From: Oscillospiraceae bacterium
Lineage (GTDB): Bacteria > Bacillota > Clostridia > Oscillospirales > Oscillospiraceae
Assembly (NCBI GenBank): GCA_017465025.1
Contig: JAFTXM010000127.1
Span: 1-32,484, forward strand
Length of the DNA stretch: 32,484 nucleotides
Direction: 5' to 3'
Below are positions 1-32,484 of the stretch, piece after piece. A model generated the notes under the pieces. The model was not told the DNA's origin, ran no database searches, and was given only the letters and a program-made list of their open reading frames with translations. The position numbers were made by a program, and so were the translations under genes. Positions within the stretch are counted from its first letter, which is position 1. Each line of letters begins with the position of its first letter.

Positions 1-5
1 AATAT

Positions 6-79
6 AGGGGTATGATGTAATGGTAACATGCAGGTCTCCAAAACCGTTCTTGAGGGTTCGAGTCCTTCTACCCCTGCCA
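6..79 (+). tRNA. tRNA-Trp (anticodon CCA)
   Basis: A cloverleaf can be folded by hand. The 7-bp acceptor stem pairs 6-12 with 69-75, the D arm is 15-29, the anticodon CCA lies at 38-40 in the loop CTCCAAA, and the T arm at 52-68 contains TTCGAGT. The CCA tail is encoded (77-79). The 74-nt length, the A1-T72 closing pair and the G discriminator resemble clostridial tRNA-Trp. One oddity is that the two outer pairs of the anticodon stem (C31-T47 and A32-G46) do not pair, although the inner three do. The 5' promoter is outside the window. Confidence 0.9.
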
Positions 80-80
80 G

Positions 81-107
81 AAAACCATCCGTTAGGATGG
101 TTTTTTT
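81..107 (+). terminator. Intrinsic terminator of the tRNA-Trp transcript
   Basis: A perfect hairpin has the arms AAAACCATCC and GGATGGTTTT around a GTTA loop, with the right arm running into seven T residues. It begins one base after the CCA end of the tRNA, so it ends the tRNA transcript. Confidence 0.93.
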
Positions 108-426
108 GTGCTTGAGTGATCTAGGATAAATTATAAGTAATTGATTTTTTATTATTATATGCTTAGTATGTGGTTTTCCTTTTTCTGGATGGAGATTGCT
201 TCAGACCGAGGTTCCGACCGTCCTTCTTGGGCAAAGTAGTCAAAAATTTGAAAAATTTTTTGTGTAAAACAATGTTGAATTATATGTTGAATTTTGATTC
301 TATAAGTGTTAAAGTATTTTACGTAATCAAGAACGGACAAACAACTTAAATCGGTATGTCCGTACAAATATTGACTGTCGGCAATGTTAAGGCAGAGCCA
401 TCTGCTTTATTCAGCTGATTATTTTA
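108..426. other. AT-rich intergenic leader, no gene recognised
   Basis: This stretch of about 320 bp separates the tRNA terminator from the promoter of the sugar operon. It is AT-rich and shows no credible coding region with a ribosome binding site. A 70-codon open frame on the minus strand (155-367) has low-complexity, AT-driven composition and was rejected. The stretch contains two of the three ACGGACA boxes described separately. I see no riboswitch or other folded RNA that I can name. Confidence 0.6.
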
Positions 427-475
427 TTGACACATAATGTACGGACAAACATAAGAAAAACATATGTACGTATAA
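333..475. promoter_or_regulatory. Cluster of putative GntR operator boxes upstream of the sugar operon
   Basis: ACGGACAAACA occurs at 333-343 and again at 441-451. TGTCCGTACA at 357-366 is the exact reverse complement of TGTACGGACA at 438-447. The latter lies inside the 17-bp spacer of the predicted promoter. GTACGTATAA at 466-475, just downstream of the -10, is the exact reverse complement of TTATACGTAC at 12002-12011, which overlaps the promoter of the gntR gene. TGTCCGTACA has the GT-N4-AC layout known for HutC-subfamily GntR operators such as the DasR site. The assignment to the regulator at 12088 is an inference. Confidence 0.5.
427..455 (+). promoter_or_regulatory. Predicted sigma-A promoter of the sugar operon
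   Basis: A consensus -35 TTGACA (427-432) is followed after 17 bp by CATAAG (450-455), a 4/6 match to the -10 consensus. The start codon of the first gene is about 100 bp downstream. One ACGGACA box occupies the spacer, as expected for a repressed promoter. The weak -10 leaves some doubt. Confidence 0.5.
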
Positions 476-553
476 AGATCTTCGCTTTAAGCGCGTTATG
501 TTTCGTAATATGTAATTTTTGAAAAATTAATTATATTGAAAGGTGGCTGCTTT

Positions 554-2035
554 ATGGAAGGACAGTATATTCTCGGCATAGATCAGGGTTCAACCGGCTC
601 AAAGGTATTGGTTGTAGACAGCAAGGGTGAGCTTGTATGTAGCGCCTATCGTAAGATTGAAAGTTATTTTCCGGCAGACGGTTGGCTGGAGCATGATGCT
701 GAGGACGTGTGGAACTCAGTAAAAGAATGTCTCATTGAGGTTTCGGAGAAGTTTGATTTAAGCCTTATCCGTGCAGTTGGTCTTACTAACCAGCGTGAGA
801 CCACCATTCTTTGGGATCGCGTGACCGGTCAGGTTCTTGGTCCTGCAATCAGCTGGCAGTGCACTCGCAGTCAGGACATTATCAACCGCTGGGAGCCTAT
901 GGGAGATGAGATACTTTCGGTAACCGGTCTGAAGAACAACACCTATTTTTCCGCCAGCAAGATCGTGTGGCTGCTTGAGAATATCCCCGGCCTTCGTGAA
1001 CGCTGCGAAAATGGCGAGGTATACTTCGGAAATATTAATACATGGATACTCTGGAAGCTGACCGGTGGAAAGGTGCATCTGACTGACTCCTCCAACGCCG
1101 GACGCACTATGTTCTTTAATGTTGCCAAGAATGAGTGGAGCGACGAGCTTATTGATAAGATGGGTATTCCCCGTCAAATTTTGCCTGAGGTACTGCCCTG
1201 TGACGGCGATTTTGGCATGGCTGTTGAGCCAGCTGAGGTGTTTAAAAAACCTCTGCCCATCCGCGCCTCCATTGGCGACCAAATGAGTGCCCTTTTCGGC
1301 CAGGCCTGCTTTGAAAGCGGCGAGGCCAAGTGCACCATTGGTACAAGCCTTAACCTTGTCACCTATACCGGTGAGTATCTTGAACCTCTCAAGGGTTTGC
1401 TTCCTGCCTTTGCCTGCAATCTCTCCGGTGAGAGAACCTATGAGCTCGAGGGCGGCGTAAATGTTGCCGGCTCCATTTATGAATGGACAAGTGAGCAGAT
1501 GGGAATAGGCAGCGGTTATAAAGAGATAAACGCTATGGCTGAGGAAGTGGAGTCCGACGGTGTGTACTTTGTCCCCGGCTTTGGAGGACTTTTCGCACCG
1601 CACTGGAACAGCGGCGCACGCGCACTGATAATCGGCATGGCAAAGTTCCACGACAAGCGGCATATTTGCCGCGCCGCAGTAGAGAGCATAGCTCTTCAGG
1701 CCAACGATGTTGTTGAAGTGCTCCGCAACGACTTCAACATAAATATGCACACTCTCAAGGTTGACGGCGGTGTTGCCAAGAGCGACTTTGTGATGCAGCT
1801 TTTTGCAGACATTCTCAATTGCCGCATAGAGCGCCCCGTCAATACCGACAGCACTCCCATGGGCGCCGTGTACGTTGCAGGTCTTGCCTCCGGACTTTGG
1901 AAGGATAAGGATGAAATCAGAAAGCTTTGGAAGCTGGACAGAGCTTTTGAACCCAAGCTTGCACCCGAAGCCAGAGAGAAGCTTCTGGCTGGCTGGAGCG
2001 AAGCGGTAAAGCGCTCTTTTGACTGGATAAAGTAA
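554..2035 (+). CDS. FGGY-family carbohydrate kinase, glycerol-kinase-like
   Basis: This 493-residue kinase would phosphorylate a polyol or sugar with ATP in the cytosol. GIDQGSTGSK near the N-terminus is the FGGY phosphate-1 motif. The glycerol-kinase signatures NQRET (R81, E82), W101, Y131 and GDQ (D242, catalytic base, and Q243) are all present, and the length equals GlpK. However, the residue aligned with the glycerol-pocket Phe271 of E. coli GlpK is Asn267, so the substrate may not be glycerol. The ATG at 554 is chosen because AAAGGTGG ends 7 nt before it; an in-frame TTG at 536 has no such site. It is the first gene of the operon, ahead of a sugar ABC importer. Erythritol, threitol or another short polyol is equally possible. 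Confidence 0.85.
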   Translation: MEGQYILGIDQGSTGSKVLVVDSKGELVCSAYRKIESYFPADGWLEHDAEDVWNSVKECLIEVSEKFDLSLIRAVGLTNQRETTILWDRVTGQVLGPAISWQCTRSQDIINRWEPMGDEILSVTGLKNNTYFSASKIVWLLENIPGLRERCENGEVYFGNINTWILWKLTGGKVHLTDSSNAGRTMFFNVAKNEWSDELIDKMGIPRQILPEVLPCDGDFGMAVEPAEVFKKPLPIRASIGDQMSALFGQACFESGEAKCTIGTSLNLVTYTGEYLEPLKGLLPAFACNLSGERTYELEGGVNVAGSIYEWTSEQMGIGSGYKEINAMAEEVESDGVYFVPGFGGLFAPHWNSGARALIIGMAKFHDKRHICRAAVESIALQANDVVEVLRNDFNINMHTLKVDGGVAKSDFVMQLFADILNCRIERPVNTDSTPMGAVYVAGLASGLWKDKDEIRKLWKLDRAFEPKLAPEAREKLLAGWSEAVKRSFDWIK

Positions 2036-2065
2036 GAAAATACGAGCAGATAGAAGGAGAGAAAA

Positions 2066-3589
2066 ATGGCAGAGAACGCTGCGTTTCTGGAATTTCAGAA
2101 TGTTACGATGGAATTTCCTGGCGTCAAGGCGCTCAGTGACGTATCCTTTGGCATTGAAAAAAATGAAATTCATGCGCTTATGGGTGCGAACGGCGCTGGT
2201 AAATCCACACTTATAAAAATTCTGGCTCGCATTTATATGCAGACCAGCGGCGACATCTTTATAAACGGGGAAAGTATTTCCAAGGCAACGGCTCAGAATA
2301 TCCGTGACTACGGTATAGACTTCATATTCCAGGAACTGGAGCTTGTTCCCAACTTTACGGTAGCCCAGAACATCATGATAGGAAACGAGCCCAGAAAAGG
2401 CGGCCTGGTGGACTGGAAGGCCATGAAGAGCGAAGCTCAGAAGGCTCTGGACGATTTCATGCCCGGCGTCATTGATGCTTCCGTGCCTGTAAATCAGCTT
2501 TCCGTTGCAAAGCAGCAGATAGTCAGCATCGTGCGCGCTATCCACAGAAATCCCAAAATACTGGTTCTCGACGAGCCTACCAGCCGACTGAGCACCACTG
2601 AGACTGAAGCTCTGTTCGCGGCTATCAGAAAGCTCAAGGAGAAGCAGGATCTTACCATTATTTATATATCTCATCGTCTGGAGGAGCTGTTCCAGATATG
2701 TGACCGCGTTACCATCCTTCGCGACGGTAAGTACACCGGTACATGGACTCTTGCCGACATAAGCAAGGAAGACGTTGTTTACCATATGGTAGGACAGGTC
2801 AAAAAGAATGAGGGACACGCGCTGCTGGACGAGAAGATAGCAAATCAGCAGCCCGCTCTCGAAGTGGAGCATCTCAAGGTCGAAGGCGTCATAGAGGATA
2901 TTTCCTTCAAGGTTCGCCCCGGCGAGATACTGGCGCTGGCCGGTGCTGTAGGTGCCAAGAAAACAGAGACCTTTGAAGCCATCATGGGCATTATACCCAA
3001 TGCAGAGGGTACTATCCGCAAGGACGGCCAGCAAATAAAGCTCAAAGGTGCGGCAGACGCCAAGAAAAAGGGCATATGCCTTGTACCGGAAGACCGCCGC
3101 CGTGACGGTGTTGTGGTGGACTTCACTGTACGTGAGAATACCACCTACGCGTTTTTGCGTAACTTTGTTTCCAAGCTGGGTCTTATCCGCAAGCAATATG
3201 AAAAGGTCAAGGTCAAGGAGTTGAACGAGAGACTTCTTGTAAAGACCCCCAGCACGGAGACCTATGTCAAAAACCTTTCCGGCGGCAACATCCAGAAGGT
3301 AGTTGTTGCCAAGTGGTTGACAGGCGACTCTGATGTTTACTTCTTCGATGAGCCTACAGTCGGTATTGACGTGAAAGGTAAGAGCGAGATTTACGACATC
3401 ATCCGTGAGCTTGCTGCACAGGGCAAGGCTGTGGTAGTGGCATCCTCTGAGATGGATGAGGTAATCAGCATTTCCGATAACATAGTGGTGCTTTATAACG
3501 GCAAAGTAGTCGGAAATCTTGTCTCCAGTGAAGCCCGCCACGAGGAGATCGTGTATCTGACCATGGGAGGTAGCAGCCATAATGAATAA
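2066..3589 (+). CDS. Sugar ABC transporter, double ATPase subunit (RbsA/LsrA/MglA type)
   Basis: This 507-residue cytoplasmic protein has two nucleotide-binding domains in tandem and energises sugar uptake (CUT2 family). The N-terminal half has Walker A GANGAGKST (residues 40-48), the signature LSVAKQQ and Walker B ILVLDEPT. The C-terminal half has a degenerate Walker A (GAVGAKKTE), PEDRRRDG, the canonical LSGGNIQKV signature and FFDEPTVGID. A degenerate second P-loop is normal in this family. It starts 30 bp after the first kinase with AGAAGGAGAG before the ATG. Its last 8 bp overlap the first permease gene, implying coupled translation. Confidence 0.95.
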   Translation: MAENAAFLEFQNVTMEFPGVKALSDVSFGIEKNEIHALMGANGAGKSTLIKILARIYMQTSGDIFINGESISKATAQNIRDYGIDFIFQELELVPNFTVAQNIMIGNEPRKGGLVDWKAMKSEAQKALDDFMPGVIDASVPVNQLSVAKQQIVSIVRAIHRNPKILVLDEPTSRLSTTETEALFAAIRKLKEKQDLTIIYISHRLEELFQICDRVTILRDGKYTGTWTLADISKEDVVYHMVGQVKKNEGHALLDEKIANQQPALEVEHLKVEGVIEDISFKVRPGEILALAGAVGAKKTETFEAIMGIIPNAEGTIRKDGQQIKLKGAADAKKKGICLVPEDRRRDGVVVDFTVRENTTYAFLRNFVSKLGLIRKQYEKVKVKELNERLLVKTPSTETYVKNLSGGNIQKVVVAKWLTGDSDVYFFDEPTVGIDVKGKSEIYDIIRELAAQGKAVVVASSEMDEVISISDNIVVLYNGKVVGNLVSSEARHEEIVYLTMGGSSHNE

Positions 3590-4547
3590 AAAGAAACTCA
3601 GTTCGGCAGGATTGCTGGATCGTTACGGCTCTATCGCTGTATTCACGATCATGTACGTGGTCCTTTTCATCATGATACCCGTGTTCCGCACGCCCAGCAA
3701 TATGCTCAACATTCTCGGTCAGTCCATACCCACTCTGCTTATCGCGCTGGGCATGACCTTCGTCAACATTTCCGGCGAGGCCGACCTTTCCATGGGCGGT
3801 GTTGTGGGCCTTTGCGCTACACTTTTTTGCAGCTCCATTCTGGCTGGCCACTCCTACCTTTATGCCACACTCCTGGCCTTCGGCGCAGGCATCGGCTTTG
3901 GCGTAGTCAACGGCATACTGGTAGCCTACTGCGGCCTTTCCTCCTTCATAACCACCATATCCATCATGTTCCTTACAAAGGGTCTTGAATATGCAGTAGG
4001 CGGAGGCAAGAGCTTCTGGGTGCGCGATGACCCCGTCACCAATGTTGTAACTGCCAAGATAGGCGAGATCCCCTATTACGTTATAGTGTCCCTGCTTATC
4101 TTCGTCATCGTCTACCTCTTCCTTCACAGAACAAAGACCGGCCTCCATTTTCAGGCTGTCGGCATCTCCGCTGATGCAGCCAAGTATGCAGGCATCAACG
4201 TAAAGCTCATCAAGTTTAGCTCCTTTGTTGTCGCAGGTCTGTTCTACTCCATGGGCGCACTTATAAACGCCCTTCGTACCATGGGTGCACAGATTTATGC
4301 AGGTGAGCGTCTGCTTCTTCCCGTATTTGCAGTTACCTTCATAGCAAAGACAATTCTTGGCTCCAAGCGCCCCAATGCCCCCGGCATACTCATAGGCGCG
4401 CTGGTGCTTACCATAGTCTCCAACGCATTCACCCTGCTTGGCCTCCAGTTCTACTGGACCTATATTGCACAGGGGCTCATCCTCATCGTTGCAGCAATCA
4501 TTGCAGTCAGTGACCGCAGTGTCATACTGCAGGATAACCTGAACTAA
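3582..4547 (+). CDS. Sugar ABC transporter permease 1 (RbsC/LsrC type)
   Basis: This 321-residue, strongly hydrophobic protein has the CUT2 permease pattern. A short cytoplasmic N-terminus is followed by about eight to ten membrane spans, and the conserved region NISGEADLSMGG falls in the first third. It forms the channel with the second permease. The ATG at 3582 overlaps the rbsA-type stop codon region by 8 bp and is preceded by GGGAGG. Two different permease genes, as in the lsr operon and unlike the single rbsC of ribose operons, point to a heterodimeric channel. Confidence 0.93.
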   Translation: MNKKKLSSAGLLDRYGSIAVFTIMYVVLFIMIPVFRTPSNMLNILGQSIPTLLIALGMTFVNISGEADLSMGGVVGLCATLFCSSILAGHSYLYATLLAFGAGIGFGVVNGILVAYCGLSSFITTISIMFLTKGLEYAVGGGKSFWVRDDPVTNVVTAKIGEIPYYVIVSLLIFVIVYLFLHRTKTGLHFQAVGISADAAKYAGINVKLIKFSSFVVAGLFYSMGALINALRTMGAQIYAGERLLLPVFAVTFIAKTILGSKRPNAPGILIGALVLTIVSNAFTLLGLQFYWTYIAQGLILIVAAIIAVSDRSVILQDNLN

Positions 4548-4565
4548 ACGGAAAGGAGAAGAAAA

Positions 4566-5528
4566 ATGAGTAACGAAGTTATTAAAAGCTCCTCCGGAAA
4601 AAAGTTCCAGCTGAAAACACTGGTTCCCCTGCTGCTGTTTGTTGCGATGGTAGTTATTTTCTACATACTCAGACCCGCCTACCTCAATGCCATAAACATT
4701 AAATCCATTCTGGTGCAGACCTCCTTCATAGGCATAATAAGCCTTGGCCTTACCCTGGTCATGATGACTGGCGGCGTGGATATGTCCAACGGCTACACAG
4801 CCGGCCTTGGAGCCATTGCCGGTATGTGGTTTGTTGTCAATGACGATATGTCAATGGGCATGGGACTTCTGCTGGCGGTAGCCTTTGTGCTGCTGATAGG
4901 CGTTATAAACGGCCTGTGCGTCTCAAAGCTGGGCATTGCTCCCTTCGTTGCCACACTGGGCACCATGTACCTTTGCATGGGTCTTCAGAACTGGCTGGAC
5001 GAGGGCGGACAGCAGATATCCTACGGCTTCCCCAAAGAGTATGTGTTCCTCGGTCAGGGCAGCGTTGGAATAATCCCTATGCCTCTGCTGATATTCGTAG
5101 TTGTATTCATAGTGCTGTATATACTCACGGAAATGTGCCCCATGGGCAGATACCTCCGCGGTTCCGGACTTAACCAGTTTGCCTCCAAGCTCTCCGGTAT
5201 AAACGTATCCTTCTGGGTATTTCTCTCCTATGTGCTCTCCAGCCTTTTGGCCGGTACTTTGGGCTACATTCTTGGCGCATCCCAGAAGTATATATCCTCC
5301 GGCCTTGGCAGCAGCTATCAGATGGACTCTCTTCTTACGGTTCTTCTGGGTAAAACCCTTACAAATGGCAAAATTTCAGTATGGTCCACGACCTTCGGCG
5401 CTCTTTTCCTTATGGCATTCCAGAATGGTCTTTCCATGCTTGGTATGCCGGTGACCACACTGGCCATCAGCAAGGGCGTACTGCTCATCGGTCTGCTGCT
5501 GTTCTCCAGATACAGGAAAAAGGCCTGA
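4566..5528 (+). CDS. Sugar ABC transporter permease 2 (RbsC/LsrD type)
   Basis: This 320-residue membrane protein is paralogous to the preceding permease. The family region MMTGGVDMSNG lies after the second predicted span, GFPKEYVFLGQG in a loop, and the last span ends with RYRKKA. It starts 18 bp after permease 1 with AAAGGAG as ribosome binding site. With the ATPase at 2066, permease 1 and the binding protein at 8387 it completes a CUT2 importer. Confidence 0.93.
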   Translation: MSNEVIKSSSGKKFQLKTLVPLLLFVAMVVIFYILRPAYLNAINIKSILVQTSFIGIISLGLTLVMMTGGVDMSNGYTAGLGAIAGMWFVVNDDMSMGMGLLLAVAFVLLIGVINGLCVSKLGIAPFVATLGTMYLCMGLQNWLDEGGQQISYGFPKEYVFLGQGSVGIIPMPLLIFVVVFIVLYILTEMCPMGRYLRGSGLNQFASKLSGINVSFWVFLSYVLSSLLAGTLGYILGASQKYISSGLGSSYQMDSLLTVLLGKTLTNGKISVWSTTFGALFLMAFQNGLSMLGMPVTTLAISKGVLLIGLLLFSRYRKKA

Positions 5529-5554
5529 TCGATTATTTGACAGGGGATTGAACT

Positions 5555-7156
5555 ATGAAAAGAAATCTGATCGCAACCATAGACTGCGGCTCATCCAATG
5601 TGCGCTGTATCATTTTCGACATGGATACAGGTCGGCAGGTGAGTGTAGCTGCCCGTGACTGGTACGTTCCCCAAAACGGCAAGATTCCCGGCGCTTATGA
5701 CTTTGATGATAAGTACAACTGGCCTCTTGTCTGTGAGTGCACAAAGGCGGCTCTTTCCTGTGTTGACAAAAGCGAGATTGCCGCAGTTACCGCAACCGGA
5801 TTCCGCCACGGCATATTCTTCATAGACGAGCGCAAGGACGAGGTGATTCAGGGCTGCTTCAATATGGACAGCCGCATGGACAGTACATATCTTCAGGAGC
5901 ATGACCTTGAGCGCGAGATATTCCGTAAGGCGGGCGACTGGCCCACGCTTCACGGACTGCCCCGTCTGATGTGGCTGAAAAAGCATGAGCCTGAGGCTTT
6001 TGAGCGTGTTACCAGCCTTATGCTCGTCAGCGACTGGGTCGTATACAAGCTTTGCGGCGAGATAGCGGTAGAACCGGGCGATGCCTCCTCTACGCTGCTT
6101 ATGGATGTTGTGACCCGTCAGTGGTCAGCGGATATTGCAGATAAGTGCGGTATTCCCAGGGAAATCCTCCCCAAAGTTGTGGATGCAGGAACCCGCCTTG
6201 GAACTGTCGGCGCAAAGGGCGCGGAGGAAACCGGCTTTGCCGTGGGTACTCCGGTGTTCTGCGGCGTGGCGGACACCCAGGCCGGACTTATCGGAGTAGG
6301 CGCGGTGGGTCTTGATACCTCTGCAATAGTGGGTGGCACTTACTGGCTCGTCTGCCACAGCACGGACAATCCCGTTGTTGACCCTGAATACAAGACAAGA
6401 CTCAGCTGCCACTCTGAAAAAGGACAGTGGATATATGAAGGCATAGGCTTCTACCACGGCCTGATAATCCGCTGGTTCAGGGATGTGTTCGGTGTTGAAG
6501 AGAAGAACATAGAAAAGCTCTACGGCATAGACGCATACACCCTGCTCAACGGTCTTGCCGAAAAAGTCCCTGTCGGCAGCTACGGAATGCAGGTGCTTAT
6601 GAGCGACATTGCCAATCAGCAGAACTGGCGTATGTGCGCCCCCACCTTCATGGGCTGGGATATTCTCGACCCGCAAAAAAGTCACAAGGGTGTTTTCTTC
6701 AGAGCTTTGCTGGAAAATGCCTGCTATGTAGCCCACGGAGAGTATGGAAATATAAACCGCATTCTCTCAAAGGATACCATTCCCCAAAGTGTTGTCCTCT
6801 CAGGCGGCGCTGCAAGAAGTCCCTTGTGGTGTCAGATACTTAGCGATGTGCTGAACCGTCCTGTATATACTCCCCGTGAGCGGGAGGGTACAGCAATTGG
6901 CGCTGCGATGTATGCGGCGGTGGGCATGGGAATATTCAAGGACAGCCGCGAAGCTGTGCAGGCAGTGGTACATCAGGACAGAGAGTTCCTTCCCAACCAG
7001 CAAAATCATGAAATCTATATGCAGGAGTATGACCGCTGGCGTCAGCTCTATGCCAACGGCCTTGAGCTGTTGGATCGTGGGCTTGTCAAGAGCATGTGGC
7101 AGCCTGCAAGCACCCTTTCCGAAATTCAAAAGCAAGACCCGTGGAAAGTTCTTTGA
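5555..7156 (+). CDS. FGGY-family carbohydrate kinase, LsrK-like
   Basis: This 533-residue kinase keeps TIDCGSSNVRCIIFD at the N-terminus, the catalytic Asp240 in GVADTQAG, and the C-terminal LSGGAARSPLWCQILSDVL ATP-binding block. Judged by eye against E. coli LsrK, the match runs along the whole chain: the segment with PGAYDFD and the NWPLVCEC block, SDWVVYKLCGEIAVEPGDAS, and GIDAYTLL are near-identical in pattern. LsrK phosphorylates autoinducer-2 in the cytosol. Many Firmicute members of this branch sit in ordinary sugar operons, so the substrate is open. It follows permease 2 by 26 bp. No LsrR-, LsrF- or LsrG-type gene is in the window, which argues against a true AI-2 system. Confidence 0.85.
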   Translation: MKRNLIATIDCGSSNVRCIIFDMDTGRQVSVAARDWYVPQNGKIPGAYDFDDKYNWPLVCECTKAALSCVDKSEIAAVTATGFRHGIFFIDERKDEVIQGCFNMDSRMDSTYLQEHDLEREIFRKAGDWPTLHGLPRLMWLKKHEPEAFERVTSLMLVSDWVVYKLCGEIAVEPGDASSTLLMDVVTRQWSADIADKCGIPREILPKVVDAGTRLGTVGAKGAEETGFAVGTPVFCGVADTQAGLIGVGAVGLDTSAIVGGTYWLVCHSTDNPVVDPEYKTRLSCHSEKGQWIYEGIGFYHGLIIRWFRDVFGVEEKNIEKLYGIDAYTLLNGLAEKVPVGSYGMQVLMSDIANQQNWRMCAPTFMGWDILDPQKSHKGVFFRALLENACYVAHGEYGNINRILSKDTIPQSVVLSGGAARSPLWCQILSDVLNRPVYTPREREGTAIGAAMYAAVGMGIFKDSREAVQAVVHQDREFLPNQQNHEIYMQEYDRWRQLYANGLELLDRGLVKSMWQPASTLSEIQKQDPWKVL

Positions 7157-7201
7157 GAACAAAAAAGTTTAAGCTTTAAAAATATTTAGGAGGAATACCC
7201 C

Positions 7202-7858
7202 ATGAGAACAGATTTGGAGTTCGCGCGTTTTATAGACGCAACTCTGCTCAAGCCCGAAGCAACCGAGGAACAGATGCGCGAACATCTTGAGATTGCCAAG
7301 AAATACCACTTCAAGACCGTTGCCATAGGCTGCAGCTGGATTCCCATGGCAAAGGAAATCCTGGCAGGTTCCGATGTCGGCATAGATGCACCCATTGGCT
7401 TTGCCAACGGATACAACACAACCGAAGCCAAGGTGTTTGAGACAATCGATGCATTTGCAAAGGGCGCAACCGAGGCTGACATACTTCTGAACATCGGTAT
7501 GCTGCGCAGCGGCCGTTATGCAGAAGTCGAAGAAGAACTTGTCCGCTTCAAGGCAGCCTGCGGCAATCATATAAGCAAGGTTATCTTTGAAACCTACTAT
7601 CTCACCGATGAACAGATCCGTGAAGCTGTCCGCATAGCAAAGCGCGCAGGCCTTGACTTCGTCAAGACTTCCACAGGCTTTGCAAAGGGCGGCGCCACCA
7701 TCGAGCACGTAAAGCTGATGCTTGATGAAGCCGGCGACAGCATTCAGGTCAAGGCCTCCGGCGGCATCCGCAGCCGTGAGATAGCTGACACCTTCCTGGA
7801 TATGGGTGTTACCCGTCTGGGCGCAAGCAATCCCCAGAATCTGCTTATCAACAAATAA
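7202..7858 (+). CDS. deoC: Deoxyribose-phosphate aldolase family protein (DeoC)
   Basis: This 218-residue class I aldolase has a TIM-barrel fold. DERA cleaves 2-deoxyribose-5-phosphate to acetaldehyde and glyceraldehyde-3-phosphate through a Schiff base. The catalytic set is visible: Asp93 in TEADILLNIG, the Schiff-base Lys155 in DFVKTSTGF, and Lys184 in IQVKASGGIR. The length matches bacterial DERA. TAGGAGGAA precedes the ATG at 7202. Being inside a two-kinase, isomerase and importer operon rather than with nucleoside phosphorylase genes suggests that it cleaves a phosphorylated sugar derived from the imported substrate, which could be deoxyribose-5-phosphate or a related ketose or aldose phosphate. 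Confidence 0.9.
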   Translation: MRTDLEFARFIDATLLKPEATEEQMREHLEIAKKYHFKTVAIGCSWIPMAKEILAGSDVGIDAPIGFANGYNTTEAKVFETIDAFAKGATEADILLNIGMLRSGRYAEVEEELVRFKAACGNHISKVIFETYYLTDEQIREAVRIAKRAGLDFVKTSTGFAKGGATIEHVKLMLDEAGDSIQVKASGGIRSREIADTFLDMGVTRLGASNPQNLLINK

Positions 7859-7923
7859 AACGTATTTGAAAGCAGCCGTATACAGCGGCTTATCAAATAA
7901 AATTCTTGAAAGGAAATATTCTA

Positions 7924-8337
7924 ATGAAAAAGATTTCTATCAGCGAACTGCCTCTTTACCGTGCAGCAGCTCCCAACGTGCGTGACAATCTGGTTGTCTG
8001 CGATGCACAGGACGGCGCTGAAAACCTGTCCGTAGGTATTGGTATCTACAACAAGGGTCAGGCCAGCGAGTTCCATACCCACGTAAAAGAAGAAGAAGTA
8101 ATGATATACCTCAAGGGCGAAGGCATCATGCGTCTTGAAGATGGCACCGAGGCCAAGCTCCAGCGCGGCGACGTTACCTACGTTCCTGCAAACGAGCCTC
8201 ACAAGCTCATCAACACCGGCGACGGCGAGTTCGTGTTCCTGTTCGTATACTCTCCCATGGGCCCTGAGAAGAATATCCGCAAGTGGGATATCGTTGAAGG
8301 CGAGCACTACACTCTCGACGATCTGGTAAATCTGTAA
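7924..8337 (+). CDS. Small single-domain cupin protein
   Basis: This is a 137-residue beta-barrel protein. Cupin motif 1 is seen as FHTHVKEEE (His51, His53 and a Glu at 57 or 58). Motif 2 is GDVTYVPANEPHKLINTG with His93, so the four metal ligands are intact. Such proteins in sugar operons act as isomerases, epimerases or mutarotase-like enzymes, but nothing here fixes the reaction. The ATG at 7924 is chosen over an in-frame TTG at 7906 because GAAAGGAAA lies 8-9 nt upstream. It sits between the aldolase and the binding-protein gene. Confidence 0.85.
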   Translation: MKKISISELPLYRAAAPNVRDNLVVCDAQDGAENLSVGIGIYNKGQASEFHTHVKEEEVMIYLKGEGIMRLEDGTEAKLQRGDVTYVPANEPHKLINTGDGEFVFLFVYSPMGPEKNIRKWDIVEGEHYTLDDLVNL

Positions 8338-8340
8338 TTC

Positions 8341-8359
8341 AGTGGCAGAAAATGTCACT
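8341..8359 (+). other. mRNA hairpin just upstream of the binding-protein gene
   Basis: AGTGGCA (8341-8347) pairs with TGTCACT (8353-8359) around a GAAAA loop, with one G-U pair. It is followed by an A-rich stretch and the ribosome binding site of the binding protein, not by a T-run, so it is not a terminator. It starts 3 bp after the cupin stop codon. Confidence 0.5.
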
Positions 8360-8386
8360 AAAAAAATAAAAAAAGGAGAAAACAAC

Positions 8387-9484
8387 ATGAAAAAGATTCT
8401 CGCACTCATCCTTGCAGTCATGATGCTCGCAAGTCTTGCAGCATGTGGTGCAAAGCCCGCAGAAGCAGCCCCCAAGGCTGAAGAAGCAGCTCCCGTAGAG
8501 GAAGTCGCAGCAGAAGCAGCAGAGACCGCAGTTGAAGAAGTGGTTGAAGAAGTTGCAGAAGCAGCTCCCGCAGCAGACTTCTCCGACAAGACCATCGCTC
8601 TCTCCTCTCAGCACCTGGGCAACCAGTTCAACCAGGGCATTCTCGCCGGTGTTACTGCACAGGCTGAGAAGTACGGCTTCAAGCTGGTGACCGCAAACGC
8701 ACAGTCCGATACCGCACAGCAGGTTGCAGACCTTGAGAACTTTGTCCAGATGGGCGTTGATGCCATCATCATCGGCGGCGGCGAAGGCGCAGCATTCGAG
8801 AACGTCATGAAGGAAATGGACGAGAAGGGCATCCCCTGCATCACCATCGACATGGCATCCGCACTGGCTGACTCCAACATCACCTCCGACAACTTCAACG
8901 GCGGCGAGCAGATGTGCCTTGCAGTCAAGAATATGCTCGGCGGTAAGGGCAATATCCTCATCTGCGATACTCCGGGCTGGACCTCTCTTGAGATCCGCTG
9001 CAAGATGCTCGAGGCAGTCGTTGCATTCAGCCCTGAGCTGAAGATCGTTGACAGCATCGTTCTGAGCACCGAGGACGCAGTTAACAACTACCAGCGCGAA
9101 GTCAAGGCATACCTGCAGGGCAACCCCGACATCCAGTGGATCTTCTGTGACTGGGGTCTTGCAGCAGTTGGCGCATCCCAGGCAGTCCGTGAGCTGGGTA
9201 TGCAGGATGACATCATCATCTCCTGCGTTGACGCAGACCAGGTCGTTCTGGAAGAGATGCTGCTCGACGACTCGCCTCTGAAGGTCGTTGTCGGCCAGTA
9301 CCCCGACAAGCTGGGTTCCGGCGCTGTTGACCTTTGCGTAACCGCTCTCACCGGCGGTTCCCTGCCCACCGAGGCATACGCTCCCATCATTCTCATGACC
9401 AAGGAGTCTCCCAACAGCTGGTTCTCCGCTCCCGCCATCATGACCACTGAGGAAGCTTGGGACATTCTGTACCCCGGCGCATAA
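8387..9484 (+). CDS. Sugar-binding lipoprotein of the ABC importer (RbsB/LsrB class)
   Basis: This 365-residue type-1 periplasmic-binding-protein homologue is anchored outside the membrane as a lipoprotein. The signal peptide ends in the lipobox LAAC with Cys20. Residues 21-61 form an Ala/Glu/Val-rich linker typical of surface lipoproteins in Clostridia. The two-lobed domain follows: IALSSQHLGNQFNQG, VDAIIIGGGEG, and the hinge-side TPGWTSLEIRCKMLEA. AAAAGGAGAA lies 6-7 nt before the ATG at 8387; the longer in-frame start at 8342 would abolish the signal peptide. Highly regular codon use suggests strong expression. The gene is flanked by two mRNA hairpins. Confidence 0.94.
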   Translation: MKKILALILAVMMLASLAACGAKPAEAAPKAEEAAPVEEVAAEAAETAVEEVVEEVAEAAPAADFSDKTIALSSQHLGNQFNQGILAGVTAQAEKYGFKLVTANAQSDTAQQVADLENFVQMGVDAIIIGGGEGAAFENVMKEMDEKGIPCITIDMASALADSNITSDNFNGGEQMCLAVKNMLGGKGNILICDTPGWTSLEIRCKMLEAVVAFSPELKIVDSIVLSTEDAVNNYQREVKAYLQGNPDIQWIFCDWGLAAVGASQAVRELGMQDDIIISCVDADQVVLEEMLLDDSPLKVVVGQYPDKLGSGAVDLCVTALTGGSLPTEAYAPIILMTKESPNSWFSAPAIMTTEEAWDILYPGA

Positions 9485-9507
9485 TCGCATTAATTTCACC
9501 CTTTAAA

Positions 9508-9539
9508 GTACTTTCCCGACCGAAAGGTCGGGAAAGTAC
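9508..9539 (+). other. Perfect 14-bp mRNA hairpin with a GAAA tetraloop after the binding-protein gene
   Basis: GTACTTTCCCGACC (9508-9521) pairs exactly with GGTCGGGAAAGTAC (9526-9539) around GAAA. The stem is followed by A-rich sequence rather than a T-run, so it is unlikely to be an intrinsic terminator. It lies 24 bp after the binding-protein stop and 33 bp before the next start codon, a position typical of 3'-stabilising or processing hairpins. Confidence 0.8.
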
Positions 9540-9571
9540 AAATATATAAGACCTTTTTCGGAGGCTACACC

Positions 9572-10240
9572 ATGACAAGACTGGAACAGTTCAGAAAGCT
9601 CAATCCCGATAAAACCGTATACACCGTCCACGACAAGGAATTTGCACAGTACGGATATCTTGTGGATGCAGGTGATATAAGCGCTCTGGTGGAAGCTGCC
9701 GAAAAGTACGCGCCCTTGCCCGTAGACAGCTTTGTATACGAAGCCAGTGTCCCTTGCCTTGAAAAATTGCCAGAATCACGGAAGCTTGCGGAGCTTTGCT
9801 GGGGCTGCGCCGACACTCAGGTGGGGCTTGGACGCGGAAATGCCAACAGCCTTGATGCTCTTGAGTGGCACAGCTGCGGAGAGACGAGCGTAGCCATTAG
9901 CGACATGGTGTTTCTTGTGGCCGACAGGCGGGAGATGGTTGACGGCCGACTGGACTCTGCCTGTGTGAAGGCTTTCTATCTTGCGAAGGGTGAAATAATA
10001 AATCTTTATGCAACCACGCTTCACTATTGCCCGGCGGAGGTGGACAGCAACGGCCTTTCCTGCGTAGTCATGCTGCCGCGCGGCACGAACGGGGAACTGC
10101 CCGGCCCGGTGGATGACCCGATGCTCCGTGCCTGCAACAAGTGGATATTCGTCCACAAAGACTGCGAGGAGCTTCTGCAGCAGGGCATGGTAGCGGGCAT
10201 TGACGGAGAAAATCTTACATACAGGTCAATCAAGCTTTGA
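9572..10240 (+). CDS. DUF4867 family protein
   Basis: This 222-residue cytosolic protein matches from memory the DUF4867 pattern. The N-terminus LNPDKTVYTVHDKEFAQYG, the central GRGNANSLDALEWHSCGE and the segment KAFYLAKGEIINLYATTLH with CPAEVD are the recognisable blocks. The family is cupin-like and found in sugar-utilisation loci of Firmicutes. No enzymatic reaction has been firmly assigned as far as I know. The His, Glu and Cys residues in these blocks could bind metal. GGAGG (9560-9564) lies 7 nt before the ATG. Its position after the hairpin and before the isomerase suggests a role in the same catabolic route, perhaps as an isomerase or mutarotase. Confidence 0.75.
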   Translation: MTRLEQFRKLNPDKTVYTVHDKEFAQYGYLVDAGDISALVEAAEKYAPLPVDSFVYEASVPCLEKLPESRKLAELCWGCADTQVGLGRGNANSLDALEWHSCGETSVAISDMVFLVADRREMVDGRLDSACVKAFYLAKGEIINLYATTLHYCPAEVDSNGLSCVVMLPRGTNGELPGPVDDPMLRACNKWIFVHKDCEELLQQGMVAGIDGENLTYRSIKL

Positions 10241-10256
10241 TACAGGCGGTTGCATT

Positions 10257-11231
10257 ATGGAGATCTCGTATAAAAAAGAACTATATATGACACCTGAACG
10301 TCTGGGCTATGCCATCGCAGAGACAGAGCACAGTGTTCTTCAACAGGCCGAAAAGCTCGTGTTTTGCGGCTGCGGCACTTCCTATTACCTGGGAAATCAG
10401 TGCGCTCAGATATGCCGCGCAAATGGGCGCAAGGCCGATGCAGTTGACGCGATCGAGCTTATTTCGGGTCAGCATGAGCCTGATTTGGATGATACCTATG
10501 TTTTTATTTCCAGAAGCGGAAATTCTGAAGAGACAGTGCGGGCTGCGACAGCTGTAAAGGATAAGTGCGTGTACGCCTTTTACCTGGGTTGCACCTATCA
10601 TTCCAGACTGTCGAATATATGTGATGATGAGCGGATACTTCCCTACGGGAACGAAAAGCTTATCCTTGAATCCTACTCGTACTATGTCCAGCTTGCCGCG
10701 GCATTGAGATGCTGCGGAATAAAGCTTGACGAAAAGCTGCCCGGGCTTTTGGCCCAGGCACTTGCAGAAGGGGAGAGCGGCTTTTATTACTGGCTCAGGA
10801 TGAGAAAAATAAGCCGTATTATATCTCTTGCCTCTCCTTTTTACCGTCCTTTGCACAGGGAAATGATGCTCAAGGACGGAGAAATAAGCCAGCTCCCCGT
10901 TGAGGAATGGGGAATACTTGAATTTCGCCACGGCCCGCGCAGCTGGTGCGATGATACCACGCTGATACATTTCGTCAGTTCGCAGAGCACACGACAGTGG
11001 GATAAAAATGTGGCCAAAGAGCTTGTCAGCTACGGCTGTCCCGTTATATGGTACGGCGAGGACGCGCCGGAGGGCTGCTTCAGCGTTAAATTTGACATTG
11101 AACACCAAAGCGCGGAAGAAGTTTTACTATTTGGTGCTTTTCATACAAGTATTGCAGTTGAGATGGGCAGGTCGCTCGGCACTTGCCCCGAAAACCTCAG
11201 ACACATCGTACACAATGTTGGAGGACTATGA
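10257..11231 (+). CDS. SIS-domain sugar isomerase (AgaS/GlmS-type)
   Basis: This 324-residue protein has two SIS (sugar isomerase) domains. The first carries CGCGTSYYLGNQ (residues 38-48) and the phosphate-binding ISRSGNSEET (84-93). The second carries EFRHGPRSW (222-230), a block shared with GlmS and AgaS isomerases. These enzymes interconvert aldose and ketose phosphates, with or without deamination. It lacks the glutamine amidotransferase domain of GlmS. The ATG at 10257, 16 bp after the DUF4867 stop, has only a weak AGGCGG site, so translation may depend on the upstream gene. The stop overlaps a possible ATG of the next gene. Confidence 0.85.
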   Translation: MEISYKKELYMTPERLGYAIAETEHSVLQQAEKLVFCGCGTSYYLGNQCAQICRANGRKADAVDAIELISGQHEPDLDDTYVFISRSGNSEETVRAATAVKDKCVYAFYLGCTYHSRLSNICDDERILPYGNEKLILESYSYYVQLAAALRCCGIKLDEKLPGLLAQALAEGESGFYYWLRMRKISRIISLASPFYRPLHREMMLKDGEISQLPVEEWGILEFRHGPRSWCDDTTLIHFVSSQSTRQWDKNVAKELVSYGCPVIWYGEDAPEGCFSVKFDIEHQSAEEVLLFGAFHTSIAVEMGRSLGTCPENLRHIVHNVGGL

Positions 11232-11233
11232 GC

Positions 11234-11962
11234 ATGAGAAAGAAAGTATCTGTAGTTACCGGTGGCAGCAGAGGTATAGGTCGCGCTATCTGCGAAATGC
11301 TGCTGGATGAGGGTTATACTGTAGTGTTCATAGCCACAAACGACAAAAAATCCCGGGAGTTCATCAGCGAAAGAGGCGGAGATCTGCATTATTACCGCTG
11401 TGATGTATCTGACCCAGTGGCCATTGAAGAAACCTGCCGCAGGATAAAGGATGAGTTTGGCACTGTGTCGGTGCTTGTAAACAATGCCGGTATTCAGACC
11501 CATGTGCCCTTCCTTGAAATGAGCGCGGAATGCTGGATGCAGACTATGGATATAAACCTCAACTCCGCCTTTTATTTTTGCCGGGCCTTTGCTCAGGGAA
11601 TGGTGGACAATAAGTGGGGACGGATTATTAACATTGCCAGTATGAGCGCCCGCCGCGGCTCCAATAAGCACGTCCACTACTGCGCCTCAAAAGCCGGGCT
11701 TGTGGGAATGACAAGGGCTTTGTCTCTTGAGCTTGCCCGTTATGGCGTTACGGTCAATGCCGTCTGCCCGGGAATTGTGGATACGGATATAGTTCAGGAA
11801 ACCCTTTCATTCAAAAAGGAAATATGGCTTGGCGAGATGCATGTAAAGCGTCTTGGACAGCCTGCGGATGTGGCGAATGCAGTTAAGTTTCTGGTGTCCG
11901 ATGCTTCGGACTGGGTAAGTGGGCAATCTTTGGATATCAATGGGGGAATTTTGACTCCTTAA
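11234..11962 (+). CDS. SDR-family oxidoreductase (FabG-like)
   Basis: This 242-residue Rossmann-fold NAD(P)-dependent dehydrogenase/reductase has TGGSRGIG (9-16), NNAG (83-86), a catalytic Ser136 in NIASMS, Tyr149 and Lys153 in YCASK. All classical SDR residues are present. An ATG at 11228 overlaps the isomerase stop (ATGA) but is only 3 nt from GGAGG (11220-11224), whereas the ATG at 11234 has 9 nt spacing and is preferred. In this operon it probably oxidises or reduces a sugar, ketose or aldehyde intermediate rather than working in fatty acid synthesis. Confidence 0.88.
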   Translation: MRKKVSVVTGGSRGIGRAICEMLLDEGYTVVFIATNDKKSREFISERGGDLHYYRCDVSDPVAIEETCRRIKDEFGTVSVLVNNAGIQTHVPFLEMSAECWMQTMDINLNSAFYFCRAFAQGMVDNKWGRIINIASMSARRGSNKHVHYCASKAGLVGMTRALSLELARYGVTVNAVCPGIVDTDIVQETLSFKKEIWLGEMHVKRLGQPADVANAVKFLVSDASDWVSGQSLDINGGILTP

Positions 11963-11973
11963 TACCCAAAATA

Positions 11974-12002
11974 TTGAAATTGAGGTCTTGTGGTAATATA
12001 AT
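11974..12002 (+). promoter_or_regulatory. Predicted promoter of the gntR-MFS-AKR-HAD unit
   Basis: TTGAAA (11974-11979) is separated by exactly 17 bp from a consensus TATAAT (11997-12002). The predicted start point near 12009 lies inside TTATACGTAC, and the gntR start codon is about 80 bp downstream. Confidence 0.75.
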
Positions 12003-12011
12003 TATACGTAC
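12002..12011. promoter_or_regulatory. Putative autoregulatory GntR operator box
   Basis: TTATACGTAC overlaps the end of the -10 and the predicted transcription start. It is the exact reverse complement of GTACGTATAA at 466-475 in the leader of the sugar operon. Sharing of the box between the two promoter regions suggests that one regulator, most simply the adjacent GntR protein, controls both. This is an inference from a 10-bp identity. Confidence 0.45.
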
Positions 12012-12087
12012 TGACTGAAATAAATATAGAATTGTTTCCCCAAAAAAGGCGTTTTTGAAAGTCAGAATATATCAGAGGAGAAAAGAT

Positions 12088-12813
12088 ATGAAATTGCTTG
12101 ATAAAAGCTCTCCGGTACCTCTCTATTACCAGCTGTATACAAACTTACTGGCGGATATACGCTCCGGCGTACTCAAGCCGGGTGACATGATTGCGCCTGA
12201 AAAACAATTGATGGAGAAATATAAGGTCAGCCGTGACACGGTGCGTCATGCGCTCAACGATCTTGCACGGGAAGGTTATCTTTTCAGGGCTAAATCCAAG
12301 GGGACAGTTGTAAGTGACATCAGCCCCACTGTGGGCTATAGAAACAGGGTGAAGGGTTTTTCAGCCATATCATATGATAACGGACACGTTGCGCTCACAA
12401 GCAAGGTACTTGCAGTCTGCGTTATAGAGCCGCCACCCTTCGTGAAAGAGGCACTGAAGCTGGAGGACGGTGCAAAGGCCTTTTACCTCAAACGTGTCAG
12501 ATCCGTAGAGGGCAAACCCAATGTCTACGTGGAGGATTGGCTGGACTACCGCTTTATCCCCGGTATTGAAACCATAGACTTTTCCAAGAACTCTCTTTAC
12601 GATACCCTTGAGCAGAAATATAACATATCTCCCTGCCGTGCCGAGCGTACCTTTGAGTGCTGCTTTGCCAGCGATGAGGAACAGATTACTGAGCTTCAGA
12701 TAACGAAGAACAAACCTCTCCTGCGCTGCACAAGCTATGTATACGACAGGAATGACAGACTTCTTGAGTTCTATATTGCCATTGTGAACGGCAAATATAC
12801 CGTCAACGAATGA
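12088..12813 (+). CDS. GntR-family transcriptional regulator, HutC/UTRA subfamily
   Basis: This 241-residue protein has an N-terminal winged helix-turn-helix: PLYYQLYTNLLADIRSGVLK, MEKYKVSRDTVRHALNDL, then AKSKGTVV. It is followed by a UTRA ligand-binding domain (about 90-240) of the kind that senses sugar phosphates or related effectors. The ATG at 12088 is chosen because AGAGGAG lies 7 nt upstream; the in-frame extension to 12055 has no binding site. It has its own promoter and is the first gene of the second unit of the sugar locus. Expected role: repressor of both units, relieved by an intermediate of the pathway. Confidence 0.9.
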   Translation: MKLLDKSSPVPLYYQLYTNLLADIRSGVLKPGDMIAPEKQLMEKYKVSRDTVRHALNDLAREGYLFRAKSKGTVVSDISPTVGYRNRVKGFSAISYDNGHVALTSKVLAVCVIEPPPFVKEALKLEDGAKAFYLKRVRSVEGKPNVYVEDWLDYRFIPGIETIDFSKNSLYDTLEQKYNISPCRAERTFECCFASDEEQITELQITKNKPLLRCTSYVYDRNDRLLEFYIAIVNGKYTVNE

Positions 12814-12839
12814 TTTCTTACCTGAGAAGGTGATAGCAA

Positions 12840-14144
12840 ATGTCCGATGAATATAGATACGGGTATACGCCCGTACAGTACCGGCGTTTCAGCAGGTATG
12901 CGTGGCAGTATCTATTGGCTTTTTGCCTTTTGTACTGTACGCTCTATTGTAGCAGGCTGAGCCTTGCCAATGCCGGGGCTGTGATAATGCGCGATCTGGG
13001 TTACAGCAAGGCGGACATAGGAATACTCACAAGCACGCTTTTCTGGGCCTACGGTATAGGACAGCTCATAAACGGCAGACTGAGCGATCTTACGTCTCCG
13101 GGCAAGCTTATCATCTTCTCTGTCATCCTATCCTCAATCTGCAATGTGATTTTAAGCACACAGACGAGACTTCTGCCCATGGCTATTATATGGGGCTTGA
13201 ACGGCTTTGCCCAGTCGATGGCGTGGGCACCCGGTATAGCCATTATCACAAAATGGTGGCCGGGCAGTAAAAGGGGCTTTGCTACCGGTTTTGCGCTGGC
13301 CTTTTCGGGCTTTGGGCAGATGATTGCCACTCTTTGCGTGGTCTTTGCTCTCAACAGCTTTCCCCAGTGGGGATGGCGCAGCGCCTTTTACGTGTCCGCT
13401 GTTGTACCTCTCCTTACGCTGCTTTTATATCTGGTTTTTGCGCGCTGCTCTCCGGAAAGGGTAGGTCTACCTGAATACGAAGAAGACGGAAAGGTGCATG
13501 ACCATGAAGAAGAGCTGCTTCATGAAAGCAGCAGTCACAGTGTTTTCTACGTTTTTCGCTATATCCTCTCAGACCGGGGCTTCAGAATATGGATGTTTAT
13601 CATTTTCCTTGCAGGGCTGACACGGCATGGACTTTCCACATGGGTGCCTTTGTACTTCGTTGATGCTTACGGAGTTGATGTTACCTCAGGACTTGTCCAG
13701 TCGTTGTCTTTGCCTTTGGGTATGGGTGTGGGGACGATAATAGTCCCTTGGCTTACCGACCGCTTTTGTCCGGACAATCGTCTTTCGGCCGTGATTTTCA
13801 GTGCATTTACAGCGGCTGTCATAATGATGTGCTTTGTGCTTCTCAGCCCTCTGATTTCGTGGCAGATGGTACTTATACAGGCCTGCCTTTTCTTCTCTGG
13901 CTTTTGCATCTATGCGATCAGCGGCACATCAGGCGCTTACGCTACCGATGTTGGCGGCAGGGTCTTATCCGGAACAACGACCGGGCTGCTGAGCTTTTCG
14001 GCATATATGGGTGCTGCCATACAGTCGCTGGTATACGGCTTTACTCTGGATCACGCCGGCTGGATTTTTGTATTCATATCTATTGCGGCCTTCTGCGCTT
14101 TGACAGGCGTGCTGGCGGTTAAAAATTCAAAACACAAAAAGTGA
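12840..14144 (+). CDS. MFS transporter, organophosphate:phosphate antiporter (GlpT/UhpT-like) type
   Basis: This 434-residue membrane protein has about 12 predicted spans and a charged central cytoplasmic loop (EEDGKVHDHEEEL). The first half has YCSRLSLANAGAVIMRDLG followed by SKADIGILTSTLFWAYGIGQ, a pattern seen in the OPA branch of MFS. OPA transporters usually exchange phosphorylated three- or six-carbon compounds for phosphate, but Firmicute members with other substrates are common. It follows gntR by 26 bp (GAAGGTGA before the ATG). It may import a second substrate or export an end product of the sugar route. Confidence 0.82.
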   Translation: MSDEYRYGYTPVQYRRFSRYAWQYLLAFCLLYCTLYCSRLSLANAGAVIMRDLGYSKADIGILTSTLFWAYGIGQLINGRLSDLTSPGKLIIFSVILSSICNVILSTQTRLLPMAIIWGLNGFAQSMAWAPGIAIITKWWPGSKRGFATGFALAFSGFGQMIATLCVVFALNSFPQWGWRSAFYVSAVVPLLTLLLYLVFARCSPERVGLPEYEEDGKVHDHEEELLHESSSHSVFYVFRYILSDRGFRIWMFIIFLAGLTRHGLSTWVPLYFVDAYGVDVTSGLVQSLSLPLGMGVGTIIVPWLTDRFCPDNRLSAVIFSAFTAAVIMMCFVLLSPLISWQMVLIQACLFFSGFCIYAISGTSGAYATDVGGRVLSGTTTGLLSFSAYMGAAIQSLVYGFTLDHAGWIFVFISIAAFCALTGVLAVKNSKHKK

Positions 14145-14170
14145 ATTATATACAGAAAAGGAGAATCAGC

Positions 14171-15061
14171 ATGAACAAGATGACAGACACCTATACTCTG
14201 AAAAACGGTATTGAGATACCCTGCCTTGGCTTTGGAACATATCTTTCACCGGCAGGACTTGCAAAGCAGAGTGTTATTGATGCGCTCCACGCTGGCTACC
14301 GCCATATTGATACCGCCTTCAAGTATGGCAATGAAACGGACGTTGGAGAGGGCATACGTGCCTCCGGAGTTGCCCGCGAGGATGTTTGGATCACCACAAA
14401 GCACTGGGTCACGGAGCGCGGCTACGAAAAGACCATAGCGGCGGTTGAAAGCTCTCTTAAAAATCTTGGCACTGACTATATGGATATGTATCTTATCCAC
14501 TGGCCCTGCGTTGAGAAGGTCACTCCTGAGTGGGCAGAGGTCAATGCCGATACCTGGCGCGGCTTTGAAAAAATGTATAAGGACGGCAAAATACGCGCAA
14601 TTGGCGTGTGCAACTTTGAAAGAAAGCATCTTGATGCCATCTGGAATAACTGCGAGATACCCCCCATGGTAAACCAGATAGAGTTCCACCCCGGCTTCCT
14701 TCAGGAGGACACCTTCGCCTACTCCAAGGAGAAGGGCATGGTAGTGGAGGCCTACTATCCTCTGGGCAGCGGCAAGCTGCTTCAGCTGCCTATTGTCACC
14801 GAAATGGCTGAAAAATACGGGAAGACCCCGGCTCAGATTCTTATCCGATTCTCTCTCCAGTCCGGTGCGCTGCCCATGCCCAAGTCTGTACACAAGGACC
14901 GCATCATATCCAACACTCAGGTGTTTGACTTTGAGCTGAGCGGCATAGACATGGCGGTTCTAAGAGCCATCCCTTTCTGCGCTTTCTCCGGCTGGGTCGC
15001 TGAGGAAGCCCCGGCAGATGCCATTGTTGCCGCAGAGCGCGCCGCAGCGGAGGGCAAATAA
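14171..15061 (+). CDS. Aldo/keto reductase
   Basis: This 296-residue NAD(P)H-dependent TIM-barrel reductase has the catalytic tetrad Asp47, Tyr52, Lys77 and His110, in HIDTAFKYGNE, WITTKHW and LIHWPC. GVCNFERKHL and MVNQIEFHP are family blocks. The ATG at 14171 lies 7 nt after AGGAG (14159-14163); an in-frame start at 14141 would overlap the MFS stop and lacks a site. In this context it could reduce the aldehyde released by the DeoC-type aldolase, or a keto-sugar. Substrate cannot be read from sequence. Confidence 0.9.
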   Translation: MNKMTDTYTLKNGIEIPCLGFGTYLSPAGLAKQSVIDALHAGYRHIDTAFKYGNETDVGEGIRASGVAREDVWITTKHWVTERGYEKTIAAVESSLKNLGTDYMDMYLIHWPCVEKVTPEWAEVNADTWRGFEKMYKDGKIRAIGVCNFERKHLDAIWNNCEIPPMVNQIEFHPGFLQEDTFAYSKEKGMVVEAYYPLGSGKLLQLPIVTEMAEKYGKTPAQILIRFSLQSGALPMPKSVHKDRIISNTQVFDFELSGIDMAVLRAIPFCAFSGWVAEEAPADAIVAAERAAAEGK

Positions 15062-15105
15062 AATAATCACTGTGGTGCAATATCGTAGGAAAAGAGAAAT
15101 CAGCA

Positions 15106-15750
15106 ATGTACAAAACAGTTCTGTTTGACTTTGACGGCACAGTTTTTGATACGGTTGAGGGTATCACCAAGTCGGCCCGATACGCTCTCAACAAGTTCGG
15201 CATGGACGCAAGCCTTGAGGAACTTCGCTTTTTTGCCGGGCCGCCTCTGGTGGAAACCTTCAAAACTCACTTTCATGTAAGTCAGGAGCAGGCCGAGCTT
15301 TTGGGTCAGAGCTTCAGGGAGCGTTATATCCCCATTGGAATGTACGAGGCAAAGCCCTTTGACGGAATGGTGGAGCTTATTAAAAAGCTTCGCGCACAGG
15401 GGAAAACTGTGGCTGTTACCACGATGAAGCCTCTTTTTATGGCACTATCGATCTTGGAGCGTGCCGGACTTGAAGGGCTTTTTGACGCGGTATACGGTAG
15501 TCCGGATTCCGACGTTGAAGACCCTAAGGAGAAAATAATCTCTGCTGCAATGACGGGGCTTGGCGCTGCTGTAGATGATACTATCCTAGTAGGGGACACC
15601 AAGTACGACATAACGGGCGCGCATATAGCAGGCATAAAAGCTGTAGGCGTGCGCTACGGCTACGCGGCGGAGCATGAACTTGAGGACGCAGGCGCGGACT
15701 TTATAGTGGATACTGTGGCGCAGCTGGAAGAATTTCTGCTTTCCCGCTGA
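15106..15750 (+). CDS. HAD-superfamily phosphatase (Gph/PGP-like)
   Basis: This 214-residue hydrolase has the nucleophile motif DFDGTVFDT (Asp8, Asp10), an alpha-helical cap after it, VTTMKP as motif II, the Lys in DPKEK, and VGDTKYD as motif IV. It resembles phosphoglycolate and sugar-phosphate phosphatases. It is the last gene of the second unit, 44 bp after the reductase, and is followed by a strong hairpin. A role in removing a toxic or dead-end sugar phosphate is plausible but not shown. Confidence 0.88.
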   Translation: MYKTVLFDFDGTVFDTVEGITKSARYALNKFGMDASLEELRFFAGPPLVETFKTHFHVSQEQAELLGQSFRERYIPIGMYEAKPFDGMVELIKKLRAQGKTVAVTTMKPLFMALSILERAGLEGLFDAVYGSPDSDVEDPKEKIISAAMTGLGAAVDDTILVGDTKYDITGAHIAGIKAVGVRYGYAAEHELEDAGADFIVDTVAQLEEFLLSR

Positions 15751-15808
15751 AATTACGGGAAACTCAATAAAATTATCATACTTTTCATCTTCCTCTCCTT
15801 TGAAAAAG

Positions 15809-15848
15809 TACAGCCGACATTCCGCGATGAATGTCGGCTGTATCTTTG
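15809..15848. terminator. Bidirectional intrinsic terminator between convergent units
   Basis: A 14-bp stem pairs 15809-15822 with 15829-15842 around a 6-nt loop; the core is CAGCCGACATTC with its complement. On the plus strand TCTTTGTT follows; on the minus strand CTTTTTC follows. It separates the HAD gene (+) from the ribbon-helix-helix gene (-). Confidence 0.85.
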
Positions 15849-15880
15849 TTATACGGCTATTCCGGCCTTGCCAGCGTTTG

Positions 15881-16084
15881 CTATATATCCAGCTCAATAT
15901 GCTGCTCAAGCTCGTCCGGTACATATTTGCCGTTTTTCTTCCTCTGACGCACACATTCGGTCAAAAGATACTCTATCTGCCCGTTGACGGAGCGAAAATC
16001 GTCCTCCGCCCATGCTGCAATGGCATTATAGAGACTTGAGGACAGTCGCAGAGGTATCTGCTTTTTCTCCTTGTTTTCCGCCAT
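15881..16084 (-). CDS. Arc-type ribbon-helix-helix DNA-binding protein
   Basis: This 67-residue protein has a ribbon [19 protein letters not shown] followed by helices [21 protein letters not shown], the pattern of Arc-like RHH dimers, and an acidic C-terminal tail. RHH proteins insert their beta-ribbon into the major groove of short palindromic boxes, usually as tandem dimers. Its start codon overlaps the SPFH stop codon (ATGA), so the two proteins are translationally coupled. The most likely target is the pair of TGATATCA boxes on the promoter of its own operon. No toxin partner is present. Confidence 0.85.
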
Positions 16085-17088
16085 CAGTACAGACTTCCTG
16101 AATTGACTACGGGCTGAGCATCATGGTTTCCGCAGAGAACCACCAGCAGGTTTGACACCATTGCGGCCTTGCGCTCATCGTCCAGCTCCACCATTTTGCT
16201 TTCATTGAGCCGTTCAAGAGCCATTTCAACCATGCCTACCGCTCCGTCAACTATCATCTTTCTCGCGTCGATAATAGCGGAGGCCTGCTGACGCTGGAGC
16301 ATGACGGCGGCAATTTCGGGGGCGTAGGCCAGATAGGTTATCCTCGCTTCCAGCACCTCAAGTCCGGCAGCGTCCACCTTGGACTGTATCTCGTCCTTTA
16401 TCCGCTGTGCCACCACCTCGCTGGAGCCGCGGAGCGAACCCTCATCAGCCACGCCGTCGCCGGTGGTGTCCACATTGGGGGCCACATCGTAGGGGTAGAG
16501 CCGCACGATATTTCTCAGTGCGCTGTCACACTGGAGGGAGAGATATTCCTTGTAGTTGTCCACTTCAAAAACCGCCTTGGCTGTGTCCACAACACGCCAT
16601 ATAACGGCAATGCCTATCTCCACCGGGTTACCCAGACAGTCGTTTATCTTCTGGCGGCTGTTGCTGAGAGTCATGGCCTTGAGGGAGATTTTCTTGGAAG
16701 CGATCTCTACCTGTGTGCCCTGACCATTTGCCAGAACAGCCAGAGGCTTTGTGCCGTTGTCCACATCGCCGCTCTGGTTGAGCTTGGTCTTGGCGGCAGG
16801 ATTGACCGCAGTGCAGAAGGGATTTACAAAGTAAAAGCCGTTATCCTTCAAAGTGCCTATGTACTTTCCGAAAAGGGTCAGTACAAGGGCCTCCTGAGGG
16901 CCTACGACCTTAAGCCCGCAAAAGGGGATCCAGCCTATAACAAGATAGATAATGCACAGTACAATAGGAATAATGTACTCGTAGGTGGCAAAGAAAATCA
17001 AAGCCAGTATGGCAAGGGCGTAGACAGCTATGGTCAGCAGCAAAACCGCCATGCCGTTTTTCTTTTTGTTCAGCACTATTTCTTTCAT
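16084..17088 (-). CDS. SPFH/Band-7 (prohibitin/stomatin) domain membrane protein
   Basis: This 334-residue protein has two N-terminal membrane segments (about residues 10-60), then the SPFH domain starting at [20 protein letters not shown] with GFYFVNPFC. After it comes a coiled region with [44 protein letters not shown] and [15 protein letters not shown], as in flotillin-like scaffolds. Such proteins organise membrane microdomains or protect membrane proteins. The ATG at 17088 is chosen because GGAG lies 9 nt upstream; the GTG at 17097 is too close to it. It forms a two-gene operon with the RHH protein. Confidence 0.9.
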
Positions 17089-17107
17089 TTTGCTCACTCC
17101 TTATCAA

Positions 17108-17148
17108 TGTGATATCAAAATGATATCACAAGAGCGGTCAGCTGTCAA
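17108..17148 (-). promoter_or_regulatory. SPFH-RHH promoter overlapped by two tandem TGATATCA boxes
   Basis: Read on the minus strand, TTGACA (17143-17148) is 17 bp from TATCAT (17120-17125), a near-consensus promoter. TGATATCA, itself a perfect 8-bp palindrome, occurs at 17110-17117 and 17121-17128, with centres 11 bp apart. Together they form a 10-bp-arm inverted repeat at 17108-17130. One box covers the -10 and the other the predicted start point. The geometry fits tandem binding of a ribbon-helix-helix repressor, and the operon encodes one. Confidence 0.8.
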
Positions 17149-17151
17149 TAT

Positions 17152-17180
17152 AAAAAGCTCCCTGAATTATCAGGGAGTTT
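17152..17180 (-). terminator. Intrinsic terminator of the metal-efflux operon
   Basis: On the minus strand CTCCCTGA pairs with TCAGGGAG around TAAT, followed by CTTTTT. It lies directly after the arsR-type stop codon and just before the -35 of the SPFH promoter. Confidence 0.85.
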
Positions 17181-17183
17181 CAC

Positions 17184-17543
17184 TTATTCCAATATATGCT
17201 CCATGCCCTGCTCCACAATGCTTCTCACGTGCTCGTCGGCAAGGGAGTAAAACACCGAGCGGCCCTTTTTCTCGCTTTTTACAAGCTTGCTCTGCTTGAG
17301 TATCTTAAGCTGATGGGAAATGGCGGACACGGTCATGTTCAAGGCCTCAGCCAGATCGCACACGCAGACCTCCGCCTCGAAAAGCACAAAAAGTATCCTC
17401 ATTCTGGTGGAGTCACCGAAGACCTTGAAAAGCTCTGCCAGATCGTAAAGCTGTTCCTCCGGGGGCAGCTTTTCGCGCACTATGCTCAAAAGCTCCTCAT
17501 GTATCTCCCGGCTTTCGCAGCAGTCGATATTATCTCTTGTCAT
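17184..17543 (-). CDS. ArsR/SmtB-family metal-sensing repressor (CadC-like)
   Basis: This 119-residue winged-helix protein has the recognition region LNMTVSAISHQLKILKQSKLV. Both known CadC/SmtB metal sites have candidate ligands. The alpha3 site has Cys-x-Cys in EVCVCDLAE with N-terminal CysCys (DCCES). The alpha5 site has Asp and His in ADEHV and a His 11 residues on (MEH), where CzrA has two. This suggests Zn(II) or Cd(II)/Pb(II) sensing. The ATG at 17543 has GAGGTG 6 nt upstream. It is the last gene of the operon, 10 bp after the ATPase, so repression is autoregulatory. Confidence 0.92.
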   Translation of the reverse strand: MTRDNIDCCESREIHEELLSIVREKLPPEEQLYDLAELFKVFGDSTRMRILFVLFEAEVCVCDLAEALNMTVSAISHQLKILKQSKLVKSEKKGRSVFYSLADEHVRSIVEQGMEHILE

Positions 17544-17553
17544 AAAAGTCACC

Positions 17554-19419
17554 TCAGATATTTTTCACGTTCAGCATCCTTATGGCGTTGAGCACAGCCA
17601 GCACCATAACACCCACATCAGCAAAGATTGCAAACCACATATTGCTCAATCCCAGCGCGGTCAGAACAAGGAATAAAAGCTTTATACCAATGGCAAAAAC
17701 AATGTTTTCATACACAATTCTCATGCATTTTTTTGAAATAGCCACTGCTTTTGCAATTTTACCCGGCTCATCGTCCATCAATACCACATCCGCGGCCTCA
17801 ATTGCCGCGTCAGAGCCGAGAGCGCCCATGGCAATACCGATATCCGCCCGGGAGAGCACAGGCGCGTCGTTTATCCCGTCTCCCACAAAGGCCAGCGCCT
17901 GAGCTTTCGGCATAGATGATAAAAGCTCCTCCACCTTTGTCACCTTATCCTCCGGCAGAAGCCTTGCATATACCTTCCTTATCCCAAGCTCCTTTGCCGT
18001 ATACTGCGCCGCGTTCTCATTGTCGCCGGTCAACATAACTTGATCGTGTATACCCATGGCGCGAAGCTTTTCAAGAGCGGGTGCAGCGCCGTCCTTCGGC
18101 GTGTCGGCGAGGACTATCTGCCCCAGATATTCTCCGTCCCTGCATACATATACGCAAGTTCCGCCTTCCACCTCCTCCGGGCATGAAACGCCAATCGCCT
18201 CCATAAGCCGACGGTTGCCGACGGCCACCGTCCTGCCATCAATACAGGCTTTCACACCGAAGCCGCCCAGTTCCTCAATGTTTTCAATACAGGCAGGCTC
18301 AGGCTTTTTGACGCAGGCGCTTACTATGCTGCGGGCTATTGGGTGGGTGGAGTTGTATTCCACGTGGGCGGCAAGGCTCAAAAGCTCGTCTTTGGAAATG
18401 TTTCTGGCAATAACATCCTTCACGCTGAAGCTGCCCTTAGTGAGCGTACCGGTCTTGTCAAAAACAATGCATTTCACCTTGGAAAGCAGTTCAAGATAGT
18501 TCGAGCCCTTTATCAGTATGCCCTCGCTGCCGGCGCCGCCAAGCCCTGCAAAAAAGCTCAGGGGTACGCTTATCACAAGGGCGCATGGGCAGCTTATTAC
18601 AAGAAAGCTCAAAGCCCTGTATATCCAGTCTCCCCAGTTGGGGGCATCTCCGAAACCGATGCTCACTACTGGCGGTAGCACAGCCAGAGCGAGGGCGGAT
18701 ATACATACTACAGGCGTATAGTACCTTGCAAAGCGGGAGATAAAGCTCTCGCTTTTGCTCTTTCTCTCGGCAGCATTTTCCACCAGCTCCAGTATTCTGG
18801 CTACGGTGGAGTCCTCATAGCGCTTCTCCGTCCGTACCTTCAAAAGCCCCCGGAGATTTACGCTGCCGCTGAGGACGCTGTCGCCGACACCCACATCCCT
18901 GGGCAGACTCTCGCCGGTCAGGGCAGAGCAGTCAAGGCTGCTTTCACCCTCGGTCACTGTGCCGTCAATGGGCAGCCGCTCTCCGGGCAGAACCACGATG
19001 ATGCTGTCAGGGCTGACCTCATCCGGGTCGATTTTGACAAGCTGTCCGTCTTCACTTTCAATATTGGCGTGCGGTGGGCGTATGTCCATGAGGGCAGCTA
19101 TGCTTTTGCGGCTTTTGCCCACGGCAATGCCTTCAAAAAGCTCACCCATCTGGAAAAAGAGCATGACCGCCACGGCCTCTGTAAATTCACCCAGCAGCAG
19201 CGCACCCACGGTAGCCGCCGCCATGAGAAAGCTCTCATCGAATATCTGGCGGTTTATGATGCCGCAAAAAGCCTTTCTCAGAATGTCATGGCCGATAACT
19301 ATGTAGGCGGCAAGCTGCACCGCAGCCCTGAATATGCCCTGAGGAATAAAAAACGCCCCAATAAGCAGCGCAGCGGCGGCAATTATTCTGTAAAATACTT
19401 TTTTCTGCTTTCTGTTCAT
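17554..19419 (-). CDS. P1B-type Zn/Cd/Pb-exporting ATPase lacking its own HMA domain
   Basis: This 621-residue membrane ATPase exports divalent metal. It has TGES (168-171), the CPC motif in SCPCALV (277-279), the phosphorylated Asp321 in DKTGT, the HP motif at 359-360 and GDGINDAP (513-520). Lys580 and Asp601 in the last spans (GIKLLFL, FADVG) are the P1B-2 Zn/Cd specificity residues. The chain begins directly at the first membrane span, so the usual N-terminal metal-binding domain is absent and encoded separately by the abutting upstream gene. ZntA or CadA proteins are normally about 700 residues. Confidence 0.94.
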   Translation of the reverse strand: MNRKQKKVFYRIIAAAALLIGAFFIPQGIFRAAVQLAAYIVIGHDILRKAFCGIINRQIFDESFLMAAATVGALLLGEFTEAVAVMLFFQMGELFEGIAVGKSRKSIAALMDIRPPHANIESEDGQLVKIDPDEVSPDSIIVVLPGERLPIDGTVTEGESSLDCSALTGESLPRDVGVGDSVLSGSVNLRGLLKVRTEKRYEDSTVARILELVENAAERKSKSESFISRFARYYTPVVCISALALAVLPPVVSIGFGDAPNWGDWIYRALSFLVISCPCALVISVPLSFFAGLGGAGSEGILIKGSNYLELLSKVKCIVFDKTGTLTKGSFSVKDVIARNISKDELLSLAAHVEYNSTHPIARSIVSACVKKPEPACIENIEELGGFGVKACIDGRTVAVGNRRLMEAIGVSCPEEVEGGTCVYVCRDGEYLGQIVLADTPKDGAAPALEKLRAMGIHDQVMLTGDNENAAQYTAKELGIRKVYARLLPEDKVTKVEELLSSMPKAQALAFVGDGINDAPVLSRADIGIAMGALGSDAAIEAADVVLMDDEPGKIAKAVAISKKCMRIVYENIVFAIGIKLLFLVLTALGLSNMWFAIFADVGVMVLAVLNAIRMLNVKNI

Positions 19420-19638
19420 TCAGTAGTATATCTCGCAGTCAGGCTCAATTTTGCGGCACTTTTTAAGCACCTCGCCCATAACCTTCTTCACGTCCGCACC
19501 CTCTGCAAACTCCACGCTCATCTTCAGCGCCATATAGTTTACACTGGCAGACACAATGCCCTCAACGGTGTTGGCAGCCTGCTCCATTTTGGCGGCGCAG
19601 TTGGCACAGTCCACGTCTATCATGTAGGTTTTTTTCAT
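19420..19638 (-). CDS. Free-standing HMA metal-binding protein
   Basis: This 72-residue ferredoxin-like metallochaperone has DVDCANCAAKME (Cys11, Cys14). The Asp just before the first Cys is the Zn-type form seen in ZntA. The TGA stop is immediately followed by the ATPase ATG, so the domain is a physically separated version of the N-terminal HMA domain that most such pumps carry. The ATG at 19638 has GAGGG 7 nt upstream; the longer frame to 19680 would read through the operator. Confidence 0.92.
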   Translation of the reverse strand: MKKTYMIDVDCANCAAKMEQAANTVEGIVSASVNYMALKMSVEFAEGADVKKVMGEVLKKCRKIEPDCEIYY

Positions 19639-19662
19639 ATCTCTGCCCTCATATCTTTCAAT

Positions 19663-19721
19663 ATTTGAACAATCATTCAAATGTTCAAACGTAGTATACT
19701 CCCCAATTTAGCCTCTGTCAA
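19663..19721 (-). promoter_or_regulatory. Promoter and ArsR operator of the metal-efflux operon
   Basis: On the minus strand TTGACA (19716-19721) lies 17 bp from TATACT (19693-19698). Just downstream, covering the start point and leader, are nested inverted repeats. TTTGAACA (19664-19671) faces TGTTCAAA (19682-19689), and ATTTGAA (19663-19669) faces TTCAAAT (19676-19682). TGAA/TTCA half-sites are typical of ArsR/SmtB operators. The repressor gene is the last gene of this operon. Confidence 0.85.
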
Positions 19722-19797
19722 GCCCAACTATTTGACTACATAATATAATTAACTTAATATAATATACATAATTTAATTAACGTAAAATAATAAACAT

Positions 19798-19833
19798 AAA
19801 AAATAACCGCATCACTTGATGCGGTTATTTTTT
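19798..19833. terminator. Bidirectional intrinsic terminator
   Basis: The A-run plus TAACCGCATC (19798-19813) pairs with GATGCGGTTA plus T-run (19818-19833) around ACTT. It ends the minus-strand dehydratase-family operon just after the small membrane protein gene. In the window nothing on the plus strand reads into it. Confidence 0.9.
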
Positions 19834-19838
19834 GCTTA

Positions 19839-20006
19839 TCAGAGATGTGAGTCTCTTTTTATATTGTCGTAGTGCTTGAGCAGGAAAGGCTCGATTGCAG
19901 CGGTGAGCTTCATGTCCAGATTGAAAAAATACACTGTGAAGGTCACAACGAAAAGAGCCAGCACCACAGCCACAAGGCTGAGAATAATTTTCCAAATTAC
20001 TTTCAT
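19839..20006 (-). CDS. 55-residue single-span membrane protein
   Basis: A short open frame encodes a 55-residue protein: a Lys/Trp-flanked N-terminus, one hydrophobic helix (about residues 5-28, with LSLVAVVLALFVVTF) and a charged tail ending KHYDNIKRDSHL. The ribosome binding site AAGGAGG (20011-20017) is near perfect and overlaps the stop codon of the dehydratase-family gene upstream, so the two are almost certainly translated together. It is the last gene before the terminator. I do not recognise a named family. A membrane anchor or assembly factor for the enzyme complex is conceivable but not shown. Confidence 0.8.
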   Translation of the reverse strand: MKVIWKIILSLVAVVLALFVVTFTVYFFNLDMKLTAAIEPFLLKHYDNIKRDSHL

Positions 20007-20015
20007 ATTTCCTCC

Positions 20016-21578
20016 TTACCAGGACTCCTGATCCGGCAGCACTTCCAGCGTTGGATCGATGGGCTCTTCGCCGAATACGGTACGCATGTAGTTATTTACC
20101 TGATCGCGCACACCCTGTCTCGATACCACACGGGGGTCAAAAAGGTCGTGAGTGACCCAAACAAGGTGAATACCCCGCTCCCTTGCCATTTCCTCAAACT
20201 GCCCGTGGAAGCCGGAGAGAGCCTTGCAGGCCATATGCTCCCAGAGTATTACCATGTCAGCGTTGAACTCCTCACAGAACTCCCACAGCTCATCCAGCAG
20301 CACCTTGTAGCCGCCGTGGGTGCGGTTGCGCATTATCATGTTCTCGGTGAGCCATGCCATGTCGTAAATGGCGGTCTCCCGGTTTTCGGGGGTGTCTTCC
20401 TCTGCCAGCCTTCTGGTGGACACCATGGACAGCATATCCGTCAGCGGCACTATGCCCCAGCAGTTGAGAAGCCAGAGAAGGAAGTCCATATAGTAGTGGG
20501 ACTGCACACCCCAGACGATGGCCCGGTGGCGGTATTCCTTGGCGGCGCGCATCTTCTTTTTGTAGGCTTTTTCCGCAAGGGCGGTGATCTTCCTGTCGGC
20601 CTTTTCAAACTCGGGAATCTTGCCGCAGATAGCCATGTAGTTTGTCTCGGTGTAAAGAGCGAGGTTGGAGCCGAATACCTGGGGATAGTCGGTCTTGTTC
20701 ATCTCAAGCCAGCCGAGGCGGCTTTCGGTGGCCACATTGACGCGACGGGCACATTCAAAGTAGTACTTCCAGTCCCACTTTTCGCCGGTGTGCTCTTCGA
20801 TGAAGGCAATGGCGTTTCTTATCTCCTGAGCGGCGTATTCCTGTACATCGTCCTCACGGTGGCGCAGGGGGGCTGCCAGCTGGAAGCAGGGCACGCCGTC
20901 CTCCAGCTCAAGGCGCTTTGCAATAACGCCGTTGCCAAGGAGAGAGCCGTCACAGGTGGTGTTGCACTGGATGGCGCAGGCGCCCAGAATAGGCGCATCG
21001 TCGTCAATGGAAACGCCGGCTTCGGCTGCGGGCATGGGGCACACGTCACCGGCAAGGCCGTAGTCCTGAGCCACGTCCAGATAGTGCAGCACAGCGTGCT
21101 GGTTCTGGAGTACAGGCACATAGGTGGAAACGGTCTCACGGCTGAGGCCCTTGAGGGTGGGGAAGCCCATCATTACGGCGGTCATCTCGTTTTCGTCCAC
21201 CAGTACGCACTTTTTGGAGAATTCCACATCGTTGCCGATGCGCCTGTCGGCTCTGAAAAGGTTAGCCAGAAGCTTTGCCACGTCGTCCACAACAAGGTCA
21301 AACTCGGTGTGGGCAATGCGGAGATATTCGCCTCTCAAGCCCTGGGTGTGGCGATCAACCATCATGGGCACTGCTAGATAGTTTGCCATCCAGCGGTAGC
21401 GGAACATGGCCTTTATGTTGCGCGGGCACATAAGGAACTTGCCCAGAATGAGCATTATCTTCAGCCAGCAGGAGTAGTCGTACATGGTGTCTGCAAGGCC
21501 GCGCCACTCGCGGCGTTTGCGGACTCTGCCGTTGGTATAGAAATCGCCGAGCCTGTCGGCGCCTATCTGCTTAGCCAT
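20016..21578 (-). CDS. 2-hydroxyacyl-CoA dehydratase family subunit (HgdA/BcrB-like, alpha)
   Basis: This 520-residue protein belongs by pattern to the HgdA/HgdB/BcrBC superfamily, whose members bind a [4Fe-4S] cluster and handle low-potential radical chemistry on acyl-CoA or related substrates. Candidate cluster cysteines are in CAIQCNTTCDG (about 201-209) and in WEHMACK near residue 460. It is longer than typical subunits (about 400-480 residues) and has an extra N-terminal part. The ATG at 21578 has GGGAGG 8 nt upstream and overlaps the beta-subunit stop by 8 bp. The substrate cannot be inferred. The required ATPase activator is not in the window. Confidence 0.8.
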   Translation of the reverse strand: MAKQIGADRLGDFYTNGRVRKRREWRGLADTMYDYSCWLKIMLILGKFLMCPRNIKAMFRYRWMANYLAVPMMVDRHTQGLRGEYLRIAHTEFDLVVDDVAKLLANLFRADRRIGNDVEFSKKCVLVDENEMTAVMMGFPTLKGLSRETVSTYVPVLQNQHAVLHYLDVAQDYGLAGDVCPMPAAEAGVSIDDDAPILGACAIQCNTTCDGSLLGNGVIAKRLELEDGVPCFQLAAPLRHREDDVQEYAAQEIRNAIAFIEEHTGEKWDWKYYFECARRVNVATESRLGWLEMNKTDYPQVFGSNLALYTETNYMAICGKIPEFEKADRKITALAEKAYKKKMRAAKEYRHRAIVWGVQSHYYMDFLLWLLNCWGIVPLTDMLSMVSTRRLAEEDTPENRETAIYDMAWLTENMIMRNRTHGGYKVLLDELWEFCEEFNADMVILWEHMACKALSGFHGQFEEMARERGIHLVWVTHDLFDPRVVSRQGVRDQVNNYMRTVFGEEPIDPTLEVLPDQESW

Positions 21579-22773
21579 TTGCACTACCTCCCTGAATTTT
21601 CTTTATCTCTATGCTCTCAACAAAAGCCTGTACGCGGGTGCGCATCTGGCCGGAGCCTGCGATGGAATAGGGCCTGTCAACGGAGAGCACAGGGTAGCCG
21701 AAGTCATCGTGGAGAACATGGGAGCCTACCATACGCTCATAGGCCCAGGGGTCGCAGAACTTTATCTGCTCGTAGATGATGCCGTCGGCATTGTACTCTT
21801 TGGCAAGAGCGTTCACATACTCACGCCTTGCCACGTTCTTGCCGGTGTTCATGTAGCGGGGGCACTGGCTGGCCTCCATGTAGTGTCGGCATATCTGGGT
21901 CAGGGCGTCCTCACTGTCGTTGAGTTCAATGGGGTTTCTGCCGGGGAGAGAACCGTAGCAGAAGCGGTCGGCACAGACGTAAGCACCGGTCTCCTCAATA
22001 AGCTTTATAAAGTCCACATCGTCGATCTCCGAGCCGACAACAACAACTCTTGCCCGGAAAGCGTCCTTCTCGTCCGGCTCGCGGAGCTTAAGCTCCTCAA
22101 GGGTTTCTTCCAGCTTGTCGAGAATAAGGTGCTTGGGAGCGGCATAGGTGGCAAGGGTGATTATGTGGAACTCATAGCCTGTGATACGGGGCTTGTCGCC
22201 CTTTCTGAATTCGCCTATCTCACGGATAAGGCGGCAGACCTTGTTGTGTTCCTCAACCGCTTTGCGCAGGGCCGCATCGGAAACGTCAATGCCGAAGGTC
22301 TTGCTGAGCGGGTCAAGGATATGGTTTCTGCACTGTAGAGTGTAGAGAGCAAGGCCGTTGTCGTCACATTTCATGGGTATCTCAAGGTACTGGAAGAAAA
22401 ACTTCTCCTTGTCCTTGCCCACGGCCTTGAGAAGCTCCATATTCTCAATGCAGCGGTTCATCATGGTGCAGCCGTCCGGAGTGATTATACAGTCGGCAAA
22501 GTTGAAGCCGCCCTCGATGGCGCGCTCCAGCAGAGCTCTTGAATACTCGCAGAGAAAGCTTGTCAGGTAATAGGTGCCCATCTCCATGGAGCCGGTTCTC
22601 GGCGCGCGCAGACGCACGGAAAAGCAGCCCTCAAGGTTCAAAAGCGGTTCGGGGATATTCTCGCAGGAATAGGCGGCGCATATTTTGCCTTCGCTCTGCG
22701 CCTGAGCAATAAGCGGGTTGAAGGCATTTTGCAGAAGATCCTCAAAGTATATAAGATGCTTCAGGTCTTTCAT
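21571..22773 (-). CDS. 2-hydroxyacyl-CoA dehydratase family subunit (HgdB/BcrC-like, beta)
   Basis: This 400-residue subunit has the three family cysteines at conserved places: Cys75 in FLCEYSR, Cys102 in PDGCTMM, and Cys340 in IKFCDPW. It ends with the family block SGQMRTRVQAFVE. These ligate the [4Fe-4S] cluster that receives a high-energy electron from an ATPase activator in HgdC-, FldI- or BcrAD-type systems. AAAGGAGAC precedes the ATG at 22773, 26 bp after hypA. With the alpha subunit it should form a heterodimer. Double-cubane-cluster proteins of the same superfamily are an alternative. Confidence 0.85.
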   Translation of the reverse strand: MKDLKHLIYFEDLLQNAFNPLIAQAQSEGKICAAYSCENIPEPLLNLEGCFSVRLRAPRTGSMEMGTYYLTSFLCEYSRALLERAIEGGFNFADCIITPDGCTMMNRCIENMELLKAVGKDKEKFFFQYLEIPMKCDDNGLALYTLQCRNHILDPLSKTFGIDVSDAALRKAVEEHNKVCRLIREIGEFRKGDKPRITGYEFHIITLATYAAPKHLILDKLEETLEELKLREPDEKDAFRARVVVVGSEIDDVDFIKLIEETGAYVCADRFCYGSLPGRNPIELNDSEDALTQICRHYMEASQCPRYMNTGKNVARREYVNALAKEYNADGIIYEQIKFCDPWAYERMVGSHVLHDDFGYPVLSVDRPYSIAGSGQMRTRVQAFVESIEIKKIQGGSANG

Positions 22774-22799
22774 GTCAGTCTCCTTTTATAACGGGGCGG

Positions 22800-23144
22800 T
22801 CAGCACGCTTCGATTTCCTTTATGTTCATCTCGTTGCCCTGCTGCAGCCAGGTGTTGCCGCTGCCGCAGTGGGGACAGGTTTTCCCGTATTTCACGGTGG
22901 GATAGGTCTTTTTACAGTTATCGCACCATGTGACAGCCGGGATAGTCTCGCATTTAAGCTCAGAACCCTCTATAAGCGGCGTTTTCTTGGCATACCAGTT
23001 CCAGCAGTCTATAAGGTACTCAGGGACGATGCCGGAGACTTCGCCAAACTCCAGCGTTACAGAGCTGACCTTAGTCAGTTCGTTTTCCTTTGCAATTTCC
23101 TCCACCTGCTTGATGACATAGGTGACAATACTCAGTTCGTGCAT
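22800..23144 (-). CDS. hypA: HypA/HybF-type nickel/zinc metallochaperone
   Basis: This 114-residue protein has the HypA N-terminus MHELS (nickel ligands at Met1 and His2) and a zinc ribbon CDNC...CPHC (Cys74, 77, 90, 93). HypA delivers nickel to NiFe-hydrogenase or, in some bacteria, urease. The ATG at 23144 (AAAGGAG upstream) gives the exact HypA N-terminus; the frame open to 23165 does not. No hydrogenase, urease, hypB, hypC, hypD, hypE or hypF gene is in the window. It is embedded in a dehydratase-family operon, so it may have been recruited for another metalloenzyme or simply be a Zn-ribbon scaffold. Confidence 0.88.
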   Translation of the reverse strand: MHELSIVTYVIKQVEEIAKENELTKVSSVTLEFGEVSGIVPEYLIDCWNWYAKKTPLIEGSELKCETIPAVTWCDNCKKTYPTVKYGKTCPHCGSGNTWLQQGNEMNIKEIEAC

Positions 23145-23163
23145 AATGCTCCTTTCACTGCGC

Positions 23164-23193
23164 ATACAGGCACGGACAAAGCCGTGCCTGTAT
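23164..23193 (-). other. Intercistronic 12-bp hairpin before hypA
   Basis: ATACAGGCACGG (23164-23175) pairs perfectly with CCGTGCCTGTAT (23182-23193) around a 6-nt loop. No T-run follows on either strand, so it is not an intrinsic terminator. It sits 14 bp after the oxidoreductase stop codon and 20 bp before the hypA start, close enough to influence mRNA stability or hypA translation. Confidence 0.75.
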
Positions 23194-23207
23194 CTCAGTC
23201 ATACGTA

Positions 23208-25973
23208 TTACTTGCCGGCAACTTTCTTCTTGAGGATCTTCACCGCGCGCTTTGCAGCGTAGGGGATGATCTCCTTGAATTTATCCTCGGCGGGAACCAT
23301 GTGAGAGTTCTGGGGACGGGTTCTCTTCAGGTGGATGGCGTCAAATTCACATCTGGTGGTGCAGACACCGCAGCCGATGCACTTGTTGGGGTCAACAATG
23401 CTGCGGCCGCAGCTGAGGCAGCGGGAGGCCTCGGCCTTGATCTGCTCCTCAGTGAAGGTCACGCGCTCATCGCACATGGTCAGCACCTTGGCCTTGTCAA
23501 TGCCGTGCTCGGCGCGCTCAGGCTTCTTGTAGCTTTCGGCGGGAAGAACAAGATTCTTCTTGTCAAGCTCGGTGAACTGGCGCAGGTTGCGGTGCAGAGT
23601 CAGGGACTGACCCACGTTTACAAAGCGGTGGATGGACACAGCGCCCTCGCGGCCGTTGGCAATGGCGTCAATGGTGTAGAGAGGACCGGTGGCGCAGTCG
23701 CCGCCGACGAAGATATCGTCCTCGGCGCTCTGGAAGGTGATGTTGTCGCAGGCGATGAGCTTGCCGTTTGCGGTAGCGGCCTTGGTGCCGGTGAGTATCT
23801 CGCCGTAGTCGGAGACCTGACCGATGGATACCAGCACGTTGGAGCAGGGGACAGTGATGGTGTCGTTCTCATCGTACTTGGGTCTGAATCTGCCGTCTGC
23901 ATCTCTTACGGACAGGCAGCGCATAAACTCAACGCCGGTGACCTTGCCGTTCTCGCCAAGGATGCGCTTGGGACCCCAGCAGTTGTTGTAGGTAACGCCG
24001 TCTGCAAGGCCGGATTCCTTTTCCTCAACCACGGTGGGCATCTCTTCGTCCTTCTCAAGGCAGTAAAGATCCACCTTGGCAGAGCCCATACGCAGTGCGG
24101 TACGGGCCACGTCGATAGCTGCGTTGCCGCCGCCGATGACGATGGTGTTGCCCTCAAGGGGCTTCTGCTCGTTCTTGTTTACAGCGCGCAGGAAGTCAAG
24201 ACCGCCCACAACGCCTTCCAGCTCCTCACCCTCAATGTTGAGCTTGAGAGCCTTCTGCAGACCCACAGCCACATAGAAGGCCTTGTAGCCCTCGGCGCGA
24301 AGCTGCTCAATGGTGACATCCTTGCCGACCTCAACGCCGCATCTGAACTCAACGCCCATCTCTCGCAGCACGTCTATCTCGCTCTTTACAACTTCCTTGT
24401 CAACGCGGAAGCTGGGAATACCGTTTACAAGCATACCGCCGGGAACGGCTTCCTTCTCGAATACGGTGGGCTTGTAGCCTTCGATCGCCAGGAAGTATGC
24501 ACAGGACATACCGGCGGGGCCGCCGCCGATGATGGCGATCTTCTGCTCGAAGGGAGCGTAGGTGCAGGAATTCATGGGAGGAATGTAGCGGTGCTCATCC
24601 TTCATATCCTGCTCGGCGATGAACTTCTTTATCTCGTCGATGGACAGGGGCTTATCAACAGTGCCGCGGGTGCAGGCGTCCTCGCAGTACTTACGGCAGA
24701 TAGAGCCGCAGATGGCGGGGAAGGGGTTATCCTTCTTGATGAGCTTGAGAGCGTCCTTGTAGCGGCCCTCGCTGGCCATCTTTATGTAGCCCTGGATTGC
24801 AATGTGTGCAGGGCAGGCCACCTTGCAGGGAGCAGTGCCGGTGGGGTAGGTCTGGATGGAGCCGATATTGTTTCTGTAGTTTTTGTCCCACTTGTGCTCG
24901 CCCCAGGCGTTGTCATCGGGCAGCTCCTGACGGGGATACTCGATGGGGCCTTCAGTGGTGCAAAGCTTCTGACCCAGACGCACAGCGCCGGAGGGGCAGG
25001 TCTCAACGCACTTGCCGCAGGCCACGCACTTCTCGCCGTCGCTCTCAGCCACGTAGGCGGAGGCGGAGAGGTTGGGGGTGTTGAAAAGCTGGGAGGTACG
25101 AAGAGCGTTGCAGACACCCAGAGCGCAGTTGCAGATGCCGAATATCTTGTTCTCGCCGTCAATGTTGGTCACTTCGTGGACATAGCCTCTGTCCTCGGCC
25201 TTCTGGAGTATTTCCATGGCCTCTTCGTAGGTGATGTCGTGGCCCTTGCCGGTCTCGCGGCAGTAGTCGGCAAAGTCGCCAACGCCTATGCACCACTCGG
25301 CCTCAATGTCGCCGGTGCCTTCGCCGCGGATGCGCTGCTGCTTACGGCAGGAGCAGACCGCAACGCCGATGTGGCCTTCGTATTTTTTCAGCCAGTGGCT
25401 CAGATGCTCAATGGGGAGAGACTGGCTCTCAGCGGGGATGGCCTTCTCAACGGGGATAACGTGCATGCCTATGCCTGCGCCGCCGGGAGGCACCAGCTCG
25501 GTGATACCGGCCAGAGGCAGATATGCCATGCGCTCGAAGAAGTCGGCAATCTGGGGCTGCTGGTCGCACATATCGGGGTGGATGAGCATGATCTCTGCGC
25601 TGCCGGGAACGAACATATCCAGCACCCAGCGCTTTTCATGGTTGGGGTTCTTGCCGTCCAGGTTTTCCCAGTGGTACTCCACAAGGCCGCAGTCGCAGAT
25701 GCAGTCAAGAGCCTTGGTCAGACGCTCATCATCCCAGCCGGTACGCTCTTTCAGCACGCCGAAAGTGACGGGCTTACGCTTTTTCATATTAAGCGCCAGA
25801 TCAAGGGTGTCCTCCTCGCACTGCACGCCGTACTTGTCGCGTACAAATATAAGTGCGCGGTTTATGCCCCAGTATTCAGGGGCGTCGGGTGAGAGCTTTT
25901 CAATGCCCAGCAAGGCTTCTTTTCTGTCGGTTATGACTTTCGCTAATTTGTAGATTTTTTCATCTCTGGTCAT
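23208..25973 (-). CDS. Multi-cluster Fe-S/FAD/NAD(P) oxidoreductase (GltD-like core with ferredoxin domains)
   Basis: This 921-residue cytosolic fusion protein has these parts in order. A helical/winged-helix-like N-terminus (about 1-120) comes first. A Cys-rich module follows with CSCRK near 207-211 and ICNCALGVC near 280-288. A ferredoxin motif CVACGKCVETCP lies near 316-327, and a GltD-type N-terminal Fe-S domain from PCKVACPAHIAIQGYIKMA near 382 to CGSICRKYCEDAC. The FAD fold IIGGGPAGMSCAY is near 481, and an NAD(P) fold VIGGGNAAIDVART near 612. C-terminal ferredoxin clusters are CLSCG and CIGCGVCTTRC near 852-875. It probably passes electrons between NAD(P)H and ferredoxin-like partners, here the dehydratase-family subunits. 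The ATG at 25973 follows AGGAAGGA; it is the first gene of the operon. Confidence 0.87.
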   Translation of the reverse strand: MTRDEKIYKLAKVITDRKEALLGIEKLSPDAPEYWGINRALIFVRDKYGVQCEEDTLDLALNMKKRKPVTFGVLKERTGWDDERLTKALDCICDCGLVEYHWENLDGKNPNHEKRWVLDMFVPGSAEIMLIHPDMCDQQPQIADFFERMAYLPLAGITELVPPGGAGIGMHVIPVEKAIPAESQSLPIEHLSHWLKKYEGHIGVAVCSCRKQQRIRGEGTGDIEAEWCIGVGDFADYCRETGKGHDITYEEAMEILQKAEDRGYVHEVTNIDGENKIFGICNCALGVCNALRTSQLFNTPNLSASAYVAESDGEKCVACGKCVETCPSGAVRLGQKLCTTEGPIEYPRQELPDDNAWGEHKWDKNYRNNIGSIQTYPTGTAPCKVACPAHIAIQGYIKMASEGRYKDALKLIKKDNPFPAICGSICRKYCEDACTRGTVDKPLSIDEIKKFIAEQDMKDEHRYIPPMNSCTYAPFEQKIAIIGGGPAGMSCAYFLAIEGYKPTVFEKEAVPGGMLVNGIPSFRVDKEVVKSEIDVLREMGVEFRCGVEVGKDVTIEQLRAEGYKAFYVAVGLQKALKLNIEGEELEGVVGGLDFLRAVNKNEQKPLEGNTIVIGGGNAAIDVARTALRMGSAKVDLYCLEKDEEMPTVVEEKESGLADGVTYNNCWGPKRILGENGKVTGVEFMRCLSVRDADGRFRPKYDENDTITVPCSNVLVSIGQVSDYGEILTGTKAATANGKLIACDNITFQSAEDDIFVGGDCATGPLYTIDAIANGREGAVSIHRFVNVGQSLTLHRNLRQFTELDKKNLVLPAESYKKPERAEHGIDKAKVLTMCDERVTFTEEQIKAEASRCLSCGRSIVDPNKCIGCGVCTTRCEFDAIHLKRTRPQNSHMVPAEDKFKEIIPYAAKRAVKILKKKVAGK

Positions 25974-26025
25974 AGCAGATACATCCTTCCTCTTTCTCAA
26001 AATTTATTTATAGACATAACAATTC

Positions 26026-26049
26026 TGTGACCACTTCACACCGTGACCA
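26026..26049. promoter_or_regulatory. GTGACCA direct repeats at the start point of the oxidoreductase operon
   Basis: GTGACCA occurs at 26027-26033 and 26043-26049, 16 bp apart (TGGTCAC on the minus strand). They lie directly downstream of the -10 of the minus-strand promoter. TGGT/ACCA half-sites are common in FadR-type GntR operators, and such a regulator is encoded divergently. The link is an inference. Confidence 0.45.
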
Positions 26050-26077
26050 TTTTACCATTATGCAAAAATTTTGTCAA
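26049..26077 (-). promoter_or_regulatory. Predicted promoter of the oxidoreductase-hypA-dehydratase operon
   Basis: On the minus strand TTGACA (26072-26077) is 17 bp from TAAAAT (26049-26054). The start codon at 25973 is about 70 bp downstream. Confidence 0.75.
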
Positions 26078-26119
26078 TAAATCGGCTGTCAAAAATGCAC
26101 ATAAAAGCGAAAAAACCGC

Positions 26120-26143
26120 TATACAATTTCAGACTATTGTATA
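26120..26143. promoter_or_regulatory. Inverted repeat between the divergent promoters
   Basis: TATACAAT (26120-26127) and ATTGTATA (26136-26143) are exact reverse complements separated by 8 bp. A related TGTATAAT word at 26196-26203 covers the -10 of the regulator gene promoter. TTGTATA/TATACAA half-sites are frequent in operators of FCD-type GntR proteins, so this is a candidate site for the adjacent regulator. Confidence 0.5.
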
Positions 26144-26174
26144 AATGTTGACGAATAAATTGCCGGTTTACATC

Positions 26175-26203
26175 TTCACAAAGACTCTGCAATACTGTAT
26201 AAT
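26175..26203 (+). promoter_or_regulatory. Predicted promoter of the FadR-type regulator gene
   Basis: TTCACA (26175-26180) is 17 bp from a perfect TATAAT (26198-26203), about 42 bp before the start codon at 26245. Confidence 0.78.
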
Positions 26204-26244
26204 ACGACACAATAGATACATAAAGAACAGCAAGGAGCGAAAGA

Positions 26245-26946
26245 ATGGCCGCTGAAAAAAAGAATAAGCTGAGCGTGCGGGAGAGCTTTGTGCGCCAGCT
26301 TGAAAACAAAATAATCTCCGGCAAGCTTAAACCGGGGGACAAGCTGCCTCCCGCAAAGGAGCTTTGCTCTTTGATGGGTGTCAGCCTCACCGTGGTCAAC
26401 GCAGGGATGAGCGAGCTTGCAAACAAGGGCTTTATTGAAACTGTCCCCCGCCGGGGCAGCTATGTGGCCGATTACAGGAAAAAAGGCAATACTGATACCT
26501 TTATTTCGGTCATGCGCTATAACGGCGGAACTCTCACCGCGTCTGAGGCCCGGTCCTTTATAGAAACCAGAATGGCTCTTGACCCCTTTGTGATTGGCCT
26601 TGTGGTGGACAGATGCAGCGATAAGGAAATAGAGGAGCTTCTGCCCCTGTGTGAGAAAATGCAGCAGGAGCGGGATATGGACTTGCTTTGCTCTCTGGTG
26701 ACGGATTTTTACTACCGGCTTGCCTCCATCAGCGGCAACACCTTCATGTCTCTGCTCTACCGCTCCACAGCCGAGCCTCAGAGCTGCGTCTACCGGATGT
26801 ATTTTGAAAAAAACGGCAGCGAGACCACGATCAACACCTGCAAAAAGCTTGTTGAGCTTCTTCTGGCGAGGGATGCAGAGGGTGCAAAATCTCTTATGAT
26901 TACAGCCCTCAATACTGCACTGCAGGGCGAAATGGCGGTAGTATGA
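26245..26946 (+). CDS. GntR-family regulator, FadR/FCD subfamily with degenerate metal site
   Basis: This 233-residue protein has an N-terminal winged helix (VRQLENKIISGKLKPGDKLP, then LMGVSLTVVNAGMSELANKG and PRRGSYV) and an all-helical FCD ligand domain (about 90-230). The His residues that bind metal in many FCD proteins are missing: the usual FH after the Asp is FYYRLA, and the C-terminal helix positions hold Thr/Asn rather than His. It may therefore sense its ligand without metal. AAGGAGCG precedes the ATG at 26245. It diverges from the oxidoreductase operon with shared regulatory DNA of about 270 bp and is followed by a lone transporter gene. Confidence 0.88.
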   Translation: MAAEKKNKLSVRESFVRQLENKIISGKLKPGDKLPPAKELCSLMGVSLTVVNAGMSELANKGFIETVPRRGSYVADYRKKGNTDTFISVMRYNGGTLTASEARSFIETRMALDPFVIGLVVDRCSDKEIEELLPLCEKMQQERDMDLLCSLVTDFYYRLASISGNTFMSLLYRSTAEPQSCVYRMYFEKNGSETTINTCKKLVELLLARDAEGAKSLMITALNTALQGEMAVV

Positions 26947-26954
26947 AATAAAGT

Positions 26955-26983
26955 AAAAGTCTCGGGAGCTTTCCGGGACTTTT
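26955..26983 (+). terminator. Probable weak terminator after the FadR-type gene
   Basis: AAAAGTCTCGG (26955-26965) pairs with CCGGGACTTTT (26973-26983), with one G-U pair, around a 7-nt loop. It is followed by GGTTTAT. The T-run is short (4), so termination may be partial and the downstream transporter could be read through. Confidence 0.65.
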
Positions 26984-26999
26984 GGTTTATGAAAAAGGC

Positions 27000-27027
27000 G
27001 CTTTCACCGTGAAAGCTTCGGTATAAT
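27000..27027 (+). promoter_or_regulatory. Palindrome and -10 element upstream of the PTS_EIIC_2-type gene
   Basis: GCTTTCAC (27000-27007) and GTGAAAGC (27009-27016) are exact inverted arms around one C. They are followed 5 bp later by a perfect TATAAT (27022-27027). No good -35 is seen at 17 bp, because the palindrome occupies that place, so an activator or repressor binding there is likely. Confidence 0.6.
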
Positions 27028-27057
27028 ATTCACAGAAAAACAAGGAGAAATCTTGGC

Positions 27058-28164
27058 ATGGGCGGCTTCACATCCTTTCTCAAGCGCAAAAACATCGTCT
27101 TTTCCGCAAAACGCTATTTTATAGATGCCATGAGCGCCATGGCTCAGGGTCTTTTCTGCACACTGCTGGTGGGCACTATCCTCAACACCCTTGGCACTCA
27201 GTTCAATATCGGCTTTTTGAAGGCCGTTATAGTAAGCATAGGCAGCGGTGAAGGGTCCGCCAGCTATACCATCGGCGGCCTTGCCTCGGCGATGGTCGGC
27301 CCGGGCATGGCGGTGGCCATCGGTTCTGCACTGCAGGCGCCGCCAATGGTGCTCTTCTCCCTTATCCCTGTGGGCTTTGCCACCAATGCCATGGGCGGCG
27401 CAGGCGGCCCTCTGGCGGTGTTCTTTGTGGCCATTATCGCTGCGGAGTTCGGCAAGGCCGTCAGCAAGGAAACCAAGGTGGATATCCTTGTCACCCCCAT
27501 TGTCACCATCCTCATCGGTGTGGGTGCTGCGGCGCTCATCGCCGAGCCTGTGGGGGCGGCGGCCTCCGCCTTCGGAAAAATGGTCATGTGGGCTACCGAG
27601 CTGCACCCATTCTTTATGGGCATTGTGGTGTCCGTGGTGGTGGGCATAGTTCTGACTCTGCCCATATCCAGCGCTGCTATCTGCGCGGCTCTGGGCCTTG
27701 TGGGTCTGGCGGGCGGCGCTGCCGTTGCAGGCTGCTGCGCCCAGATGGTGGGCTTTGCTGTCATGAGCTTTAAGGAGAACCGCTGGGGCGGCCTTGTGGC
27801 CCAGGGTATAGGCACCAGTATGCTGCAAATGGGCAATATCGTGAAAAATCCCCGTATCTGGATACCGCCCACACTGGCTGCCGCCGTTACCGGCCCTGTT
27901 GCCACCTGCGTTTTCAAGCTTGAGATGAACGGCGCTGCCATATCCTCCGGCATGGGTACCTGCGGCTTTGTGGGGCAAATCGGCGTGTATTCCGGCTGGC
28001 TTGCGGATGTGGCCAGCGGCGCAAAGGCTGCCATCACAGGCTTTGACTGGCTGGGTCTTGTGCTTGTCTGCTTTGTGCTGCCCGCTCTTCTCAGCTGGCT
28101 TTTTGCCCTGCCTCTGCGCAAATGGGGCTGGATAGGCGAGAACGATTTGAAGCTGGACCTGTAA
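27058..28164 (+). CDS. PTS_EIIC_2-type membrane transporter (PfoR-like family)
   Basis: This 368-residue, very hydrophobic, Gly/Ala-rich protein has about ten predicted spans. It begins with FLKRKNIVFSAKRYFIDAMS and contains GGLASAMVGPGMAVAIG, NAMGGAGGPLAVFF and GTSMLQMGN, a pattern I associate with the family annotated PTS_EIIC_2, to which the perfringolysin regulator PfoR was assigned. No EIIA or EIIB gene is nearby, and whether such lone proteins use the phosphotransferase system is unclear. AAGGAG precedes the ATG at 27058 with slightly long spacing. Divergent neighbours suggest uptake or export of the substrate of the dehydratase-family operon. Confidence 0.82.
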   Translation: MGGFTSFLKRKNIVFSAKRYFIDAMSAMAQGLFCTLLVGTILNTLGTQFNIGFLKAVIVSIGSGEGSASYTIGGLASAMVGPGMAVAIGSALQAPPMVLFSLIPVGFATNAMGGAGGPLAVFFVAIIAAEFGKAVSKETKVDILVTPIVTILIGVGAAALIAEPVGAAASAFGKMVMWATELHPFFMGIVVSVVVGIVLTLPISSAAICAALGLVGLAGGAAVAGCCAQMVGFAVMSFKENRWGGLVAQGIGTSMLQMGNIVKNPRIWIPPTLAAAVTGPVATCVFKLEMNGAAISSGMGTCGFVGQIGVYSGWLADVASGAKAAITGFDWLGLVLVCFVLPALLSWLFALPLRKWGWIGENDLKLDL

Positions 28165-28183
28165 ACCTTTGATAGTGATTATA

Positions 28184-28222
28184 AAAACCGCTGCTGCCCG
28201 TCTATAGGGCAGCAGCGGTTTT
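28184..28222. terminator. Strong bidirectional terminator between convergent genes
   Basis: A perfect 16-bp stem (AAAACCGCTGCTGCCC and its complement) encloses a 7-nt loop, with T-tracts in both directions. It separates the PTS_EIIC_2-type gene (+) from the AOR gene (-). Confidence 0.95.
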
Positions 28223-28231
28223 GCACTTTTA

Positions 28232-30139
28232 TTATTTTATCTTCAGCCGCTTGAGGGTCTTTTCCGTGGGTATGCCATTATCATCCCAGCCACGGGCCTT
28301 GTAGTATGTGCGCTTCATTGTCTCAAGGGGAACTTTTGTTGTAGGGTCATTGGGGTCCTGTGGCACATCGGTCAGGCGCTTTGGCAGCCTGTCGTTTTCC
28401 GCGCTTATCCCGAAGCGGGTGTTTATAAGCCGCTCCATGGTGTAGCCCCGTTCTCCGATTTCAATATAGCGGCCTAAGTCCATCTTCATGCCAAGGGCGT
28501 GCTTTATAATGCCCGTATGGTGGATAATGGGCAGATTTACCGCAAACAGGCGGGGGAAACGGTTGATAAAGCGCATGGCCCAGCCCAGGTGGGGCAGAAG
28601 GGCGTTGACGCTCTTTGTCAGAATACCGTTGGGCTTTGCCAGCAGCGCTTTGGGGAAAAAGGCGTAGGAGGTGAAAATGCACTGCCCGGAGGCGGAAATA
28701 GCTTCCATCAGGTCTTGCAGCAGCATGGTAAGGTCGGCCTTGGCCTTGGGGGTCTGAGGGTCGGCATTGAGCCCCAGACCCTCGGCGATGACCGCATAGC
28801 CGCCGTTTATATGGCAGCCGCCCCGGTTTGCAACGGCGTAGCCCAGCCCCTGACCCACGGCGCGCCTCGGCTCGTAGGCGGCAAGCTCCAGACCCTTGCT
28901 GTGTATGGCAAAGTCACGGCCTCCGTACTTTTCGCTGAGCCTTTTGCTGCCCTCGGCAAGCTCATCACCGATGCCGCGGCGGTGGGCGATGTCCTCAAAT
29001 ATCGTGGGCAGATTATCACACTTGCCAAATTCAAGGCCATTTTTCCATAAACCCTTCTCGTTGGCCTCCATTGCCCATGCGATAGTATTGGCGCAGGATA
29101 TGGTGTCCAGGCCCAGCTCGTCTGCAAGGTAGTTAAGCTCCAGCACGCTCTCAATGTCACGGTTCAGAAGATTGCTGCCCAGCAGCACCAGCGTTTCAAG
29201 CTCCGGGCCTTTGACAAGCTTATTCTCTACCGTCACGTTTCTGCGGCATTTTATTGTGCATCCCAGACAGCCGGAGTTATTCACATTGTACTTTTCCGCC
29301 AGAGCTTCGCCGCTGACACTCTCAAAATCCTCAAACTGACCTGCGGCGTAGTTTCTTGTTGCCAGAAGGGAGTGGGCCTGCATGGAGCTTACAAGCCCCG
29401 CCGTACCCATATTGGGCAGCTGGCTGCCTGTCAGCGGATGATTTTTAAGATAGGCCACCCACTTTTTGATATATGCAGCGGTTTTTTCCCGGTCGTATAC
29501 TTCAAGGCTTTTGCTTCCGCATACGGTAATGGCCTTAAGACCCTTCCAGCCCAGCACAGCGCCCATGCCTGTGCGACCGGCGGCTCTTTCATCGGATATG
29601 ACGGCGGCGTATTTTACAAGATTTTCCCCGGCAGGGCCTATGCACAGCCTGCCGAAATTCTTTTTGCCTGTCAGCTCTGAGAGCATTTGATGGCACTCTC
29701 CGGTGCTCGTGCCCCAAAGCTCTCCCGCGTCGTGGAAGATAAATTCATCGTCGTTTATCTCAAGCCATTTATGCCCCTTGCACTTACCCTTGATGATAAG
29801 CGCGTCATATCCGGCCTTTTTCAGGTGAAAGCCGAAGCTTCCACCGCAGTTGGAGGAGGCCAGAATACCGGTCAGCGGTGAAATGGCGGAGATATCAAAG
29901 CGGGCGGAACTGGGCGCACCGGTGCCGGTCAGCGGCCCTGTGGCGATTACAAGCCAGTTATCCTCGGAGAAAGCCGCTTCCTGTCCTGTCAGGTGCTCAC
30001 AGAGGATTTTTGCCGCCATTATCTTACCGCCCAGATAAAGTTCTCTTTGCTCATCACTCCAGGGGTATTCACATACGGACTGGCTGCCAAGGTCGATTTC
30101 CATTACCCTGCCTGCGTATCCGCAATATTTGCTTTTCAT
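28232..30139 (-). CDS. Tungsten-containing aldehyde:ferredoxin oxidoreductase (AOR family)
   Basis: This 635-residue enzyme oxidises aldehydes to acids with ferredoxin as acceptor, or the reverse. The tungstopterin-binding N-domain begins with GRVMEIDLGSQ and includes GPLTGTGAPSSARFD and GRTGMGAVLGWKGLKA. The [4Fe-4S] ligands are Cys291, Cys294 and Cys298 (CLGCTIKC) and Cys349 in DTISCANT. The length fits the family. The ATG at 30139 has AAGGTGG 8 nt upstream; a GTG at 30151 overlaps that site. It starts 18 bp after recG and ends at the strong terminator. Benzoyl-CoA-reductase BamB-type proteins belong to the same superfamily, but no Bam partners are seen. Confidence 0.92.
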   Translation of the reverse strand: MKSKYCGYAGRVMEIDLGSQSVCEYPWSDEQRELYLGGKIMAAKILCEHLTGQEAAFSEDNWLVIATGPLTGTGAPSSARFDISAISPLTGILASSNCGGSFGFHLKKAGYDALIIKGKCKGHKWLEINDDEFIFHDAGELWGTSTGECHQMLSELTGKKNFGRLCIGPAGENLVKYAAVISDERAAGRTGMGAVLGWKGLKAITVCGSKSLEVYDREKTAAYIKKWVAYLKNHPLTGSQLPNMGTAGLVSSMQAHSLLATRNYAAGQFEDFESVSGEALAEKYNVNNSGCLGCTIKCRRNVTVENKLVKGPELETLVLLGSNLLNRDIESVLELNYLADELGLDTISCANTIAWAMEANEKGLWKNGLEFGKCDNLPTIFEDIAHRRGIGDELAEGSKRLSEKYGGRDFAIHSKGLELAAYEPRRAVGQGLGYAVANRGGCHINGGYAVIAEGLGLNADPQTPKAKADLTMLLQDLMEAISASGQCIFTSYAFFPKALLAKPNGILTKSVNALLPHLGWAMRFINRFPRLFAVNLPIIHHTGIIKHALGMKMDLGRYIEIGERGYTMERLINTRFGISAENDRLPKRLTDVPQDPNDPTTKVPLETMKRTYYKARGWDDNGIPTEKTLKRLKIK

Positions 30140-30157
30140 GGGTTTAACCACCTTTTC

Positions 30158-32212
30158 TCAATTAAAGCTGTCCTGACTCAGCGTAAAAAGCCGCTCTACC
30201 CGCGCTCTCAGGGCGCGGTGCTCCGGGTTTTCAAGGCTGCCGTCCCGCTCAAGGAGCAGCCTTGCCTCTGTCTGGGCGCGCTGCAGCACGTTCACATCGC
30301 CGCCCAGATCCGCAAGGTGCATTTCCGGCAGACCGTGCTGTCTTGCCCCGAAGAAGTCGCCGGGGCCTCTCAGCCGCAGATCCTCCTCGGAAATTTTGAA
30401 GCCGTCGTTGGTCTGGCACATTATTTTAAGTCTCGCCCGGCTCTCCTCGTTGTCCGCGTCGGACACCAGTATGCAGTAGCTCTTATGCACTCCGCGCCCC
30501 ACCCGGCCTCTCAGCTGGTGCAGCTGTGAAAGCCCGAAGCGCTCCGCATTTTCTATGATCATAAGCGCGGCATTGGGAATGTCCACGCCCACCTCTATCA
30601 CCGTTGTTGCCACGAGTATGTCCGTCTCACCACTGACAAATGCCGCCATTACGGCATCCTTATCTCTGGCCTTCATCCGCCCGTGTACGCAGCCCACCTT
30701 AAGCTCCGGAAACTGGGCTGCCAGCGCCGCGGCGTGCTCCTGTGCGCTTTTCAGCTTTACTGTCAGCTCCTCGTTCTCCTCCACCATGGGACAGACCACA
30801 AACACCTGCCGCCCTTCGGCGCACTGTTTTTTGATAAAACCGTTGAGCCTTGCTCTGTAGCTTTCATCTACCGCAAAGGTGTCCACGGTTTTTCTCCCCG
30901 GGGGCAGCTCGTCTATAACGGACACATCCAGATCACCGTAGATGATAAGAGCCAGCGTTCTGGGAATGGGAGTTGCCGACATGACCAGCACGTGGGGTTT
31001 TGCCCCCTTTGAAATAAGCGCCGAGCGCTGCTTTACGCCGAAGCGGTGCTGCTCATCGGTTATTACAAGGGAGAGGTTTTTGTATTCCACATCCGATGAA
31101 AACAGGGCGTGGGTGCCGATAACAAGGTCTATCTCACCGCTTTGCAGCAGAGATTTTACCTGCCGCTTTTCCTTGGCGCTCATAGCCCCGGTCAGCTTCG
31201 CGGTTTTTATCCCGAATGGCTCAAGCAGAGCGGACAAGTTTACATAATGCTGCTCTGCCAGAATTTCCGTAGGCGCCATGTAGGCGCTCATCAGGCCGTT
31301 TTTATAGCACTGCCATATAAGGGCTGCCGCCACCATGGTTTTGCCGCTGCCCACATCGCCCTGTACAAGCCTGTTCATAACGCAGCCCGAGCACATATCG
31401 GAGAGCGCTTCTTCAATGGCTCTGCGCTGGGCATTTGTCAGAGAGAAGGGGAGGGCTGCGTAAAATTCAGCCATGTCCGCAGCTTTCAGGGGGATGCTGC
31501 TTTCACGTATCCGTTCTTCGCGCATCCTGCCGAGAGCGCAGGCCAGCACGAAAAGCTCCTCAAAAATAAGCCGCCTGCGGGCCAGCTCAAGGGCTTCAAA
31601 ATCAGCGGGAAAGTGGATGTTCTCATAGGCATAGCCGCACTGGGGCAGCTGGCATCTCTCCACCACATCGGCAGGCAGCACGTCCGGAATATAGCTCAGG
31701 CAGCTGTCAAGCCCCTGGCGGACTGCCTGCTGCAAAAGCCGCTGATTAAGCCCCGCTGTCAGCCGATACACAGGCACTATCCGCCCGGTCACGCTGTTGG
31801 CGCTCCCGGACTTTTCGTGCACGGGGTTTGTCATGCTGCGCCTTGCGCCCTTGACCTCTATTCTTCCATAAAAGTTGTATTGCTCTCCGCGCACGAACTG
31901 GTCTTTGACATAACTTTGGTTAAAATATGTTATGTCAACTGAGCCGCTCTCGTCCACAGCCCTGAACTTGACGATGTCCAGCCCACGGCGTACTCTGCTG
32001 AGTCTGGGGGTATCGGCGACGATGGCCTGGATACAGACATTTTCATCGGACACGGTCATGGCGATGGGCTTGAAGCTGCTTCTGTCCTCGTAGCGCCTGG
32101 GGTAATAGGAAATAAGGTCATGAAGAGAAAAGACGCCCAGCTTGTTAAGCGCCAGCGCCTTTTTCTCTCCTATTCCCTTGATGTACCGGATATCGGTGCT
32201 CAGGTCTGCCAT
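30158..32212 (-). CDS. recG: ATP-dependent DNA helicase RecG
   Basis: This 684-residue, full-length RecG remodels stalled replication forks and branched DNA. The N-terminal wedge/OB domain starts with IRYIKGIGEKKALALNKLG and has YYPRRYED. The helicase core has Walker A QGDVGSGKT, the DEQH box DEQHRFGV, SATPIPRTLA as motif III, and QLRGRVGRG as motif VI. It sits 9 bp after the apbE stop codon. The ribosome binding site GGAG is about 13 nt from the ATG, unusually far, so coupling to apbE is likely. Confidence 0.97.
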   Translation of the reverse strand: MADLSTDIRYIKGIGEKKALALNKLGVFSLHDLISYYPRRYEDRSSFKPIAMTVSDENVCIQAIVADTPRLSRVRRGLDIVKFRAVDESGSVDITYFNQSYVKDQFVRGEQYNFYGRIEVKGARRSMTNPVHEKSGSANSVTGRIVPVYRLTAGLNQRLLQQAVRQGLDSCLSYIPDVLPADVVERCQLPQCGYAYENIHFPADFEALELARRRLIFEELFVLACALGRMREERIRESSIPLKAADMAEFYAALPFSLTNAQRRAIEEALSDMCSGCVMNRLVQGDVGSGKTMVAAALIWQCYKNGLMSAYMAPTEILAEQHYVNLSALLEPFGIKTAKLTGAMSAKEKRQVKSLLQSGEIDLVIGTHALFSSDVEYKNLSLVITDEQHRFGVKQRSALISKGAKPHVLVMSATPIPRTLALIIYGDLDVSVIDELPPGRKTVDTFAVDESYRARLNGFIKKQCAEGRQVFVVCPMVEENEELTVKLKSAQEHAAALAAQFPELKVGCVHGRMKARDKDAVMAAFVSGETDILVATTVIEVGVDIPNAALMIIENAERFGLSQLHQLRGRVGRGVHKSYCILVSDADNEESRARLKIMCQTNDGFKISEEDLRLRGPGDFFGARQHGLPEMHLADLGGDVNVLQRAQTEARLLLERDGSLENPEHRALRARVERLFTLSQDSFN

Positions 32213-32221
32213 AGATATATA

Positions 32222-32484
32222 TTACTCCACAAATTTAAGGGTATAGTTCTGGTTTACAAGGGTAAATTCCTCGATAAGCCCCTTGGTGCATATGATTTTA
32301 TTGTCCTTGTTCACAAGGATCATTTCAAAGCCGCCGTGGGTACGCCAGTAGTTTATGGCCTTGGTCTCGCCGCATACGAACATGGCGGTGGAAAGGCAGT
32401 CGGCCAGCGTGCCGTCCTCGCAGATGATGGTAACGCTCTGGAGAGAGTTTGTCACGGGGTGACCGGAACTGGGGTTAATGATAT
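32222..32484 (-). CDS. apbE: FAD:protein FMN transferase ApbE, C-terminal part (cut by window edge)
   Basis: The frame is open to the window edge and gives about 86 residues. It begins with INPSSGHPVTN, the ApbE block usually written DPRTGYPVTN, followed by SVTIICEDGTLADCLSTAMFV, which matches the family's metal-binding ADALSTA region. ApbE attaches FMN to a Thr of Rnf or Nqr subunits. The upstream two thirds of the gene are outside the window. It reads directly into recG. Confidence 0.88.
   Translation of the reverse strand, partial: IINPSSGHPVTNSLQSVTIICEDGTLADCLSTAMFVCGETKAINYWRTHGGFEMILVNKDNKIICTKGLIEEFTLVNQNYTLKFVE

Follow-up and report, generated by a model that had tools for sequence, protein, structure and literature searches.

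The described systems closest to the operon analysed here are the Bzd-type class I benzoyl-CoA reductase (BzdNOPQ; PDB 8s02), the double-cubane protein DCCP with DCCP-R (PDB 6eno, 7yyl; NF040772), the (R)-2-hydroxyisocaproyl-CoA dehydratase HadBC, and IsrA, the putative isoprene reductase of Acetobacterium wieringae. The available text on DCCPs describes a homodimer and reports the reduction of acetylene, azide and hydrazine, with a physiological meaning that is unclear (PMC11971306). IsrA carries CxC motifs at 180/182 and 254/256, i.e. 74 residues apart, and its 988 homologues, numerous and uncharacterised, are described in the accessible part of the report as lying mainly beside HypA/HypB (PMC10134865). 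Among the Nfn-type electron suppliers, Nfn-like AadN was proposed, in the part of the study at hand, to feed the benzoyl-CoA reductase of R. palustris, which still uses ATP (PMC9973337).

The initial annotation knew of no described system with the composition of this locus. That statement is too broad for HypA and the 921-aa protein, which together correspond to the known IsrA/HypA(/HypB) neighbourhood according to the available text (PMC10134865), while their union with a double-cubane pair was not found in the literature searched. In the reading that we regard as moderately probable, the operon would encode a double-cubane reductase that depends on ATP, is tethered to the membrane and receives its activation in trans, closely packed with an oxidoreductase of the IsrA type and the HypA belonging to it. 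This reading builds on the genes, ligand residues, predicted folds, co-occurrence and an activator located elsewhere.

Operon organization and conservation

The window, i.e. the whole stretch of 32,484 nucleotides analysed, belongs to a metagenome-assembled genome of an Oscillospiraceae bacterium (71.7% complete, 143 contigs). Its open reading frames and Pfam matches confirmed the previously annotated dehydratase-family operon of five genes with an Fe-S flavoprotein, HypA and a micro membrane protein; all five, at the lengths annotated, lie on the minus strand at 19839-25973 (Table 1).

Table 1. Genes of the operon and its divergent neighbour
Feature	Position	Strand	Basis
FLAV, 921 aa, IsrA-like NAD(P)H/FAD/Fe-S oxidoreductase	23208..25973	-	domain profiles, homologue alignment
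HypA, nickel metallochaperone family	22800..23144	-	PF01155, motifs
HGDsm, 400-aa PF06050 subunit	21571..22773	-	PF06050, cysteine alignment
HGDlg, 522-aa PF06050 subunit, BzdO/HadB-like	20016..21584	-	PF06050, alignment, predicted fold
TM55, 55-aa single-span membrane protein	19839..20006	-	ORF, conservation among relatives
GntR/FCD regulator, divergent from operon	26245..26946	+	domain profiles

The intergenic gaps from FLAV to TM55 measure 63, 26, -14 and 9 bases; by eye, the gene starts are preceded by purine-rich sites. A single transcription unit is therefore likely. From its position, the GntR/FCD gene is the probable regulator of the operon; a related regulator is also close to the operons of loci L055, L062, L067, L069, L074 and L081. 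Other genes in the window are, as we take them, AOR, PTS_EIIC_2, a P-type ATPase and RecG. No CoA ligase or CoA transferase was found among the window proteins scanned by profile, and therefore the window offers no clue to the substrate.

Relatives' loci were taken as the best 80 of 205 matches, with counts that lean to close relatives, and their neighbourhoods were counted by profile search. Among these best 80 of 205 loci, which include Butyrivibrio strains and other gut clostridia with the operon-type gene set, HGDsm adjoins HGDlg in 71/71 relatives with enough flank, and TM55 adjoins it in 66/68 relatives with enough flank; TM55 is present at 40 of the 41 well-flanked loci, where FLAV and the activator are absent nearby at 21 and 26, respectively. 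FLAV-HypA lie upstream, downstream or divergent relative to the HGD pair, depending on the lineage.

For co-occurrence, 42 genomes were chosen (17 of 37 own-genus genomes and 25 of the 80 best loci). The tally used 58 PF01869 rows among the matches listed, consisting of short frames resembling the activator and pieces at contig edges (long frames with two domains and weak partial matches were left out), 54 HypB rows over the cut-off, and for the other profile matches 40 rows, 40 of 43 rows (two of G075:C34 and one G000 fragment left out), 102 rows and the PF00374 list.

The PF06050 pair

HGDsm and HGDlg matched PF06050 with 293 and 107 bits (cut-off 28.4). In the alignment, HGDsm keeps all six [8Fe-9S] cysteine ligands of BzdN and DCCP (C37, C75, C102, C272, C304 and C340), which are invariant across 92 HGDsm sequences (one column being filled in 91), whereas HadC keeps four of the six. 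HGDlg keeps the three cysteines of the catalytic [4Fe-4S] cluster of BzdO, with C182, C211 and C453 corresponding to BzdO C95, C128 and C380; C453 aligns weakly with BzdO C380 and better with MbdO. These three are present in 100/100 HGDlg sequences, and C375 is also invariant. The predicted fold of HGDlg is nearest BzdO, followed by HadB and MbdO, with DCCP and BzdN more distant, in a fold search read at E 0.001 (20 rows, with weaker, nitrogenase-like rows left out).

Because of the six double-cubane cysteines kept in HGDsm, a BzdNO-like pair of the double-cubane reductase type is favoured over a dehydratase, in line with one of the options of the initial annotation. A 2-hydroxyacyl-CoA dehydratase of the HadBC/HgdAB type, non-redox and acting in amino acid fermentation, is very improbable. 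It would share with our pair the fold, the two-subunit make-up and PF06050 on both subunits; the HGDlg model lies near the HadB structure (3o3m_A, E 4.8e-11), and an acetyl-CoA hydrolase/transferase family gene on contig C142 of the same genome (see below) would suit it. However, besides the two ligands that HadC lacks, the family scores are far from those of HadBC (NF052456, HadC, 74 vs cut-off 700; NF052455, 19.6 vs 750), and the scanned window proteins include no CoA transferase. A plain dehydratase was thus rejected on ligand pattern and family scores.

The favoured reductase pair resembles the Bzd-type enzyme in its PF06050 heterodimer, the double-cubane ligands of the small subunit, the three-cysteine cluster of the large subunit and an activator from the same ATPase family. 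It differs from the Bzd type in a TIGR03190 score of 93.4 against a cut-off of 453.8, too low for the equivalog, and, of the catalytic Glu65/His131, the position of His131 is occupied by Ser (Ser214, in 99/100 HGDlg sequences). With this replacement, the chemistry of HGDlg should differ from aromatic ring reduction. The N-terminus of HGDlg is also about 84 residues longer than that of BzdO in the alignment, a single activator gene and a membrane peptide belong to the system, and no benzoate pathway genes were seen in the window. With DCCP, the pair shares the six ligands in HGDsm and an HgdC-type activator; unlike DCCP, it consists of two different subunits, HGDlg is without the outer ligands, and NF040772 gave only 135 and 29 bits (cut-off 350).

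The 55-aa membrane protein

TM55 matched no Pfam family. It has one predicted span followed by a conserved NLDMK, and it may tether the HGD pair to the membrane. A link to plasmalogen synthase (PlsA/PlsR), prompted by TM55, was not adopted, the long double-BcrAD frames being separate genes in many genomes. In the genomes examined, these long frames are presumably PlsA-like.

The activator ATPase

The initial annotation had described the operon as lacking an activator. This is correct for the window, in which no PF01869 match was found and tblastn with the activator gave a best E of 1.5, but not for the system. The genome search suggested at that time found PF01869 matches confined to contigs C142, C27 and C81. 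The activator scores 210 bits with TIGR00241 (cut-off 125.4). C142 carries a full copy in the order CooC-HGD-HGD-activator-ACS-like, and C81 and C27 hold pieces with 96.3% and 97.7% DNA identity to it, the C81 piece sitting behind the HGD pair of that contig; both pieces belong to a near-identical second activator copy. HGDlg of the window shares 39% and 34% identity with its counterparts on C142 and C81, respectively; therefore, one activator type accompanies distant HGD pairs. In relatives whose HGDlg is 77-84% identical to that of the window (e.g. L015, L018 and L055), the activator is part of the operon itself, as at 28 of the 73 loci that have 1 kb or more of downstream sequence (among the best 80 of 205 loci). 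A BcrAD/HgdC-family activator is thus available to the system, outside the operon in its own genome and inside it in relatives, and could act in trans on HGDsm/HGDlg.

These findings bear on whether an ATPase is needed at all, since FLAV might pass low-potential NAD(P)H electrons directly to the pair, perhaps by flavin-based bifurcation. Such a route would agree with the activator-free window, with the NfnL-like module of FLAV (5jca, E 1.5e-61), with the proposed role of AadN, and with genome G071 (CAG:103), the one of the 42 that has the operon type and no PF01869 match at E 0.001. It is nevertheless improbable: besides the activators in the operons of close relatives and the full copy and pieces in its own genome, PF01869 proteins occur in 41/42 genomes (longer paralogues counted; three genomes have none over the cut-off), of the 37 genomes with an ACS-like gene, 33 have a short activator adjoining it, and FLAV has a single FAD/NAD(P) module, with no NfnS-like partner or second flavin subunit in the operon or in its own domain list. 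A bifurcating NADH route in place of the activator was dropped as the first choice in view of the activators in own genome and relatives, and the idea of an enzyme system doing without one is largely contradicted by an activator consistently encoded elsewhere.

FLAV and HypA

FLAV (PF14691, PF07992 and Fer4 in Pfam) is composed of an N-terminal Cys6 site (C207, C209, C228, C281, C283 and C288), Fer4, Fer4_20, the FAD/NAD(P) module and a C-terminal Fer4. The six cysteines are present in 75/75 homologues, and two CxC motifs lie 74 residues apart. Compared by description with IsrA (clade 9) in the available text (PMC10134865), FLAV has the same features: about 900 aa, a Cys6 site with two CxC, the same domain order of Fer4_20 plus FAD/NAD(P), two more ferredoxin sites and a HypA neighbour. 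Unlike IsrA, FLAV shares a tightly packed operon with a double-cubane pair and TM55, the isr-type ferredoxin is absent from this operon, and only HypA adjoins, with HypB on contigs C94 and C126. The Fer4_20 and FAD/NAD(P) module is also shared with NfnL/AadN, from which FLAV differs by the extra Cys6 domain and ferredoxin sites and by having no NfnS part in protein or operon. HypA matched PF01155 with 123.6 bits (cut-off 28.9) and TIGR00100 with 81.3 bits, just under the cut-off of 88.1; its MHE N-terminus and two CxxC are found in 53/53 HypA frames.

A serious, if rather doubtful, alternative is that common regulation alone joins two unrelated enzymes, with FLAV-HypA being a nickel-served C=C reductase of the IsrA type and the HGD pair working independently of it as a double-cubane reductase. 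Of the 75 FLAVs, a set including 40 regions picked mostly for lying away from known HGD pairs, 42 have no HGD pair nearby and 25 of these have HypA; the same genome has FLAV-HypA pairs on contigs C43 and C95, with no HGD in the parts of these contigs examined, and IsrA homologues commonly have HypA/HypB neighbours of their own. On the other hand, FLAV-HypA has been joined repeatedly to the HGD pair in different gene orders, and HGD-adjacent FLAVs cluster on the FLAV tree (12 changes against a shuffled mean of 24.7, 0/500 as low), on a tree built by a quick method without a mixture model, in which near-copies contribute and two long branches meet. The repeated union in varied orders and the non-random distribution suggest a functional tie between FLAV and the HGD pair.

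Proposed mechanism

In the membrane-tethered reductase that we prefer, HGDsm/HGDlg would form a low-potential enzyme of the class I benzoyl-CoA reductase/2-hydroxyacyl-CoA dehydratase/double-cubane-protein superfamily; HGDsm would store electrons in an [8Fe-9S] cluster, HGDlg would hold a catalytic [4Fe-4S] cluster with an open site, and TM55 would anchor the pair. The one-electron ATPase activator, supplied from the C142-type locus and the second copy, would fire electrons into HGDsm, as the DCCP reductase or BzdPQ do. HypA, with HypB encoded elsewhere, may serve the Cys6 site of FLAV, and FLAV would reduce either a carrier feeding the activator or the compound that enters or leaves the HGD step.

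Nickel-related genes and significance

In relatives and on C142, the activator is joined by a CooC-like ATPase and an ACS-domain protein, a combination that recalls the CODH/ACS accessory CooC and the ACS beta subunit; CooC-like ATPase, activator and the 240-aa ACS-domain protein lie together in 27/42 chosen genomes. The CooC-like ATPase has a CxC and matches PDB 3kje (E 3.8e-20). The ACS-like protein, of 240 aa against about 730 for ACS, was matched to ACS by fold search, while phmmer against the PDB found no ACS (best E 0.58). CO dehydrogenase was rejected as the reason for CooC, TIGR01702 being found in 1/42 genomes only. [NiFe] hydrogenase was likewise rejected as the reason for HypA/HypB: PF00374 matched in 25/42 genomes (short frames, mostly covering the first 70 model positions only) and in none of the other 17. 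Most of the 16 genomes with neither PF00374 nor TIGR01702 still have HypB (15), CooC-like (14), FLAV (15), activator (15) and ACS-like (14) genes. In the available part of the report on 'Candidatus Galacturonibacter', considered as a CODH-less parallel, no statement on these genes was found (PMC7000372).

A broader proposal, which we consider unlikely, is that HypB, CooC, HGDsm, HGDlg, the activator, TM55, the ACS-domain protein, the IsrA-like protein and HypA make up one nickel-dependent, ATP-driven, membrane-bound system, in which CooC and HypA/HypB would help place nickel in a double-cubane-family or IsrA cluster and the ACS-domain protein would act on a CoA-/C1-level intermediate or as a cluster carrier. 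If true, it would define a class of nickel enzymes distinct from CO dehydrogenase, ACS, hydrogenase and urease and spread across gut clostridia.

The operon connects double-cubane with IsrA-type enzymes, and both with a conserved membrane peptide; in relatives, the connection extends to CooC, HypB and an ACS domain standing alone, with 41/42 genomes free of a TIGR01702 CO dehydrogenase. It provides a defined gene set for probing what a double-cubane enzyme and orphan nickel chaperones do.

Finally, two CoA-related genes were observed outside the window: the acetyl-CoA hydrolase/transferase family gene on C142 lies about 1.5 kb beyond the ACS-like gene of that contig, and an AMP-ligase is close to the operon of locus L088.

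Operon organization and neighbourhood

The source genome is a MAG that is 71.7% complete, and the window is its contig C111. The five genes of the dehydratase-family operon proposed in the initial annotation were all found at their positions on the minus strand, with intergenic spacing of 63, 26, -14, and 9 bases from FLAV to TM55, and the window indeed holds no activator (PF01869, BcrAD/HgdC-type ATPase). A sugar-type neighbourhood (FGGY kinases, ABC transporter, aldolase, SDR, MFS, and aldo/keto reductase) occupies the left part of the window, and no CoA ligase or CoA transferase was present among the window proteins scanned.

Relatives of the three metal-related genes downstream of TM55 all come after HypA in locus L055; on contig C43 of the source genome, a metal ATPase fragment sits close to a FLAV-HypA pair. 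The PTS_EIIC_2 transporter, which adjoins the GntR gene and whose relatives closely follow TM55 in L100, L106, and L112, might be a transporter of substrate or product. The nearby aldehyde:ferredoxin oxidoreductase has no relative in the other loci searched.

Features of the window and of related loci
Feature	Location	Strand	Description
FLAV	23208-25973	-	921 aa, FAD/NAD(P)/Fe-S protein, first gene of operon
HypA	22800-23144	-	Second gene of operon
HGDsm	21571-22773	-	400 aa, PF06050
HGDlg	20016-21584	-	522 aa, PF06050
TM55	19839-20006	-	55 aa, membrane protein
Metal-related genes	17184-19641	-	Presumably ArsR-type frame; P-type metal ATPase; heavy-metal-associated domain protein
GntR/FCD regulator	26245-26946		Divergent from operon
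PTS_EIIC_2 transporter	27058-28164	+	PF13303
Aldehyde:ferredoxin oxidoreductase family	28232-30151	-	PF01314, PF02730
Activator pieces	L134:4088-4897, L137:1-522, L135:3-275		Near-identical, at contig ends
Acetyl-CoA hydrolase/transferase family	L134:7382-8755	+	PF13336, PF02550
Tandem FLAV genes	L086:2680-8349		Upstream of HGD pair

HGDsm and HGDlg resemble BzdNO

The small subunit HGDsm aligned with BzdN (E 1.6e-26), DCCP (~1e-16), and HadC (1.3e-15). According to PMC11971306, the double-cubane ligands of BzdN are Cys36/73/100/263/293/327, which correspond in the alignment to C37, C75, C102, C272, C304, and C340 of HGDsm; judged by eye, DCCP retains 6/6 of these ligands, HadC four, and MbdN three. 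Among 92 HGDsm sequences, five of the columns are Cys in 92/92 and the sixth in 91/91 filled. The large subunit HGDlg is far from every solved chain in single-sequence search (best E 0.015), and its profile search matched DCCP, MbdO, BzdO, and HadB. Its C182 and C211 align with C95 and C128 of BzdO, and C453 aligns with C380, weakly for BzdO and more clearly for MbdO; these three residues and C375 are Cys in 100/100 HGDlg, while BzdO His131 is replaced by Ser214 (Ser in 99/100). The AlphaFold model of HGDlg (pLDDT 78) has BzdO as its top fold match (8s02_C, E 2.0e-12, TMq 0.59), followed by HadB and MbdO, then DCCP and BzdN. Because of these ligand residues and this fold ranking, the pair is probably built like BzdNO, with a storage cluster in HGDsm and an open catalytic cluster in HGDlg. 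By score, both subunits fall outside the Bzd, Had, and DCCP equivalog families.

Location of the activator

The lack of an activator holds for the window and not for the system, as the same genome carries one on C142 and pieces on C81 and C27. This genome has four HGD pairs (C111, C142, C30, and C81). The gene order on C142 is CooC-like ATPase, HGDsm, HGDlg, activator, and ACS-like protein; C81 carries HGDsm, HGDlg, a TM55-like gene, and an activator start at the contig edge, and C27 opens with the remainder of an activator. The C81 piece (270 nt) shares 96.3% identity with the C142 activator gene and the C27 piece (521 nt) shares 97.7%; the two are presumably parts of one gene. Against TIGR00241 (cut-off 125.4), the activator reached 210 bits. 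Identity to HGDlg of the window is 39% for the C142 large subunit and 34% for that of C81, so one activator type goes with distant pairs. Contig-edge activator pieces equal to those in the table also occur in genomes G023, G030, G032, and G034, and the acetyl-CoA hydrolase/transferase family gene lies downstream of the C142 cluster, ~1.5 kb beyond the ACS-like gene.

Conservation across relatives

Among the best 80 of 205 loci from public genomes, HGDsm adjoins HGDlg in all 71 with flank, TM55 does so in 66/68, and an activator stands at the operon in 28/73. The 41 loci with 4.5 kb on each side contain HGDsm in 41 cases, TM55 in 40, FLAV in 20, HypA in 18, an activator in 15, and CooC-like and ACS-like genes in 13 each. 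Of the 91 TM55 relatives above 40 bits, 90 contain a 19-residue stretch with mean hydropathy >=1.6, and 88 the NLDMK motif. In L015 and L018, whose HGDlg are 84% and 83% identical to that of the window, the activator follows immediately behind HGDlg. Two Butyrivibrio genomes (G067 and G069) have the HGD pair and TM55 without a nearby activator, and CooC-like, activator, and ACS-like genes are grouped on a different contig.

Of 42 chosen genomes, 41 contain PF01869 (39 above cut-off), 39 CooC-like, 37 PF03598, 41 FLAV, and 39 HypB above cut-off. The activator lies <=1.5 kb from the ACS-like gene in 33/37 genomes, and CooC-like, activator, and ACS-like genes stand together in 27/42. The sole exception, G071 (CAG:103, locus L045), gave no PF01869 match at E 0.001; it has a window-type operon, and its CooC-like gene adjoins the ACS-like gene. 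Many genomes also contain ~1400-residue frames with two BcrAD domains (G067:C3, G068:C1, and others), which we take to be PlsA-like.

Nickel-related partners

The CooC-like protein matched CooC 3kje in profile search (E 3.8e-20), with the CYC motif in 28/28. The ACS-like protein exceeds the PF03598 cut-off (34.4 vs 24 bits) and has CxxCx5C in 30/30; all 22 matches of its model (pLDDT 81) at E <=0.001 are ACS or CODH/ACS entries. Seven loci, of which five are labelled Lachnospiraceae, carry a HypB upstream of CooC; the two scanned scored 233 and 237 bits against TIGR00073 (cut-off 121.2). TIGR01702 CO dehydrogenase was found in only one of the 42 chosen genomes (G075) and PF00374 in 25/42. Where both are missing (16 genomes), the gene set is almost complete, so that CooC and HypA/HypB have some other use there, for which the double-cubane system is one candidate beside other nickel enzymes.

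Proposed mechanism

Electrons from NAD(P)H or ferredoxin would reach the activator, whose ATP hydrolysis, by analogy with DCCP and Bzd, would push electrons one at a time into the HGDsm double-cubane cluster; judging from its residues, HGDlg would then reduce the substrate at an open [4Fe-4S] cluster, and TM55 may locate the complex at the membrane. The literature search, which mostly could not reach subscription papers, found no publication on this gene set, which as a whole is apparently unreported; its component types (double-cubane pair, activator, and IsrA/HypA) are already known.

FLAV and HypA

FLAV may be the electron input or, alternatively, act as another reductase in the same pathway. 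AadN, proposed in PMC9973337 as electron input to benzoyl-CoA reductase in R. palustris, offers a parallel for the former. Residues 380-860 of FLAV are related to the GltD/NfnL family, and six N-terminal cysteines (C207, C209, C228, C281, C283, and C288) are present in 75/75 homologues. According to PMC10134865, IsrA of Acetobacterium wieringae, a putative isoprene reductase, neighbours HypA and HypB and has PF14691, PF07992, and two further ferredoxin sites; its Cys6 site includes CxC at 180/182 and 254/256. The CxC-to-CxC spacing is 74 residues in both IsrA and FLAV. Of the 988 IsrA homologues in that paper, 73% have HypA nearby and 56% have HypB, and the paper suggests a nickel site. Given these shared features, neighbours, and suggested site, HypA of the window would most simply serve FLAV.

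FLAV adjoins HGD in 33 of 75 cases examined in a chosen set, and on a quick FLAV tree the HGD-adjacent label requires 12 changes vs 24.7 for shuffled labels (0/500 as low). In the window, as in L045, L072, L086, L087, and L140, FLAV-HypA is found upstream of the HGD pair; L015, L018, and L055 have it downstream, and in L012 it is divergent. The first gene of the tandem FLAV pair in L086 is strongly diverged (end branch 0.72).
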